A DNA stretch of 64,000 bases from contig NC_014374.1 in NCBI RefSeq assembly GCF_000144915.1, positions 310,001 through 374,000 on the forward strand, in the 5' to 3' direction. The position numbers were made by a program, and so were the translations under genes. The notes below the pieces were generated by a model that saw only the letters and a program-made list of their open reading frames with translations, was not told the origin of the DNA and searched no databases. This document shows positions 1-64,000 of this stretch, in pieces (positions within the stretch are counted from its first letter, which is position 1; each line of letters begins with the position of its first letter). This stretch comes from Acidilobus saccharovorans 345-15. Lineage in GTDB: Archaea > Thermoproteota > Thermoprotei_A > Sulfolobales > Acidilobaceae.

Positions 1-443
1 ACGTAGGGGCCTATGCCAGGAAGATAGGGCTTGGCAGCAAGGATGGCATAAGGGCCCTCGTGGAGGCCCTGGTGAGCAGCGGAGTGGCCATGTGCATAGC
101 TGGGAGCAGCAGGCCTGCCAGCGGGTCTGAGCACCTGTTTGCCCACGCGCTCGAGATGATAAGCAAGAGGCCGCCCCTTCATGGTGAAGCAGTGGGCGTG
201 GGAACGATACTTATGTCATACCTTTACGGTAAGGACTGGGTTCGCATAAGGAGGCTGCTGAAGGAGGCAGGGGCCCCAGTTAATGCCAGGGAGCTGGGAG
301 TCACAGATGATGAGGTTATAGAGGCCTTGGTAAAGGCTGCATCGATAAGGCCTGAGAGGTACACCATACTGGGTGAGAAGGGCTTAACAAGGGATGCAGC
401 AGAGGAGTTGGCTACTAAGACTAAAGTTATCAATGGGGACTGA
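1..443 (+). CDS. egsA: Glycerol-1-phosphate dehydrogenase [NAD(P)+], C-terminal part
   Basis: The gene enters from the left edge and reads in the frame starting at base 3, giving about 146 C-terminal residues to the TGA at 441-443. The family makes sn-glycerol-1-phosphate from dihydroxyacetone phosphate, the step that fixes the stereochemistry of archaeal membrane lipids. Visible family motifs are [11 protein letters not shown] and [10 protein letters not shown], each with a histidine expected to bind the active-site zinc. The NAD-binding half lies outside the window. The GTG at base 60 is internal, not a start. Identity is based on these two motifs and the all-helical C-terminal character; I am confident of the family, while the cofactor preference cannot be seen. 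Confidence 0.9.
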
Positions 444-515
444 AGATATAAAACTCGGCAAACTGAACCTCTCCGAAACCTTCGATCAAACTGTGGCGAG
501 GCCCGCGGATGCATC

Positions 516-524
516 TTTAAAAAT
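516..524 (+). promoter_or_regulatory. TATA box for psmB (leaderless promoter)
   Basis: TTTAAAAAT is centred about 26 bases before the GTG start at 546, so transcription would begin at or next to the start codon. This is the usual crenarchaeal leaderless arrangement and supports the chosen start. No Shine-Dalgarno sequence is visible. Confidence 0.6.
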
Positions 525-545
525 CTGCCGTGCAGTAAACCGCTG

Positions 546-1184
546 GTGAAGAAAGTGTTCAGTTATGACGCACTAAACAGATACGGCAGGGGTTGGCATG
601 GGACAACGACCGTAGGCCTGATAGCGGGCGACTATGTAGTTCTTGCCGCGGATAAGAGGGCCACCGCTGGGACCCTGATAGCAAGCCGCACAGTTAAGAA
701 GATAGTTAAGCTTACGGACTACGCCGCAATGACCATATCAGGCCTCGTGGCAGATGCGCAGGCCTTGGCCGATGCCGTAAGGGAGGAGGCCAGGTACTAT
801 GAGCTTGACAGGGGCAAGAGGCTGAGCGTCTACGGCATGGCAACCCTTCTGGCCAATATACTCTCGTCGAGCAAGTACTTCCCATACCTGGTTCAGTTGA
901 TAGTTGGTGGATACGACACTGCTCCACACCTCTACGCCATAGACCCTTACGGAGGGGTCACAGAGGAGAAGGTCACATCTACGGGGTCAGGCTCCCCCGT
1001 GGCCCTCGGGGTCCTGGAGAGGGGCTACAAGGAGGGCATATCATTGGACGACGCTGTAAACCTAGCCGCTGAGGCCATAAGGTCCGCCATACTTAGGGAC
1101 TCGGCCACGGGCGATGGGATAGACGTCACGATAATAGGGCGCTCTACCTATCAGGAAAAGTTTATACCTTTTCAACCACGCTAA
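546..1184 (+). CDS. psmB: 20S proteasome beta subunit (active type)
   Basis: An N-terminal threonine hydrolase that forms the inner rings of the archaeal proteasome and degrades unfolded proteins in the cytoplasm. The 212-residue precursor has a 19-residue propeptide ending HG, then TTTVGL; cleavage would free Thr20 as catalytic Thr1. Counting from it, Asp17 and Lys33 are both present, and SGSGSP and the RDSATGDGID stretch supply the remaining active-site Ser and Asp positions, so this copy should be catalytic. Crenarchaea usually have a second beta subunit elsewhere. The GTG start matches a TATA box 26 bases upstream. It is followed 42 bases later by FttA on the same strand. Confidence 0.95.
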   Translation: MKKVFSYDALNRYGRGWHGTTTVGLIAGDYVVLAADKRATAGTLIASRTVKKIVKLTDYAAMTISGLVADAQALADAVREEARYYELDRGKRLSVYGMATLLANILSSSKYFPYLVQLIVGGYDTAPHLYAIDPYGGVTEEKVTSTGSGSPVALGVLERGYKEGISLDDAVNLAAEAIRSAILRDSATGDGIDVTIIGRSTYQEKFIPFQPR

Positions 1185-1226
1185 TCTTTTGTAGGAACTG
1201 TAGACCGTTCCTGCGGTGGTGCAGCT

Positions 1227-3251
1227 TTGGAGAGCCAGTCTCAACCAGGCGAAGAGAGGCGCCTGATATCAGGGCTTGAGCTGCGGAGACGAATAGTCGA
1301 GGAGATATACAAGAACCTCGGCAGCGCTGAGATAGCCAAGATAGAGTTTGAGGGCCCAGAGATAGCGATCTACGTTAAGAACCCCAAATGGATGCTGGAG
1401 GGCGAGGAGAAAGTAAAGGAGCTCGCCAAGCTCCTCAGGAAGAGGATAGTGGTTAGGAGCGACCCAAAGGCCAGGGCGACCAGGGAGGCCACGATAAAGT
1501 ACATACTTGAGAACGCCCCTCAGGACGTTACCATAGACCCGAGCGACATACAGTTTGATGAAGTCCTTGGAGAGGTGAGGGTGCTAACTGACAAACCCGG
1601 AAAGCTGATAGGGAAGGGCAAGACGTTCAGGAACCAGGTTCTAGCGGCCACAGGATGGAGGCTTGAGGTGCAGAGGAAGCCGCCCCTGGTCAGCAAGACG
1701 CTGGCGTCGCTCAACACTCTTTACCTGATGGCATCAGGCGAGAGGAGGCACGCGCTCAGGGAGATAGGGGAGAGGATCTACAGGGACATGATCTCAGGGC
1801 CCCGTTACGTGAGAATTACTGGCCTTGGAAGCTTCGGGGAGGTCGGTAGGTCCTGTATACTGATAGATACCTCGGAGAGCAAGATTTTACTTGATGTTGG
1901 CTTCGCCCAGAGCGGCTTTGGCCCTGACGCATACCCCATGTTTGACGCCCCTGAGCTGAGGCTTGACGAGCTGGATGCTGTAGTCATATCGCACGCTCAC
2001 ATGGATCACGTGGGCCTGGCCCCCATGCTCTACAAGTACGGTTACCGTGGGCCCATATACATGACTCCTGCCACGCGCGACATAGCCACCCTCATGTTGC
2101 AGGACTTCATAAACCTCTACATAAGGGAGGGCAAGGAGCCCCCCTACACCCAGAAGGACCTGATTACTATGCTTAATCACACTATAACAGTAAACTACGA
2201 TGTCGTCACCGACCTTTCGCCTGACGCAAAGCTCACCTTCAGCGATGCCGGCCACATACTGGGCTCTGCCCTGGTGCACATACACATAGGTCAGGGCCTT
2301 TACAACATACTTTACACAGGAGACCTCAAGTACTACAGCGTAAGGGATAACAAAGCCCTGAGACTCCAGCCCCCTGCCAACACGGAGTTCCACCGCATCG
2401 AGACGCTAATAATGGAGAGCACCTACGGAGCCACGGAGACGCCCACCCGCGAAGAAGCTGAGCAGCAGCTGATGGATCTGATCAACAGAACCTATAAGAG
2501 GGGAGGTAAGGTGCTGTTGCCAGTCATGGCAGTGGGAAGGTCGCAGGACATGATGGTCCTCCTCAACAAGGCTATGCAGGAGAAGAAAATACCTGAGATG
2601 CCCATCTACATAGATGGCCTAATCTACGAGGTCACTGCAATTTATACGGCTTACCCGGAGCTCCTCTCGAAGGAGATAAGGGACCAGATACTCAACGAAG
2701 GAGCGAACCCGTTCATTGGACCACAGATGGTGTTCGTGAACGACCAGAGCAAGAGGGATGAAGCCATATACAGCCAGGGACCAGCGATAATAATTTCAAC
2801 AAGTGGAATGATGACAGGAGGTCCCATACTTGAGTACTTTAAGGCATTAGCGGGCGATCAGAAGAACTCGCTAGTCTTCGTGAGCTATCAGGCGGCTGGG
2901 ACGCTTGGCAGGAGAATAGTTGAAGGTGAGCGGGAAGTACAGTTAGAGGACGAGAACAGGCTTAAGACGTACAAGGTGAACCTCGAGGTCGCAAGAATAG
3001 AGGGCTTCTCAGGCCACGCCAACAGGAGTGAGCTGCTGGCTTTCCTGAGGAGGCTCGCGCCAAAGCCCAGGACCATAATACTTAACCATGGCGAGCCTGC
3101 TGGGCTTTCCGCGCTGGCCTCAACAATTAAGGGTAGGTGGGACAAGCTAGGCTTTGATGCATCCCCAGAGGTGGTGGTGCCCGAGAACCTCGAGACCATA
3201 AGGGTATACCCCAGATCCTCAAAACTGCACAACGCCCTACTTTACAGTTGA
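1227..3251 (+). CDS. fttA: FttA/aCPSF1, KH-domain beta-CASP ribonuclease and transcription terminator
   Basis: A cytoplasmic endoribonuclease of the metallo-beta-lactamase/beta-CASP family, known in archaea as aCPSF1 or FttA, which cleaves nascent RNA and terminates RNA polymerase. At 674 residues it is a normal length. The N-terminal 180 or so residues hold the KH region (GKLIGKGK near residue 132). The nuclease core has HAHMDH near residue 256, the GHILGSAL metal ligand and ISTSGMMTGGP of the beta-CASP part, and ends with the SGHANR histidine motif and LNHGEP. All metal ligands appear intact. The TTG start follows GGTGGT at 1215-1220. A TTTATA sequence inside the end of psmB could give it its own promoter. 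Confidence 0.95.
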   Translation: MESQSQPGEERRLISGLELRRRIVEEIYKNLGSAEIAKIEFEGPEIAIYVKNPKWMLEGEEKVKELAKLLRKRIVVRSDPKARATREATIKYILENAPQDVTIDPSDIQFDEVLGEVRVLTDKPGKLIGKGKTFRNQVLAATGWRLEVQRKPPLVSKTLASLNTLYLMASGERRHALREIGERIYRDMISGPRYVRITGLGSFGEVGRSCILIDTSESKILLDVGFAQSGFGPDAYPMFDAPELRLDELDAVVISHAHMDHVGLAPMLYKYGYRGPIYMTPATRDIATLMLQDFINLYIREGKEPPYTQKDLITMLNHTITVNYDVVTDLSPDAKLTFSDAGHILGSALVHIHIGQGLYNILYTGDLKYYSVRDNKALRLQPPANTEFHRIETLIMESTYGATETPTREEAEQQLMDLINRTYKRGGKVLLPVMAVGRSQDMMVLLNKAMQEKKIPEMPIYIDGLIYEVTAIYTAYPELLSKEIRDQILNEGANPFIGPQMVFVNDQSKRDEAIYSQGPAIIISTSGMMTGGPILEYFKALAGDQKNSLVFVSYQAAGTLGRRIVEGEREVQLEDENRLKTYKVNLEVARIEGFSGHANRSELLAFLRRLAPKPRTIILNHGEPAGLSALASTIKGRWDKLGFDASPEVVVPENLETIRVYPRSSKLHNALLYS

Positions 3252-3260
3252 GGGAGCGAT

Positions 3261-4496
3261 TTGCCCTCCATACCCCCTGAGCTGTGCGCCAGGTGCAAGG
3301 GCTACAAGCTACTCTGCGGCCTGCCAAGGTGCCCCATACTGGAGAGGTTCAGAGTCCAGGTAAACGCCGTGCAGAGGATAAATGGAAAGGACGTGGTGGG
3401 CTCCACGCCTCCAAGCGTGCTGGTCGGCGAGTATGGATACCCTAAGGTCTCGTTTTACTACATGGTGCCCCCAGGTAAGTCATCAGATGAGGCGGCGTAC
3501 TATGATGCGCCTAAGCTATGGGCGGAGAGGAGGGAGACCCTCGGTAATATAGTGAAGCTCAGGGGGGAGATGGTATCCGCCTATGTAAGGCTTGACGTCA
3601 ATGAACCTTGGAGGTTGTACGAGACAGAGCTAGGGCTTGCGTCGCTCTCGGAGAGGCCCGTGGAGAGTGACGTACTCCTGAAGTCACTGCCGCTTCCGCA
3701 GCTCAAGTTTGACGGCATGACAAAACCCATGGGGCCCAGGGCCCCAGCCGAGAAGGTTATTGTGAGTGGGGCTCCCAAGCTTCAGAGAAAGGCCGAGGAG
3801 GCGATCTGGGACGATGCCAAAGCTGAAGATATAATATGGGAACTCTACCAGGCAGGTGTCGACGTCTATAAGATACAGGACATGCTAAGCCTTGGATTTC
3901 TTGGAAGGCTCAGGGCCAGAAAGCTGGTTCCAACAAGGTGGGCAATAACTGCAGTTGACGATATAATTTCAAGAAGGTTAAGGAGAGAGGTGAGGGACTT
4001 TAGAAGCGTTGACAGCGTTGAGGCAAGGGAAGCGGAGTACTTAGGGAACCGTTTCTTAGTAATCCTTATGCCTGGCGAGGGCACCTTCGAGTGGATAGAG
4101 GTGTGGCATCCGAGGGGCCTCTGGACACAGCAGGCCGAGAGGCCAATAGTGGAGCGAGTAGAGGAGGACCCGCTTGGAAGGGCATCAGCCATGGACGGCG
4201 GCTTCTCCGCGGCCCGTTTGGCGGTGCTTGAGGGCCTGAGAAGCTCAGCAAAGAAAGCCGACGTTGTAATTTTAAGGGAAATCCTGCCTACATACTATGC
4301 CCCAGTGGGCAACTGGCACATACGCGAGACCGTCAGGAGGGCCATGTCGAGCGAGTCGAAGGTATTCGATAGCGTGCAGGCGGCTGCCGAGTACGCAGCT
4401 AGCTGGCTCAGGGCGAGCCCTCAGGACGTTTTGGCCCAGAGCTCCCTGTTGGGCTTTAGGGCGAGGCAGAGAAGGTTGACAGACTTCCTAAGGTAG
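3261..4496 (+). CDS. nreA: NreA-type DNA repair protein with PCNA-binding C terminus
   Basis: Nre proteins are an archaeal family that act with PCNA in DNA damage repair. The N terminus has a four-cysteine zinc site (Cys9, Cys12, Cys19, Cys24 in CARCKGYKLLCGLPRC). The last residues, QRRLTDFLR, are a PIP box (QxxLxxF) for binding the sliding clamp, exactly at the C terminus as in the family. Length is 411 residues, as usual. The TTG start lies 9 bases after the FttA stop and is preceded by TTGAGGGAG, whose GAGGGAG is a good ribosome site, so it is probably co-transcribed with FttA. Recognition rests on both termini; the enzymatic activity of the middle region is not established. Confidence 0.9.
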   Translation: MPSIPPELCARCKGYKLLCGLPRCPILERFRVQVNAVQRINGKDVVGSTPPSVLVGEYGYPKVSFYYMVPPGKSSDEAAYYDAPKLWAERRETLGNIVKLRGEMVSAYVRLDVNEPWRLYETELGLASLSERPVESDVLLKSLPLPQLKFDGMTKPMGPRAPAEKVIVSGAPKLQRKAEEAIWDDAKAEDIIWELYQAGVDVYKIQDMLSLGFLGRLRARKLVPTRWAITAVDDIISRRLRREVRDFRSVDSVEAREAEYLGNRFLVILMPGEGTFEWIEVWHPRGLWTQQAERPIVERVEEDPLGRASAMDGGFSAARLAVLEGLRSSAKKADVVILREILPTYYAPVGNWHIRETVRRAMSSESKVFDSVQAAAEYAASWLRASPQDVLAQSSLLGFRARQRRLTDFLR

Positions 4497-4583
4497 CTAA
4501 GGCCGGCTGTAACTTAACTCAGCGAGTGACAGTATTAATATGAAGTTAAGTATAAAAACTTTTCAACACAAAAGGGTTCCAGA

Positions 4584-5060
4584 GTGCTAGCTATGGCAGA
4601 GGACGAGTGGGTAAAATCAAAGCTACAGGAGGTGCTGGAAAAAATAAGCTCTGAGGACAAGAGGATAACTCCGCAGAGAGTCCTCCTGACAAAACTTATA
4701 TTATCAAAGGTCAAGGAGCACGCCTCGCTTAAGGAGCTCTTCGACGCCGCGCAGGAGGAGCTTCCCCGTGTGGGCATTTCCACGGTCTATAATACCATAA
4801 AGATGCTGGAGAGCATGGGCATCGTGGATACATTCATTGTAAATGATAAACTGAGGATAGATCAGCCTATACCTCACATAAACGTGTACTGCCTGGACTC
4901 TGACAAAATCTTTGACGTTGATGGTGACGTAGCATCCACGGTCATGGATTCCTTGAAGTCAAAGGGGCTCAACGTTAAGAAGATAGTGGTTGAGGCCTAC
5001 TGCAGCGGAGAAAAGAAGGAAGACAGAGGGCCAGGAGACAGCATCTCCAACCTTATTTAG
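4584..5060 (+). CDS. Fur-family transcriptional regulator with reduced metal-site residues
   Basis: A 158-residue winged-helix regulator of the Fur/PerR/Zur type. The DNA-binding domain (residues about 25-95) shows the family pattern ITPQRVLLTKLIL, HASLKELFDAA and the recognition helix GISTVYNTIKML. The dimerisation domain is atypical: the usual HHH(D)H metal cluster is reduced to PIPHINVYC, and no CxxC pair is present; only single cysteines (VYCLDS, AYCSG) remain. Metal sensing may therefore be altered or lost. TATAAAAAC at 4551-4559 lies about 30 bases before the GTG at 4584, making this a near-leaderless start; the ATG at 4593 is an alternative. Confidence 0.85.
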   Translation: MLAMAEDEWVKSKLQEVLEKISSEDKRITPQRVLLTKLILSKVKEHASLKELFDAAQEELPRVGISTVYNTIKMLESMGIVDTFIVNDKLRIDQPIPHINVYCLDSDKIFDVDGDVASTVMDSLKSKGLNVKKIVVEAYCSGEKKEDRGPGDSISNLI

Positions 5061-5070
5061 CTCAGCTGAA

Positions 5071-5093
5071 GGTTCGTTAGGCGAACGCGAACC
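5071..5093. repeat. Inverted repeats GGTTCG/CGAACC between fur-like and thioesterase genes
   Basis: GGTTCG (5071-5076) can pair with CGAACC (5088-5093), or its inner GTTCG with CGAAC at 5082-5086, so two competing short hairpins share one left arm. It lies just after the regulator gene and before the thioesterase promoter. It could be a binding site for a dimeric regulator or a weak hairpin; nothing decides between them. Confidence 0.35.
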
Positions 5094-5167
5094 CGTTCTA
5101 GCTCGCGTGTCAAAGGAGCAGTGCTACCTTTTTAAATAAACTCTAGCACTCTAAGGTGGTGGTTTAG

Positions 5168-6205
5168 GTGGCCCGAGCGAGCTGCGAAAGAACACTGTCG
5201 CCATTGCAGACTGTCATGACATCCGTGTTTCAAGCGCTGCCTATGCATGCTAACCCCCTGGGGATGTTATTTGGAGGCATCATGGAGGACTGGATGGTTC
5301 AGGTCTCGAGTATGGAGGCAACCAGGATAGCCAGGAGGCCGACGCTGCTGGCAAGTCTTGAAAGCCTCTACTTCCTCTCACCCGTGCTTGTCGGCGAGAA
5401 CGCCATAATAACGGCATGGGTTGACTACGTTGGCAACAGCAGCATTGACCTCAGCCTCTTGGTAGAGGCCGAGAATCCAATAATGAACGAGAAGAGGCTA
5501 ACGACGCTAGCCCACATGACCTATGTGGCCGTGGGAAGGGACCTGAGGCCCGTCCCCGTGGGGGTCTGCATAGAGCCTAGAACCCCAGAGGAAGAGGCCC
5601 TCTACGAGGACGCTATCAAGAGAAGGAAGGCCAGGGAGGAGAGGATAAAAGATAGAAGGCAGAGGGTCTTTGACACGTCCCCTCCCAGGGGCCTCCTCGA
5701 CAAGTATACGGTGGTAACTAATAAGGTTGTGATGCCTGAGGACGTTATGCAGATAAACACCCTCTTCGCTGGGAGGCTAATGAGACTCCTTGATGAGGTA
5801 ACCGCCTTAGTGGCAACAAGGTACGCTCGCGGGCCAGTGGTGACAGCCTCTGTGGACAGCACCGACTTCTACACTCCGATACTCCTGGGGGAGACTATAG
5901 TGGCCTATAGCACGCTGACTTATGTGGGCAAGTCAAGCATGGAGGTGATGGCTAAGGTAATCAAGCGGGATGAGATAACTGGCGAGGAGCGCCACACGAC
6001 GACGAGCTACTTTACGCTAGTCCATGTAGGCCCCACTGGCAGGAGCGAGCCCGTGGAACCCTTTACACCGACGGAGGACTGGCAGAAGAAGCTTATGGCA
6101 GAGGCTGAGGAGAGGAGGAGCCTGAGGCTTGAAGGCCTTCAGGCCTTCAGGGATAACGCAGAGAAAGTCAGAGAGCTTCTGGCACAGAAGGGGCTGGCGC
6201 CCTAG
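5168..6205 (+). CDS. Acyl-CoA thioesterase, double-hotdog (BACH/ACOT7-like)
   Basis: Hydrolyses acyl-CoA to free acid and CoA in the cytoplasm. The 345-residue protein contains two hotdog domains (about residues 15-130 and 175-300). Each opens with the helix motif of the family: HANPLGMLFGGIMEDWM in the first and NTLFAGRLMRLLDEVTA in the second, the latter carrying the Asp expected to be catalytic. An extended acidic/basic helical tail follows. The GTG start has GGTGGT before it, and TTTTTAAATAAA at about 5128-5139 is a strong promoter. It ends 2 bases from the convergent thiolase; both act on acyl-CoA, which suggests fatty-acid or branched-acid turnover, though substrate range cannot be read. 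Confidence 0.85.
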   Translation: MARASCERTLSPLQTVMTSVFQALPMHANPLGMLFGGIMEDWMVQVSSMEATRIARRPTLLASLESLYFLSPVLVGENAIITAWVDYVGNSSIDLSLLVEAENPIMNEKRLTTLAHMTYVAVGRDLRPVPVGVCIEPRTPEEEALYEDAIKRRKAREERIKDRRQRVFDTSPPRGLLDKYTVVTNKVVMPEDVMQINTLFAGRLMRLLDEVTALVATRYARGPVVTASVDSTDFYTPILLGETIVAYSTLTYVGKSSMEVMAKVIKRDEITGEERHTTTSYFTLVHVGPTGRSEPVEPFTPTEDWQKKLMAEAEERRSLRLEGLQAFRDNAEKVRELLAQKGLAP

Positions 6206-6207
6206 CC

Positions 6208-7401
6208 TTAGACTAACTCTATGGCTATGGAGGCTGCCCCTCCAAGTCCATGACATATTGACGCTACCCCTCTCTTGCCTCCGTGCCTCCTCAGGACGTT
6301 AATCAGCTCCAGGGTTATCCTTGCGCCACTCATACCTAACGGATGGCCGACTGCTATGGCGCCTCCATGGACGTTCATGCGGTCATAGGGTATCCCCAGC
6401 TCCTTGTGCATTATATAGCTGTTCACTGCGAAGGCCTCATTGTTTTCCCAATAGTCAACCATATCAATAGTCCACCCGACGTCATCAAGCAGCTTCTTCA
6501 CAGCCCCCACGGGCGCCGCGGGGAACCTCCAGGTCTCAACGCCGTGGTAGGCAAAGCCTACTATGCGCGCTATGGGCTTAAGACCAAGCGACTTAACGGC
6601 CTCCTCGCTCGCTATGAGAAGAGTTGCAGCCCCATCGCTGAGCTGGCTGCTGGAGCCCGCGGTGTGAGGTCCTCTGCTGGTGAAGGCGTAGGGCAGCGAC
6701 TTGAGCTTCTCTATGCTGGTGTCCCTCCTTATCCCCTCGTCATGATCTAATACTACCTTTCCATTCTTTTCATAGGGTACCACGAAGTCCTTCATCAGGT
6801 TGCCATCCCACGCCTTAGCCGCACGCTCATGGCTTTCATATGATATTCTATCTAGCTCATCCCTTGGGGCGTTATACTCGGCCGCCGTCATGTCAGCCTC
6901 CTCGCCCATGACCTTATTAAGAAGCACGTCCCAGAGGCCATCGTATACCATAGCGTCTAAGATCTGCCACTCCCTACCTATGAGGTGTTTCATTCCCCAC
7001 CTTGCGGATGACTGAATTATAAAGGGGGCCATACTCATAGATTCCATGCCACCCGCGGCAATTACGTTATAAGAGCCCGACGCTATATAGTTGGCAGCTG
7101 TTATTATAGCCGCCATGCCGCTTGCGCATACCATGTCAACGGTCATTGAGTCTATGTGATAAGGCACCCCACTCTTTATTGCTACCTGCCTAGCTGAGTC
7201 CATACCAGTGCCAGCCCTTATCACGTGCCCATAAATTAACATGTCAAGGTCTGACGGCTTGAGACCAGCCCTTTCAAGGACCTCCTTAAGCGTGAATGAT
7301 GCCAGATCAACAGCCGGTATGTCCTTGTAAGCGCCTCCAAACTTGCCGACAGGCGTTCTAACGCCGTCTACTATGTAAACGTTCTGCTTAAGTTTGGGCA
7401 T
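6208..7401 (-). CDS. Acetyl-CoA C-acetyltransferase (thiolase)
   Basis: Condenses or cleaves acetoacetyl-CoA/3-ketoacyl-CoA. The 397-residue protein has the thiolase fold with nucleophile Cys92 in DMVCASGMAAI, the NEAFAVN motif and GGAIAVGHPLG carrying the catalytic His. The C-terminal cysteine motif reads CHGLGGA rather than the usual CIGGGQG, so the acid/base Cys is kept with altered neighbours. It resembles bacterial-type degradative thiolases more than the archaeal mevalonate thiolase, which normally sits beside HMG-CoA synthase; no such partner is here. The ATG start has an ATTATAAG promoter-like sequence on the minus strand at about 7434-7440. Confidence 0.9.
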   Translation of the reverse strand: MPKLKQNVYIVDGVRTPVGKFGGAYKDIPAVDLASFTLKEVLERAGLKPSDLDMLIYGHVIRAGTGMDSARQVAIKSGVPYHIDSMTVDMVCASGMAAIITAANYIASGSYNVIAAGGMESMSMAPFIIQSSARWGMKHLIGREWQILDAMVYDGLWDVLLNKVMGEEADMTAAEYNAPRDELDRISYESHERAAKAWDGNLMKDFVVPYEKNGKVVLDHDEGIRRDTSIEKLKSLPYAFTSRGPHTAGSSSQLSDGAATLLIASEEAVKSLGLKPIARIVGFAYHGVETWRFPAAPVGAVKKLLDDVGWTIDMVDYWENNEAFAVNSYIMHKELGIPYDRMNVHGGAIAVGHPLGMSGARITLELINVLRRHGGKRGVASICHGLGGAASIAIELV

Positions 7402-7544
7402 ATTGCGTCCCAGCTCTGACAGAACTTAGAGGCTTATAATGACTTTTCTTGAGGCATTAATAAGGTCAAGGACCACGCAAGGCCTTCGGCTATGCGGCTC
7501 AAGCTTAAAAGAGCCACTAACACTGGGAGAGCGGGTGTCAATTA

Positions 7545-8531
7545 TTGAAGCTATGGTCTATGGTGCTTGGGGGTTTTCCTCGCACGAGGGAGGCAAGGCA
7601 TGCGTTAAGGGACATGGAAAGGGGTGCAGGCTCACAGGTTAGCATAGAGTGGAACGTGACCGCGGAGGAGGCAGCAGTGATAGGCGTTCAGGAGGCCCTG
7701 GGCTTCAGGTATGTGGTCGACGGAATGGTTGACTGGCATGACATATTCAGGCCATTCGTTAATGCATGGAGAAACGTCGCGGTGAGCGGCCTCCTAAGGT
7801 ACTTTGATAATAACTTCTTCTACAGGGTGCCAGTGTTCACTGATAGGCCAGACCCTGATCATTTTGTATGGCCCCCGCGGATAAGAGCCTTCAGCAACAT
7901 AGCAGAGCCTAGCCCGCTCAAGGCCGTTATACCAGGTCCTCTGACGTTCCTCCTGATGTCCAAGAATGCAAGCGAGCTAAGCAAAGAAGACTTGGCAGAG
8001 AGCATAGCGTCGGCGCTTGCAATGGAAGCGCAGGCTGCGGAGGAAGCGGGGGCCGCGCTCATACAAATAGACGAGCCCTATATGACTGACCAGGAGCTCT
8101 CTAGGGATGATGCAATATTAGGCGTCGAGCTCATAAATAGCATTGTATCTAGGCTCAAGGTACCTACAGTTGTATCGCTATACTTTGACGTGGCCAGGGA
8201 GGACGTCTACGAGGCTCTTCTGAACATAAAGGCAACATATATTTCCATAGACGTAGCTGATGCGCCCACCAGGGCGCTGTCGCTTATAGCAAAGAAGGGC
8301 CTTGGGGGCCATAAACCAATTCTAGGAGTCATAGACGCCAGGAGAATAGAGAGTGACGACTTTAATAAAATTAAGGACTGGGCGCTCCAGGTTTCCAAGG
8401 AAGCAGGTGATGAGGAGATAGGCCTCACAACCACTACTTGGTTTGATGTGATACCGTATACATATAGCCTCAGAAAGGCTTACCTACTCTCTACCATAAC
8501 TGAAAGGCTTGGAGAGGTGATGTCACAGTGA
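7545..8531 (+). CDS. MetE-like protein, partner of the adjacent methionine synthase
   Basis: A 328-residue TIM-barrel protein of the cobalamin-independent methionine synthase superfamily (UROD/MetE fold). It begins with the family opening [21 protein letters not shown] and has [10 protein letters not shown], the conserved IDEP turn. It lacks the HxC and DCG zinc ligands seen in the next gene, so it is unlikely to activate homocysteine by itself. It overlaps the following gene by 4 bases (GTGA), implying translational coupling and a complex or shared pathway. The TTG start is preceded by GGGAGAGCGGGTG and by a CTTAAAAG promoter-like box at about 7504. Start choice is moderately sure. Confidence 0.8.
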
Positions 8532-9520
8532 GCTATCAAGTGCCTTCAAAGTTCCCAACCACGGTGATAGGCAGTTACCCAAAGCTTCCAGAGGCCAGCG
8601 AGCTGATAAAGAGAAGGGACCGCGGTGAGATTTCCGAGGAGGAGTTCCACAGGCTCATAAGAGGTCCCATAGCAGAGGTTGTAAAGGACTATTTAGAGGC
8701 CGGGATAGACATAGTCAGTGACGGTGAGCAGTCACGTGAAGACATGGTAGTTTACTTCGCGCAGCGGGTGCAGGGCTATGAGGAGGGCGAGTGGGTAAGG
8801 ATTTACGATAACATGTACTTCAGGAAGCCTATAATTAAGGGGCCCCTCATAAGGACCTCGCCGCTTGCAATAGAGGACTGGCTTTACACCTCATCAATAA
8901 GCGGCGGGAGGCCCGTGAAGTTCATAATAACCGGACCCTATACCATGATGGAGTGGAGCTTCAACGTCTACTACAAAGACAGGAGTGAGCTTATTATGGC
9001 ATTAGCCAAGGTGATAAGGGAGGAGGTCCTTGACGCTGTTAGGGCAGGCGCCAAGTACATACAGGTGGACGAGCCTGCGCTTTCAACAAGGCCCTGGAGG
9101 GAGGAGGCTGAGCTGGCGGGGGAAGCGCTGCGCTACGTCTTCTCCGGCATAGAGGCTAAGAGGGTAGTTCACATATGTTACGGTAGGCTTGAAAGAATTC
9201 TGCCCTATATACTGGATTATCCTGTCGACCAGTTCGCTCTTGAGTTCAAGAACAGCAACTTCAGGCTGCTGCCCTACTTGAAGGAGTACGGCTACAACAA
9301 AGAACTTGGTTACGGCGTGGTAGACGTTCACAGCATGCAGGTTGAGACGGTGAAGGAGGTGAAGGAAGCCATAGAGAAGCTAATGAAGCTTGACGTGCTA
9401 CCCCCTGAGAAGGTTTACATAAACCCGGACTGCGGTCTCAAGCCATTGCCTCGCGAGGTCGCAAAGGCCAAGCTAGTCAACATGGTTAAGGCCGCCTCGG
9501 AGGCCAGGAGCGAATGGTAG
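8528..9520 (+). CDS. metE: Methionine synthase, cobalamin-independent (core MetE, catalytic half)
   Basis: Transfers a methyl group to homocysteine, the last step of methionine synthesis. The 330 residues match the C-terminal catalytic half of bacterial Met[16 protein letters not shown] at the start, [11 protein letters not shown], and the zinc ligands His and Cys in VHICYG plus the late Cys in [10 protein letters not shown]. The N-terminal folate-binding half of bacterial MetE is missing, as in archaeal core-MetE enzymes, whose methyl donor is a corrinoid or an unidentified carrier; the donor here is unknown. It overlaps the previous gene by 4 bases and the next one by 7, so it is the second gene of a tight operon. 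Confidence 0.88.
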
Positions 9521-10578
9521 ATGACTACAGCATAAGACTTTATGAGGGTGGCTGGACCGGCAAGCTGCCCCAAGAGATTCTTGAGCAGATAGTGCTCTCA
9601 AGGGTAAGAGGATTAACCTGGGCGTCGACTCTCATGGGCCCGGCCATAGGGGAGGACGCGGCCTTAATAGACTTGGGGAGCTGCGTCATGGCAGTTCACA
9701 GCGACCCTATAACGGAGTCCCACTTCAGCGTGGGCTCCCTGGCAGTTGATGTGGCATCTAACGACATAGCTGTGAGGGGAGTAAGGCCTCAGTGGATGTT
9801 AGTTGACGTGCTAATGCCTGTAGGCTCTTTGCTCTCCTCGCTCAGCGCCGTCGTGAGCGAGCTCTCCTCAGAGGCCAGGCGGCTGGGGATAGAGATAGTA
9901 GGCGGCCATACCGAGGCGTCTCCAGGCTTGAAACACGCCATAGTAATAGCCACCGTGATGGGATGCGGCAGGCACGACTACATAGTAACAACCGCAGGCG
10001 CTAAGGAAGGAGATATAGTTATACAGGTTAACCCAACAGCCATGGAGGCTACCGCTATAATAGCTAACGACTTCAAGGACCTCCTCCTTGGCGCTGGCCT
10101 TAGTGAGAGCGAAATTAGTGAGGCATCCTCGCTGATCTCAAGGGCAAGCATAATGAACTACGCCCTTCCCCTGGCAGAGAGGAGGCTAGTCACATCTATG
10201 CACGACATAACTGAGGGAGGTCTCATAGGCGCCACTTACGAGGTTGCTAAGGCCTCTGGTCACGACATAACAATATATAGTGATAGCGTTGTGGTGGAGG
10301 ACATAACAAGGAAGATATTTACTGCGCTTAAAATGGACCCGCTTAAGTCCATGGGAAGCGGCTCCTTCATAGCCACGGTAAGGCCCGAGAACAAAGAGAG
10401 GGTTCTTGAGCTCCTCAGGGACCTGGGTGTTAAATCATCAGTTATAGGCGTGGTGGGAGGAAGCTCTAGGACCCCCAAGTTAATTGTCAAAGGAAAAGGC
10501 TCAGAGCAGGTGTATTCGTCGCCGCCGGAGGACGAGGTTGCCAAGTTATGGTCTAGAGGGAGGGAGCCTAATGACTGA
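9514..10578 (+). CDS. AIR synthase-related protein (HypE/PurM-like)
   Basis: A 354-residue member of the PurM/HypE/SelD/ThiL ATP-binding superfamily. The N-terminal domain has [11 protein letters not shown] and the [11 protein letters not shown] helix; the C-terminal AIRS-C domain has [16 protein letters not shown] and a glycine-rich [13 protein letters not shown] segment. No hydrogenase genes are nearby and no HypE C-terminal cysteine tail is seen (it ends SRGREPND), so a role in hydrogenase maturation is unlikely. Its place in the methionine synthase operon (7-base overlap upstream, 8-base overlap downstream) suggests an ATP-dependent step tied to one-carbon or methyl-carrier metabolism, which is inference. 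Confidence 0.8.
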
Positions 10579-11185
10579 GCAGTTCGTAATAATAGTTGCT
10601 GGGACGCCAGGCGTTGGCAAGTCAACCCTCTCTAGCCTGCTCTCGGAGGAGCTGGGATGTAATGTAGTTGAGCCGTCACAGGTGGCTGTAAAAGAGGGCC
10701 TGGGGAGGCCGGACCCAGAGAGGCCTGGAACGCTCATAATTGATGAAGAGCGCCTTGTAAACTCTATACTGAATAAGTTGGGCCCCTGCACTATTGTGCC
10801 GACTCACTACCCGTCCCTCTTCTTAGACTTCGCAAATTTTAACGAGCTAGTTCCATTCGTTGTTCTTCTCAGGCTAAACCCGCTTGTGCTGTTCGAGAGG
10901 CTCCTGTCAAGGGGTTGGCCTCGCCGCAAGATTCTTGAGAACGTGATGGCCGAGGCGCTGGGCTCCGTGGCCGATGAGCTTATGGACTACAGCGATATGA
11001 CTATAGAGGTTGACACGACAGGTATGAGCCCTCAGTCCGTGCTCTCCAGCGTCATATCCGGCGTTTCAGAGTGGAGGACTGGCATTAACATTGACTGGCT
11101 CTCCGACCCGGCCGTTGCTAACGCCGTCCCTCAGTGGGGCTCTGAGCTGGACCTTTACGAGAATGGGGTTTACAATGGTGGGTGA
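10571..11185 (+). CDS. Fap7/AK6-type adenylate kinase
   Basis: A small P-loop NTPase of the archaeal Fap7/hCINAP family; relatives have adenylate kinase and ATPase activity and help mature the small ribosomal subunit. The Walker A AGTPGVGKST sits at residues 9-18, VVLLRLNPLVLFERLLSRGWPR is the lid/NMP region and RKILENVMAEALG follows. The real start is the ATG at 10571, after GAGGGAGGG, overlapping the preceding stop by 8 bases; upstream in-frame codons belong to the previous gene read in another frame. The 205-residue length includes a C-terminal tail, and its last 120 bases overlap the convergent HerA-like gene. Confidence 0.85.
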   Translation: MTEQFVIIVAGTPGVGKSTLSSLLSEELGCNVVEPSQVAVKEGLGRPDPERPGTLIIDEERLVNSILNKLGPCTIVPTHYPSLFLDFANFNELVPFVVLLRLNPLVLFERLLSRGWPRRKILENVMAEALGSVADELMDYSDMTIEVDTTGMSPQSVLSSVISGVSEWRTGINIDWLSDPAVANAVPQWGSELDLYENGVYNGG

Positions 11186-12715
11186 CTGAACTATGGCCTC
11201 TCCAGGCTGCAGCTTATCAAGGAGGTTAATCATGTCATGGGATAAGTTCATGCTCTGAACTACCACCTCCTTATCCCTGAGGCTCCTAAGGGCGTGAACT
11301 ATCTTAGTGTTGGCGTTCAGTAACACGTCGTTAGGCACCGCCGAGGGGCTCTGAGTTGCCAGGGCTATGTAGAGCCCGTACTTTCTAGACTCAGCCATTA
11401 TGTGGCCCAGGAGGTCATTATCGTCGCTGAAGAGGTTATGGGCCTCGTCTATCGCAGCCACCACGGGCTTAGTCCTGTTCCTGTGGGAGAACATGGCTGC
11501 AAGCATTATTAGGGAGTAGGCCCTTCTGACGGTGTAGCTCTCTATCTCGTCAAGCAGCACTATCCTTGGGCTTTCCTCCAGCTCCTCGAGGTCCACAGAG
11601 CCGTTAAAGATGCCGGAGAACTTAGCGCTGGCAACTATGGCGACTTTCCTTAACAGCCCCCTCTTGACTTCCCTGTCCCACCTGGCCTCCTCAGGGTATG
11701 CCTCTATGGCCTCCTGAAGTTCGCCGAAGCTCCTTGGTATGCCATCGTTGAAGACCCTCATAACTATGTAGCTCTGAGGCTGGGTCAGATTCATGGCGCT
11801 GCTAAGCACGTCCAGCAGGAGCTCTGGGGACGACCGGAGCCCTTTGTCAGTAAACGGGTTAATGCCCCCATCCTTGAGGGGGCTCCATCTCTCCAAGCTG
11901 TCATTGACTAGCCTATTTATCTCGCCAGCCCAGTCAAAAGCCACGAAATTAATTCCAATGCTGCTGAGACCTTCAAGTATTGTAGTCAAGGTCGTGGTTT
12001 TGCCCGTGCCCGTTGAGCCGAAAATAGCCACGTGACCCTTTATATCATCCACGGTGAGCTGCACAGGCTTCGGGTAGGCGCCCTCGTAGGCAACTCCAAG
12101 TCTAAGCCCTGTCGTTTGCCCCTCCGAAGGCATTAACGGGAGGGAGCCCCTGGAGGGCTCTACTATGACCGGCTCGCCCTTACCGGTAGGCTCGAGAGCT
12201 TCAAGGCCCTTCACTAGGGACTCCGGCACCTCTTCCAGCTCGCTAAGCCTGGCGCCCTTAACGTTCATTGATATGAGGGTCTTCAAGATCTCAGCCTCAA
12301 TGCTAACTTCTGAGGGGTTTGGGTTCATGACGCCTATGAGGGTCCTGCTGTAGCCTCCCTGAAGCATTGAAATTACCATGTATCTAGCTCTGCCGGCCTT
12401 AGCCCTCTCCTTCACTATGGAGGCCAACAGCTGGGAGGCCTGAGCCCTCTCTTCAGCGGTACCCGTGGTCACGACCTCTATTATCCTGAAACTCATGTTG
12501 TTAGATGGCGCTTTCCTGTTATGCCTCCTTATCGCTATTGAAACGCCAGCCACGGACGAGAGCAAGGCAGCGCCTGCGGCATCAATTGCAAGGCCCGTTG
12601 GTATCCTGAGGACCCCAGCGTCCAGCAGCAGTTTGGCTATGATCGCAGCGCTTGGTATTGAGGCTAACGGCCTGTATCTCCTGGGCACGCCGTCTATTAG
12701 TTTCTTGATCTCCAT
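11066..12715 (-). CDS. HerA-like FtsK-family ATPase with N-terminal membrane segment
   Basis: A 549-residue ATPase of the HerA/FtsK superfamily. After a hydrophobic stretch (roughly residues 15-60) that could be membrane-embedded come the Walker A GSTGTGKTTT, FDWAGE, the Walker B VVAAIDEAH and the sensor region ALATQSP, and then LNANTKIVHALRS near the end, all classic for the family. HerA proper pumps DNA with NurA at breaks; no nurA or mre11/rad50 is present and the N-terminal domain differs, so this is a relative. I chose the ATG at 12715, which fits a TATA box about 27 bases away; an ATG at 12793 would add 26 residues and overlap the divergent gene. Confidence 0.75.
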   Translation of the reverse strand: MEIKKLIDGVPRRYRPLASIPSAAIIAKLLLDAGVLRIPTGLAIDAAGAALLSSVAGVSIAIRRHNRKAPSNNMSFRIIEVVTTGTAEERAQASQLLASIVKERAKAGRARYMVISMLQGGYSRTLIGVMNPNPSEVSIEAEILKTLISMNVKGARLSELEEVPESLVKGLEALEPTGKGEPVIVEPSRGSLPLMPSEGQTTGLRLGVAYEGAYPKPVQLTVDDIKGHVAIFGSTGTGKTTTLTTILEGLSSIGINFVAFDWAGEINRLVNDSLERWSPLKDGGINPFTDKGLRSSPELLLDVLSSAMNLTQPQSYIVMRVFNDGIPRSFGELQEAIEAYPEEARWDREVKRGLLRKVAIVASAKFSGIFNGSVDLEELEESPRIVLLDEIESYTVRRAYSLIMLAAMFSHRNRTKPVVAAIDEAHNLFSDDNDLLGHIMAESRKYGLYIALATQSPSAVPNDVLLNANTKIVHALRSLRDKEVVVQSMNLSHDMINLLDKLQPGEAIVQSPTIVNPILVKVQLRAPLRDGVSNGRVGEPVNVNASPPL

Positions 12716-12736
12716 GGCTATCCGTAAGTATCTCTG

Positions 12737-12746
12737 CCTTAAATTC
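12737..12746. promoter_or_regulatory. Shared divergent TATA box for HerA-like and molybdopterin genes
   Basis: CCTTAAATTC reads as a TATA-like element on both strands. On the minus strand it lies about 27 bases before the ATG at 12715; on the plus strand about 32 bases before the ATG at 12774. One near-palindromic element may therefore serve both genes. Confidence 0.45.
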
Positions 12747-12773
12747 TGGGCCCCTCTGCTCCGGAAGGGAGAT

Positions 12774-13793
12774 ATGACGGCCGTACCTAACATCTTAGGG
12801 TGCAGAGCTTACCTTAATCGGAGGCTTGCAAAAATAGGTATGCCAGTGGCCTTTGAGTGCTCCTCAACGGACAAGCTGGCGTCGCTAGATGATGTCAAGG
12901 GTGAGGCTACGGCTGGGCTAAGGAAGGTCATTGAACTGACGGGCTCTGTTGACTTGAACGCCATCTACTCTGGCCATGAACTGATAGGAAGGTCCTACGA
13001 TCTATACGTGTTCAAGTTGATCAGCGGGGCAAGCGAGGTAGGCCAGCTCAGAGTCGTTGTCAGGAAGTCACTTTTCATAAATCTGACCGGCGTCCTCTTC
13101 ACAAACGGCCTTGCCTTAATGCCGCCCGAGGGGGAGCTGCTTAAGAGAGGTGAGGTTAAGGAGGGCGAAGTCCTGAGCCAAGTAATGACTTCTAAGGAGT
13201 GCACGGCTGCCGAGCTGCCCCCTGGCCAGGTGGCCATACCTAAGTTTGTAATCTACTCAGCCGAGGGGGAGATCCCAAGGATTGAGAGGGGCTCCTGGAA
13301 GCTGGTCTTAGTGGGGCCTGACGGCAGCTCTGTAGAGCTGGGGCTCGCTGACATAATGAGCGAGGCCAGGGACCTGGGACCTGAGGACTTCCACTGCGTC
13401 ACAGGCTGGAGCGTTAAAGGCCGGAGGTATCTTGGGGTTCCACTGAGAGACCTTTTCAGGAAGCTCGATAGCTTGGAAGGCGCTAAGTGGGTCTACTCAT
13501 GGAGCCATTCCGGCTACACCTCTGTAATGCCAATTGATGTAGCGGTCGAGAGCGCAGCGCTCGTAGTGGGCATGGATGGTAAGGCCCTGCCTGATGAGAA
13601 CGGGGGTCCTGCAAGGATCTTCAGTCCACTTCTATACGGCTGGAAGGGAACTAAGTGGGTCTCAATGATCGAGCTTTTGAGGGACTACGAGGATGGCTAC
13701 TGGGAGGCATTGGCTTATCACGAGAGGGGGTTGGTGTCCCATAATGAGAGGTTTAAACTAAGGAATCCATCGTTGGTCGACCTTTGTTGGTAG
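12774..13793 (+). CDS. Molybdopterin-dependent oxidoreductase (sulfite oxidase-like) with extra N-terminal domain
   Basis: The C-terminal half (residues about 145-339) is the sulfite-oxidase/YedY molybdopterin-binding fold: DFHCVTGWSV contains the Cys expected to bind molybdenum, followed by YLGVPLRDLF, the SGYTSVMPIDVA segment, LYGWKGTKWV and the closing GYWEALAYHERG. The N-terminal 140 residues belong to no family I recognise and make the protein longer than minimal homologs. No twin-arginine signal is seen, so it looks cytoplasmic. The start is the ATG at 12774, directly after GGAAGGGAG; earlier in-frame codons are antisense to the HerA-like gene. Substrate and electron acceptor are unknown. 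Confidence 0.8.
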   Translation: MTAVPNILGCRAYLNRRLAKIGMPVAFECSSTDKLASLDDVKGEATAGLRKVIELTGSVDLNAIYSGHELIGRSYDLYVFKLISGASEVGQLRVVVRKSLFINLTGVLFTNGLALMPPEGELLKRGEVKEGEVLSQVMTSKECTAAELPPGQVAIPKFVIYSAEGEIPRIERGSWKLVLVGPDGSSVELGLADIMSEARDLGPEDFHCVTGWSVKGRRYLGVPLRDLFRKLDSLEGAKWVYSWSHSGYTSVMPIDVAVESAALVVGMDGKALPDENGGPARIFSPLLYGWKGTKWVSMIELLRDYEDGYWEALAYHERGLVSHNERFKLRNPSLVDLCW

Positions 13794-13923
13794 TTGCTCC
13801 GTTTGGCGCTAGAACCTTGATGCGTGCGCAGCCTTACTATAGGCCACTCTCACAGAGGCCATAGCATTATACCTTTTGCAAAACTCTGTCCTGAATTTAA
13901 ACAGGGCGCCTTTACGGCTTGGC

Positions 13924-14487
13924 TCAGGGCTTAACTCCGATAACTAAGTAATGAGTCTCGTTAACGTTCTGAATTACATCGATTGAGGCTAGGCCTGCGG
14001 CCCTTAACTCTTCAATAACTTTCTCAGGGTCCACCCTGAGCCACTGCGGGGGCCCGAAGGAGAGCGACCCCTTTTTAAACTCGTAGACCGCAAGCCTTCC
14101 TCCACGCTTTAGTAGGCGTACAGCCGTTCTCAGCACGGCCTGTGAAACCCCTTCATGGATGAAATCGTGCAACACGTTAGCCATTATCACTACGTCTGCC
14201 ACGTTATCAGGCAACCCAACTCCTTGAGTCGCGTCAGCTTCTACAACTTCAACGTTAGAGAGTCCTTCTTCTGAGGCTTTTTCGGCAACGATACGAAGGG
14301 ACTCCTTATCTATGTCTACCGCATAGACCTTTCCAGGGGCTACGATCTTAGCCACAGGTATTGTGAACCTCCCAGGCCCTGAGCCCAGGTCCACCACCGT
14401 CATGCCAGGCTGCAACCTAAGGGGCTCTAAAAGCGAGACGTCCACGGGCGACATTAAGTGCCTTCTGAACAAGTCATGCCTGTTCAT
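13924..14487 (-). CDS. Class I SAM-dependent methyltransferase
   Basis: A 187-residue Rossmann-fold methyltransferase. Motif I is VVDLGSGPGRF (residues about 31-41), motif II is VYAVDID with the acidic residue that binds the ribose of SAM, and VVEADATQG and DVVIMANVLHDF are the following motifs. It is closest in pattern to the UbiE/Methyltransf_11 and arsenite-methyltransferase-like small archaeal enzymes, but has no cysteine-rich metal site. The substrate cannot be inferred; the neighbours are convergent or divergent and not obviously related. Confidence 0.8.
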   Translation of the reverse strand: MNRHDLFRRHLMSPVDVSLLEPLRLQPGMTVVDLGSGPGRFTIPVAKIVAPGKVYAVDIDKESLRIVAEKASEEGLSNVEVVEADATQGVGLPDNVADVVIMANVLHDFIHEGVSQAVLRTAVRLLKRGGRLAVYEFKKGSLSFGPPQWLRVDPEKVIEELRAAGLASIDVIQNVNETHYLVIGVKP

Positions 14488-14581
14488 ATCGGTTTACCGA
14501 GTAAAGAGGTAAGAGGAACTAAAAAAGTTTAGATCCGTTTCGGTTCGTGTGACATCACGTGCCAGCAGCTAGGGGTCAGCA

Positions 14582-15016
14582 ATGAGCAACACCGATGCAG
14601 GGTCAGAGCTCCAGCACGAATTCATAAGAAAACTTGAAATAGCTATGCTAGGCGTGCTCTCTATAATTTCGCTGCTCATAGGTTACATGGTAGGTTTGGT
14701 TGCTGCAAGGGCCTTCTCAGACTCGTCCATAGTAGTTTCACTGCTCCTGTATCTTCTTTTACTGGCGTTTTACCCAAGATACAGGTTTCCATTCCTTGCC
14801 TACATGGTCGGAGCCGACATTGGGTCGCTGGTATTCGATATAGCGGTTCTGCACGCTAAAGTAGTAATTTATCCCCTGGTAGTGCTTCTTGTTAACGACC
14901 TGGGCAAGTTCTCCGTGAATATAGACTTCGTGCAGCTTTTAGTGCTCCTTGAAGTTATAGTATACATAGCGAGAAAACTGCACAAGGCTAGGAACAGAAA
15001 AATGGAGGCTTCATAA
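14582..15016 (+). CDS. Small integral membrane protein of unknown function
   Basis: I do not recognise this 144-residue protein. It has about four hydrophobic segments (roughly residues 20-45, 50-66, 70-95 and 98-130) separated by short loops, and a basic C-terminal tail (KLHKARNRKMEAS), which suggests the C terminus faces the cytoplasm. The ATG start follows AGGGGTC. It stands alone, convergent with the next open frame, which ends 8 bases away. Confidence 0.65.
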   Translation: MSNTDAGSELQHEFIRKLEIAMLGVLSIISLLIGYMVGLVAARAFSDSSIVVSLLLYLLLLAFYPRYRFPFLAYMVGADIGSLVFDIAVLHAKVVIYPLVVLLVNDLGKFSVNIDFVQLLVLLEVIVYIARKLHKARNRKMEAS

Positions 15017-15023
15017 GGCTGTT

Positions 15024-15491
15024 TCACTCTATTGAAAGATACTTTGAGAGGAGAGGGTTAAGCACTTCATTGCTTATCTTTTCGGACAATTCGGGCTCAA
15101 AATGCCTGCAGAGAGCCGCCAGGCCCGCGAGTCTAATAACTTCGTTTCTTATGGAAATGTTGGCCTCGGCTAGCTTAAACGTTAATGATGACTCAAGCGA
15201 CTTCTCCCTCACAAGTAACTGACGAACCCTGTTGCAGTCATCGGGGGGAACCTCAAGCACTTCGTCCTGGGGGGCTCCAGGCTCCGCCTCTTCAGGTTTA
15301 AGCTCAAGCCATGAGAAGTAGGTCGGGGAGTGAAGCTTTAAACAGGATATAAGGTCGTTCTGAGAGGCGATTACTAGCCTGAGGTCGCTCAGAAGGCTTT
15401 CAAGTTGACTTCTCAGGTCTTTTATCCTCTCCCTGGTCTCGATCAGCTGTTCATAGAGTTCCCTGCACTCAGCGAAACCTAAGCACCCCAG
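15024..15491 (-). CDS. Unknown coiled-coil protein with unresolved start
   Basis: The minus-strand frame ending at 15024 is open up to a stop at 15519-15521. The nearest ordinary start, GTG at 15260, would give only 78 residues, but the frame upstream of it also looks coding, with a helical coiled-coil stretch (YEQLIETRERIKDLRSQLES). No ATG, GTG or TTG lies in that extra part; a CTG at 15491 is the only near-start and sits about 29 bases from a TATA box. Alternatively the ATG at 15510 is the start and one base in the G4 run (CCCC at 15486-15489 on the plus strand) is an indel. Function unknown. Confidence 0.5.
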   Translation of the reverse strand: MGCLGFAECRELYEQLIETRERIKDLRSQLESLLSDLRLVIASQNDLISCLKLHSPTYFSWLELKPEEAEPGAPQDEVLEVPPDDCNRVRQLLVREKSLESSLTFKLAEANISIRNEVIRLAGLAALCRHFEPELSEKISNEVLNPLLSKYLSIE

Positions 15492-15514
15492 TAAGCCTTT
15501 TAAGTGGCATGAGG

Positions 15515-15524
15515 TTATTTAAAT
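15515..15524. promoter_or_regulatory. Bidirectional TATA box TTATTTAAAT
   Basis: The near-palindrome TTATTTAAAT is about 22 bases before the permease ATG at 15542 on the plus strand and about 29 bases before the CTG at 15491 on the minus strand, so it could drive both divergent genes as leaderless mRNAs. Confidence 0.5.
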
Positions 15525-15541
15525 GAGAAGGTAGTCAATCA

Positions 15542-16951
15542 ATGACTACCTCGGAGAGGACAACAGCTACGACGGGCGGGCAGCTGAGCAGAAAGCTAGG
15601 CCTGCTCGACTTAGTGTTTCTATCCTTTGGAGGGCAGGCAGCGCTGCTTTCCTTGCTAACTTACGCCACAGGAGTGGTCTCCTACACAGGAGTTTTTGCC
15701 CCAGTAGTGATAATAATAGGAACGCTTCTGGTATTGTTAAATGCTGCAGTCGTTTATGGCCTCTCAAAGAGGTATGGCGAGGCCGGGGGCTATTATATAT
15801 ATGCGTTTTACAGCCTAACGCGAAGGCTGGGCCTTGAAACGGGCTGGCTCTACATAATGTACTCTGTTATCTACGGCTCTGCCTACTTCCTAGGGGCTGC
15901 CTATGTCCTAAGATATGCAATTCACTTGGACCCCTTTTTGGCAGCCATCATAATATACATTCCAGCAGCGACGTTCCTAGTCTTGGGCATCAGGCCCTCA
16001 GCAAAATACGCCGAAATAGCTTCAATAATAGAGCTGGCTGCGTTGATCTACATAAGTTTAGTTAACCTCACAATAGCAGGCTTCAGGTTTTACAACCCGT
16101 TCTCATTAAAGTCAATACCATCATCGTCGCTTTTGGCAGCCGGTATGCTCTTTGCAATAGGCATACCCACGGGGTATGGCTCCATAACTCCGCTGGGCGG
16201 GGAGGCCATAAGGAAAGAGTACATAGGCAAAGCTGCAATAATTGTAGTCATAGTGGGTGGGCTCCTTGCCAGCATGGTAATTTACTCGCTCTTAGACGCC
16301 TCCCTGGCAACTGGCCAAATAAACTTCATATTGACGGCAAGGATACCAGTTATAGACTTTATGCGTAAGTTTTACGGGGATCTTTATGCAATACCGCTAG
16401 TCTTTGCTGCATTTAATGATGGCGTTCTAGCGCCCTTATCATTTATGGCAGCCACGTCAAGGACTCTTTATGCCATGGCGAAGAATGGCATGCTACACAG
16501 GGGCTTAGCCGTTATAAGGGGTGACCATCCGTTTAATGCAGTGATAGCGACAGTAATAATCTATGGCATGGTGACTTTTCCGGCGCTGGCGCTCTACGAG
16601 AGGCCCTTCGCGTTATTCCTAGTATATGGCAGCCTGGCCGGTCTCGCTAACTTGTTTGTGCACGTTTCTGCCAACTTCTCGTATATTCTTGAAGGCTTCA
16701 GAGGGCTTCGCAGAGCCATGACGTTCAATTCGCTTAAATCGTTTAACTGGATATTCAGAAAGTTCACAGACATTTTAATAGGATTCAGCGCCAGTATCAT
16801 AAGTTTATGGGCCATGACGTTGAGCTTTATGTCAAAGAACCTTCAGCTAGAGGTCGATATATTTATAGTGTGGATAATAATAGGGTTCATATATGCTGAA
16901 GTTCTGGACGAGCTTAAAAGCATAAGAAGTTCCGAGCTGCCGCAGGGCTAG
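15542..16951 (+). CDS. Amino acid permease, APC superfamily
   Basis: A 469-residue integral membrane transporter with about eleven to twelve hydrophobic segments. The first segment carries the APC pattern LGLLDLVFLSFGGQAALLS, and SKRYGEAGGYYIYAFYSL is the conserved second-helix/loop motif of amino acid:cation symporters. GIPTGYGSITPLGGEAIRKEY matches the conserved segment around helix 6. The family imports amino acids using ion gradients; the exact substrate cannot be read. The short N terminus before the first helix is Thr-rich. The ATG start fits a TATA box 22 bases upstream. Confidence 0.88.
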   Translation: MTTSERTTATTGGQLSRKLGLLDLVFLSFGGQAALLSLLTYATGVVSYTGVFAPVVIIIGTLLVLLNAAVVYGLSKRYGEAGGYYIYAFYSLTRRLGLETGWLYIMYSVIYGSAYFLGAAYVLRYAIHLDPFLAAIIIYIPAATFLVLGIRPSAKYAEIASIIELAALIYISLVNLTIAGFRFYNPFSLKSIPSSSLLAAGMLFAIGIPTGYGSITPLGGEAIRKEYIGKAAIIVVIVGGLLASMVIYSLLDASLATGQINFILTARIPVIDFMRKFYGDLYAIPLVFAAFNDGVLAPLSFMAATSRTLYAMAKNGMLHRGLAVIRGDHPFNAVIATVIIYGMVTFPALALYERPFALFLVYGSLAGLANLFVHVSANFSYILEGFRGLRRAMTFNSLKSFNWIFRKFTDILIGFSASIISLWAMTLSFMSKNLQLEVDIFIVWIIIGFIYAEVLDELKSIRSSELPQG

Positions 16952-17010
16952 GTCAGGCAGGCCCTTATTTTAAGTCCCTTCTTTACAAGTCTGTACGAGT
17001 GAGCTGCTGA

Positions 17011-18144
17011 ATGACATTTACGAGCGCCCGTAAGCTTGAGCACATAGACATCGTAAGGAAGGGTGGCGTGGAGCCTCAGGAAACCACGCTGCTTGAGTAT
17101 GTAAGGATAGTTCACAGGTCACTTCCTGAGGCTAACTTAGAGGACATTGATCTCTCAGTTAAACTTTGTGGCCGCGAGCTGGGCGCACCTTTAATAATAA
17201 CCGGCATGACGGGAGGTCACCCTGACGTAGAGCCCATAAACGCTGCCATAGCAGAAGTGGCTGAGAAGTTTGGAATAGCCATGGGTGTTGGAAGTCAAAG
17301 AGCGGCTATAGAGGACTCCTCTATGATTCACACGTTCTCCGTGGTAAGGGAGAGGGCTCCGCACGCCTTCATAGTTGCTAACCTCGGCGGAGCGCAGCTG
17401 GCCAAAGGATACGGGGTGAAGGAGGCCTTAAAGGCCGTGGAGATGATAAGGGCCGACGCCATAGCGATACACCTCAATATTGGACAGGAACTGTTCCAGG
17501 ACGAGGGTGACACCAAGTTTAGCGGCGTGCTTGAGAAGGTAGCAGAGCTCGTGGAGGAAATGCCGGTGCCCGTGATAGTTAAGGAGGTGGGCACAGGCCT
17601 CAGCGCTGAAGATATTAGTGCGCTGCGTTCAGTCGGCGTTAAGTGCTTCGACGTGGCGGGGTTAGGAGGCACCAACTGGATTAAGATAGAAGCCCTCAGG
17701 TCTAAAGCTAAGCATGGGGCGCCGCTCAGGGACCCAGCTAGCATAGCAGACCTATGGGGCAACCCCACGGCTATTGCAATAGTGGAGGCCAGGAATGCGG
17801 CCCCGGATGCATATATAATTGGAAGTGGAGGGCTCAGGGATGGTCACGACGTGGCCAAAGCTATAGCTCTAGGCGCTGACGTAGGTGGCTTCGCGGCCCC
17901 TGCCCTCAGGGCGCTCTCAGCAGGTCGTGAAGGACTAGAGAGGTATGTTTCACAGATACTTTATCAGTTGAAGGCGGCAATGTTAATGAGCGGCAGTAAG
18001 AGGCCCCAGGACCTCTGGCTCGCTGGCATTACCATATGGGGTCGGCTCAAGGACGAGCTGGAATCAAGAGGCATAAACATTGGTAGTTACTTAAATAGCA
18101 GAGCTATGACACTTCTTTGGAGGAGACGGGACAATGACATTTGA
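17011..18144 (+). CDS. fni: Isopentenyl-diphosphate delta-isomerase, type 2 (FMN-dependent)
   Basis: Converts IPP to DMAPP, the starter for archaeal lipid side chains. The 377-residue TIM-barrel enzyme begins RKLEHIDIVRKGGVE, a signature of the family, and has ITGMTGGHPDVEPINAAIA, MGVGSQRAAI, HLNIGQELFQDEGD with the catalytic Gln, and KEVGTGLSAEDI, VAGLGGTNWIKIE and GSGGLRDGHDVAKA for FMN and phosphate binding. It overlaps the GGPP synthase gene by 11 bases, forming an isoprenoid operon. TATTTTAAGT near 16965 is a likely promoter element. Confidence 0.95.
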   Translation: MTFTSARKLEHIDIVRKGGVEPQETTLLEYVRIVHRSLPEANLEDIDLSVKLCGRELGAPLIITGMTGGHPDVEPINAAIAEVAEKFGIAMGVGSQRAAIEDSSMIHTFSVVRERAPHAFIVANLGGAQLAKGYGVKEALKAVEMIRADAIAIHLNIGQELFQDEGDTKFSGVLEKVAELVEEMPVPVIVKEVGTGLSAEDISALRSVGVKCFDVAGLGGTNWIKIEALRSKAKHGAPLRDPASIADLWGNPTAIAIVEARNAAPDAYIIGSGGLRDGHDVAKAIALGADVGGFAAPALRALSAGREGLERYVSQILYQLKAAMLMSGSKRPQDLWLAGITIWGRLKDELESRGINIGSYLNSRAMTLLWRRRDNDI

Positions 18145-19150
18145 TGATATGAATGAGCTCGTGGAGAAGTACGTCCCATTGGTGAACTCAGACATATATG
18201 ACGTAGTAAAGGGCGCCCCTGAGGAGCTTTACAATGCGTCGCTTCACTTAATAAAGGCTGGCGGAAAGAGGCTAAGGCCACTGGTGGTTCTCGCCACGGC
18301 CAGAGCTTTAGGTGGCGTTGACGCTGAGGCGCGCGCTATTCCTCTCGCCTCAGCCGTGGAGATTTTCCACAACTTCACCTTAGTGCATGACGACATTATG
18401 GACAATGACGACTTCAGGAGAGGGGTGCCCACAGTCCACAAGGTTTATGGAGTTCCACTGGCAATTACCGCTGGTGACCTTATGTTTTCACTATCCTTTG
18501 CATCAATTCTAAGAAGCCTTGAGAAAGGCCTTGACGAGGAGTACGTAATTAAGGCAGTGCAGGCCCTAACCGAGGCTTCCCGCAAGGTAGCTGAAGGCCA
18601 AGGTTATGACATGCTCTTCGAGAGGAGCTGGAATGTGGACGCAGAAGACTATCTAAGGATGATATACCTTAAGACAGGGGCGCTGGTGGAGGCGTCAGCA
18701 AAGTTAGGCGCCATAGCTGCAAAGGCCAAGGATGAGGTAATAGAGACCATGGGGGAGTATGGGAGGCTCGTTGGCCTAGCGTTCCAGATAAGGGACGATA
18801 TACTTGGAGTGTTTGGGGACCCCTCCAAAACTGGCAAACCCGTTTATAGCGATCTCCGGCGGGGTAAGAAAACCATATTGGCACTGAAGGCAGCCTCAAG
18901 TAATGAAAAGGTCAAGGAGCTCCTAATTGATATCTTCAATGGAGATAGCTCAGAGGAGAAGCTTAAGGAGGCAGCTGAAGCTATAAAGAGCACAGGAGCC
19001 CTCGACTACGCACAGGGCCTCGCCAACAGCTACTCTCGGCTTGCTGTAGAAAAGCTCGATATGCTGAAGGCCTCGGGGCTCATAGTGGACGAAAAGGCCT
19101 ATAGAGCCTTAAGAGATCTTGCAGTATTTAGTGCTCAGAGGGAGAAGTAA
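18134..19150 (+). CDS. Geranylgeranyl diphosphate synthase (trans-isoprenyl diphosphate synthase)
   Basis: Adds IPP units to an allylic diphosphate, giving the C20 (or longer) chain of archaeal ether lipids. Both aspartate-rich motifs are present: VHDDIMDNDD with downstream RRGVPTVHKVYG, and RDDILGVFGDPSKTGKP; GGKRLRP near the start binds IPP. The residues just before the first motif (FHNFTLVHDD) have Phe at the positions that limit chain length, which fits a short-chain (C20-C25) synthase but is not proof. 338 residues, normal length. The ATG lies inside the end of the isomerase gene, and GluRS starts 2 bases after the stop. Confidence 0.93.
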   Translation: MTFDDMNELVEKYVPLVNSDIYDVVKGAPEELYNASLHLIKAGGKRLRPLVVLATARALGGVDAEARAIPLASAVEIFHNFTLVHDDIMDNDDFRRGVPTVHKVYGVPLAITAGDLMFSLSFASILRSLEKGLDEEYVIKAVQALTEASRKVAEGQGYDMLFERSWNVDAEDYLRMIYLKTGALVEASAKLGAIAAKAKDEVIETMGEYGRLVGLAFQIRDDILGVFGDPSKTGKPVYSDLRRGKKTILALKAASSNEKVKELLIDIFNGDSSEEKLKEAAEAIKSTGALDYAQGLANSYSRLAVEKLDMLKASGLIVDEKAYRALRDLAVFSAQREK

Positions 19151-19152
19151 AC

Positions 19153-20883
19153 ATGAGCTTGGACGAGCTAAGGTCTCTAATCTACAGGGTTACATTACGT
19201 AATGCAGTGCAACATGGAGGCAAAGCAATGATAAACAGCGTAATGTCGACGCTCATAGCCGAGCACCCGGAGCTCAGGCAGAGGGCCAGGGAGCTGGCGC
19301 CCATAGTAAAGGAGATGGTGGATAAGGTTAACTCCATGAGTGCCGAGGAACAGCGTGACACTCTGGCAAGGGAATTCGGTGAAGCCGTGGAGGAAGGTCA
19401 GAAAAAGCCGAAGCCCGAGCAGAAGGTCCTACCTCCGCTTCCTAACGCTCAGGAGGGTAAGGTTGTCACCAGGTTTGCCCCTAACCCGGACTTCGCAATT
19501 CACATAGGTAACGCTAGGCCCGCGATATTGAGCTACGAGTACGCGAGAATGTACAAGGGTAAGATGGTGCTAAGGTTTGAAGATACAGACCCTAGGACCA
19601 AGACGCCTATGAAAGAGGCCTATGAGATGATTAGGGAGGACCTCAGGTGGCTTGGGGTTAGATGGGATGAGGAGTACATACAGAGCCTTCGCATGGAGAT
19701 ATTCTATTCGACTATGAAGGAGGCCCTCTCAAAGGGCTGCGCCTATGTGGACTTAGGGGGCGAGGAGAGCAAGAAGCTGATATCTGAGGGCAAGCCGCCA
19801 GAGTACAGGGACAAGCCACCGGAGTGGCAGCTAGAGCAGTTCGACAGGATGCTCTCAGGACACTATAAGGAGGGGGAGGCTGTAGTAAGATTTAAGACGA
19901 ACGTCAACGATCCAAACCCCAGCCTCAGGGATTGGGTAGCCTTCAGGATCATTGATACTGACGCCCATCCTCACCCACTGACTGGAGACAAGTACATAGT
20001 GTGGCCCACCTATAACTTTGCAGTCAGCGTTGATGACCACTTGATGGGCATAACGCACGTGCTCAGGGGCAAGGAGCACCAGCTTAACACATTGAAACAG
20101 GGTTACGTCTACAAGTGCTTCAAGTGGCCTGAGCCCACCTACATACACTTTGGAAGGCTGAAGCTCGAAGGCTTTATAATGAGCAAGAGCTACATAAAGA
20201 AGATAATGAGCGACAGACCTGGCGAGTTCATGGGTCTTGATGATCCAAGGTTTGGCACGATAGCCGGGCTTCGTAGGCGCGGCATATTGCCCGAGTCTAT
20301 AAGGGATGTAATCCTTGACGTCGGTGTAAGGCCAGGTGATGCCAAGCTTAGCTGGGCGAACTTAGCCGCGGTTAACAGGAAGAGGCTTGATCCCATAGCT
20401 GACAGGCTGATGTTCGTGGAGCTTACAGGTGGCCGCGGCATCAGGATGAGGTTAAGTCAGCCTGACTGTTACGTGGCAAAGATACCTTTACATCCCAATA
20501 GGCCGCAGGCGGTTCGCGAGATAAAGGTATGCGATGGGGACTACATCTATGTTCCAAGCGAGGACGCTAAGGCCCCCATGGTAAGGCTAGCCGGCTTAGG
20601 AAACTATGCAGTGAACGCCAATGATGGTTTACTTGAGTTTAAGAATGATAGCCTTGAAGAGGCCAGAAAGGGAGGTTACCCGATAATTCAGTGGGTGCCT
20701 GAGGCTAGCTCTGTCCGGCTGACGGTGCTGGAGCCTGATGGTCTGAACTTAATAAAGCATGACGGACTAGCTGAAGGTTACATAAACAACTACGGCAAGG
20801 GATCCAGGCTGCAGTTCATACGTTACGGCTTCGTCATAATAGACTCCGTCAACCCCTTGGTAGCCATATTGACCCATACGTAG
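19153..20883 (+). CDS. gltX: Glutamyl-tRNA synthetase, archaeal type
   Basis: Charges tRNA-Glu, and in archaea usually also tRNA-Gln for later amidation. The 576-residue class I enzyme has an archaeal N-terminal extension of about 100 residues, then FAPNPDFAIHIGNARPA (the HIGH motif as HIGN, near residue 116), DTDPRTKTPMKEAY, the EHQLNTLKQ region, and KMSKS as FIMSKSYIKK near residue 344. The C-terminal part is the GlnRS-like beta-barrel anticodon domain of archaeal and eukaryotic enzymes. The ATG follows the GGPP synthase stop by 2 bases, so it is the third gene of that operon. Confidence 0.95.
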   Translation: MSLDELRSLIYRVTLRNAVQHGGKAMINSVMSTLIAEHPELRQRARELAPIVKEMVDKVNSMSAEEQRDTLAREFGEAVEEGQKKPKPEQKVLPPLPNAQEGKVVTRFAPNPDFAIHIGNARPAILSYEYARMYKGKMVLRFEDTDPRTKTPMKEAYEMIREDLRWLGVRWDEEYIQSLRMEIFYSTMKEALSKGCAYVDLGGEESKKLISEGKPPEYRDKPPEWQLEQFDRMLSGHYKEGEAVVRFKTNVNDPNPSLRDWVAFRIIDTDAHPHPLTGDKYIVWPTYNFAVSVDDHLMGITHVLRGKEHQLNTLKQGYVYKCFKWPEPTYIHFGRLKLEGFIMSKSYIKKIMSDRPGEFMGLDDPRFGTIAGLRRRGILPESIRDVILDVGVRPGDAKLSWANLAAVNRKRLDPIADRLMFVELTGGRGIRMRLSQPDCYVAKIPLHPNRPQAVREIKVCDGDYIYVPSEDAKAPMVRLAGLGNYAVNANDGLLEFKNDSLEEARKGGYPIIQWVPEASSVRLTVLEPDGLNLIKHDGLAEGYINNYGKGSRLQFIRYGFVIIDSVNPLVAILTHT

Positions 20884-20900
20884 CGTGACAGGCCTTATTG

Positions 20901-22235
20901 CTATGAAGAGAACTCCTTAACATATTTCGCCAGTTCGTCGAAGCCCTCCTTGTACCTTATTATAGCGTTCAGGGGCACATAATGGTATCCGGTGCGTGCG
21001 ATGATTTCATAAACGGACTCATAGCTAGCCCTTTCAACAAGCCAAAAGAAAAGCGATGAGAGGCCGTCCAGGAGGTTGCTAAGCCCCTTGCTCTCGGCGT
21101 TCCTCACGTATGATTCCAAGATGCTTCTGAAGGCCTCCTTCTCCCATCTGAGAAGCTCCTCTGGAGGCCACGACGAGACCTGAAGAAGGGAGGCGCCGGT
21201 CCTCAGCTGCTCGCCCATCATTGCAGCATAGTCAATGCTCCTCGCCAGGGCGGCTAGGTCCCTTACCGCAGGTTCCTTTTCGAGCTTACTTGCAGGCATC
21301 TTGTACGGTTCCCCCTCAAAGTCCGTTATGTATATGTCCCCCTTCTGAGACTCTACTATTTGGTAGAGGTGAAGGTCACCGTGGATCCTCAGCTTGGTTC
21401 TTCCAAGGAGCTTCTCTGCAAGTGGCTCCAGGGAACTTACTAGCTCCTCCAAGGAGTCGGCGGCCTCGTAAACCAGGGGCCTGTCGCTGTATGGAAGCAT
21501 GCGGGAGCCCTTATCTCTCAGCCATGAAGACCTCCAGCTGATCCTTTCAAGCCACCTCCTGATGTCAGCGTCCGTTATGGGCTCTGGCCTGCACCAGCTT
21601 TCGCTGCATGTCATCATGACGTTATGAAGCTCCGAGATCGCCAACCCTATCTTAGGCCCTATGGAATTCACGTTAGCGGTAGACCTGTTGGAGGCATCAT
21701 TGACATAGGTCGTAGCTGCTGGAAATCCGTCAATAAAGCTAGTGATAATAATGTAGGGTGAACTCTCATAAGTTAAGTTGCATATGAATTTGGGGACCCA
21801 CTTATAATTTACAAACGTTAAGTACCTGAGTACCAGGTGTTCTATGTTGTCGCTTTCAAGGCGCCTTAAGGCCTTTATCAGTAACCTTTCACCGCCTTCA
21901 TCTACGGCCTCGTAGCTTATGGATCTGAGCCCCGAACTTACGATTTTTAGCTCCCTTATCTTCCTGAGCCCACGGCAGCTTGATTGGAACGCGGCGGTAG
22001 AAGAGCTCAATATAGAGTTAAGCCATGTGGCTGAGGAGTCCAGTTCCAGGAGTGAACCATCAGGCAGCATGGAAATAGGGGCAAAGGCCTTCTCACCGCA
22101 CCCCTCAACTGTGAGGGCGAGGCCTCCCTCTATAGGCTCACAGTAGTAGGCTACGCTGTCGCAGCTGAGCATCCAGGGCCTTGATGTATACCATTTAAGT
22201 ATTGACGAACTGCACTCTGTCACTAAGTTAGACAC
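20901..22235 (-). CDS. Maltokinase-like aminoglycoside phosphotransferase-fold kinase
   Basis: A 444-residue kinase-like protein. The catalytic loop IHGDLHLYQIV and the metal-binding DFEGEP, followed by EKEPAVRDLAALARSIDYA, match the bacterial maltokinase (Mak/Pep2) and its fusions to trehalose synthase, rather than antibiotic kinases. Such enzymes make maltose-1-phosphate for alpha-glucan synthesis. The N-terminal 100 residues also fit the maltokinase cap region. It lies beside an intracellular GH15 on the same strand (60 bases apart), supporting an alpha-glucoside role. Acidic C-terminal lobe is intact. The GTG start fits a TTTAATAAG box about 29 bases upstream. Substrate is inferred only. 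Confidence 0.7.
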   Translation of the reverse strand: MSNLVTECSSSILKWYTSRPWMLSCDSVAYYCEPIEGGLALTVEGCGEKAFAPISMLPDGSLLELDSSATWLNSILSSSTAAFQSSCRGLRKIRELKIVSSGLRSISYEAVDEGGERLLIKALRRLESDNIEHLVLRYLTFVNYKWVPKFICNLTYESSPYIIITSFIDGFPAATTYVNDASNRSTANVNSIGPKIGLAISELHNVMMTCSESWCRPEPITDADIRRWLERISWRSSWLRDKGSRMLPYSDRPLVYEAADSLEELVSSLEPLAEKLLGRTKLRIHGDLHLYQIVESQKGDIYITDFEGEPYKMPASKLEKEPAVRDLAALARSIDYAAMMGEQLRTGASLLQVSSWPPEELLRWEKEAFRSILESYVRNAESKGLSNLLDGLSSLFFWLVERASYESVYEIIARTGYHYVPLNAIIRYKEGFDELAKYVKEFSS

Positions 22236-22294
22236 CTATCTCTATTAAAAGATAGCGCGCTTATTAAAGCAAGATAAGCGCTTGTGCATGGCAA

Positions 22295-24148
22295 TTAGCC
22301 TGGCGGCAGCAGGCTTTTGCCGCCTAACATGAAGTAAGTCTTAATGTATTCAGCGTGGCTCCACGCCAGCGGCATTACTGAGAGCGGCGCCGAATCGAAG
22401 GGGCTGACCTGCTCCGGCAGCATCCCAGTGGGGGAGGCTACCCCCTCAACCCACGTCATTAATTGCTTTGCAGAGTCGAAGTCACTCTGCAATATATAGC
22501 TCTGCGCCAGCCACATGGTAGTTATTATCCATGGGTTGCCAGGTATGCCCGTATAGTCACCAGTGATTCTTTGGTAGTAGTCGTTTTCATACCTTGCAAG
22601 GCCTCCTACCCTGCTAACCCACAATTTATCTCTCACAACCTTTACGGTGCTCTCAAACATGGGATCTGAAGGCTCCACAAGGCCAAGGAGGCCGGCTGCC
22701 AGGATTGAGGAATCTACAGTCTTATCAACGCTGACAACCCTGTCCTTATCTATTACTATCATCCTGTAGAAATGGCCTCCATCCCTGTTAAACATGTGTT
22801 CCCTGAAGCCGTTTTGGATGGCCTTAGCTAGGCGTCTCCACTTGTCCTCCTTGCTCCACACTCCAAGCCTCCTCGCGATGTCTGCAGCGCTCTTCATGGC
22901 AGCATAGACAGCGGCGACCGTATATGCGTGAACCCCAAGTCTCTCCTCCCAGAGGTCGTAGCTCATCAAAGGCAAGGACAGCTTCCCATTAATGAAACTT
23001 GCCATGAACTCCGTGGCCTTTTCCAAATTCTCATAGACTTCCCGTAGCAGGAAGTAATCATTAGAGGTCACTATATGGTACCAGAAACCGTAGACTGCCA
23101 GGGCGGTCTCGTCCTCCTGTATGTTCTTACTAATTTCAGTCTCAGAGGTCCACGGGTGCCACGTACTTCCAAAAGTGCCGTCAGCGTTATACTTCTGGTA
23201 AAGATAGCCTTCAGGAGTCATCAGCTCTGTAAACAGCTTCTCGTAAAACCTCCTAGTGAAGGACCAGTAGCCCATAGAGTCAAGGGCTATGGCTACATGA
23301 ACTGCATCCCTTGGCCATGTATATGCATAAGTGTCAAGGTTAAACTTGAGGATGCTGGTGTCCAGCGAGGCAGGCACTTCACCATTATTACCCATGTGGC
23401 CAATGAGCACGGCAACGCTCTGCTTCAAGAGTTTTACATTCTTGACGGGCTCTGTAAGAACGCTCCAGTACCTGCTGTCGCGCTCAAAGTGCTCACCAGG
23501 ACTTGCCCTTAGGTCCTTCAAAGATTCCACGAGGTCATTATAGCTTCTTCCAGCAACTATGTAAAGGTAGAACTCCTTGGCAGCTATGGAGACAGCGCTG
23601 TCAACGGAGCCCTGAGCTATCGGGTTTTTGTTCAGAACACCGTCCTGGCAGTCTCCAAGCACAGCTCCTTGGTCTCTCCTCCCCGTGGTATACTCATAGA
23701 GTTTATGTGATGAGGTAACCGCGAACCAGGTACTTCCCTTGTAGTGGATCACGGCATCGAGTCGGGGGTCGTAGAGCGCCGTGTCACCAAGTTCACTGTT
23801 GTTGAGCCTGAAGTCGTTGTACTGTATGAACCTAAAGAGGCCCTCACCCTTTATGCTAACCTTAGTTATTATTGCTGGCCTTGTTTGGGAGGCCAACGAA
23901 GTAAGCTCCACTGTAGCGTCGCTCAATCTGAAAATAGCCCTGGCTATCAGGTTGTCCATTTCAATGGACTTGTCCACGTTTTCGAGCCATAGCATCTGGC
24001 CATCCTTCCATAGACCTATCTTAAAGGCGCCGTTTACTGAGTGGTTATGGTGCTGGTCAAGCATGGGATAATAGATGCTCCTTATGTAGAAGTTGCCGTC
24101 GTAGAGCGCCGCAATAGTTCCGTTGCTGACCATCGCAAGTCTTGCCAC
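22295..24148 (-). CDS. Glycoside hydrolase family 15 (glucoamylase or trehalase), intracellular
   Basis: A 617-residue GH15 enzyme releasing glucose from alpha-glucans or trehalose by inversion. The N-terminal beta-sandwich (GNFYIRSIYYPMLDQHHNH) is followed by the (alpha/alpha)6 barrel with YTWPRDAVHVA near residue 277, the general acid in DLWEERLGVH near 399 and the general base in GMLPEQVSPFD near 579. No signal peptide or membrane segment, so it is cytoplasmic, unlike the second GH15 at 47578. Archaeal members of this clade include both glucoamylases and trehalases, which cannot be told apart by eye. GTG start at 24148; ATG at 24133 is an alternative. A tandem repeat lies in its promoter region. 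Confidence 0.88.
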   Translation of the reverse strand: MARLAMVSNGTIAALYDGNFYIRSIYYPMLDQHHNHSVNGAFKIGLWKDGQMLWLENVDKSIEMDNLIARAIFRLSDATVELTSLASQTRPAIITKVSIKGEGLFRFIQYNDFRLNNSELGDTALYDPRLDAVIHYKGSTWFAVTSSHKLYEYTTGRRDQGAVLGDCQDGVLNKNPIAQGSVDSAVSIAAKEFYLYIVAGRSYNDLVESLKDLRASPGEHFERDSRYWSVLTEPVKNVKLLKQSVAVLIGHMGNNGEVPASLDTSILKFNLDTYAYTWPRDAVHVAIALDSMGYWSFTRRFYEKLFTELMTPEGYLYQKYNADGTFGSTWHPWTSETEISKNIQEDETALAVYGFWYHIVTSNDYFLLREVYENLEKATEFMASFINGKLSLPLMSYDLWEERLGVHAYTVAAVYAAMKSAADIARRLGVWSKEDKWRRLAKAIQNGFREHMFNRDGGHFYRMIVIDKDRVVSVDKTVDSSILAAGLLGLVEPSDPMFESTVKVVRDKLWVSRVGGLARYENDYYQRITGDYTGIPGNPWIITTMWLAQSYILQSDFDSAKQLMTWVEGVASPTGMLPEQVSPFDSAPLSVMPLAWSHAEYIKTYFMLGGKSLLPPG

Positions 24149-24200
24149 CTATGTTCACCGCTAACAGGGAATAGTGCCCCACTTGATATTTACTATTTAC

Positions 24201-24239
24201 TTTAGACTCTTTTTAGACTCTTAATTTAAATGTGCACAT
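24201..24239. promoter_or_regulatory. Tandem 11-bp repeat and palindrome upstream of GH15
   Basis: TTTAGACTCTT occurs twice back to back (24201-24211 and 24212-24222) without a mismatch. Seven bases further is the perfect 10-base palindrome ATGTGCACAT (24230-24239). Both lie upstream of the likely GH15 TATA element (minus strand AGTAAATATC, about 24184-24193), where a regulator of sugar metabolism could bind. This is inference from position and symmetry. Confidence 0.5.
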
Positions 24240-24307
24240 ATGTAAAGGCACGAAGCAGTTTATCCCGCGCCGCACAACATCAATAATGAGAGCCCCTTAG
24301 CGTAACT

Positions 24308-25126
24308 TTAAACGCCGCAGCCCATCTTAGGTAGCTCTTCCACTTTTCCCTCCGCAACAGCGAAAACGTTATGCGGATGTATGCTCTCCAGGCTATAGAT
24401 CTCTGCTCTGAGCACCGTATCCTTAGGAAGGCTTTCGCCGACTAGACATCTGAGTCTCCTCACGGCCTCCCTAACAGCGTCCTCAGCAAATCTTGGGTTT
24501 CTGTGGGCTCCAAAGACAAGTTTTGCCTCCTGAGGCCTCTTAAGTAACGTAAAGGCCGGCGCCGAGAGCGAGGCCCAGAGGGCTGATGCAATATCATCAA
24601 CGCTAATTATGTGAAGCTTGTGGGATATTATGGAGCCTTTAAGCATCACTTTTTGGCTATGGCTGGGCGCCGTGGAGCTATAGTTAAACATGTCAGCTAT
24701 AGTTCTCTGCGCGCTGGGACATACGGTGAAGCCTTTTACAGAGACGCTGGTCAGGAAGGTCTTTTTATATCTTCCTCCTGTCACAGCAACTTTAACTCTA
24801 ACTGGCTCCAGGGACTCTATATCCTCAAAGACGGCCCTCGCCCAATAAGTTGTATATAGCTCAACGCCGGCGCTATCGCTGTAACTGTGAAGATTCAGAA
24901 GCTGGTCATGAATGCTCTCTGCAAGGCCTTCAAGGCTCCACGACTCCTGGGGGAAGGAGTCCAATATTTGCATGGCGTCAACGTTGCGGGACAGGTGGGC
25001 CCCCTTTCTGTCAGATGAAATATCCACGTATACATTAATCTTCGCGTCAAAGGCGAACATCCCCTGGGGCGACTTTATTAGGATTCTCTTCAGGACGCCT
25101 CTGAAACCTATCCTCTTAACTGGCAC
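24308..25126 (-). CDS. mptA: GTP cyclohydrolase IV (MptA/FolE2 family)
   Basis: Opens GTP to start pterin synthesis; the archaeal MptA enzyme is metal-dependent and makes a cyclic dihydroneopterin phosphate. The 272-residue protein shows VGFRGV-type N terminus (KRIGFRGVLKR), DISSDRKGAHLSRN, the conserved Cys in FTVCPSAQRTIA, and LESIHPHNVFA near the C terminus with metal-binding histidines. The archaeal Q/H pattern differs from the bacterial FolE2 CPCSK motif. The GTG start is 7 bases after pheT, so it is the third gene of the pheS-pheT operon, an unexpected partner. The product may feed a folate/methanopterin-like coenzyme or tRNA archaeosine. Confidence 0.85.
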   Translation of the reverse strand: MPVKRIGFRGVLKRILIKSPQGMFAFDAKINVYVDISSDRKGAHLSRNVDAMQILDSFPQESWSLEGLAESIHDQLLNLHSYSDSAGVELYTTYWARAVFEDIESLEPVRVKVAVTGGRYKKTFLTSVSVKGFTVCPSAQRTIADMFNYSSTAPSHSQKVMLKGSIISHKLHIISVDDIASALWASLSAPAFTLLKRPQEAKLVFGAHRNPRFAEDAVREAVRRLRCLVGESLPKDTVLRAEIYSLESIHPHNVFAVAEGKVEELPKMGCGV

Positions 25127-25133
25127 AGGGTAG

Positions 25134-26810
25134 TCAGGGCTTCTGTCCTGCAGCTCCAGCCCTTATCACCTTTAGGAGCTCTGTTAACGAGAGTTCAAAA
25201 ACGGCCACTGGGTACGTTACGTTGAGCTTATCTAGTATAACAGGGTTTATCTCGCCAATAACTCCAATCTCGTGGCCATTAGCTAGGAGTGACGCGGACC
25301 TGCCTGCGAGAAGCCAGCTAGCTGTGAGAGGTTTAGCGCTGGGCTTGAGGCCAAAGGATCTTATAAATGCGTAAGCAACGGCTTGAATGTCCTCATAGCT
25401 TACTGAGTCGTCCATGGTAGCGGCAGCCAGCTTTAAGTCTTCTACTGCTTCAGAGCCGATCTTTTTAACGGTCTTGCCTATCTCGAAGATATTAACAGGC
25501 TTGGTCTTGCTGACGTTGAAGAACATGAGCTGAAGTAGCTGGGGCACGAGAGAGGGCCTTAAGGCATCTAGCTCCTCCTGTACAGGATTTTTGAGCTCTA
25601 CAGTGTCGCTGATCATATCAAAGAGCCTCAGTAAGGAGGAGCTGGTCAATATATAGCTCATTACCTCGGTGAAGCCAAGCCCTGCCATTATGTCGCGTGC
25701 CGCCCTTGAGAGCAGGGTGTGGTCTAACAACGATCCTCTAGCGTCGTTCATGTACTTGCTTGGTAAAAGCTTGGGGGAGTCATAGCCTAACGCCATGGCA
25801 ATGTCTTCCACGAGATCTATCTCAGATATTATGTCATAACGGAACGGAGGAATTGTAACTTTTACATGGCCGTTCTCAGGCGAGGCGCTGTGCCTCATCT
25901 TGAGCAGCGAAAGTGTAACCTCATCGACTGTTAGGTCCGTCCCCAGGACCCTGTTTACGTAGTTTATATCAAGGCTCAGCTCCCTGCTCTTAAGTACTGG
26001 CGTGTGTAAAGGCTCTCCTGTCCTTGGAACTACCCTGACGAAACCTATGTAAGTTCCTCTCCTCTCGGCTAAGTTAAGCGTTATGATGTCCAGCACCTTA
26101 AGCACGGAGGCAAGGTCCGTTCCAGTGACGTCGATTAGAAGATCCCTGGTGCCGACCTCAACCCTGGTGAGCTCAGAATTTATCACGGGGGGCAGAGAGA
26201 GCACAGCCCCACCATCTTCTGTAAATGCCGGGTGGAGGCCCTCAGCTAGACTTATGTTGCCATATTTTACCCCCTGCTCCGTGCTCCTCAGAACTTCAGC
26301 TATCGACATGGTTTCGCTTCCACCAAGGGGTACCATGCTGCTCTTGAGCGGTATCATGCTGTACCTGAGCCTCTTGGACTTAACCTTAGCCAGGTCGTGG
26401 AACCCTATTGCTACCTTCCTTCTTCTCCTTCCTACAGTGTCATGGAGTTTCTCTTGGAACTGAACGAGCTCCTCAAGGAAGGACTCCGAATCGACGTTCA
26501 CATTATATACCACGGCAGCAGCTATGTAAGGCCTAGTCTCTGGCATCTCATTGACGAGCTCCAGGCCGCTGTCCCTGAGCTTCCCATCTAAGGGCGTCCA
26601 GCCAAGTTCTATGGACTCTATGCCTCTGACGGCCCTTGCTATGCCTTCAGAGATAAACATGTCTGGCCTGTCCGGGTTTATCTCAACCGAGAGATAGTTA
26701 TCATTAAGCTCGGTCTCGCACTTTAACCTGAAAAGCGCCTCCTCAACTATGTCAAGGTCCAGGCCTGTGGTCTCCACCAGCCTCTCAGGCCTAAACCTGA
26801 GCGTTACCAT
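25134..26810 (-). CDS. pheT: Phenylalanyl-tRNA synthetase beta subunit
   Basis: The B-domain subunit of heterotetrameric PheRS, including the B3/B4 region that edits mischarged tyrosine, the B5 domain and the catalytically dead synthetase fold. At 558 residues it is the short archaeal/eukaryotic form without the bacterial tRNA-binding N-terminal module. Typical patterns are LSVEINPDRPDMFISEGIARA, the IDVTGTDLA segment, and ENGHVKVTIPPFRYDI with DLVEDIAMALGYD. I chose the ATG at 26810, which follows GAGGTG and lies 4 bases after the pheS stop; a TTG at 26825 would overlap pheS. Confidence 0.93.
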   Translation of the reverse strand: MVTLRFRPERLVETTGLDLDIVEEALFRLKCETELNDNYLSVEINPDRPDMFISEGIARAVRGIESIELGWTPLDGKLRDSGLELVNEMPETRPYIAAAVVYNVNVDSESFLEELVQFQEKLHDTVGRRRRKVAIGFHDLAKVKSKRLRYSMIPLKSSMVPLGGSETMSIAEVLRSTEQGVKYGNISLAEGLHPAFTEDGGAVLSLPPVINSELTRVEVGTRDLLIDVTGTDLASVLKVLDIITLNLAERRGTYIGFVRVVPRTGEPLHTPVLKSRELSLDINYVNRVLGTDLTVDEVTLSLLKMRHSASPENGHVKVTIPPFRYDIISEIDLVEDIAMALGYDSPKLLPSKYMNDARGSLLDHTLLSRAARDIMAGLGFTEVMSYILTSSSLLRLFDMISDTVELKNPVQEELDALRPSLVPQLLQLMFFNVSKTKPVNIFEIGKTVKKIGSEAVEDLKLAAATMDDSVSYEDIQAVAYAFIRSFGLKPSAKPLTASWLLAGRSASLLANGHEIGVIGEINPVILDKLNVTYPVAVFELSLTELLKVIRAGAAGQKP

Positions 26811-26814
26811 GGCT

Positions 26815-28260
26815 TCACACCTCAACTTTAAATGATCTCAGAAAGTCGTAGTCTTTAGAGTAGAGGTCTCTAACGTCATGAAGTCCAAAGCGGGCCAGGG
26901 CCAGCCTCTCAACGCCCATGCCCCAGGCGCCCACCTGGTAATCAACGCCAGCAATTCTTAGAACCTCTGGCCTGAAGAGACCCGCGCCGAAGACCTCAAC
27001 CATGCTGCTTCCTATCCTTGCATAACCCTCTACGCTGGGCTCCGTGAATGGGAAGTAGGCAGGCTTAAACTTAAGCTCCAGGCCAAGCCTTTTGCCGAAC
27101 TCGCTTAGGAACCCAAGCAGGTCCCTAAACGTGAAGTCTTTCCAGCCCATAATTCCATCCAGCTGATGGAAGTCTGATAGATGGGTGGCATCCACGGGAT
27201 CAGCTCTGAAGACTTTATCTATCGTGAAGAACCTGATGGGAGGTCTGGGCCTGGAGGCGAGAACCCTTATGGTTACCGCGGTGGTCTGACTTCTCAGAAT
27301 TCTCCTTGAGGCTACGCTTCCATCCCACTGATATCCCCAGCCATGTTCGTGCTCATACTTAACCCTGGCAACTATGTCAGCATAATCGCTTAGGTCAGCC
27401 GGTGGTAGGTCAGGCCAGAAAGTGTCGTGCATCTCCCTGGCTGGGTGGTCCTGGGGCTGAAAGAGCGCGTCGAAGTTGAATAGCTCCAACTCCACGAGGG
27501 GGCCGCTCACTTCGACGAAGCCCATCTCCTTCATGAGATCTTTAAGCTCCTCTATGAACTCAGCAAAGAAGTGTTTTCTTGCAGGCATCCTTAATGGTGG
27601 TTCTGCGCTAACGTCGTAGGGCCTTAATGTGTATTCTCTCCATTTGCCTGTGGCTATAAGTTCATGAGATAACTTTGCTATGCTTGGCTTAGCGGTTGCC
27701 AGCGAGAGCCCTTGAGGTAACAGCCTTATACTTACCAGGTTTTTTTGCTCAACTTTTACAAGACCTCTGCCCTTCAGGACGTCGACTATTTTCTCGCTTA
27801 CAAGCCCTCCCTCCTTTATGCTCCTAAGGCCCCCCTTTAGGTTGACTACGCTCGCCTTGAAACCTTCGTGGTCTACGAGAGTTATCATGCCATTAGCTAT
27901 CTTTACATAGCCAGCCTTAATGGCTACCCCGATGGCTATGTTGAAGTCGTTCCCAAGGGAGCTTCTAGCTAAATCGACTGCCACAGAGCCATTGTTGGCC
28001 TCTAACAGCTCGAGAAGCCTCTCTTCAGGTAATCCGTTCCTCAGGGCCTCTTCGCCCCTCTCCGTCAAAAGTATCCTGGTGACAGTTCTTCTATCGACCT
28101 TGACAAGCCCCTTAGCCTCGAGAAGACTTGCTAAACTCGCAGCGCTGCTAGTAGGCATGCCTATAAGCTCCTCCGATTTCTCAAGGTCCAGCGGCTCACC
28201 AAGACTTGCGAGCTTTTTGAGAAGCTCTAGCTCGCCAGGGCTCAGCTGCTCAGCAGCCAT
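26815..28260 (-). CDS. pheS: Phenylalanyl-tRNA synthetase alpha subunit
   Basis: Catalytic subunit of PheRS, a class II synthetase. The 481 residues include an N-terminal winged-helix region (about residues 1-200) that binds tRNA in archaeal and eukaryotic enzymes, motif 1 around KHFFAEFIEELKDLMKEMGFVE, FDALFQPQDHPAREMHDTFW, motif 2 near RFFTIDKVFRADPVDATH with DFHQLDG, and motif 3 in GAWGMGVERLALARFG. Phenylalanine-pocket residues appear normal. First gene of the pheS-pheT-mptA operon; the ATG start ends the divergent intergenic space with the gene at 28369. Confidence 0.95.
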   Translation of the reverse strand: MAAEQLSPGELELLKKLASLGEPLDLEKSEELIGMPTSSAASLASLLEAKGLVKVDRRTVTRILLTERGEEALRNGLPEERLLELLEANNGSVAVDLARSSLGNDFNIAIGVAIKAGYVKIANGMITLVDHEGFKASVVNLKGGLRSIKEGGLVSEKIVDVLKGRGLVKVEQKNLVSIRLLPQGLSLATAKPSIAKLSHELIATGKWREYTLRPYDVSAEPPLRMPARKHFFAEFIEELKDLMKEMGFVEVSGPLVELELFNFDALFQPQDHPAREMHDTFWPDLPPADLSDYADIVARVKYEHEHGWGYQWDGSVASRRILRSQTTAVTIRVLASRPRPPIRFFTIDKVFRADPVDATHLSDFHQLDGIMGWKDFTFRDLLGFLSEFGKRLGLELKFKPAYFPFTEPSVEGYARIGSSMVEVFGAGLFRPEVLRIAGVDYQVGAWGMGVERLALARFGLHDVRDLYSKDYDFLRSFKVEV

Positions 28261-28368
28261 GGTTAGCCTCCTGTGATTGACTTAAGGTTGAACAATTAAA
28301 TGTTTGTCTCGGAGGACGAGAAGCCCAGGTAAACTTAATATCCTCCGTCAGGTTGACTTCATATCTCG

Positions 28369-29301
28369 ATGATTACCGTGGGGGCTACCAGAGCCATTCT
28401 AAGGCTTGTAAAGCAGAGAATAGGCGAACCCGCGCTAAGGAAGGTTGAGCCTCCAAAGGGTTTCCTGTTCGTAACGTCGCAGGAAAGCGTAGATATAGTC
28501 ACGTATCCTGCGTCCTTGGACTATCTCTTAGTGCAACCTGAGGGCTACTCTGACGTCTTTAAATATACATCAGAGCTCAAGATAGCCCAGGAGCCGTGGC
28601 AGTCGTATTGTCAGTGGCACAACGGCCCCCTAGATGAAGCTGATGACCCTCTCAAGAGGTTATATTGTCCGGTCGCGGCCGAGGGCTTCTGTTCAAAGCA
28701 CAGGAGGTCGGAAAGGGCAATTTACACCCTGTGCCTTGATTCAAGGTCTGAGAAGGCGCTTGAAGCCTGTAAGTATATAGATAGCGTGGTAAAGGGCGAG
28801 TACGTAGTTTATATGTTGGACTATGGAGGCGATAAACCTAAGGTAGGCGCGACGAGGAAATTCAGGCTATTAGAGAGGATAGCAGAGCAGCCTCACGTCG
28901 TAGCTACGGTTATTATGGAAGTTGATAGTCTCTTAGCAGCAAGGAAAGCTGAGATGCGTATATCGAGCAGCGGCATAGCTGTCGAGAGCTGGCGCCATAA
29001 GTTGCTCAATGCTCAGGACCACTACTTTGCGTCGCTGAGGCTCAGCGAGGCGGCATCGAAAGCCTCCAAGCTTCTGGGAGTTCAGTGGGACAACAAGTTA
29101 TTTTCCATAGTCTCACAGGACTTCATATCCATGAGGCCGAGGGTTGTTGATGCTGAGTCGCTTGTAGACAAATCGTTAATTCCATGGGCCTCTTGGGGAG
29201 GGTTCATAATGTTTAAGGACAGCGGAGGCTCCCTCGTGGCTGTTAAGTCATCGCAGCTAATGCACAAGAACTCTTTGATAGTGGACCTTGGCTCTACCTG
29301 A
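28369..29301 (+). CDS. DUF2797-like protein with Cys/His zinc region
   Basis: A 310-residue protein resembling archaeal DUF2797 proteins, function unknown. The middle contains a likely zinc site: YCQWH, then LYCP, GFCSKH and YTLC. It is followed by YVVYMLDYGGDKPKVGATRKFRLLERI, where a VY..L, KVG.TR pattern recalls both DUF2797 and the GIY-YIG fold; that last link is speculative. The ATG fits a leaderless promoter (AACTTAATATC near 28334-28344, about 29 bases upstream). The last 8 bases overlap the convergent phosphorylase gene. Assignment is by pattern only. Confidence 0.6.
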   Translation: MITVGATRAILRLVKQRIGEPALRKVEPPKGFLFVTSQESVDIVTYPASLDYLLVQPEGYSDVFKYTSELKIAQEPWQSYCQWHNGPLDEADDPLKRLYCPVAAEGFCSKHRRSERAIYTLCLDSRSEKALEACKYIDSVVKGEYVVYMLDYGGDKPKVGATRKFRLLERIAEQPHVVATVIMEVDSLLAARKAEMRISSSGIAVESWRHKLLNAQDHYFASLRLSEAASKASKLLGVQWDNKLFSIVSQDFISMRPRVVDAESLVDKSLIPWASWGGFIMFKDSGGSLVAVKSSQLMHKNSLIVDLGST

Positions 29302-29986
29302 TGAGGACCTCTAGGGATGCAGCAGCGGCGCTCATGAGGCCCTTGTCCACCAACGCCTGGTCGCTCTGCAGGGAGCCGGCCGAGTTACTTATCACGAGGG
29401 CGCAGGCGGCGCTGACACCTCTTATTCGTGACAGGGCGGTTACCGTGGCGCACTCCATTTCGACGGCCTTAAATCCAAGGGATTTAAGCAACCCTAGCAC
29501 ATTGGATTCAGCGTAAAAGGAGTCGCTTGAGAACACGGCCCCCTTGGTGGCCTTTACGCCCAACTTAGATAGCTCCTGCAGCAGCCTGTAGGTGAGCTCC
29601 AGGTCAGGAGATGATGGTGGACATATAGATCCAAAGTAAAGCCCTAGGCCAGCGCCGCCATATGTTGAGGACGCCGCGTCAGCGACAAGTACGTCTCCAG
29701 GCCTTAGCTCTGGGGAGATGGCGCCTGCAGTTCCTACCCTTATAATTCTCTTAGCCCCTATACTTATTAGCTCCTCAACTACAATGGCAACGCTGGGACC
29801 TCCCATTCCGTGAGCTGCTATGGCGACCTCCTTGTCCTTGTAGAAACCCACGTAAGTCCTGAGCCCTCTGTTGTCATTTATAAGGCGTGGCCTTTCAAGC
29901 AATGATGCAAACCTGTCGGCTCTCAGCGGGTCCCCTGTTATCAGAACGCCCTCAGGAACTCTTTCAGCCTTTATGTGGTAGGGCAT
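29294..29986 (-). CDS. Purine nucleoside/methylthioadenosine phosphorylase (PNP_UDP_1 family)
   Basis: Cleaves nucleosides with phosphate to a base and (deoxy)ribose-1-phosphate. The 230-residue protein has LITGDPLRADRFA at the N terminus, HGMGGPSVAIVVEEL, IRVGTAGAIS for phosphate binding, and VEMECATVTAL, the ribose-binding MEME variant. This is the hexameric DeoD/Udp-type fold, whose Sulfolobus relatives act on methylthioadenosine, inosine and guanosine. The final catalytic Asp region reads ALVISNSAG, with Asn where many purine enzymes have Asp, so base preference is uncertain. It starts immediately after the argS stop and is translated from the same operon. Confidence 0.85.
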   Translation of the reverse strand: MPYHIKAERVPEGVLITGDPLRADRFASLLERPRLINDNRGLRTYVGFYKDKEVAIAAHGMGGPSVAIVVEELISIGAKRIIRVGTAGAISPELRPGDVLVADAASSTYGGAGLGLYFGSICPPSSPDLELTYRLLQELSKLGVKATKGAVFSSDSFYAESNVLGLLKSLGFKAVEMECATVTALSRIRGVSAACALVISNSAGSLQSDQALVDKGLMSAAAASLEVLIR

Positions 29987-31900
29987 TTACATCCTCCTCA
30001 GCGTTGGTATGCCCAGCACGCTCATACCAATGCCTAGGGACTGTCTGACGATGTCCACTATTAAGGCCTTTAGCTCCTTTGCCCCAACATCAGGCTCCCT
30101 GATCACGGAGTCCTGTTCATACCACGTGTTGAAGCTATCCGCCAGGTCAGCCAGATGCGATACCAGATCCTCTGGGGCGAGATCATCTGCTGCCTTAGCT
30201 ATCACTAGCGGAGTCTTCAATGCCTTTACAAGGAGCCTCCTCCGAGGCTCCGTGCACTTGTCTGGGTCCACGGAGTTAAGATCCACCTTCCCGTGCTTTT
30301 CGAGTATATTGACGGCCCTCACGTATGTATATTGAAGGTACGGGCCGCTGCTCTCCCTAAGGTTCATAGCCTTATCAACACTGAAGGTAAGGGGCTTTGA
30401 CGCGCTCATGTGAACCATGAAGTACCTGATGGCTCCAACGCTTATACTCCTGGCTATAACCATGGCTTCCTCCTTTGACATAGATGGGTTTCTCTCGGTG
30501 ACCTCCTTCAACGCCCGGGTGGAGAGCTCCGTGAGAAGGGAATCCAGCGTGACATACTCGCCTCTCCTTCCATGCATGCTGCCGGTGGTGAGCCTGACTA
30601 TTTCATAGTCATAATGAATTAGGTTTAACGCCTCCCTCCTGTGGCCGAGGCCGTAAAGCGCTACCCTTAGCTGTAGCTGTGGAAGCCTCTGGTCAGCACC
30701 TATGACGTTAATTACCTTATCCGCGTTGGCCTGAGAGAACTTAAGGATACTGTAGGCCAGGTCCCTTGTGGTATAAAGCGTAGTGCCATCGCTCCTGAGC
30801 AGAATGAGAGGCGGCAGGGAGAACCCTTTGGGAAGCCTTATAGAGCTGAGGGCCTCCTTGTCATGTTGAATCTCTTCACTTATTATCTGAGGTACGTCTA
30901 TTGCGTCAGCGTCCTTGTACTTAATGAAGTACCTGCTTCCCTTGGCTTCTTCAACAAGCCTGCCCACGAGCCCGCTCCAGACCAGGTCACTCTCCCAGTC
31001 CCAGAAGTCAAAGCTCACGCCGAGAATCTCAAGGCTTTGCTTGAAGCCTTCGAGGACCGCCTGAACCATGGATCTAATCAATGTCTTCTCAGGCTCAAGC
31101 CCCTTCTCGTACCTATTATTAAGGTCAGCCACAGCTGCATCAGGGTTCTCAAGCGAGGACAGCGCGGTGTAAAGCTTGTCAAAGAAGTTCCCTGGGTCCT
31201 GCGACTTTAGCCTAGCGAGGGTTGACGCTAGCTTTTCCGCCTCTTCGCTGTTTCCAGCTTTTTTCGCGTTTAGAAGGTCTATTGTGGTGCTGGTCACGGC
31301 ATAAATCCAGCCGACCAGGGAGTCGGGCTTTATTGAGAGCCTCTGCGACTCTTTTAGCACGTCTATGCCCAGCAGCTTAACTCCAAGGGCTGCTATGGAC
31401 ACCTGCCGGCCAACGTCATCTATGTAAAACCTTGTCACAACGCTATGCCCTCTTGACTTGAGAAGCCTTGCAAGCGAGTCCCCTATGCAGGCGTTCCTCG
31501 TGTGCCCTATATGAAGGGGATGTATGGGGTTGGCGCTGGTGTGCTCAACCACTATCTTGAGGGGCCTAGAGGTCTTAGGGACCTCTAGCTCCTCGCCATT
31601 CTTAGCCCACTCTACTACCGCTTTGACAAGGTCCCCGCACCTGAAGGTTAAGTTAGTGAACCCCTTTAAGTTCTTCACGTCGACATAGTGAATGTTATAG
31701 TCTGATGCAAGCCTACTTGCCAATATCTTGGCTACTTCATCAGGGTCCTTGGAGTACCTTATAGATGGAAATGAAGAGTCCCCGTACTCCTCCTTTACAG
31801 GTTCCATCAGGTCCCTAAAGGCGACCAGCTGGTCAACGCCCAGCATATCTGAGAGAATTTCCGAAGAGCTGACGATAGCCCTGGTCACAGGGTCTAGCAA
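29987..31900 (-). CDS. argS: Arginyl-tRNA synthetase
   Basis: Class I synthetase of 637 residues. It has an N-terminal Add-1-like domain (about 1-110), VVEHTSANPIHPLHIGHTRN with a complete HIGH motif, FYIDDVGRQ, the DVPQIISEE and LYTTRDLAYSI segments, VIGADQRLPQLQ, and GSMHGRRGEYVTLDSLL, where the KMSK motif is replaced as in many ArgRS. The all-helical anticodon domain ends the protein. The TTG start is the first in frame and follows AGGGCTG. First gene of a two-gene operon with the nucleoside phosphorylase. Confidence 0.93.
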   Translation of the reverse strand: MLDPVTRAIVSSSEILSDMLGVDQLVAFRDLMEPVKEEYGDSSFPSIRYSKDPDEVAKILASRLASDYNIHYVDVKNLKGFTNLTFRCGDLVKAVVEWAKNGEELEVPKTSRPLKIVVEHTSANPIHPLHIGHTRNACIGDSLARLLKSRGHSVVTRFYIDDVGRQVSIAALGVKLLGIDVLKESQRLSIKPDSLVGWIYAVTSTTIDLLNAKKAGNSEEAEKLASTLARLKSQDPGNFFDKLYTALSSLENPDAAVADLNNRYEKGLEPEKTLIRSMVQAVLEGFKQSLEILGVSFDFWDWESDLVWSGLVGRLVEEAKGSRYFIKYKDADAIDVPQIISEEIQHDKEALSSIRLPKGFSLPPLILLRSDGTTLYTTRDLAYSILKFSQANADKVINVIGADQRLPQLQLRVALYGLGHRREALNLIHYDYEIVRLTTGSMHGRRGEYVTLDSLLTELSTRALKEVTERNPSMSKEEAMVIARSISVGAIRYFMVHMSASKPLTFSVDKAMNLRESSGPYLQYTYVRAVNILEKHGKVDLNSVDPDKCTEPRRRLLVKALKTPLVIAKAADDLAPEDLVSHLADLADSFNTWYEQDSVIREPDVGAKELKALIVDIVRQSLGIGMSVLGIPTLRRM

Positions 31901-31935
31901 GCTTCAGCCCTAGCGCCAAGCAGTGAGACGTCGAC

Positions 31936-33501
31936 TTAAACTTTCCTGAGAATCTCCGAAAAGGCCCTTATGACGTCACTCTGTCCGCTCACCGTTACTA
32001 CAGTCGCGCCGCAGCCCTGTATCTTTGAGATCTCAGCTAAACTGGCCGACGGAGGCGCAAGAAGGGCTAACCTACGGCCCCTGCTGATGAAGCTGCAGAT
32101 TGTTTCAGAGGGCTCCAAGTCCCTGACGGTTTGCCTTAGGTCAGATATCATGACAACTCTCTTAGCGGTTTCAGAGGCCCTCAAGGCCTGGGAAACGTTG
32201 GTATACCCATCGAACCTGAGCGACGCCAACAGCCTTATCATGGTCTGCCTCTTCAGGGGCCCCTTTACAGGCTTCACTGTATCATTAAAGAGCACCAGTA
32301 AATCTATGCTGTCCGTGGCCAAAGCGGCAGCCGCTAGCGCCATAGAAGAGTATGGCCTCATGGAGCCGCTTATGTCCAGTAAGAGCGAGAAGCTCTTTAC
32401 CTTCTCGCGAGTTCTATAGGTCATAAAGTTACTGGCCATTCTTATGTACTTTAGCTCGGACCTTCTCAAGTCAAGCCGTCCGCCAGCGGTGTTATAAGTT
32501 GTTCTCTTGCCCTGGTGTAGACCCGTCGCTGTTCTGGCGAGTGAAAGCTCTAAAAGGCGTTCAAGAGCTCTTCTTTCCTTCGCATCTTCAGTATTAATAT
32601 AGAGATCCTGAACTACCGGGATTAAGACCTCCGGCGGCAAGTTAGCTAAGGAACTTGGGCCTCCCTGAGCCACCCCTATTATAGCTTTAGCCTCGTTTAG
32701 AAGGCTTCTGGCAGTCTCGCTGAGTTCCCCCTCATTAACTTTGCTAAGAGCAGCTTCCGCATATTTGCTTTCCTCCATTGCAAGCTGAAGGTAACGTGGC
32801 TCCCGATCACTTAAGGAAGCTGCGGCGTGCCTTAACGAGAGGGAAGCCTTAACTAAGGCCTCAAGCGAGGACCCCTTTATGAAGCCTTTAATTTCGACCC
32901 TCCAGAGGAGTCTGGGATCTACGGCCTTAGCTACGCTTAGGGCTTCCTCGTAACTGTCCGCATTTGCAATGAGCTTTCTTACAACTTCCGCCGCTTTTTC
33001 CGAGTTCATATACCTGACGGCTGCCAGGCTTCTTTCTTTGCCAACGCTTAACGCTATGGAGGGCCTCTGCTCCAGAATTTTAGCAACAACGCGAGGATCT
33101 CGCAGTTCGCCCAGCTTGGCCAACATGTTTGCAACGTACTTTAGCTTGCGTGGGTTCTTAGGAATTCCATGCACATATTGTACTTCATTGATAACATCAT
33201 AATACGGTTTCGGGTTATGGTCTTTGCATCCCCTCTTCCTAAGGTTGTTGTCGAAGTTATCGTGCCATGCTGGCAACCCAGATAGGTATTCCTTTATCAG
33301 GGCCTCTGACTCATCATCTTTAGCGAGCGCTGCCAGAATTATCGTCATTATATCATCATAATCAGCGCGGTCGCTAAGGTTAAAGTACGCCTCTGCCAGG
33401 TATATGGCGGTAAGCTCCTCACTTATACTAACACCTTTGCCTTGAGATCTGAGGAACATCGCCAACTTACGCACAAGGTTTATTAAATCCTCAGTCCTCA
33501 T
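31936..33501 (-). CDS. VWA-domain protein (CoxE-like), partner of MoxR
   Basis: A 521-residue protein whose last 180 or so residues form a von Willebrand A domain with an intact MIDAS: DISGSMRP, the Thr in FDGYTNVSQAL and VVMISDLRQ. The N-terminal two thirds are helical and resemble the CoxE/VWA-containing family that works with MoxR ATPases in assembling or inserting metals into target proteins. The start is the ATG at 33501, overlapping the MoxR stop by 11 bases; longer in-frame versions lie inside MoxR. No obvious client gene is adjacent, so the target is unknown. Confidence 0.8.
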   Translation of the reverse strand: MRTEDLINLVRKLAMFLRSQGKGVSISEELTAIYLAEAYFNLSDRADYDDIMTIILAALAKDDESEALIKEYLSGLPAWHDNFDNNLRKRGCKDHNPKPYYDVINEVQYVHGIPKNPRKLKYVANMLAKLGELRDPRVVAKILEQRPSIALSVGKERSLAAVRYMNSEKAAEVVRKLIANADSYEEALSVAKAVDPRLLWRVEIKGFIKGSSLEALVKASLSLRHAAASLSDREPRYLQLAMEESKYAEAALSKVNEGELSETARSLLNEAKAIIGVAQGGPSSLANLPPEVLIPVVQDLYINTEDAKERRALERLLELSLARTATGLHQGKRTTYNTAGGRLDLRRSELKYIRMASNFMTYRTREKVKSFSLLLDISGSMRPYSSMALAAAALATDSIDLLVLFNDTVKPVKGPLKRQTMIRLLASLRFDGYTNVSQALRASETAKRVVMISDLRQTVRDLEPSETICSFISRGRRLALLAPPSASLAEISKIQGCGATVVTVSGQSDVIRAFSEILRKV

Positions 33502-34453
33502 AGGTGACTCCTTCACCGATGTATTCCTTGACGGTTGCATACACCGTGTCTTCATCGGCTGGGTCCTTTATGAGTGCAGCGGCGGCGGTCTCAATCAAGT
33601 GCCTCGGAAGCACGCTTGCACTTCCTTCAGTCTTTGCAATCGCCTGCGCTAAGCGAACCCAGGAAATAGATGCGTCAACGCCTGGCTTATGTGACATGCT
33701 GTTGGAGCTCCTGAGGGCGTTAACCGCGCTGACCACCCTCCTCAACATAGAGTCCTTTACGAGGGGCCTATCGTTTACGTGTAACATTATTATTTTAAGC
33801 TCGTCTTCAGGATCAGGGTATGTGAACTTAATCCTGACAACCCTCCTCAAGAAGGCATCGCTTAGCTCTCCCTGTGCTACGTCGGTTGGATTGCTGGTAA
33901 AGATAAACTGAAATCCTAGACCTTTGGCCTTAAAGGCCCTTTTCAGCTCAGGCACGACTATTCTCCTCTTATCTATTATGTCCAACAGCATGTTTTGGAA
34001 ATCTTCGTTGCTTCTCCTGATCTCGTCTATCAGAACCCCGGCGTCTAGTATCATGGCCGCGAGCAGAGGCCTCGGGATGAACGAGTTCTCATTGAAGCCA
34101 TACCTCATAGCCATGAGGGGATGGAAGTCGCCAATGGTCTTATACTCATCGTAATCTGGGGAGGCGGGCAAAACAAAAGGGTCCCTGCCAGACCACAGCC
34201 TTAGGAGGGCCTCTCCAATCTCTGTCTTGCCAGTGCCCGGGGGTCCCTCGAAGAGCACTGGCCTGCCTATCATGAACGCTGCGAAAGTAACTTTAACTAT
34301 CCTGAGGTCTACCAATAGTTTAAACCTCTCCTCGAGCACTTTGACCGCTTCCACGGGGTTCCTCACAGGTCTGGCGGCCTCTGAGACCTGCGAGTAGATT
34401 TCCCTAGCCTTAGCCTCTATGGGGTCCTCCTTATCACTGCCATAGCTCTCCAT
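33491..34453 (-). CDS. MoxR-family AAA+ ATPase
   Basis: A 320-residue AAA+ ATPase with Walker A FEGPPGTGKTEIG (near residues 70-82), Walker B GVLIDEIRRSNEDFQNMLLDIID, sensor 1 FIFTSNP and the arginine-rich DAFLRRVVRIKF. MoxR proteins act as chaperones that remodel partner complexes, usually together with a VWA protein, which is exactly the next gene (11-base overlap). ATP binding and hydrolysis residues all appear intact. The ATG start is at 34453, well separated from the Cas4-like gene that ends upstream at 34503. Confidence 0.9.
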   Translation of the reverse strand: MESYGSDKEDPIEAKAREIYSQVSEAARPVRNPVEAVKVLEERFKLLVDLRIVKVTFAAFMIGRPVLFEGPPGTGKTEIGEALLRLWSGRDPFVLPASPDYDEYKTIGDFHPLMAMRYGFNENSFIPRPLLAAMILDAGVLIDEIRRSNEDFQNMLLDIIDKRRIVVPELKRAFKAKGLGFQFIFTSNPTDVAQGELSDAFLRRVVRIKFTYPDPEDELKIIMLHVNDRPLVKDSMLRRVVSAVNALRSSNSMSHKPGVDASISWVRLAQAIAKTEGSASVLPRHLIETAAAALIKDPADEDTVYATVKEYIGEGVTYED

Positions 34454-34502
34454 TTTCGGTTACTCCTGCCTCTCTGGTTATGCTAGCTAAAGGGTTTTTG
34501 TC

Positions 34503-35132
34503 TTACTGCTCCTCTATGGTATCGATGTCAATAAGCCAGGAGCCCGGCTCCTCCAGGTTCTTAGCCTCCTCGCCCTCTAGGTCAAGAAGGAAGCAGGCCT
34601 CCCTGTATGGGCAGCTGTTGCAGCGACGGCCTCTCTTAGCTGCTGGAAGTATGCCGTTCTTCTTAACTAACAGGTAGTCATCTATGGCTTTAAGTACTAG
34701 GGCTGAGAGCCTGCTGTCAAACTTAAACACCCTTGACGCCGTTGGATACCTGACCTCAACAGTAATTTCTTGAGGTCTATAGTTTCTGGCAACCATAAGC
34801 CCGTAAGCGCCAGCCTGAATAATGTCGCTGACCCACGCTCCTTTCCTTGGCGCTTTTGAGCTCTTCCTTTCAATGATGTGCGCCTTCCCCTCGGCTACTT
34901 TGATAGCGTCTGCCCGTCCAACTATCATGACGTTCTCATTTAGACTTAGGACAAGGTCGTGTTCACTTATGTAGCCCTTAACTTTATCTCTAAGCATAAA
35001 CATGGCATGGAAGGCCCTTCCTATGAATAGCCTCAGGATCTCAAGAAGGCCTCTCCTCCTGGGCATGTAAAGCTCAAAGAATGCAAGCCTTGGACAATAG
35101 CCAAATGTATGAAGGTCGCTGGGCCTTATTAT
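34503..35132 (-). CDS. Cas4-like PD-(D/E)XK nuclease with Fe-S cluster, non-canonical start
   Basis: A RecB/Cas4-family nuclease. It has the GRADAI and HIIERKSS (D...ExK) active-site motifs, the QAGAYGLM QxxxY motif and C-terminal CNSCPYREAC, three of the four iron-sulfur cysteines. The first ATG in frame, at 35066, would omit the fourth cysteine, but the frame upstream reads IRPSDLHTFGYCPRLAFFELY, the classic Cas4 N terminus, so translation must begin earlier. No ATG, GTG or TTG is available; ATA codons at 35132 and 35129, overlapping the IleRS stop and 15 bases after GGGAGGT (35148-35154), are the likeliest starts. No CRISPR or cas genes are near; it follows ileS in an operon. Confidence 0.85.
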   Translation of the reverse strand: MIRPSDLHTFGYCPRLAFFELYMPRRRGLLEILRLFIGRAFHAMFMLRDKVKGYISEHDLVLSLNENVMIVGRADAIKVAEGKAHIIERKSSKAPRKGAWVSDIIQAGAYGLMVARNYRPQEITVEVRYPTASRVFKFDSRLSALVLKAIDDYLLVKKNGILPAAKRGRRCNSCPYREACFLLDLEGEEAKNLEEPGSWLIDIDTIEEQ

Positions 35133-38100
35133 TGTTGGTTTCTTTTGACCTCCCTTATTGCTAGGCTCAGACGTTTCTCATCGACCTCCCACTCGCTGGA
35201 CTTTACACCCTCAGGGGGTGAGTCATAATGTATTGCGGCAGCTCTAGTCTCGGACTTCACGTAATCCTCTAGAACCTTGGTTGCGGCTAGAAGCTCCTCA
35301 TCGCCATTGATCCAGAGCTCTATGTATGCATCCACAGAGAGGCCCGCCTGCTTTCTCATGTACTGGACTCTCCTTATTATTTCCCTTACGGTGCCTTCGA
35401 GCGCCTCTTGCTCAGAAATGCGCCTGTCAAGGGCTATAGTGCCGTAAGGCGTCTCCTCTGCGAGGAGCCAGTCTGGGTACTTCGCAGTTATCCTCACGTG
35501 CCTCCTCTCCACCCTCACGGTCTGCCCGTTAACGGTAATATCATAGAAACCTTTCTGCAGTATCTCACGTGCAGCCATGGCGTCACTCTGCAGGGCCTTT
35601 ATGACGGCGGGGGTTAACTTCTTGAAGTCAGGCCCCATGGTGCTGAACTCGGGCTCAAGGCTGTACTCTCTTAGCTCGTTAAGGAGCTCTGAGGATACTA
35701 CTTTAACTTCCTTGACATTGACGGCCTGAGCTAGTAAGCCTTGAAGTTCTTTAACTGCGTCCTGCACGACCTGTGACGAAGGTGATATGTATAGCGTCTT
35801 AAGCGGTCTTCTTAGCTTAATGCCTCCCTTCATTCTGGCCGATAGTGCGTACTCAGTTATCTTCCTTACGATCTCCATTTTGTCCTCAAGGTCCTTGTTT
35901 ATAAGCGAGAAGTCAGGCTCAGGTAGCCGGGTCATGTGAACGCTCTCTGGCATATCAGGCTCGGCTGGCCTAATGAAGTTCTGATAGAGGTACTCGCTCA
36001 GGAAGGGCATTATTGGAGCTGCCATGAGGATCCACGTCTTGAGCGCCGCGTAGAGCGTTGCATATGCGGCCCTCTTTGAGGGCGTGTCGCTCTCCTCCCA
36101 CACCCTCCTCCTTATGAGCCTTAAGTACCATCTGCTAATGTCCTCAACTATGAAGTCCCTTACTATGCGGGCTGCCTCGTGAACCTCAAGTTTATCAAGG
36201 CGCTTCCTGTACTCGTCGAGGTAGCTGTTAAGCCTTGATAGCAGCCAGCGATCCTCGACTTCAAGGTGATCCCTTACGGAGTCCAAGGTAACAGCCTTTG
36301 GGTCAAAGCCGTCTAAGCTCATATACATTGAGGCAAAAGCGTACACGTTCCTCATTATGGTGAAGTCCCTGGCCGTTACGTCTATGTTATGCCATGAGAA
36401 CCTGAGGTCCTCCCATGTGGTGTTACGCAGTAAGTAGAGCCTAAGAACGTCGCGTGGGTACTTCTTCAGGATATCCTCAACAGCGACGTAGTTACCGAGG
36501 GACTTGTGCATTTCCCTGCCCTGTTCATCCAGGACAAACCCATGAACTAGCACCCTCCTGTAAGGTGCGCTGCCAAACCCTATCACCCCCGAGCGCAGGA
36601 GGCTAAAGAACCAGCCCCTCAGTTGGTCATGGCCTTCGAGCACAAGGTCGACAGGCATAAGGCGGTTGAAAGCCTCCTTGTTCCTGGGGAAGCCCAGGCT
36701 AGCATAGAATGCTATGCCGCTGTCAAACCAGACGTCAGCGACGTCAGGCACCCTGGTCATGACACCGCCGCACTTGGGGCACCTCAGGGTGATCTCGTCA
36801 ATCCATGGCCTGTGCAGGTGCTCGGGGCGACGGCCGCCAAGCCTGACTACGTCGTCAACGCTTCCTACGACCTCCACGTGACCGCAGTTGTTGCAGACCC
36901 ATATGGGTAGTGGTATGCCCCAGTACCTCTGCCTGCTAACCACCCAGTCCTCTATATTGGTGACTAGCGAGGCTATCCTGCTCTTGGCCCACGAGGGCAC
37001 CCACTCAACGTTATCGAGCTGCCTAAGCAGCTCCTGCCTTAGCTTACTGACGCCTATGAACCACTGCTCTGTGGTCTTGAGTACTAGGGGGGTCTTACAT
37101 CTCCAGCATATAGGGTACCTGTGCCTTACCTTACCTATGTGGAACAACGCCCCTCTGCTCCTCAGGTCATTAATTATAGCTTCGTTGGCCTCCGTTCTGA
37201 AGTAAAGGCCCTTGTACTTTCCGGCGTCCTCAGTCAACCTGCCCTGGTTATCGACTACACTTATGGGCGGCACCCCAAGCTTGGAGCCGACTTCAAAGTC
37301 TATGTCGCCATGACCTGGGGCCGAGTGCACTAGGCCCGTTCCCTCGGTGGCAACAACGGCCTCCGGCGCCATTACGACCCTGTGATACTTTTTCAGGACG
37401 GACTGAGCTGGAACTATGTCCTCAAGTGGATGTGCGTATTCAAGGCCTTCAAGCTCAGACCCCTTGAATGTTCTGACGACCCTGTAGTTAGTTACACCGG
37501 CCTCTCCCATCACTGCTTCCACCCTGCTGCTAAGTATGACGTACCTCTCCCCGTTGGCTTCAACCTCTGCGTACTCCATGTCAGGGTGAGCCATAACAAA
37601 GGCGTTAGCTGGCAGCGTCCAGGGCGTTGTGGTCCAGATGAGGAGGTAAAGGTTGTCGCTACCCTTTACCCTGAACTTCACGTAGATGGAGGGGTCCTCT
37701 AGCTCGGTGTATTCCGAGACCTCATAATCTGCTAAAGTGGTCTCACACCTAGGACACCAGTGCAGCACTCTCTGGCTTCTATAGAGCAGGCCTTTGTCAT
37801 GTGCTACCTTGAACAGGTACCAGCCGGACTCTATATAATCATCGGAGTAAGTGACATAGGGGTTCTCCCAGTCCATGAAGACTCCGAGTTGCTTGAAGTT
37901 CTCTGTCATGCCCTTTATGTTATTCTCTACTACGTCAAGGCACGTGTTTACAAACCTTTCTATGCCAACGGAAGTCTCTATTTCTTTCTTGTTCTTTATA
38001 TTGTACATCTTCTCGACTAAGATCTCTATAGGCAGGCCGTGAGTGTCATAGCCTGGCTTATCCCACACGTCATAGCCTAACATCCTGTAATATCTAAGCA

Positions 38101-38314
38101 ACGCGTCCTTAAGCACCTTATTCCACGCTGTGCCAAGGTGTATTGAGGAGGCGCTGGCGTAGGGGGGGCCGTCCAAGAAGTAAAGCTTTCCTTTGTTGCC
38201 TCTAGACGACTTCATCTTATGATATATATTATTCTTGTCCCAGAAACTGAAAACCCAGCTCTCTATCTCGTGCTGGGGCCTATTGTCAGATGCTAGAAGG
38301 CCTGAGACCTTCAA
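35129..38314 (-). CDS. ileS: Isoleucyl-tRNA synthetase
   Basis: A 1061-residue class I synthetase of the long archaeal/eukaryotic type. Motifs: DGPPYASASSIHLGTAWNK (HIGH variant HLGT), GYDTHGLPIE, the large CP1 editing domain with WTTTPWTLPANAF and THGLVHSAPGHGDID-type pocket (GTGLVHSAPGHGDID), zinc-like CxxC pairs (HWCPRCE, RYPICWRCKT, CNNCGHV, RCPKCGG), and EMHKSLGN as the KMSKS loop. The anticodon-binding and C-terminal domains complete it. The TTG start follows GGGGTGTGAAGC, 3 bases after the preceding small gene. Second gene after 38318-38599 and before the Cas4-like nuclease. Confidence 0.95.
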   Translation of the reverse strand: MKVSGLLASDNRPQHEIESWVFSFWDKNNIYHKMKSSRGNKGKLYFLDGPPYASASSIHLGTAWNKVLKDALLRYYRMLGYDVWDKPGYDTHGLPIEILVEKMYNIKNKKEIETSVGIERFVNTCLDVVENNIKGMTENFKQLGVFMDWENPYVTYSDDYIESGWYLFKVAHDKGLLYRSQRVLHWCPRCETTLADYEVSEYTELEDPSIYVKFRVKGSDNLYLLIWTTTPWTLPANAFVMAHPDMEYAEVEANGERYVILSSRVEAVMGEAGVTNYRVVRTFKGSELEGLEYAHPLEDIVPAQSVLKKYHRVVMAPEAVVATEGTGLVHSAPGHGDIDFEVGSKLGVPPISVVDNQGRLTEDAGKYKGLYFRTEANEAIINDLRSRGALFHIGKVRHRYPICWRCKTPLVLKTTEQWFIGVSKLRQELLRQLDNVEWVPSWAKSRIASLVTNIEDWVVSRQRYWGIPLPIWVCNNCGHVEVVGSVDDVVRLGGRRPEHLHRPWIDEITLRCPKCGGVMTRVPDVADVWFDSGIAFYASLGFPRNKEAFNRLMPVDLVLEGHDQLRGWFFSLLRSGVIGFGSAPYRRVLVHGFVLDEQGREMHKSLGNYVAVEDILKKYPRDVLRLYLLRNTTWEDLRFSWHNIDVTARDFTIMRNVYAFASMYMSLDGFDPKAVTLDSVRDHLEVEDRWLLSRLNSYLDEYRKRLDKLEVHEAARIVRDFIVEDISRWYLRLIRRRVWEESDTPSKRAAYATLYAALKTWILMAAPIMPFLSEYLYQNFIRPAEPDMPESVHMTRLPEPDFSLINKDLEDKMEIVRKITEYALSARMKGGIKLRRPLKTLYISPSSQVVQDAVKELQGLLAQAVNVKEVKVVSSELLNELREYSLEPEFSTMGPDFKKLTPAVIKALQSDAMAAREILQKGFYDITVNGQTVRVERRHVRITAKYPDWLLAEETPYGTIALDRRISEQEALEGTVREIIRRVQYMRKQAGLSVDAYIELWINGDEELLAATKVLEDYVKSETRAAAIHYDSPPEGVKSSEWEVDEKRLSLAIREVKRNQQ

Positions 38315-38317
38315 GCT

Positions 38318-38599
38318 TCACACCCCAGTATCTATCCAGTCTACCTTAACGTACTTAGAGCCTATGATTGAGGAGACCAGCTCGCTTATCTCTTTTTCAA
38401 GGCCCCCTTTAGCTATCGGCAGCTCCAGGAACCTAAACTCTGGCAGCACTGAGGACTTTATATCTGCGGGTTCCACCCCATACTTCTCCTTAAGCTTTCT
38501 CTTGACCTCCTCGTGTTCAGAGTCATAATAGGTCGTGTAATAGATCCTGTAGAGCTTCTTGTGCACTGCTGAGCCTTCTCTATCAGGCATTAGTTGCAC
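38318..38599 (-). CDS. Small conserved-looking protein of unknown function
   Basis: A 93-residue (or 90 from the ATG at 38590) charged protein I do not recognise. It has a helical middle (EHEEVKRKLKEKYGVEP) and ends KYVKVDWIDTGV; secondary structure looks alpha/beta. No cysteines or membrane segment. It sits directly before ileS (3 bases), so the two are co-expressed, and its own promoter is enclosed by a 10-bp inverted repeat, hinting that expression of the ileS operon is controlled here. The GTG at 38599 or ATG at 38590 can be the start. Confidence 0.65.
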   Translation of the reverse strand: MQLMPDREGSAVHKKLYRIYYTTYYDSEHEEVKRKLKEKYGVEPADIKSSVLPEFRFLELPIAKGGLEKEISELVSSIIGSKYVKVDWIDTGV

Positions 38600-38618
38600 C
38601 TATACCGCTGGTGCCTTG

Positions 38619-38655
38619 AAGGCTATTTAGGCTTTTTAAGAGGCCAAATAGCCTT
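38619..38655. promoter_or_regulatory. 10-bp inverted repeat enclosing a TATA box (putative operator)
   Basis: AAGGCTATTT (38619-38628) and AAATAGCCTT (38646-38655) are perfect reverse complements with a 17-base spacer. The spacer holds CTTAAAAAGCC on the minus strand, a TATA element about 38 bases before the GTG at 38599, so the arms flank the promoter of the small gene/ileS operon. This arrangement suits a dimeric repressor that blocks TBP/TFB. A terminator hairpin after the radical SAM gene is the alternative; the enclosed TATA box favours an operator. Confidence 0.6.
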
Positions 38656-38667
38656 AAAGGACTTTGC

Positions 38668-39735
38668 TTACTCGGGCCTAGCTATGTAAATGTTGTTCTC
38701 ATCTTCAATAACTTTTACCCTTACCTTTGAGCCGATGGGGGCCCTAACGCCAACTATTGAAAAGACCCTGGAACACTCAGGGTCAACCCCGAGCATTTCG
38801 TTCTTAAGCCATCCCTCGGAAGCTACCATCAGCGTGACTTTGTCACCCTTCCTATAGGGCTTATCTATCCTAGGGGCCTGACTAAAGCCAAGCTCCGCAG
38901 GCGAAGGTATTAGCTTATAGCCGGTCTTAGCTTCAAGGTCTTTAAGGTAGGCATAGAACTTGCCCCAGCCCCACGGCTTAACTCCTGGAGGCCTTCTGCC
39001 GTACTTATGTTCCTCGTACTTTTGAGCCAAGACACCGGTGGGCCAGCCGCTCCTAACGCCAAGCTTAAGCTCTCTAGCTAAGTTAATTATGCGTGGCAGC
39101 TCTTTGTCATTAAGTCCGGGTACAATCACAGGCGTGAGCACTATATCAAGTTTTGTCTCCTCGACAAGCTTTCTCACCGTCTGAATTACGCTCTCAACAT
39201 TATACCATGAGGCCCCAGCCATTCTTCTGGCAAGCTCAGGGTCGACCGCGTCAATGCTTAAGTTAATTCTATCGAGGCCCGCCTCGTAGAGCCTCTTACC
39301 CAGCTCTACTGAGAGGGAACCACCGTGAGTCTCAATGGCGACCCTCTTTATGCCCTTCTCCTGTTTTAGAAGTTTTACAAGCTCTATTATCCGCGGGTTG
39401 GTGAGCGGCTCGCCGACGCCATCTATGAGCGCCTCTACGTCACCGCCCTTAGCCCTAGCCACCTCGCCAGCCCACTTAGCTAGCCACTCAACATCGTAAA
39501 CCACGTATTCGGCCCTTCTGTGCTTTGAGCCGGGGCCAGCGTCGACGCTGCAGAATATGCAGTTATGAAAGCAGAGGGTGGAGGGCCTTACCTGTATAAC
39601 GTTAGACCCCCTCTCAATTACGCCGAAGGCTATGTGCCCCATCAGGGGGAAGTTCCTGTAAATCTTGTAAAGCGCCCTATTGTAAACCTTGGGTCCCTCT
39701 CTTATGTCATAGGCGCAATCGTACAAGGGGCCCAC
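38668..39735 (-). CDS. Radical SAM protein with C-terminal TRAM domain
   Basis: A 355-residue radical SAM enzyme. The cluster motif is STLCFHNCIFCSVDAG (CxxxCxxC), followed by DGVGEPLTNPRI, AIETHGG, LDRINLSIDAVDPE and VLTPVIVPGLNDKE, typical of the MoaA-like barrel. The last 60 residues form a small beta-barrel (KGDKVTLMVASEGWLKNEML ... GSKVRVKVIE) resembling the TRAM RNA-binding domain, which suggests an RNA substrate. It begins with GTG right after the TtuA stop, so it is translated with a tRNA thiolation enzyme; a tRNA or RNA modification role is inferred. The exact reaction is unknown. Confidence 0.82.
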   Translation of the reverse strand: MGPLYDCAYDIREGPKVYNRALYKIYRNFPLMGHIAFGVIERGSNVIQVRPSTLCFHNCIFCSVDAGPGSKHRRAEYVVYDVEWLAKWAGEVARAKGGDVEALIDGVGEPLTNPRIIELVKLLKQEKGIKRVAIETHGGSLSVELGKRLYEAGLDRINLSIDAVDPELARRMAGASWYNVESVIQTVRKLVEETKLDIVLTPVIVPGLNDKELPRIINLARELKLGVRSGWPTGVLAQKYEEHKYGRRPPGVKPWGWGKFYAYLKDLEAKTGYKLIPSPAELGFSQAPRIDKPYRKGDKVTLMVASEGWLKNEMLGVDPECSRVFSIVGVRAPIGSKVRVKVIEDENNIYIARPE

Positions 39736-40725
39736 CTAAACGCGGACTCTTAGCCTCCTGACGGAGTAAAGCGGGCTGGCAACCCCTATGCCTTCAAGTA
39801 GCTCACACAGCTTGCAGAGGGCCTTTCCGCTTGGCGTGGGCTCGCCACACCTGACGCACCTACCTAGGTCGCTTCTTGGCTTAATGCCGGCAGCTATGGG
39901 CTCGAGCATTCTATCAAGGCTTTCAATAAAGCGGAGGAGCGCTCCTGGGTGCTCGCTCTCGTACCTATAGAGCTCCCTTCTGACCTTGGCTCTAAGGGTT
40001 GGGAGCTGGTATATGTAAGGGCACTCCGTCTCCTGTATGTGGTATCCTTTGAGGAAGGTGAAGGTGGCCGTCTCCCACTCATAAATTTTACGGAGGGGCT
40101 TTATCCTTCTGACCAACATAGGGTCCCTGACCAGCTCTGCCAGGGGGTGCTGTCTCAGCAGGCTCTCAAAGTCCCCCCTAAGTATGTTTATCACGGCGGT
40201 CTGGCTCTCATCGTCGAGGTTATGTGCGGTGGCAAGCTTGTTGGCGCCAAGCTCCCTCGCGTAGTAGTTCATAATCCTTCTCCTGGCTATGCCGCAGTAA
40301 GTGCAGGCGCTGACGCGGGTCGAGCGCTCCTTGGCTTTATACATGATTTCGTCGACGCTAAGGCCCGTGTACTCCTTTATTGAAGTCACTATTACGTCAA
40401 TGCCGAACTCCTTGGCAGTCATCACCAGATATCGGGCGTCCTCCTCCTTGTTGTAACCGTGAATGCCCTCGATAATGTTAAGGCCTATAAGCCTATCGCT
40501 CTTGTAGATCCTGCTCATTACGTCAAGCAGCGTGTAGCCATCCTTGCCGCCGCTGAGAGCTAGAAGAATGACGTCTCCAGGCTCTATCATGTTCCATCTT
40601 TCTACCTCTCGCTTAACCCTGGCTGTGATGTCTTCAAAGAAACATTCGCGGCAAAGGGACTCGCCGCTCTGGGGCTGATAAACCTCGGCCTGCCTTAGGC
40701 CGCACCTGCTGCAGAGGGGTGGCAA
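39736..40725 (-). CDS. ttuA: tRNA 2-thiolation enzyme, TtuA/Ncs6 family
   Basis: A 329-residue PP-loop ATPase that thiolates tRNA (m5s2U54 in thermophiles; related Ncs6 acts on U34). N-terminal zinc finger: CSRCGLRQAE and CRECFFED. The PP-loop ALSGGKDGYTL follows, then CTYCG with catalytic/cluster cysteines and KLATAHNLDDESQT. The C-terminal zinc finger CVRCGEPTPSGKALCKLC is complete. The two zinc fingers mark the TIGR00269/TtuA group; which uridine is modified is not certain from sequence. TTG start after GAAGAGG. Head of the minus-strand chain continuing with radical SAM-TRAM and IleRS. Confidence 0.88.
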   Translation of the reverse strand: MPPLCSRCGLRQAEVYQPQSGESLCRECFFEDITARVKREVERWNMIEPGDVILLALSGGKDGYTLLDVMSRIYKSDRLIGLNIIEGIHGYNKEEDARYLVMTAKEFGIDVIVTSIKEYTGLSVDEIMYKAKERSTRVSACTYCGIARRRIMNYYARELGANKLATAHNLDDESQTAVINILRGDFESLLRQHPLAELVRDPMLVRRIKPLRKIYEWETATFTFLKGYHIQETECPYIYQLPTLRAKVRRELYRYESEHPGALLRFIESLDRMLEPIAAGIKPRSDLGRCVRCGEPTPSGKALCKLCELLEGIGVASPLYSVRRLRVRV

Positions 40726-40819
40726 GCCTCTTCCTGAGGCTTAGCTATTACTTTGGACCTATTATACGTGTTTTTCAATAAAGTGGATAAGCAGCGGTTG
40801 AACCTTGTTCTGGGGAGCA

Positions 40820-41320
40820 ATGTCTAGCCAGAGGCCTTCTGCCGCGGTGTTAGTCCTGCTCTGGGGCTCGCCCCGGCACGTCCTGCTTGAGAGGAAGAAC
40901 TGCTCGTTAAAGTCGAGATTTGCATGTGACGTGGCTCTCCCAGGCGGGCTTATAAGGAAAGGGGAGACCCCTGAGCAGGCGGCCTTGAGGGAGGCCTGGG
41001 AGGAGGCCTGGGTTCATCCACGCTTAGTAAGGATTCACGGCAGGCTAGGAACTTTCAGCACCCTTTCTGAGCCTAAGATCTATACAGAGGCCATAGTGGC
41101 TGAGCTTAACGGCCCCGTGGATCCAAGGCCAAGGGACCCAGAGGTTGATGCCGTCTTCTGGGTCAACATAAATGATCTAAAGGAGCCCGGCCTGGTCGAG
41201 CACAGAAGGAGAGGGACGGTGCGCGGAATACTCCTTGGTAATGATCTGGTTCTTTGGGGCCTGACGCTTAGGATACTCGAGAAGCTTAAGGAAACGTCAT
41301 GGGTTAATGAAAGTTATTAA
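40820..41320 (+). CDS. NUDIX hydrolase (CoA pyrophosphatase-like)
   Basis: Hydrolyses a nucleoside diphosphate linked to another group. The Nudix box GLIRKGE-TPEQAAL-REAWEEAW matches GX5EX7REUXEEXGU except that the late Gly is Ala; all catalytic glutamates are present. The stretch before it (FACDVALPGGLIRKGE) resembles the CoA pyrophosphatase (NudL) subgroup, but the substrate is not certain. I use the ATG at 40820, with GGGGAG just before it; a TTG at 40805 in the same frame is about 23 bases from a possible TATA (CAATAAAG) and is also possible. Convergent with the GH57 gene. Confidence 0.82.
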   Translation: MSSQRPSAAVLVLLWGSPRHVLLERKNCSLKSRFACDVALPGGLIRKGETPEQAALREAWEEAWVHPRLVRIHGRLGTFSTLSEPKIYTEAIVAELNGPVDPRPRDPEVDAVFWVNINDLKEPGLVEHRRRGTVRGILLGNDLVLWGLTLRILEKLKETSWVNESY

Positions 41321-41332
41321 AGTATACGGGGG

Positions 41333-43768
<2,436 letters not shown>

Positions 43769-43909
43769 TCAGGGGCACTCTAATACATAGATACTTAAAA
43801 ACATATTACTATACTTCTTTGCCTAACAGTTTATAGTTTACTTCTAAATTTAAACTGGACGCACACATAAGGTAAGGGCTTCGAACTTACATAATGCGAA
43901 GTGATAATA

Positions 43910-44533
43910 ATGGCAAGGGGGCCAGGCGATGAGGACTTAAAGATTGCGTTCCTGTTCGCTATTCCTTATCTGCTGTTCTTTTTATCGTTCAGGGTCTTTG
44001 CCTCTCGCTTTCTCTATGCCATGGCGGCTTCGACCGTTGCTATGGCAGCCCTCTCCTTGAAGTTATTCCCTACGATAAAGAACTTCTATAGGTTTTCCGC
44101 CAAAAACGTGGTTATGTCACTTCCATTTGCTGGCCTGGCTTACCTACTCTTCTACCTGGGGTGGATAGGCACCGTATATCTTGGCCTTTCAAGGGGCGTC
44201 TACTTCATTTATGACGTAGTACCCAGGGAGCCCTTCTCACTTCTTGCACTGACGCTCATAGGCCTTTCAGAGGAGCCTTACTGGAGAGGCTTCGTGCAGA
44301 GGGTGTTTGTAGAGAAAAGGCTTAAGCTCGAGTGGCCCTTTGCCGCCCTCTTTTACGGCATAGTTCATCTGGTGACTGGGGACCTTGTACTACCCCTGGC
44401 GGCCTTCGTATTTGGTATTGTAATGTCTTGGGCTGCCGAGAGGTATGGGCTTGTTACCTCATCGGTGGCTCACGTGGTCTGGCTTTATGTGATACTTTAT
44501 GTGATACCAGTGATAAGACTTCCTCTACCTTAG
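43910..44533 (+). CDS. CPBP-family intramembrane metalloprotease (CAAX protease-like)
   Basis: A 207-residue polytopic membrane protein with six or so hydrophobic segments. The three Abi/CPBP motifs are present: SEEPYWRGFVQ (EExxxR), FYGIVHLVTGD (FxxxH) and SSVAHVVW (HxxxB), so it should be an active glutamic or metallo-type intramembrane protease. Bacterial relatives cleave CAAX prenylated proteins or confer self-immunity to bacteriocins; the archaeal substrate is unknown. The ATG at 43910 is preceded by GAAGTGAT and by CTAAATTTAAAC further up. Its end overlaps gcvPB by 9 bases, tail to tail. Confidence 0.82.
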   Translation: MARGPGDEDLKIAFLFAIPYLLFFLSFRVFASRFLYAMAASTVAMAALSLKLFPTIKNFYRFSAKNVVMSLPFAGLAYLLFYLGWIGTVYLGLSRGVYFIYDVVPREPFSLLALTLIGLSEEPYWRGFVQRVFVEKRLKLEWPFAALFYGIVHLVTGDLVLPLAAFVFGIVMSWAAERYGLVTSSVAHVVWLYVILYVIPVIRLPLP

Positions 44534-46090
44534 CACTAGGTCCTTGCCACTGGCCCTGGCCCTGAGGACTCTGTAGGTGGGCGTTACACTTCTTGGATGG
44601 TTAGCCTTAACAACATCAACGCGGCCCACGCTTGTGTTGAGAGGCGTAGACTTAAGCTTCTCCGGGTTGCTCCGCGCTAGTTCCTCTACCTCTTTCAGTT
44701 TCTCCACATACTTGTCTATGTTTTCCTTAGTCTCAGACTCCGTGAATTCGAACATTAATGCCTCCTTGACTATGAGCGGGAAATACATGGTTGGCGCGTA
44801 GAGGCCGGCGTCTAGGAGGTACTTACTTACGTCCTCTGCGGTCACTCCAGTCTCGTTAAGGAGCGGCTCGGCGCTTATTACAATCTCATGCTTTCTGGGC
44901 CTCGATGAAGCGTAGGGCAGCGAGAACAGCTTGGTCTCCTTAAGTACCCTTGCCGCGAAGTAGTTGGTGTTCAGCGTGGCCACCTCCCCAGCCCTTCTGA
45001 GGCCTTGGGGGCCCAGGGAAAGTATGTAGGTGTAGGCCCAGACCAGCTGGGGCACGTTGCCAAGGAACGGCCTTATGGAGCCTGGACTGTTTGACCCTCT
45101 CCACCTAACCCTGTACATTTGCTTCTCATCGTCGTAGTACACGACCGGCCCTGGCAGGAGGTCGCTGAGCCTGAGGGAGCCGCTAACGGGGCGATCCTTA
45201 ATACACACGGGCCCAGCGCCTGGCCCTCCACCTCCGTGGGGTGTCGAGAACGTCTTGTGAAGGTTCAGGTGGGCTATGTCAAAGCCCATGTCCCCAGGCC
45301 TGGCGCGGCCTATTATGCCGTTCAAGTTGGCGCCATCATAGTATAGGAGCCCGTCAACGTTGTGAACGTCCCTGGCCACGTCGAGTATCCTCTGCTCAAA
45401 GAGTCCAAGGGTTGACGGGTTAGTTAACATGAGGCCTGCCGTCTGGGGTCCCAGCGCTGATCTAAACGCCTCATAGTCTAGGTTTCCGTCGTCAGCCGTG
45501 GGTATCTCTACCACCTTGAAGCCACCCATGGCTGCGCTGGCTGGGTTCGTGCCATGCGCTGAGTCAGGAATTATGATCTCATTTTTGACGTCGGCCTGGC
45601 CTTTGGCCACGTGGTAGCCCTTTATTATGAGGATGCCTGTGAACTCGCCCTGAGCCCCTGCAGCTGGGGAGAGAGTGCACACGTCCATACCAGTTATGGC
45701 CTTTAGCCACTCCTGCAGCTCGTATAGGAGCCGGAGTAGGCCTTGGATCTTCTCCTCAGGCATAAGGGGGTGTACCATCTCAAGCCTTTCATCAAACGCG
45801 TACTTGAGCCCTATGCGCGGGTTATACTTCATTGTGCAGCTTCCCAGGGGGACAGGGCCGTTATCAACGCCGTATGACATCTCAGAGAGCCTGGTGAAGT
45901 GCCTCACAACTTCAACCTCGCTGACCTCTGGCAGCTCAGGCTCCTTCTCCCTGGCGACCTCCTGGGGTATTGGGGCGTCTCCAACTAATTTCTTGAATTC
46001 TTCTACAAGGCTTGAGAAGAGCAGGCCCCTTCTGCCCCTGTCAAGTTCATAAATTAACGGCTCACTCCACGCAGACTGCCTGTAGCTCAC
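44525..46090 (-). CDS. gcvPB: Glycine dehydrogenase (decarboxylating) subunit 2
   Basis: The PLP-bearing half of the P-protein of the glycine cleavage system, which decarboxylates glycine and passes the aminomethyl group to lipoylated GcvH. In archaea and many bacteria P-protein is split in two, as here. The PLP lysine is in DIAHLNLHKTFSTPHGGGG; SPAAGAQGEFTGIL and DSAHGTNPASAAMGG are cofactor-binding signatures. 521 residues, normal length. The GTG start overlaps the stop of subunit 1 by 4 bases (GTGA), ensuring coupled translation. GcvT, GcvH and Lpd are not in the window. Confidence 0.95.
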   Translation of the reverse strand: MSYRQSAWSEPLIYELDRGRRGLLFSSLVEEFKKLVGDAPIPQEVAREKEPELPEVSEVEVVRHFTRLSEMSYGVDNGPVPLGSCTMKYNPRIGLKYAFDERLEMVHPLMPEEKIQGLLRLLYELQEWLKAITGMDVCTLSPAAGAQGEFTGILIIKGYHVAKGQADVKNEIIIPDSAHGTNPASAAMGGFKVVEIPTADDGNLDYEAFRSALGPQTAGLMLTNPSTLGLFEQRILDVARDVHNVDGLLYYDGANLNGIIGRARPGDMGFDIAHLNLHKTFSTPHGGGGPGAGPVCIKDRPVSGSLRLSDLLPGPVVYYDDEKQMYRVRWRGSNSPGSIRPFLGNVPQLVWAYTYILSLGPQGLRRAGEVATLNTNYFAARVLKETKLFSLPYASSRPRKHEIVISAEPLLNETGVTAEDVSKYLLDAGLYAPTMYFPLIVKEALMFEFTESETKENIDKYVEKLKEVEELARSNPEKLKSTPLNTSVGRVDVVKANHPRSVTPTYRVLRARASGKDLVLR

Positions 46091-47481
46091 TTTCTGACCA
46101 CCTCGCCAAGTAAATTGGCTAAGAGGTCTATGTCTTCCTTGGAGTGCACCTCACTAAAGCTGAGGAGGCCCCAGCTATCTTTGGCCCATGTAACATGGCT
46201 TGAGAGCGGGATGCCAGCCATTATCCCTTTGTCCAACAGGAGGCGCCAGAGATTATAGTAAGGCTCAGGGGCCTCTATTATGAAGTCAGCAAAGAACTCG
46301 CCCTTCAGTGGCAGCTTAAAGCCATGCCTTGAAACAACGAGGGCTGCATAATGCGCTCTGTACCTTATGGCCTCGGCAAGCTCCTTAATTCCCTTGGGGC
46401 CCAGGAGCGACATGTACACAGCGGCTGCTATGGCGTTGAGCGCTGCGTTAGTAGTTATGTTGCTGGTGGCCTTGGACCTCCTTATGTGCTGCTCCCTGGT
46501 CTGAAGTATCATGGTGAAGGCTCTCGAGTTTCCATCCTTTGACGTGGTCAGCCCTATTATTCTGCCCGGCATCTGTTTTATTAGGGAGCCATCCCATCTG
46601 ACAGCCATTATGCCAAGCGTTGAGCCGCCCGCATAAAGGCCTAGGCCAAGCGGCTGGCCTTCGCCGACTGCTATGTCGGCATTCAGCTCACCAGGGGACT
46701 TATATATTCCTAGTGCCAAGGGGTCCACGCCTACTATGAAAAGGGAATCACTGTCGTGAGCTATCCCAGAGACTTCTTTGGCGTTCATGTCAACAACTCC
46801 AGTGAAGGTGTAGGGAAACTCTAAGTAAACAGCTGATGCCTTTCCCTTGCCCAGCTTTGTCTTGAGATCCTCGACGTCAGCGTAGCCGGTTTCTTTGTCT
46901 GTGGAGTAAAAGTCTATCTCTATCCCCTGAGGCCACGTATATGCCTTAAGAGTAGAGAGGTGAAATGGATTAATCACGTCAGGCACCAGCACGCGCTTCG
47001 CTCCCTTAACTCTTACTGCCATCAGGGCTGCCTCTCCAAGGGCGCTGGCCCAGTCATACATGCTTGAGTTAACGACGTCCATTTCAAGCAGGTCAGCCAT
47101 GAGGCTCTGGTACTCAAAGAGGGCCTGAAGCAGTCCCTGGCTTATCTCTGCCTGGTAAGGCGTGTAAGCTGTCAGGAACTCGCCGCGAGTTACTATATCC
47201 TTAACTACTGGAGGGACGTAGTGTGGCCTTAGCCCTCCCCCAGCGAAGGGAGGAACCCTTAACTTAGCGTTTCTGTCGAGGAGCTTATCAATAATTCTTG
47301 AGACCTCCACCTCGCTCAGGGGCCTGCCAGCGCCTATAGGCATGGAGTTCCATTTACTTTCATCTATTAGGAGTTCCCTGGGGATGTCGGAGTATAGGTC
47401 ATCCAAGCTTTTAGCGCCTACGGTTGATAACATCTCTTTGATAATACTATCTGAGGAGTTAGGTATCCATGGATAGCTCAT
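46087..47481 (-). CDS. gcvPA: Glycine dehydrogenase (decarboxylating) subunit 1
   Basis: The non-PLP half of split P-protein, forming an alpha2beta2 enzyme with subunit 2. Recognisable by the N-terminal YPWIPNS, the AYTPYQAEISQGLLQALFEYQSL segment, DWASALGEAALMAVR and GEGQPLGLGLYAGGSTLG, plus RIIGLTTSKDG and LQTREQHIRRSKATSNI. 464 residues, normal length. First gene of the gcvPA-gcvPB operon. Its ATG is preceded by a TTTAAAAATG element on the minus strand about 36 bases away. Confidence 0.95.
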   Translation of the reverse strand: MSYPWIPNSSDSIIKEMLSTVGAKSLDDLYSDIPRELLIDESKWNSMPIGAGRPLSEVEVSRIIDKLLDRNAKLRVPPFAGGGLRPHYVPPVVKDIVTRGEFLTAYTPYQAEISQGLLQALFEYQSLMADLLEMDVVNSSMYDWASALGEAALMAVRVKGAKRVLVPDVINPFHLSTLKAYTWPQGIEIDFYSTDKETGYADVEDLKTKLGKGKASAVYLEFPYTFTGVVDMNAKEVSGIAHDSDSLFIVGVDPLALGIYKSPGELNADIAVGEGQPLGLGLYAGGSTLGIMAVRWDGSLIKQMPGRIIGLTTSKDGNSRAFTMILQTREQHIRRSKATSNITTNAALNAIAAAVYMSLLGPKGIKELAEAIRYRAHYAALVVSRHGFKLPLKGEFFADFIIEAPEPYYNLWRLLLDKGIMAGIPLSSHVTWAKDSWGLLSFSEVHSKEDIDLLANLLGEVVRK

Positions 47482-47577
47482 GCCCTAGCCCTATGCAAAG
47501 GAGCTCTGGTCATTTTTAAACTTGAAATAAGGTTTCTTTTTGAGGGACCTCAAGTTATAAAGGGTTCAAAGATTCCT

Positions 47578-49527
47578 TCAGGTAACCTCGAGGGATCTTA
47601 TCCTGCGGGCTGACGCCCTTTGAAGCAGGTAAGCTACCAGCAATACCGCTGCAAGGGCTATTGCGGACACCGCATAATAGATTATATTGTTATTGGCGGC
47701 CTTTGGCTTAATGCTAAGGGCCAAGATTATGTACATAGCAGATGACCAGGTAAGTGGCGAGGTTGTAGGCAGGGGAAGCCCAGTGTTAGGGTCTATGGCC
47801 TCAGGCAGCAGCCCGTTCTGAGAATGGTCGTAAGCCCACGTCATTAAGCTGAGGGCCGCAGTGTAGTTGCCTGTATCAGAGTAGTAAAGGCCAAGGAAGA
47901 GAGTTGTGATTATCCAGGGAGGCATAGGACCGCTGCTGTCAAAGAGGTCTTCGTTGTAGTGATAATCGTCACCATAGAACCTAGCCAGCCCTCCTACCTT
48001 CCCATTCCACAGGCCCTCCAGGATAGTATGCACGTTCTCCCTTACGACATCCTGGGGCCATAAAGTTACGTTAAATGAAAGTGGAAGCAGGGCCGAGGAG
48101 CTGATTAAGGGCGGCTGCGGGTTAAGCGCAGTTTTAGAGCCGCTTGGAGTGTAGAGCACTACCGGGCTCAGGTCTGAATAGAACGCTGAACCGTTCCAGA
48201 AGTACTCATATATGCTCTCGTTGAGCAGCGACGCGGCATAGTATATTCTGCTAACATTGTATCCTAGGTACGAAAGCAGATGAGCCGAGTCCAGGAGTCC
48301 TATGAGGTTAAATGCCTGGGTCCAGAAGTGGTATCCAAGGCGATCCTCCCACACGCTGAGGTCCTCAGGAACTAAGTGGAACTTTGAGTTAAGGATCCAC
48401 GAAAGCTGCGCGTCCACGCTCCTATTTATGAGAGGCAACATGGTCTCTAAGAACGTTATGTTGTGCGTTAATAGGAAGTACTGGTAAATGCCAACTTCAA
48501 CTATGCCTACGCTGTCAAGTTCAGGTATGCCAAAGGACTGGTCAGGCTCGCCGTTATAAAAGTCGTAGCGAGTAAACCAGACGCCGCTCTTGTACTGGGT
48601 CGCATTAAGTAGCCACAGCCAATACTTAAGGGCGCTATCCAGGTGCCCGGACTCCTGCAGCGCCATGGCAGCAAAGGAGGAATCCCTGACCCAACTATAA
48701 AGGTAGAGCGGGCTCGGCGAAGCAGCAAACGTGCCCAGGTAGGGGTTCTGGTCATCCTTTAATATCAACAACGAAATGTAATATTCCCTTGCTAGCGAGT
48801 TAGAGTTTAATCCCACAGGCCTCTTAGACCTAAAGAGCCACGAGTTAACCTTCAGTTCATTGTAGTTTATGATTTCCTTTACGTTGCTACTACACGATGA
48901 GTTCAGCGAAAGCCCTATATAACTAGTCCCCTTACTTACATTAACGGAAATTAATGTGTAGTTGATATCGTGAAGTGCGGACAGGCTATCGTTGCTGCAG
49001 AGCTCTACATAGAAGTTATATCTATGCATGAAAATTCTGGCAATGTCTCCGTTTAAACTTACGCTGGACTCTGTCGAGAAGTTAACATAAACCGTGAAGG
49101 GGGCTTTAGAGCTAACTAATGCTAGAAGCAGGTTGCTGTAGGGCGGAGCCAGCAGCTGCAGCTCGCCATAGTTATTGTATATTATAATGCTGTTATTAAC
49201 GCCTAGAAACGCCCTCGCGGAGAATCCGGTCTCAAATTTCATTGTTATGGGTAAAAGGCCCAGGGGGCCTACGTAAAAGTTGGCCACGGTGGGTTCATAA
49301 TTTGAAAGCCCATTAACAGAGGCGTTAGGGATCGGTATGCCTGTAAAGACGAGGAAGCTCGTGTTTACCCAATTGCTCAACAGAAGGAAGGACGGTGAGA
49401 GGTTTACAGTGGAGGGTCCAGGTCCTATCGCGCGCGTGGCTGGAACCGCCAGGGTAACGGCCAAGAGTCCTATTAGGAAAAGCCCTAGGCCCCTCGCCAG
49501 CAAGGTTAGCTCCTGGCCTCTTGCCAA
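47578..49527 (-). CDS. Secreted, membrane-anchored GH15 glucoamylase
   Basis: A 649-residue GH15 protein with an N-terminal hydrophobic signal segment (residues about 9-33, ending VPATRA) and a C-terminal transmembrane helix (residues about 613-636) followed by basic ARRIRS, so the enzyme is held outside the membrane. In between, a beta-rich domain with many NxS/T glycosylation sites leads to the barrel: LYSWVRDSSFAAMAL, the acid in SVWEDRLGYHFW (near 392) and base in NGLLPEAIDPNTG (near 570). It should release glucose from external starch or maltodextrin. Its layout is distinct from the cytoplasmic GH15 at 22295. ATG start at 49527. Confidence 0.85.
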   Translation of the reverse strand: MARGQELTLLARGLGLFLIGLLAVTLAVPATRAIGPGPSTVNLSPSFLLLSNWVNTSFLVFTGIPIPNASVNGLSNYEPTVANFYVGPLGLLPITMKFETGFSARAFLGVNNSIIIYNNYGELQLLAPPYSNLLLALVSSKAPFTVYVNFSTESSVSLNGDIARIFMHRYNFYVELCSNDSLSALHDINYTLISVNVSKGTSYIGLSLNSSCSSNVKEIINYNELKVNSWLFRSKRPVGLNSNSLAREYYISLLILKDDQNPYLGTFAASPSPLYLYSWVRDSSFAAMALQESGHLDSALKYWLWLLNATQYKSGVWFTRYDFYNGEPDQSFGIPELDSVGIVEVGIYQYFLLTHNITFLETMLPLINRSVDAQLSWILNSKFHLVPEDLSVWEDRLGYHFWTQAFNLIGLLDSAHLLSYLGYNVSRIYYAASLLNESIYEYFWNGSAFYSDLSPVVLYTPSGSKTALNPQPPLISSSALLPLSFNVTLWPQDVVRENVHTILEGLWNGKVGGLARFYGDDYHYNEDLFDSSGPMPPWIITTLFLGLYYSDTGNYTAALSLMTWAYDHSQNGLLPEAIDPNTGLPLPTTSPLTWSSAMYIILALSIKPKAANNNIIYYAVSAIALAAVLLVAYLLQRASARRIRSLEVT

Positions 49528-49641
49528 CCCAGGGAATTTTAACTCTAATGTACAGCGTAAGTTTCAGTAGACTCTGAGCTTCCGAGCCCAGGGCTAGCTC
49601 CCTAAAAAGGCGCTTAGGTTTAGCACACTTTAGGGATCTGA

Positions 49642-49956
49642 GTGAGCGACCCGGTCATTGACCTCTTGGAATTGTTCAAAGAAAAGGGCCCACTCTCGCC
49701 TGGCGACGTGTCGCAGCAGCTTAACATGCCAAAGTATAAAGCGCTCGCGATGGTTTCATGTCTAAGCAGCATGGGTCTGTTGGAGCCACTTTACATAAAG
49801 GGCAGCTATAAAATTTATAAGATAAGCCTGGTGGGGCAGCAGTTCCTTGAGAGGGCGGAAAAGGCGGGCACAGCCGCGGCTGCTATGGAGGACCTTCTGT
49901 TAGCCCAGCAGCCTGCCAATGAGTCGCAGCAGGGGAAGGAGGCTGCTACGGCATAA
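49642..49956 (+). CDS. Small winged-helix DNA-binding protein
   Basis: A 104-residue protein with one winged-helix domain: helix 1 VIDLLELFKEKGPLSP, the helix-turn-helix DVSQQLNMPKYKALAMVSCLSSMGL and a wing YIKGSYKIYKISLV, followed by an Ala/Gln-rich tail. It is a typical small crenarchaeal regulator or nucleoid protein; the target is unknown. The GTG start is at 49642, with CCCTAAAAAGG about 36 bases upstream. Its last 11 bases overlap the convergent gene at 49946. Confidence 0.72.
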   Translation: MSDPVIDLLELFKEKGPLSPGDVSQQLNMPKYKALAMVSCLSSMGLLEPLYIKGSYKIYKISLVGQQFLERAEKAGTAAAAMEDLLLAQQPANESQQGKEAATA

Positions 49957-50290
49957 ACGGAGGCTTAGACTTGAGGTTTATTATTGGTATCGCCGCCCAC
50001 CCTGGCCTGCTCCTGTCGCTTAGCTCTACCTTCTCGCCGCTCTCGTCGACCTTCAGAAGGACGTACTTGTACCTCTGCTCATCCTCTGTAGGCTTTGAAC
50101 AGAAGTAGTATATAATTGGTATGCCATAGTATTTGTAGTAGTCTCGGTACGTGGTCTGTATGAAGTAGTAGACGAGGCCGGATTCAAAATACCTATATAT
50201 AGGCATGACTATGGCATAGGAGGCCATGCTCGTCGCAAGTCTCGCTATGTCCGAAAGTGAGTCAACCTCGACAGTAAAGGTCTTGGGCAC
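49946..50290 (-). CDS. Uncharacterised crenarchaeal protein
   Basis: A 114-residue protein rich in Tyr (RYFESGLVYYFIQTTYRDYYKYYG), beginning FTVEVDSLSDIARLA and ending KSKPPFMP. I recognise no family with confidence; a single-domain alpha/beta fold is likely, with no membrane segment or metal motif. The GTG start has a strong GGAGGAA directly before it. It lies upstream of, and opposite to, tRNA-Leu. Confidence 0.62.
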   Translation of the reverse strand: MPKTFTVEVDSLSDIARLATSMASYAIVMPIYRYFESGLVYYFIQTTYRDYYKYYGIPIIYYFCSKPTEDEQRYKYVLLKVDESGEKVELSDRSRPGWAAIPIINLKSKPPFMP

Positions 50291-50366
50291 TTCCTCCGTG
50301 CCAAAGTCACCGTCTCAAGTTAAGAGGATAAGGATTTTAAACATTCAAGTATAAGACTGAATTTGT

Positions 50367-50451
50367 GCGGGGGTGCCCGAGCCTGGCCAAAGGGGACGGG
50401 CTTAGAACCCGTTGGCGTAGGCCTGCGTGGGTTCGAAGCCCACCCCCCGCA
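50367..50451 (+). tRNA. tRNA-Leu(UAG)
   Basis: Complete type II tRNA. Acceptor GCGGGGG/CCCCCGC, anticodon stem ACGGG/CCCGT around loop CTTAGAA with anticodon TAG (50403-50405), a long variable arm, and T-loop TTCGAAG. CCA (50452-50454) follows the discriminator A, so the tail is encoded. No intron. A TTTTAAAC element about 29 bases upstream can be its promoter. Confidence 0.96.
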
Positions 50452-50573
50452 CCATAGTACGAGCCTCACATAACTAGGGACTTCAGGGCTTCCCTTGATA
50501 TTATAAGGAGCTTCCCTAGGGACTATGAAATGATGCCGCGTGAAAGTGAAGACGCAATTAAAGGAGGCCAGCT

Positions 50574-50918
50574 TCACTTGGCCGGCTCGCCCGGAGGTTG
50601 AGCCTTCGCTTGAACCTTGGACTCTAAGCTCTTCACCTTGTAAATGGCAGAGGACCAAACCCTGTCACTAATCTTAATGCCGTTCCTCTCCAGAGACTCC
50701 TTTACCCTGTTCAAAAACTCCTCGTAGCTCAACGACTCCCTGGCGGTGCCTAGGTCCACGTTTACGACTTTGTGAGAGGCAGGCTCAAGAACTCTTATCA
50801 CGTCGCTCACTTGGCCTTTCCTCGAATACCTGTAGACGTCAAGCTCCCTTAGCCCGAGCAGCTCAAGCAGCGCTTTGTAGTAGGTGAACTGAGCCCCTTT
50901 GCTCACTTTCGCTTGCAC
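50574..50918 (-). CDS. Uncharacterised small protein, leaderless
   Basis: A 114-residue basic protein (KVSKGAQFTYYKALLELLGL at the start, then DVIRVLEPASHKVVNVDLG and RVKESLERNGIKI). It has a helix-rich look with no known motif. The GTG start at 50918 is about 29 bases from the TATA element at 50941-50954, which also serves the divergent winged-helix gene; a GTG four codons later is possible. Function unknown. Confidence 0.6.
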   Translation of the reverse strand: MQAKVSKGAQFTYYKALLELLGLRELDVYRYSRKGQVSDVIRVLEPASHKVVNVDLGTARESLSYEEFLNRVKESLERNGIKISDRVWSSAIYKVKSLESKVQAKAQPPGEPAK

Positions 50919-50940
50919 CTCTACTGTCGCAGGCCCCCTC

Positions 50941-50954
50941 CCCTATATAAAAGG
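50941..50954. promoter_or_regulatory. Bidirectional TATA box CCCTATATAAAAGG
   Basis: On the plus strand CTATATAAAAGG is about 22 bases before the GTG at 50969; on the minus strand TTTTATATAGG is about 29 bases before the GTG at 50918. Both genes would be leaderless from one TBP site. Confidence 0.6.
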
Positions 50955-50968
50955 CTTCTAGTATACTG

Positions 50969-51247
50969 GTGAAGTACTTGAAGGTAAGCATAAGCGTGGA
51001 CTTTGTGGCAGGCATTATCAGGTCGCTTGGCAAAAACTACGTGACTCCAAAGGATTTAAGCGAAGCCATGGGCATCTCCACTAAAACTGCGGGAAGGATA
51101 CTGAGGGCCTTAGAGAGCAAGGGGTATGTAGCAAGGTACTCTAACAGAGCCTACAGGGTGTTGAGGGGCTCACTGCCTTCTGGCGACGAATGTCATGCGT
51201 CTACGTTGATAGTCAGGTACCCTGAGGACCCGCCCATCCCTTACTAG
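50969..51247 (+). CDS. Small winged-helix protein
   Basis: A 92-residue winged-helix protein. DFVAGIIRSLGKNYVTPKDLSEAMGISTKTAGRILRALESKGYVARYSNRAYRV is a complete helix-turn-helix and wing. The pattern is that of archaeal plasmid and chromosome regulators of the ArsR/ribosomal S25 kind, without metal sites. Starts at GTG 50969, leaderless from the adjacent TATA box. Its last 78 bases overlap another winged-helix gene on the opposite strand. Target unknown. Confidence 0.68.
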   Translation: MKYLKVSISVDFVAGIIRSLGKNYVTPKDLSEAMGISTKTAGRILRALESKGYVARYSNRAYRVLRGSLPSGDECHASTLIVRYPEDPPIPY

Positions 51248-51385
51248 CTCAGCCAAAGCCTTTCTCAAAGGCCTTCTATCTCCATTCCATGCAAGCCGCT
51301 GCGCTATCTCCTCAAACGTCAAGCCTTGATCGCCAAGCACCGAAAGTATAGATCTCTTGAGTTTCTCCTCTTCTGCTTCCGCCAA
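51170..51385 (-). CDS. Small winged-helix protein overlapping its neighbour
   Basis: A 71-residue protein, entirely one helix-turn-helix unit (KRSILSVLGDQGLTFEEIAQRLAW, then RRPLRKALAELVRDGRVLRVPDY). It is one of three small winged-helix genes between 49642 and 51385. The TTG start at 51385 is the only one giving the full domain. The C-terminal half of its gene overlaps the end of the plus-strand gene by 78 bases, unusual for two real genes; both look like genuine domains, but this one is the less certain. Confidence 0.58.
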   Translation of the reverse strand: MAEAEEEKLKRSILSVLGDQGLTFEEIAQRLAWNGDRRPLRKALAELVRDGRVLRVPDYQRRRMTFVARRQ

Positions 51386-51426
51386 ACTACATCCTAGAAA
51401 AGGGTAAGATGTGAAGGTTAAGAAGG

Positions 51427-52791
51427 CTACGCAGTGAGGTTTCTGTTCTCCTCCCTCAGCACATCCGCTATGATCTCTACTGCCCTCATCATAAGCTCGT
51501 CACTTATGACTAGCGGCGGGGCTATCCTTATGGTTGACAGGCCGGAGCCTATTACTACCACGCCGCGCTTGAACGATTTCTCTATAACGTTGGCAAGCTC
51601 CTTGGTGGCAGGCTCCTTGGTGCGCCTGTTCCTGACCAGCTCCACGCCTATCATGAGCCCTTTGCCTCTGACATCCCCGATTATCTCGAGCTCGTCCTTG
51701 AGGTCGTTGAAGTACTTGATAACTTCGTTGCCAAGCTTTGTGGCGTGGTCCAGCAGGTTTTCCTCTTTAATCACGTCAATTACGGCGCTCATGGCGGCCG
51801 TGGCGATGGGGTTACCTCCGAAAGTGTTTGCATGGCTTCCTTTGGTGAGGGTCGCCGCCACGTCACCGCGGGCTACCACAGCTCCTAGCGGCAGGCCTCC
51901 GCCTATAGCCTTGGCTAGTGCCATTATGTCTGGCTTGACGCCCCAGTGCTCTATCGCGAACCACTTGCCGCTTCTTCCCATGCCTGCCTGGACCTCATCA
52001 TCTATAAGGAGTATTCCGTACTTGTCAGCTATTCTCCTGAGCCCTGGGAGGAAGTTGTCAGGGGGCACTACGTAGCCTCCCTCTCCCTGTATGGGCTCAA
52101 CAACTATTCCGGCGACCTCCGTGGGGTCCACGAGCTTTGCGAATATCCAGTCCTCTATGTAGCCAAGGACCGCCTCGCCGCACTCCTTGGGATCATCAGT
52201 TCTGAAGACGCAGCGGTACGGGTATGGGTAGGGCACGTGTATGACTCCGGGCATCAGCGGGCCGAAGCCCTTCCTGTAGTGGGCCTTGCTTGCGGTGAGC
52301 GAGAGCGAGCCCATGGTCCTTCCATGGAAGGCGCCCAGGAACGCTATGAAGTACTGCCTTGAGCCTCCGAAGAAGTACCTGGCGAACTTGAGCGAGCCCT
52401 CTATGCTCTCGGTGCCGCTGTTGGTGAAGAATACCCTTCCATTGTTCACCGGCGATACAGTTAGCAGCTTCTCAGCGGCCGTTACCGCGCTCTCGTAATA
52501 AAAGTCTGTGAGCGAGTAGTGCTGAAGCTTCTCAGCCTGCTCCTTTATAGCCTGAACCACCTTTGGATGGCTGTGGCCCACATTCATGACTGCAATGCCG
52601 GCGTTAAGGTCTATGTACTTATTTCCGTCGACATCTTCAACTACAGCGCCGTGACCCTCCTTAACAACAAGTGGAACCCACCTAACGTATGACTGTACAA
52701 GGGCCTTCGAGTCCCTCTCTATGATGCCTCTGGCCACAGGGCCAGGGGGCTCAACCCTTATCAGCGGCGCCTCTGACAACCCGAACACCAA
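51427..52791 (-). CDS. Class III PLP aminotransferase (acetylornithine/4-aminobutyrate type)
   Basis: A 454-residue fold-type I aminotransferase. VEDVDGNKYIDLNAGIAVMNVGHSHP, FTNSGTESIEGSLKFARYF, AFHGRTMGSLSLT, VEPIQGEGGYVVPP, LIDDEVQAGMGRSG and the PLP lysine in DIMALAKAIGGGLPLGA are the full set of class III motifs. The family transaminates omega-amino groups (ornithine, GABA, lysine derivatives); the substrate is unresolved. TTG at 52791 or the adjacent GTG at 52788 starts the gene, with CTTTAATAGATAAACC about 27 bases before. Divergent from a small gene at 52836. Confidence 0.9.
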   Translation of the reverse strand: MVFGLSEAPLIRVEPPGPVARGIIERDSKALVQSYVRWVPLVVKEGHGAVVEDVDGNKYIDLNAGIAVMNVGHSHPKVVQAIKEQAEKLQHYSLTDFYYESAVTAAEKLLTVSPVNNGRVFFTNSGTESIEGSLKFARYFFGGSRQYFIAFLGAFHGRTMGSLSLTASKAHYRKGFGPLMPGVIHVPYPYPYRCVFRTDDPKECGEAVLGYIEDWIFAKLVDPTEVAGIVVEPIQGEGGYVVPPDNFLPGLRRIADKYGILLIDDEVQAGMGRSGKWFAIEHWGVKPDIMALAKAIGGGLPLGAVVARGDVAATLTKGSHANTFGGNPIATAAMSAVIDVIKEENLLDHATKLGNEVIKYFNDLKDELEIIGDVRGKGLMIGVELVRNRRTKEPATKELANVIEKSFKRGVVVIGSGLSTIRIAPPLVISDELMMRAVEIIADVLREENRNLTA

Positions 52792-52835
52792 GAGTTAATA
52801 GCGCCAGAGGTTTATCTATTAAAGGTGAGAAAACG

Positions 52836-53054
52836 TTGCCGAAATACGAGTTCGAGCTTGTAGAGGAGTATTTTCTAGAAGGAGAACATAGGTACAGGTT
52901 AAAAGTAAAAGGCACAAATTTAATTGTAAATGTAGCTGCTGACACGTTAGAGGAGGCAGCTTCCAAGGCAGCAGGCATTTTGGAGCATAGCGGCGCCGCG
53001 GAGTTCATAAAGCTAAATAGGGTTGAGGCGAAGCAGGGAGACAAGACATCGTAG
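52836..53054 (+). CDS. Small unknown protein
   Basis: A 72-residue protein (FELVEEYFLEGEHRYRLKVKGTNLIVNVAADTLEEAASKAAGIL) that would form a compact beta-beta-beta-alpha domain. I recognise no family. The TTG start has AGGTGA nine bases upstream. It stands between two minus-strand genes, so it is a single-gene unit. Confidence 0.55.
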   Translation: MPKYEFELVEEYFLEGEHRYRLKVKGTNLIVNVAADTLEEAASKAAGILEHSGAAEFIKLNRVEAKQGDKTS

Positions 53055-53080
53055 GCCAAGAATTAAGTCAAAGAAGGACC

Positions 53081-54343
53081 TCATGATGGCGGCCCCCTTC
53101 TGTTGCTGATCTCTGCGTTAGATTCTATTGACCTGTGGGGCCATATCTGTGAGTCTATTATCACTGCATTGTCGCCTATAATTACGTCGTTACCTATATA
53201 GCTGTTGATAATCTTCACGTTGCTTCCCATTGCTACATGCCTTCCCACTATGCTAGATTCCACTGTAGAGTTGTCGCCTATTATGCTTCTGTCCATGACT
53301 ATGGACTTAGTTACCCTGGCGCCGGACTTAACTATAACGTAATTATCTATAATAGAGTCCGTAATAGAGGCCCCGTCCTCCACCGTCACGTGCCTTCCTA
53401 TAAGTACACGCCCGCTAAGGTCTATCCTCTTTTGGGCCGACCTCTCCACCAGGTCTAGGTGATCCTTCTTAGACCTTGAACTGAAGCCCATCATATATAT
53501 GGTGTCGTGGTAAACCGTAGCCACGCCAAGCCTCTCCGGTGGCAGCGACTCGAGAAGGTAGAACGAGGCCTTCACGAAGTTCTCTATGGTGCCTATGTCA
53601 AACCAGTAGCCGTTTAGGGGGTATCCTACGACTTTATAGCCCTTAGCTATAAGATAGGGTATTATATCCCTTCCAAAGTCTCCCCTGCCCTGTTTTACAA
53701 GTGACGCGAACTCGTCAGACCTGAGGAACTTGACCATGTCGTGAGACAAAAGGTATATGCCTGTGTTAGCTAAATTCGATGGCGCCTTCTCAGGATCTGC
53801 GGGTTTCTCAACGAAGGACTCTATCGACCAGTCGTCCTTTAGCTTTGCTAGCCCCAGCTGTCTCAGCGACTCCCTGTCATCAACCCTCTTGAGGGCTATG
53901 GTCATAAAAGCCCCGTTAGACTCGTGGAACTTAGCTAGATCGCCGACGTTAAGGCTCACTACGGTGTCTCCTTGGACGACTAACACGTCATCGTTTATAT
54001 CGTAGTAGTCTGCCAGTATTGAGATCGAGTGCGCGTTGCCTACGCTTGTTACGTTAGGCTGATACCTGAGCTTAAGCACCAGTCTCTTACCGTCTGGGGA
54101 CCTTACCGAGAACCTCTCTCCAAGGTGGTCATAGACGTCCCTGTAGTTGTAAAAGCCGCTAACTCCAAGGAACACCTCTCCGACGCCCTGAAGCGCGAGC
54201 TCGTCGAGTATGAAGTCTATTACGAACCTGTTAAGGAACCTGACCATAGGCTTCGAGGTATCGACAGTAAATGGATAAAGCCTTGTCCCCAGGCCCCCAA
54301 TTGGTATAGCGGCTTTCTTTACCTCTGGTATCCTGCCCACCAA
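53081..54343 (-). CDS. NDP-sugar nucleotidyltransferase with hexapeptide-repeat domain (glucose-1-phosphate type)
   Basis: A 420-residue sugar-1-phosphate nucleotidyltransferase. IPIGGLGTRLYPFTVDTSKPMV is the NTP-binding signature, DVLVVQGDTV the metal-binding motif, VEKPADPEKAP and NTGIYLLS the sugar site. The C-terminal 140 residues form a left-handed beta helix (VLIGRHVTVEDGASITDSIIDNYVI and so on). It sits in front of a GH57 enzyme and glycogen synthase on the same strand, so it likely supplies ADP- or UDP-glucose for glycogen; nucleotide choice is unproven. Leaderless: TTG at 54343 is about 28 bases from CCTTATAAGTAC; GTG 54340 is an alternative. Confidence 0.87.
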   Translation of the reverse strand: MVGRIPEVKKAAIPIGGLGTRLYPFTVDTSKPMVRFLNRFVIDFILDELALQGVGEVFLGVSGFYNYRDVYDHLGERFSVRSPDGKRLVLKLRYQPNVTSVGNAHSISILADYYDINDDVLVVQGDTVVSLNVGDLAKFHESNGAFMTIALKRVDDRESLRQLGLAKLKDDWSIESFVEKPADPEKAPSNLANTGIYLLSHDMVKFLRSDEFASLVKQGRGDFGRDIIPYLIAKGYKVVGYPLNGYWFDIGTIENFVKASFYLLESLPPERLGVATVYHDTIYMMGFSSRSKKDHLDLVERSAQKRIDLSGRVLIGRHVTVEDGASITDSIIDNYVIVKSGARVTKSIVMDRSIIGDNSTVESSIVGRHVAMGSNVKIINSYIGNDVIIGDNAVIIDSQIWPHRSIESNAEISNRRGPPS

Positions 54344-54432
54344 CTATTTCTTAGCCTTTTAGTACTTATAAGGGTTCGTCACGTTTCATTTCATGAAACA
54401 ACAAAGAGCGCATTAATACCATGATAGTGGGA

Positions 54433-55857
54433 TCAGCACCTTCTGATAAGGCCTAGAAGGGCGTCTAGGTTTAGGCCAAAGATTTCCTGGGACCATCTGT
54501 TCAGGTAACTCGCGCTTACCGCTTTACTTACGACTTCCTTGGGCAAAGTGCTAAGGGCTGTGGCTAGGTCTGGGACGCTGCATGCCTTGGCCACCTCAGC
54601 CCCGCCGGAATTGTAAAACCTGAAGCAGAGGTCGTCAGGCAGCTTTACCTTAATGGCTGCGCATGGGTTCTCCTTGAGTCCATTCCTTATCATGAGCCCC
54701 AGGAGTTCGAGCGCGTAGCTGTAGGTCAGGAAGGAGTCATAGGGGTCTCCAAGGTAACTAAAGTATCTGTGAACCTCCCCCTCCCCTCCAGGCTTCGTTG
54801 CCATGTAGTAAAGGTTGTCGCTGACTGAGAGGAGCCTCCATGAGCGCAGGTAAGTGCCGCCCAGGGCACGAGCAAAGTAATAATACCTTCTTAGCACGTC
54901 AAAGGCCTTCCTCTGCATGCCATTTCCTAACCACGCGCTCAGGTCCCTTTCATCGGCCCAGCTTATGGTAGACCAAGGGGGCACATCAAGGTAATCCCTG
55001 GGCTCGAGGTTTAACGCCTCGGAGGCCTTGAGGAACGTGACGCCACGCTTCGAAAGCTCCACGGGGAGCCACCTTAGGAATTCGTGAATGCCGCTCTCGG
55101 GCCAGTGATGCTCCCCAAAGGTCTCATAATCAAGGGCGATGACCACCAGGTCGCCTGGCGTGCTGGCAACCCACGAGGCGTACTTATCCGCGGTCAGTGG
55201 GTACTCGCTCCACTGCCTATTACTGAACCTAAAGCCTATGTCATCGCTTAGCCTATAATTTCTAAGCAGAAGCTTCACGCCACAGAGCGGGTTCTTGTAG
55301 ACATAGTTGGGCGATCTCCATCCGAGCAGCCAGTCGACCCCTTCAGTGATGACGCCCTTAAATCCAAGCCTTTGAAGCTCACAGCCTATGTCATTATTAT
55401 ATATGAACTCCGTGTTTTCAGCTATTGATGGGTTTACGCCAAAGGTCTCCCTGACGAGCTCGACTTGGGCCTTAACTTGGTCTTCGAACTCTGCCCTGTC
55501 GACAAACCATGCCAGGGAGTGGTAATACGTCTGGGCGGCAAGCTCAAGGAGGCCTTTGTCAACGAGCTTTCTAAGGAGATCTATAACCTCTTCGTGCTCT
55601 TTCTTGAGCTGTTCTAACAGAATGCCACTTATACTCATGGTCATCTTGAAGTCCTTCACTTTTTGTGAGGCTTCATACAGAATCTTGGTCGCGGCCAAGT
55701 AGGTCCTTGAGACGACGCGCGATAATATTTCTGAGTTGCCCATGACGTCTATGACATCGCTAAAGCTGGTGGGCAGGTTGCTCGGGCTGTAGAGTGACAG
55801 CCTCTTGAGTCGAAGAGGCTGGTGCAGCTCGAAGAACAGCGCTATGTGGGAAGTCAT
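54433..55857 (-). CDS. Glycoside hydrolase family 57 (alpha-amylase/glucanotransferase-like)
   Basis: A 474-residue single-domain GH57 protein. It starts IALFFELHQPLRLKRL (region I HQP), has AQTYYHSLAWFVD, PSIAENTEFIYNNDIG (presumed nucleophile Glu) and VIALDYETFGEHHWPE (presumed acid Asp/Glu). It closes with the helical region common to the alpha-amylase-like GH57 group. No signal peptide, hence intracellular. Its gene overlaps the glycogen synthase stop by 4 bases (ATGA), so the two are translationally coupled: one makes and the other trims, branches or remodels polyglucan. Activity (amylase, branching or transferase) is not decided. Confidence 0.85.
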   Translation of the reverse strand: MTSHIALFFELHQPLRLKRLSLYSPSNLPTSFSDVIDVMGNSEILSRVVSRTYLAATKILYEASQKVKDFKMTMSISGILLEQLKKEHEEVIDLLRKLVDKGLLELAAQTYYHSLAWFVDRAEFEDQVKAQVELVRETFGVNPSIAENTEFIYNNDIGCELQRLGFKGVITEGVDWLLGWRSPNYVYKNPLCGVKLLLRNYRLSDDIGFRFSNRQWSEYPLTADKYASWVASTPGDLVVIALDYETFGEHHWPESGIHEFLRWLPVELSKRGVTFLKASEALNLEPRDYLDVPPWSTISWADERDLSAWLGNGMQRKAFDVLRRYYYFARALGGTYLRSWRLLSVSDNLYYMATKPGGEGEVHRYFSYLGDPYDSFLTYSYALELLGLMIRNGLKENPCAAIKVKLPDDLCFRFYNSGGAEVAKACSVPDLATALSTLPKEVVSKAVSASYLNRWSQEIFGLNLDALLGLIRRC

Positions 55858-57428
55858 GATGATATCGCCCTGTAGTAGGCCATCTGCCTGGCCTTCTCAT
55901 AACATTGCAGCAGCTGCTCTGCTGTGGACTCGGGCCGGAACCTCTTGTCTACGTCACTTATGGCGAACTCCCTGATGTCATTTTCAAGCGTGGGGTTCCT
56001 CTTTGCCATGGACCTAAGCTGCTCTATGGGCACGCGATCCAAATCGTGGTCCCACATAATATGGGACAACGACTCCATAGCTAGGCCCAGCTCGTAGGGG
56101 TCCTCAGGCCTGGTTAGCAGCCCGTCGCCTCTGCCGGACCTCAGGTCAACAACTATCTCCTTGAGTCCTCCCACCGCTGACGCTATGACTGGAGTCCCCA
56201 CTGCTAGGGACTCGACGGCCACCAGCCCGAAGGGTTCCCAGCGCGAGGGCACTAGGGTGGCCGCTGCAAGCCTTATTATTGCCTTATACGCGTAATCTGG
56301 CACCCTATTTGATGATATGAGTACTCTTCCCCTGCGCTCCTCAGCCAACCTCTTGATATACTGTTCATAGCCATAATCGCCCACGGGCACTCCCAACACT
56401 ACCAGCGAGGCGGAGGGAGCGTAATCCAGGGCCCTTATTGCTATGTCTATGCCTTTCTGGGACGTCAGTCTGCCCGCAACTATGAAGACCGCCAGGCTCT
56501 CGTCCATTTTATCAAGCCATGAGCCAGGTCTCACGTACTTGTCTATTAGTTCGAAGAGAACTTGATGGTCAACGTTGCCATAGTTGCTCTCTATCCATCT
56601 CTCGACCTCCTTAACGCTCCATTCCGTGCTGTTGTATGCAACGCATGATTTGCCCCCTATCCAATCGCCGTACCTCTTCTTAAGCTCCTCATTTAAGTAG
56701 CTGTAGCTTACGGTCTGTACGGCGTCAGCCTCTATGACACCAAAGGCCTCTACGTTGCCGCCTACGGAGTCCCACACGGCCCTGTTGCTGACAGGCTCGT
56801 GCCTGTACACCCTCCACACCAGGTGCGGTTCATCGTCAAGCCCTGACCACTCTGGCGAGGCGTAGTGCCATGGAAAGCTTGGGGAGCCGCTGAGGTGTAT
56901 AGTGTAAAGTACTGGCACAGCGTAGCCCCTCTTCTCAAGTTCGTCGCGCAACGATATTCCTGCCAGCACCGTGTGCCAGTCATTGACATGTATAATGTCA
57001 GGCTGAACCTCGATCCACGAGAAGGCCTTCACGGCCCTAGCCATGAGGGCTGCCTTCTCCTCGACATACGCATAAGGGTTCCACGAGTCAAATATCACGC
57101 CGGTTGAGTAGTCAAGCCCTTTAAACATGACAACCCTGAAGCCCTCCATGAGGGCCTCCTCAGCGCCAAGGCAGTAGTTATAGCTGTTGCCGTCAAGCCC
57201 CTTCCTGCTCCCGCATACTGCAAAGTCCAATGGCCTTAAGTTGTACTTGGTTCTAATGCCGAGGTCCAGGTGCCTCCCATGCGAGGGCATGAGGACCGTT
57301 ACCTCTACGCCCTTCTTGCTCAAATACTTCGCGTACCTGAAGACCGCCTCCCCAAGGCCGCCGACCTTAACCAGTGGTGATAGCTCAAACGTCAGGATCC
57401 AGGCCCTCTTTATTGAACGAGGCGCCAC
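55854..57428 (-). CDS. glgA: Glycogen synthase, GT5 family
   Basis: Elongates alpha-1,4-glucan from an NDP-glucose. The 524 residues begin with ILTFELSPLVKVGGLGEAVFRYA (nucleotide-binding KVGGLGE), then IIHVNDWHTVLAGISL, FIVAGRLTSQKGIDIAIRAL and the acceptor EPFGLVAVESLAVGTPVIAS. This is GT5 with GT-B fold, archaeal type. The chosen GTG at 57428 fits a minus-strand TTATAAAA box (57460-57467) whose predicted transcription start lies about 10 bases before it; the longest frame (TTG 57446) would begin upstream of that site. Coupled to the GH57 gene by a 4-base overlap. Confidence 0.9.
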   Translation of the reverse strand: MAPRSIKRAWILTFELSPLVKVGGLGEAVFRYAKYLSKKGVEVTVLMPSHGRHLDLGIRTKYNLRPLDFAVCGSRKGLDGNSYNYCLGAEEALMEGFRVVMFKGLDYSTGVIFDSWNPYAYVEEKAALMARAVKAFSWIEVQPDIIHVNDWHTVLAGISLRDELEKRGYAVPVLYTIHLSGSPSFPWHYASPEWSGLDDEPHLVWRVYRHEPVSNRAVWDSVGGNVEAFGVIEADAVQTVSYSYLNEELKKRYGDWIGGKSCVAYNSTEWSVKEVERWIESNYGNVDHQVLFELIDKYVRPGSWLDKMDESLAVFIVAGRLTSQKGIDIAIRALDYAPSASLVVLGVPVGDYGYEQYIKRLAEERRGRVLISSNRVPDYAYKAIIRLAAATLVPSRWEPFGLVAVESLAVGTPVIASAVGGLKEIVVDLRSGRGDGLLTRPEDPYELGLAMESLSHIMWDHDLDRVPIEQLRSMAKRNPTLENDIREFAISDVDKRFRPESTAEQLLQCYEKARQMAYYRAISS

Positions 57429-57482
57429 TAAAGCTCTTGGAGGCAAGCTTAAACCCGTTTTATAATCCAGGGGCTGCGTGGA

Positions 57483-58223
57483 TTAAATTCTGATGGTTAT
57501 AGGGGACCTAAAGGGGTTAGCTGTTGAGTGGTTTGGGCACTGCATTATAGTTAGCGTACCGAGCTTAAGAAGCAGGCTCAGGGGCATCCTTGTCCCTTTA
57601 ACAATTTTTTCAAAGGTCAGCGCCGTGCCTAACCATATTCGGTCCCAGTACTTCCTTCCTACGCGCCTTGCGCTGCTCTTGACCTTAGGGCACTTAAGTC
57701 TGATATAGCCGAGCCCATCAATGAATGGGGTGTGCCCATGGTACAGGAAGCGTATGGTAACCTTACTTAAGCCTGCCAGGTTATACTCGCACAGGTCATA
57801 GTGAACCCTTGCGTAGGCAAAGAGCAGCCTATAGTCGTTATCGTTGTTTCTAGCGAAGACCAGCTCTATGGGCTCGTACTCGGCCTTGTTGTCACCCCTG
57901 TATATGGAAAACGGAAACCAGGAGTAGAGCACAAGGCCCACGAGGCCCAGTTCCTCGTTAACTAGGTCAGGCCACGCCGTTACCTTGAACTCCGACACGG
58001 GATCTACGTTCCTGGGTATCTCGACCTCAGCCCTGTACTTGTTTATAAGAACATCTATAAGGTGCCGGGAAGTCGCAGCCAACCTGGGCAACTCATCCTT
58101 AAATGCCTCCTGATCATCTATTGCCAGCTTCAGTGACGTGGGTATGCCATCAGTGTCAAGGATCCAGCGCTTTAAGCTGCCGCACTCCTTGACCAGCGAG
58201 TCTGCATCAGGCTGTCCGAGCAC
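57483..58223 (-). CDS. Unknown archaeal protein overlapping alaX
   Basis: A 246-residue protein I do not recognise. The middle shows alpha/beta segments with FSIYRGDNKAEYEPIELVFARNN and RVHYDLCEYNLAG, and HGHTPFIDG, but no known catalytic motif; the N-terminal third is helical and acidic, the C terminus basic with RMPLSLLLKLGTL. Its GTG start (58223) lies inside the end of alaX (17-base overlap), so the two are coupled; a link to tRNA editing is possible but unproven. The gene ends 37 bases after the glycogen synthase promoter region begins. Confidence 0.6.
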   Translation of the reverse strand: MLGQPDADSLVKECGSLKRWILDTDGIPTSLKLAIDDQEAFKDELPRLAATSRHLIDVLINKYRAEVEIPRNVDPVSEFKVTAWPDLVNEELGLVGLVLYSWFPFSIYRGDNKAEYEPIELVFARNNDNDYRLLFAYARVHYDLCEYNLAGLSKVTIRFLYHGHTPFIDGLGYIRLKCPKVKSSARRVGRKYWDRIWLGTALTFEKIVKGTRMPLSLLLKLGTLTIMQCPNHSTANPFRSPITIRI

Positions 58224-58953
58224 CAGCGGGCACCTGTGAGAGGCGGTAGTAGACCCTCTTTCTAGTCTTGCCCCTGTTCTCCACGCTAACGACCTCTATG
58301 TGACCCACTTCGCAGGTGTTCTTGACGTGGGGGGCTCCGTCGGCCTGTATGTCAACTCCCGGTATCTCAACTATTCTAAGCTTGTCAACTGCCGGGGGCA
58401 GCCTTCCGGCAAGCTTTACTATGCCGGGAATTTGAAGTGCCCTGTCGCGCTCAAGCCAGTAGACCTTGACGTCAATGCACCTGCTGAGCACATTATTTGC
58501 CTCGTCTACAGCGGTCAGTATAGCCTGTCTCCAGTTCTCCACGCCGCTCAGGTCAAAGTCGTCCTGCGCTTCATCAGGCTTAATGTGCCCTCCGGTTATC
58601 TTGGCTCCATATTTATTATAGAGCACCGCGGCCAGGACGTGGCTCGCCGTGTGGAGCCTCATCATGGAGTACCTTCTCTCCCAGTCCAGAACGCCCTTTA
58701 CTTTATCCCCAGGGGATAGCTGAACCGGAGCCTCTGTTATGTGAGCTACATCATCACCGTCTTCGATAACGTTCACTACCCTTACTGTTGAGCCTGAGGG
58801 CAGCACCAGGAGGCCCGTGTCAGCATCAAGGCCTCCAGAGGGCCCTGGGTGAAAGGCCGTAGCGTCTAGATATATCTTATTTTGATCAACCCTGGTCACC
58901 GTGGCCTCGAACTCTTTCACGTATGAGTCCTCTTGGTAAAGCAGCCTTACCAT
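58207..58953 (-). CDS. alaX: Alanyl-tRNA editing protein AlaX
   Basis: A free-standing editing domain that hydrolyses Ser- or Gly-mischarged tRNA-Ala. 248 residues with FHPGPSGGLDADTG, the zinc site HTASHVLAAVLY (HxxxH), and PHVKNTCEVGHIEVVSVENRGKTRKRVYY with the CxxxH ligands, all conserved. The N-terminal beta-barrel domain is the AlaX-L/M type. Preceded on the same strand by tRNA-Thr, 20 bases away. Followed by the unknown gene at 57483 with a short overlap. Confidence 0.92.
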   Translation of the reverse strand: MVRLLYQEDSYVKEFEATVTRVDQNKIYLDATAFHPGPSGGLDADTGLLVLPSGSTVRVVNVIEDGDDVAHITEAPVQLSPGDKVKGVLDWERRYSMMRLHTASHVLAAVLYNKYGAKITGGHIKPDEAQDDFDLSGVENWRQAILTAVDEANNVLSRCIDVKVYWLERDRALQIPGIVKLAGRLPPAVDKLRIVEIPGVDIQADGAPHVKNTCEVGHIEVVSVENRGKTRKRVYYRLSQVPAGARTA

Positions 58954-58973
58954 TAACTACACCCCAGGCGTGG

Positions 58974-59075
58974 AGCCGCCGGCGGGACTTGAACCCGCGA
59001 CCACCGGCTCTCTCGACCTCGGCCTTGGCCAGAGCCCATACGAGGCCGGCGCTCTACCGGCTGAGCTACGGCGGC
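58974..59075 (-). tRNA. tRNA-Thr(CGU) with a 29-base intron
   Basis: Acceptor GCCGCCG/CGGCGGC, D stem GCTC/GAGC, anticodon stem CCGGC/GCCGG, anticodon CGT (59040-59042), T loop TTCAAGT, discriminator T and encoded CCA (58971-58973). The intron occupies 59010-59038, directly after position 37, the canonical archaeal site; it can fold for splicing-endonuclease cleavage. A CATTAATAACG promoter element lies about 30 bases upstream on the minus strand. Discriminator U is usual for archaeal tRNA-Thr. Confidence 0.94.
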
Positions 59076-59250
59076 CCGCCAGTTAGCCATAGGGTGGGCC
59101 GTTATTAATGCTTCGCTTCTACTGCAACTGATTAAGCTATGTATCCCACCATGTGTACCTAGTCGGTTTTATAAAGCTCCAAACGTAAAATACATAGTGC
59201 TTTAAAGCTTCTGACATCTTTTAACAAATAGGCCGAGCAGTTTGATTGAT

Positions 59251-60474
59251 GTGGCAAGTAAATTCTCAAGCGGAGTGAAGTCCCTGAGGCCGTCCGAGAT
59301 AAGAGAAATTCTGGCACTGACGGAGAACAAGAAAGTGCTGAGCCTTGCCGGAGGGCTGCCGGGCCCTGAGGTCTTTCCGAAGGAAGAGCTCGCTGCCATA
59401 GCGTCAAGGGTCATAGAGGAGCTCGGGGACAGCGCCCTTCAATACTCACCCACCCTGGGCGTTATGCCGTTCAGGGAGGCCGTTGCAGACTTCGTGAGAG
59501 GCAAGGGCGTCAAAGTTACTGACAACGACAGGGTTGCTGTGACAACGGGAAGCCAGGAGGCGATATACCTGCTTGCAATGACGCTGATAAACCCAGGCGA
59601 TGGCATCATAGTTGAGAGCCCCACTTACCTGGCGGCGCTCAACGTGTTCAGATACTACGGGGCCAACTTCATATCTATACCGCTAGACGAGAACGGCATG
59701 CGGACGGACCTGCTCGAGGACAGCATCAAGAAGGCTAAGGAGAAGGGCATTAACGTCAAGATGATATACACTGTAGCCACGTGCCACAACCCAACAGGCG
59801 TCATAATGAGCGACGACAGGAGAAAGGAGCTGATGGAAATCGCCAGCAAGTACGACCTGCTGGTAATAGAGGACGACCCCTACAGCTTCTTCGTGTTTGA
59901 CGATGACGTGAATTTCACGCACCTTAAGACTATGGATGACGAGGGCCGCGTGATATATCTTGGCACATTCAGCAAAATCCTGGCTCCAGGGCTGAGGCTT
60001 GGGTACATGATAGCCGACAGGCAGCTCGTCAGGGCGGTCGAGCTGGCGAAACAGATGGTCGACCTTCACTCGTCCACACTTTCCCAGTACATAGCACTCT
60101 ACGCAATAAAGGAGGGCGTGGTTGACAGGACTATAGAGAAGGCCAGAAAGTCATACAGGGAGAAGAGGGACGTGATGATAGAGGCCCTGGAGGAGTACAT
60201 GCCAGACGGCAGCCACTGGTTCAGGCCAAGGGGAGGGCTCTTCGCCTTCATATACCTGCCAGAGGGCGTTGACACATCAGACATGTTACAGATGGCCATA
60301 GACAGGGGCGTCGCATACGTGCCAGGCAGGAGCTTCTTCAGCGACGGCAGTGGCGCGAATGCAATGAGGATAAACTTCAGCTACCTGCCGCCTGACAAGC
60401 TGAGGGAGGGCATAAGGATCATAGCCAACACAGCTGTAGACTACCTAAAGGCTAAGGGCAAGGTTGCCTCCTGA
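59251..60474 (+). CDS. Class I aminotransferase (aminoadipate/aromatic type, MocR-like subgroup)
   Basis: A 407-residue fold-type I aminotransferase. VLSLAGGLPGPEVFPKEEL near the start, LQYSPTLGVMPFREAVADF, TTGSQEAIYLLAMTLINPGD, CHNPTGVIMSDDRR, IEDDPYSFF and the PLP lysine in GTFSKILAPGLRLGY are those of the subgroup containing LysN, archaeal aromatic aminotransferases and 2-aminoadipate transaminase. Substrate is not certain; a role in lysine or aromatic amino acid metabolism is likely. I used the GTG at 59251, about 29 bases from TTTTAACA; the TTG at 59242 in frame is closer to the TATA box than usual. Monocistronic; about 300 bases follow before the next gene. Confidence 0.9.
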   Translation: MASKFSSGVKSLRPSEIREILALTENKKVLSLAGGLPGPEVFPKEELAAIASRVIEELGDSALQYSPTLGVMPFREAVADFVRGKGVKVTDNDRVAVTTGSQEAIYLLAMTLINPGDGIIVESPTYLAALNVFRYYGANFISIPLDENGMRTDLLEDSIKKAKEKGINVKMIYTVATCHNPTGVIMSDDRRKELMEIASKYDLLVIEDDPYSFFVFDDDVNFTHLKTMDDEGRVIYLGTFSKILAPGLRLGYMIADRQLVRAVELAKQMVDLHSSTLSQYIALYAIKEGVVDRTIEKARKSYREKRDVMIEALEEYMPDGSHWFRPRGGLFAFIYLPEGVDTSDMLQMAIDRGVAYVPGRSFFSDGSGANAMRINFSYLPPDKLREGIRIIANTAVDYLKAKGKVAS

Positions 60475-60684
60475 GGGCTCGGAGCTCCAGACCTTCATCA
60501 TTTTTCATCAGGTAAACCATCTCCTCACGGCCCTAGCACACTAAGTTTAGGGAAAGGCTCTTATCTTCAACGGGGCCTTCAAGTAATAGACTCTTCCGCG
60601 GATGCTATCTCCGGCCACTAACAGCTTGCGGCCTAGCCTTTGAACGCAACAATTTTATTATTATAGTGCGCCCTAGGTATACCC
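60475..60684. other. Intergenic stretch after the aminotransferase
   Basis: I see no gene in the first 175 bases: there is a GGAGCTCC palindrome near 60482 and a CTGATGA-like motif on the minus strand near 60505, not enough to call anything. At the right end AATTTTATTATTATAG (60651-60666) is a promoter whose transcription start would be near 60686, where the guide-RNA candidate begins. Confidence 0.5.
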
Positions 60685-60745
60685 TGGCGTGAAGAGGCTC
60701 GAAAGGGCTGACATCAGGATGAAGAGCCCGCGCAGGGCTGACCGT
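60685..60745 (+). ncRNA. Candidate C/D box guide RNA (2'-O-methylation sRNA)
   Basis: The layout is that of an archaeal C/D sRNA: box C GTGAAGA (60689-60695), a 12-base guide GGCTCGAAAGGG, box D' CTGA (60708-60711), a 7-base spacer, box C' ATGAAGA (60719-60725), a second 12-base guide GCCCGCGCAGGG and box D CTGA (60738-60741). Both C boxes are RUGAAGA, one change from RUGAUGA; the A would pair with the U of CUGA, so the kink-turn should form. A TATA-like element at 60651-60666 places the start right at box C. The terminal stem is weak. Targets would be methylated opposite the fifth base upstream of D or D'. Confidence 0.6.
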
Positions 60746-60778
60746 AAAGTCTGCGGGTGAACTTGAGTAGAGGGTGCA

Positions 60779-61747
60779 GTGAGCGTGAAGTTCCTGGTAA
60801 CTGGGGGTGCGGGCTTCATAGGCTCTCACCTGGTGGAGCTGCTGATAGAGGAAGGTCACGACGTCACGGTTGTTGATAACCTGAGCACCGGCAGGCTCGA
60901 GTTCCTCAAGGACGTGATGGGAAGCCCCCATCTCAGGTTCATTAGGGCCGACCTGACGAGCCCTGAGGTGGCCAGGGAGGTCACCAAGGGCGCTGACGCG
61001 GTGGTGCACCTGGCAGCTAACCCGGAGGTCAGAATAGGGTCGCAGAGCCCCGAGTCCATATATCTTCAGAACGTCCAAATGACCTATAACGTGCTTGAGG
61101 GCATGAGGGCTAACGGCGTGAAGGCCATAGCGTTTGCCTCGTCCTCCACGGTCTACGGGGAGGCAAGGGTTATACCTACGCCTGAGGACTACGGCCCCTG
61201 CTACCCGATAAGCGTGTACGGAGGCTCCAAGCTGGCCTCAGAGGGGCTGATAAGTGGCTACGCGTTTACCTTCGACTGGACCGCGGTGTCGTACAGGCTG
61301 GCCAACGTCGTGGGCCCAAGGTCTACCCACGGCGTCATATATGACTTCATAAACAAGCTCAGGAGGGACCCCACGCGGCTTGAGGTCCTGGGCGACGGCA
61401 GCCAGAGCAAGAGCTACGTGCACGTCAGCGACACGGTGAGGGCCATGTACCAGCTCTTCATGAAGGCCCTGGAGAAGGGGGTAAGGTATGAGGCCTTTAA
61501 CATAGGCACCCCGGACAGGATATCCGTGCTTGAGATAGCTAAAATAGTGGCTGAGACCATGGGCCTAAGCCCACAGATATACACTACCGGAGGGGTCGAC
61601 GGGGGAAGAGGGTGGAGGGGCGATGTAAAGGTAATGCAGCTGTCCATAGAGAAAGCCGTAAGCTGGGGCTGGTCCCCCCAGGTGGGGAGCAGCAGGGACG
61701 TCGTAAGGAGGGCGGTTACGGAGGTCCTGAGCGGGTTCAAAGCTTAA
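60779..61747 (+). CDS. NAD-dependent sugar epimerase/dehydratase (GalE-like)
   Basis: A 322-residue extended short-chain dehydrogenase. NAD-binding GGAGFIGSHLVELL at the start, VVDNLSTGRLEFL, HLAANPEVR, ASSSTVYGEA and the catalytic YGGSK (Tyr-xxx-Lys) define UDP-glucose 4-epimerase-like enzymes. GTPDRISVLEIA and the C-terminal WSPQVGSSRDVVRRAV fit. It may interconvert UDP-glucose and UDP-galactose for glycosylation; the substrate is inferred. Start is GTG at 60779 or GTG at 60785, the latter at ideal distance from GAGGGTG (60771-60777). tRNA-Glu follows 30 bases after the stop. Confidence 0.88.
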   Translation: MSVKFLVTGGAGFIGSHLVELLIEEGHDVTVVDNLSTGRLEFLKDVMGSPHLRFIRADLTSPEVAREVTKGADAVVHLAANPEVRIGSQSPESIYLQNVQMTYNVLEGMRANGVKAIAFASSSTVYGEARVIPTPEDYGPCYPISVYGGSKLASEGLISGYAFTFDWTAVSYRLANVVGPRSTHGVIYDFINKLRRDPTRLEVLGDGSQSKSYVHVSDTVRAMYQLFMKALEKGVRYEAFNIGTPDRISVLEIAKIVAETMGLSPQIYTTGGVDGGRGWRGDVKVMQLSIEKAVSWGWSPQVGSSRDVVRRAVTEVLSGFKA

Positions 61748-61776
61748 TTTTCCCTGCGGCTAAACCTGAGCCAGGT

Positions 61777-61851
61777 GCCGCGGTAGTATAGTCCGGCCCA
61801 GTATGCGGGCCTTTCGAGCCCGTGACCCGGGTTCAAATCCCGGCCGCGGCA
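61777..61851 (+). tRNA. tRNA-Glu(UUC)
   Basis: GCCGCGG acceptor closes with CCGCGGC, D arm GTAT/GTAT, anticodon arm CGGGC-CTTTCGA-GCCCG with anticodon TTC, T arm with TTCAAAT loop, discriminator A. CCA is not encoded (the next bases are CT). GCTTAATTTTCC about 30 bases upstream can be the promoter. The sequence beyond the 3' end changes in character, which makes this tRNA a likely integration site. Confidence 0.96.
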
Positions 61852-61852
61852 C

Positions 61853-61857
61853 TTTTT
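61853..61857 (+). terminator. Oligo-T terminator after tRNA-Glu
   Basis: TTTTT right after the tRNA 3' end, matching the short T-run termination seen for archaeal tRNA genes. Confidence 0.5.
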
Positions 61858-62085
61858 CCTTTACCTTTAAATTGGAAGGGGGCTATGTTCCCTAGATAAA
61901 TAAGGAATTCATGGTAACGAAGGATATTTGCAGCACTCTCGCGACTTAATAAAGAATGCGTGAGATCGTGGCAAATATTGACATAAAATAAGCTCGACAG
62001 CGAGCAAAGATTCGGATTCTAGAGAAAGTGGTTGAGAAATATGAATTGAGCTATGTTGTACAAAAGTCAAGATAAGAGTGAGTAG

Positions 62086-62244
62086 GAGTGCTCCATACGG
62101 ATACTTTACAGAGAAAGTGAAGAAGACCTGGATCGGATAATTCAGCTAATTGCGAAAATGCTCGGTTTAGATGAACTAAGCGATGCACCCTGCGAGTTAA
62201 AACAGCAGATGGGGCCCCAAGACTATGCTAAGCGTTATCATTAA
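62086..62244 (+). pseudogene. Coding fragment, gene remnant
   Basis: After a TAG at 62083, a 52-codon stretch reads RILYRESEEDLDRIIQLIAK and continues MLGLDELSDAPCELKQQ, ending at TAA 62242. The amphipathic, acidic look is protein-like, but it has no promoter or start and neighbouring frames supply matching pieces (SRSAPYGYFTEKVKK), implying frameshifts. The ancestral family is not recognised. Confidence 0.4.
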
Positions 62245-62501
62245 CGCTATGAAGTACACGGCTTTCGTAATTTCCTCTTAACGTCACTTTGCCAGTGCAT
62301 GGGGATTCCCTAAGGACTGCCATTGGCACATGCATAGTATAAGTGAAGAAGACGTAAAGAAATTTCGAAACGCTGCTCAGCAACATCGAAGAGCCTACCT
62401 CTTGCTACACCCCTTATCTAATTTGGGTTTCTCTCAGTTCGTTACCATCTTCCCCGAAATAGGCGATTCATACCAAAACTTGGGTAATTTAGCCTGACCC
62501 C

Positions 62502-62675
62502 CTATCGATGTCTGAAGTTCTCTAACTTCTTAGAGTCTCTTAATTGCAAAAGAACCCGTACCCTAACCCATAGCCTCTTTCTTGCAGCGTCGATACTCTG
62601 CGTTGCTGACGCCAGATCCATTGCTTCCCATTCGACTACTACGTCTCCTAGACCAAAGTACTCGTAGAGAAGGCC
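62502..62675 (-). pseudogene. Coding fragment, gene remnant on the minus strand
   Basis: A 57-codon frame between stops reads GLLYEYFGLGDVVVEWEAMD, then LASATQSIDAARKRLWVRVR. Just past its TAG another piece (GGQAKLPKFWYESPISGK) and upstream IYRYLVSFPKAF appear in shifted frames, consistent with one decayed gene spanning about 62440-62710. No family recognised. Confidence 0.4.
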
Positions 62676-62909
62676 TTAGGGAATGATACCAGGTATCTAT
62701 AAATCGCTGCGGGCTGAGCTAAAGTACCCTTTTTCTAACTCTAAATAGCTGGATGAATTCTCCTTATCTTTGATCCCAAGGGAGACCTCTTGTTTATCTG
62801 GCACGGCTATATAAGAGGGATTAATTTACCTAGGTGGCAAAATATGGAGGAGATAAAAATTTTGGAGATATCGCCTAAAAGGAGAGGATGAGATTCTTGG
62901 GTGAAAGAC

Positions 62910-64000
62910 ATGGACTTTTCAACGTTACTGACAATAATCAGATTAACCATGATTAAAGAGAGTAAGCGAAACGCGCTATTATCTCTTATAGTTCAGCTGG
63001 CGGTTGCATATTTTATTGCTTACGGCATCAGCCTCTTTTCTCCACAATTTCTACATAACCTCTGGGCTCTAGATATATTAATTGTTACTTCTCTTTTGTT
63101 AATAGTCATTTCGGCAGACATCGTTATGAGGGAGTGTATAGATTCATTCATTAATGTATTTCTGAAGAGTATGAACAAGGAGATGAATAAAGAAGAATTC
63201 AGGGAAGGGTTCTTTAATGCCCTTAATGTCCTTAAGGATCCTAATAATATAGGCAAACTCGACGATTTATTAAATGAATACTTTGTCAGGGGGGACTTTT
63301 TCAAGGAATATAAGGAAGAAGTAAAAAGAAGAAAATCATGCTCCATCCTTGCAAGGATTGACGCTAATTTAGCATATACTTTGCTCCTGCCGGCCGTCTT
63401 TGGCAATTTAGCATACGCTTTGCTCCTACCGATCGTCTTTATCTTAATTAATAACCTACATCAGGGCATTTTTTCCAATGTGGACATACGTGTACTAATT
63501 ATACTAGTAGGTATCACTGCTTACTCGCTATTTGTAAGGAATAAGATAATTGCCAGTAGAGAAAAAGAATACCAGAGCAGATACGAAGAAATTATAGTAT
63601 CGTATATTTCATCATTATTACTTGAACAGATAATAAATTCTAGATATATAAAAATCAAAAATAGATATAACAGGGTATTGCATTTGTTACTTACTTACGT
63701 CGGTGTTCCCTTAAACATGTACACAGTATTTAATTCCCTTTCTGATAGTGGCGATAATACTACTAATTCACAAGAAACAACCACCGCATCTTTGATATAC
63801 ATAATAGATGAGAAAGTACTGAATAAAAGCTACCTTGGTAGGCCTCAAAGTAAAAATGAAAAAGAAGATGTTGATGAAAAGCGCTTAAAAATCGAAGAAG
63901 ATATCATGTCATTTTTATCTTTAGCAAAGGAAGCCCTAGGCGCTAAATCATTAATGATGATGGACAAAAGAGAATTTACTGAGTTTGTTTGCCGCCTAGC
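62910..64000 (+). CDS. Unknown multi-pass membrane protein, 3' end outside window
   Basis: An open frame of 363 codons that runs off the right edge. I choose ATG 62910, six bases after GGGTGA; GTG 62901 is possible. The first half has four strongly hydrophobic segments (residues about 20-45, 53-71, 153-181 and 193-210) with a charged, helical loop between the second and third, followed by a long charged soluble region (RYEEIIVSYISSLLLEQIIN and KEDVDEKRLKIEEDI). Codons are AT-rich (ATA, AAT, TTA, GAA) unlike all other genes here, a sign of transfer. No family is recognised; its place behind tRNA-Glu suggests an island gene. A minus-strand frame at 63020-63406 is its shadow. Confidence 0.75.
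   Translation, partial: MDFSTLLTIIRLTMIKESKRNALLSLIVQLAVAYFIAYGISLFSPQFLHNLWALDILIVTSLLLIVISADIVMRECIDSFINVFLKSMNKEMNKEEFREGFFNALNVLKDPNNIGKLDDLLNEYFVRGDFFKEYKEEVKRRKSCSILARIDANLAYTLLLPAVFGNLAYALLLPIVFILINNLHQGIFSNVDIRVLIILVGITAYSLFVRNKIIASREKEYQSRYEEIIVSYISSLLLEQIINSRYIKIKNRYNRVLHLLLTYVGVPLNMYTVFNSLSDSGDNTTNSQETTTASLIYIIDEKVLNKSYLGRPQSKNEKEDVDEKRLKIEEDIMSFLSLAKEALGAKSLMMMDKREFTEFVCRL
63366..63443 (+). repeat. 39-bp tandem duplication inside the membrane protein gene
   Basis: Two neighbouring 39-base units (63366-63404 and 63405-63443) encode NLAYTLLLPAVFG and NLAYALLLPIVFI. They differ at eight positions and keep the frame, doubling a hydrophobic segment of the protein, probably the third membrane span. 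Confidence 0.75.

Follow-up and report, generated by a model that had tools for sequence, protein, structure and literature searches.

The closest described counterparts of the RNA discussed here are the archaeal C/D box sRNAs, including the sR families of Sulfolobus, Pyrococcus and Pyrobaculum and the Rfam entries sR30, sR14 and snoPyro_CD. In Pyrobaculum, sRNAs that target tRNAs have one guide for the tRNA and another without a target (reviewed in PMC7994747), and in Pyrococcus, predictions assign C/D sRNAs to the wobble nucleotides of tRNAs and to tRNA-Leu G47 (PMC7668247, PMC7994747). The only connection between a C/D guide and a tRNA intron that we found in the literature searched is the intron-encoded tRNA-Trp case, in which the guide of the pre-tRNA-Trp intron C/D RNA (sR50; Haloferax, Pyrococcus) lies inside the intron (PMC4090602). 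Targeting of tRNAs by C/D sRNAs is known, and G47 has been predicted as a site in tRNA-Leu.

A locus in the genome of Acidilobus saccharovorans, a single contig of 1,496,453 bases, resembles these sRNAs in its C, D′, C′ and D boxes, its two guides of ~12 nt, its length of ~60 nt, its N+5 geometry and its sub-threshold Rfam matches; coordinates below are those of the window, the whole 64,000-nucleotide stretch of this genome that was analysed, unless stated otherwise. The kinds of site are those predicted in Pyrococcus, a tRNA wobble nucleotide and tRNA-Leu G47, but here a single RNA would serve tRNA-Glu(UUC) and several tRNA-Leu isoacceptors, both in Acidilobus and in the order; and unlike the tRNA-targeting sRNAs of Pyrobaculum (PMC7994747), it has two guides that both match tRNAs. 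As with sR50, a C/D guide RNP would be linked to a tRNA intron, but the tRNA-Thr intron concerned has its complement in a guide encoded elsewhere, whereas the sR50 guide is part of its intron. Pairing of a C/D guide with a tRNA intron in trans is unreported in the literature searched, a search that was incomplete and lacked the main Pyrobaculum survey (Lui et al. 2018), and the interaction is possibly new. We consider it likely that the locus specifies a dual-guide sRNA for methylation of tRNA-Glu U34 and tRNA-Leu G47, with additional, apparently selected complementarity to the intron.

The sRNA locus and its conservation

The sRNA sits on the + strand in the gap between a class I/II aminotransferase gene that ends at 60474 upstream and an NAD-dependent epimerase gene that starts at 60779 downstream. 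Its approximate extent, 60686–60745, is placed from the boxes, conservation being limited to 60690–60743. The first-pass annotation had described two RTGAAGA and two CTGA boxes in order with 12-nt guides, and all of these are present at 60689–60741: box C (GTGAAGA, 60689–60695), the D′ guide (GGCTCGAAAGGG, 12 nt, 60696–60707), box D′ (CTGA, 60708–60711), a spacer CATCAGG between D′ and C′ (60712–60718), box C′ (ATGAAGA, 60719–60725), the D guide (GCCCGCGCAGGG, 12 nt, 60726–60737) and box D (CTGA, 60738–60741). Boxes D′, C′ and D also occur in relatives, as does an RTGANGA-like counterpart of box C. The architecture RTGANGA, 10–14 nt, CTGA, 3–12 nt, RTGANGA, 10–14 nt, CTGA has one match in the 64-kb window (both strands) and none in 300 first-order Markov shuffles.

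A T/A-rich, TATA-like element (TTTTATTATTATA, 60653–60665, + strand) is a putative promoter, with a spacing to box C that fits an archaeal promoter, and the start predicted near box C by the first-pass annotation agrees with one ~25 nt downstream of it. The same annotation's suggestion that the RNA may have escaped motif scanners is borne out for Rfam, which misses it. The terminal stem for the C/D kink-turn is weak here, although the flanks seem, by eye, more complementary in some relatives. The Rfam scores are 15.1 bits for sR30 and 11.8 bits for sR14, against a gathering threshold of 38, and assignment to either family was rejected as resting on sub-threshold matches. An intron-encoded guide of the tRNA-Trp type was rejected as well, since the sRNA at 60689–60741 is intergenic and the tRNA-Thr intron is ~17 nt long.

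Comparison of 60640–60778 with 48 family genomes by BLAST gave matches at E≤1 in 41 of them, and the strong matches are confined to the sRNA (query 51–104, window 60690–60743), not its flanks. Both guides occur together in at least 70 of 214 genomes of the order, a lower bound because the pattern used (GGCTCGAAAGG, 13–43 nt, CCYGCGCAGG) is exact; the reversed control pattern occurs in none. The same two-guide pattern found 63 stretches in ~85,000 species, the archaeal ones being titled Acidilobaceae, Aeropyrum, Hestiella, Tiamatella, Staphylothermus, Thermogladius, Pyrolobus, Pyrodictiaceae, Sulfolobales and similar. By a simple test, all four boxes accompany 33 of 44 archaeal matches examined versus 0 of 18 others, and the bacterial and other matches were set aside as chance. 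With ordered C, D′, C′ and D boxes, guides of 10–12 nt and conservation in relatives, comparative sequence evidence confirms the interval as a genuine C/D box guide RNA; the C/D reading first proposed, for which a search in related genomes had been suggested, gains support from the conservation of the boxes and the two guides throughout the order. We also note that a Staphylothermus-like genome (G065) carries the sRNA in duplicate, on contigs C8 and C9, which may be a real duplication or an assembly artefact.

The setting of the sRNA is less constant. In the congener G003, a methyltransferase gene runs with its 3′ end into the first half of the sRNA and has the TGA of box D′ as its stop codon; because of this overlap, the promoter cannot be called a conserved feature, while an own promoter is plausible in the A. 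saccharovorans genome. The congener gene (L005:852-1523) encodes a SAM-dependent methyltransferase. The same gene is absent from the window, where the TATA-like stretch precedes the sRNA instead, and it seems that the host gene was lost and the sRNA retained. In Sulfolobaceae-like genomes, box C seems to contain the end of an upstream reading frame. The order tRNA-Thr(CGU), sRNA, tRNA-Glu is kept within the genus; the tRNA-Thr(CGU) gene (58974–59075, − strand), 1.6 kb from the sRNA, has an intron at the canonical position and is detected by Rfam and missed by ARAGORN.

Candidate targets in tRNA-Glu and tRNA-Leu

The guides were compared with 45 tRNA genes of the genome. The D′ guide pairs at 11 of its 12 positions, all 11 in contiguous Watson-Crick pairs, with the anticodon arm of tRNA-Glu(UUC), the gene for which is close by (61777–61852, + strand; target 61809–61820). 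A guide A faces U34 at the N+5 position (61813), and it is exactly at N+5 that tRNA-Glu(CUC) mismatches the guide. The D′ guide is conserved in the order, and the tRNA-Glu anticodon-arm pattern is found with no more than one mismatch in 184 of 214 genomes of the order, some of these matches being CUC or GUC isoforms. The D guide pairs through positions 2–11 (nine Watson-Crick pairs and one G-U) with the junction of the variable arm and T-stem in tRNA-Leu, as for example in tRNA-Leu(UAG) (50367–50451, + strand; target 50421–50432), where N+5 falls on G47 in our own numbering (50425). The first-pass annotation had named rRNA and tRNA as possible guide targets, and it is the tRNA part that is borne out, with matches to both guides that include N+5 and reach about nine base pairs or more (11 Watson-Crick pairs in tRNA-Glu, nine plus one G-U in tRNA-Leu); no good rRNA site was found.

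The tRNA-Leu target CCTGCGYGGGTTC is present in 209 of 214 genomes of the order, typically in 4–5 copies each, with a control near zero, and its distribution therefore explains the order-wide conservation of the D guide. Genomes of genus g73 lack the exact target, yet one of them (G200) has an exact sRNA. Five copies are present in A. saccharovorans, four of them within the tRNA-Leu genes found. The fifth, a tRNA-Leu-like T-arm motif at G000:C1:1220602-1220614, lies outside the tRNAs found by RF00005 and is perhaps part of a tRNA-Leu(CAA) with an unusual intron.

We propose that the interval is expressed as a dual-guide archaeal C/D box sRNA that would assemble with L7Ae, Nop5 and fibrillarin, its D′ guide directing 2′-O-methylation of U34 in tRNA-Glu(UUC) and its D guide that of G47 in tRNA-Leu isoacceptors. 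The G47 methylation predicted for Pyrococcus furiosus tRNA-Leu(UAA) was undetected in the tRNAs analysed by Wolff et al. (PMC7668247), which counts against the proposed G47 target.

Complementarity between the D guide and a tRNA-Thr intron

All 12 positions of the D guide are complementary to an intron of about 17 nt in the D-arm of pre-tRNA-Thr(UGU). The gene (L054; G000:C1:199859-199948, guide complement at 199882-199893) is outside the window, and its intron contains the only other exact 11-mer match to the D guide in the genome; a perfect match to the tRNA set occurs for a 1.9e-4 fraction of window 12-mers. ARAGORN labels the gene tRNA-Arg(CCG), and deletion of the 17-nt insertion yields tRNA-Thr(UGU), by comparison with L024 and L045; genes of this type may be misannotated across the family. 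We read the insertion as an intron because in genus g3 it folds as a bulge-helix-bulge-like structure.

Introns were surveyed with a gap pattern that is independent of intron sequence. In family f1, every tRNA-Thr(UGU) gene so found has an insertion bearing the core, in the variants CTGCGCGGG, CTGCGTGGG and CTGTGCGGG, and the core is also present in G050 and G100; in most other families the gap pattern revealed no intron at this site. In family f4 the D-arm intron persists in G095, G096 and G097 with loops unrelated to the guide and in G100 with a matching one, and the sRNA is nonetheless present in at least one of the former three, G097. That the tRNA-Thr intron was the ancestral target of the D guide was rejected, since families lacking the intron still conserve the guide and the sRNA is found order-wide in genomes with an intron-free tRNA-Thr(UGU).

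Across the 27 genomes in which both sRNA and intron are known, guide positions 3–11 are paired with the intron in 243 of 243 instances (six G-U pairs, no mismatches), these genomes being related and the counts thus not independent, while positions 1 and 12 are each mismatched in 12 genomes. Two biases enter this comparison and favour pairing: the sRNAs were found through the core pattern or likeness to it, and a regular expression served to locate the intron core. The gap-pattern survey avoids the second of these. The intron varies elsewhere while the core stays paired. As a control, the tRNA-Thr(CGU) introns of the same family, 13 to 35 nt in length, share no word longer than 2 nt, in contrast to the UGU introns with their 9-nt core in three variants. 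Complementarity of the D guide and the intron seems to have been maintained by selection.

It may be, however, that this is an ordinary C/D sRNA for tRNA-Glu and tRNA-Leu only, and that the intron match is a by-product of an inherited T-arm-like hairpin, a reading that we regard as evenly poised. The tRNA-Leu targets are order-wide and the intron is not, the intron segment CGCGGG is identical to part of the T-arm of tRNA-Thr itself, and the intron hairpin constrains part of the core, which forms the stem required for the bulge-helix-bulge. Such constraint does not extend readily to the five-base hairpin loop, which has no known structural reason for staying fixed and in which the only changes are from C to U opposite a guide G, so that G-U pairs are kept. 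Moreover, the loops are unrelated where another family has introns at this site, and the introns of tRNA-Thr(CGU) in these genomes have diverged freely.

Possible roles of intron pairing

If pairing with the intron is selected, the methyl group itself is an unpromising explanation, as it would be placed on an intron that is discarded upon splicing, and the pairing rather than the modification may therefore matter. In the Acidilobus family, the D guide is able to pair with the D-arm intron as well, and we tentatively prefer a scheme in which pre-tRNA-Thr(UGU) is bound by the sRNP while still unspliced, with an effect on how it folds or is spliced. Masking of the intron segment GCGGG, which is able to mispair with the T-stem, would be one example. 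In the minimum-energy fold of the A. saccharovorans precursor, calculated once at 37 °C, the T-stem is misplaced and GCGGG of the intron is paired with CCCGC, and the spliced tRNA-Thr fold keeps its anticodon and T arms; this hints that the sRNP might prevent misfolding of the T-stem by covering the intron, although the precursor of genus g3 folds well unaided. That a trans-encoded C/D sRNP controls or assists pre-tRNA folding or splicing, and that this interaction holds the intron core constant across the genera of one family, is in our view possible but rather doubtful.

Alternatively, the unspliced or excised intron could act as a decoy that titrates the sRNP from tRNA-Leu, with an effect on regulation and not modification. 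The intron duplex is the stronger of the two and the family conserves the core of the intron, but one tRNA precursor would have to compete against about five tRNA-Leu species, and we think this improbable.

Most archaeal C/D sRNAs have targets in ribosomal RNA, but it is likewise quite unlikely that these two guides act there. The rRNA loci had been retrieved as the opposite strand, their reverse complement being read as the RNA, and among sites in the sense orientation there is no good match for either guide. 23S rRNA does contain UCCUGCACGGGG, which forms nine Watson-Crick pairs and one G-U with the D guide around one internal mismatch, and CUCUUUCGGGAG, which forms 10 contiguous pairs with the D′ guide, two of them G-U; however, both are weaker than the tRNA matches. 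Duplex energies for the D guide are −19.1 kcal/mol with the large subunit rRNA, −23.1 with tRNA-Leu and −28.3 with the tRNA-Thr intron, and the C that mismatches the 23S site is retained by the D guide in all exact matches. rRNA targets were rejected, there being no contiguous match equal to those in tRNA. Finally, the notion that the boxes arose by chance in intergenic sequence, for which one might cite the weak terminal stem and the lack of an Rfam match at gathering score, is already refuted by exact conservation over boxes and guides across the order, and its probability is negligible.

The dual-guide reading assigns targets to an order-wide C/D sRNA family that is unmatched at Rfam cut-offs, and it predicts two tRNA methylations that can be tested, in tractable species of Sulfolobus as well. 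To these it adds a tRNA intron with conserved antisense complementarity to a methylation guide. If the proposed role in folding or splicing is correct, one RNA would serve both as methylation guide and as tRNA-processing factor; and if the match is functional, a tRNA intron would have been kept because it interacts with a guide RNP, which is relevant to the question of why introns have persisted in archaeal tRNA genes.
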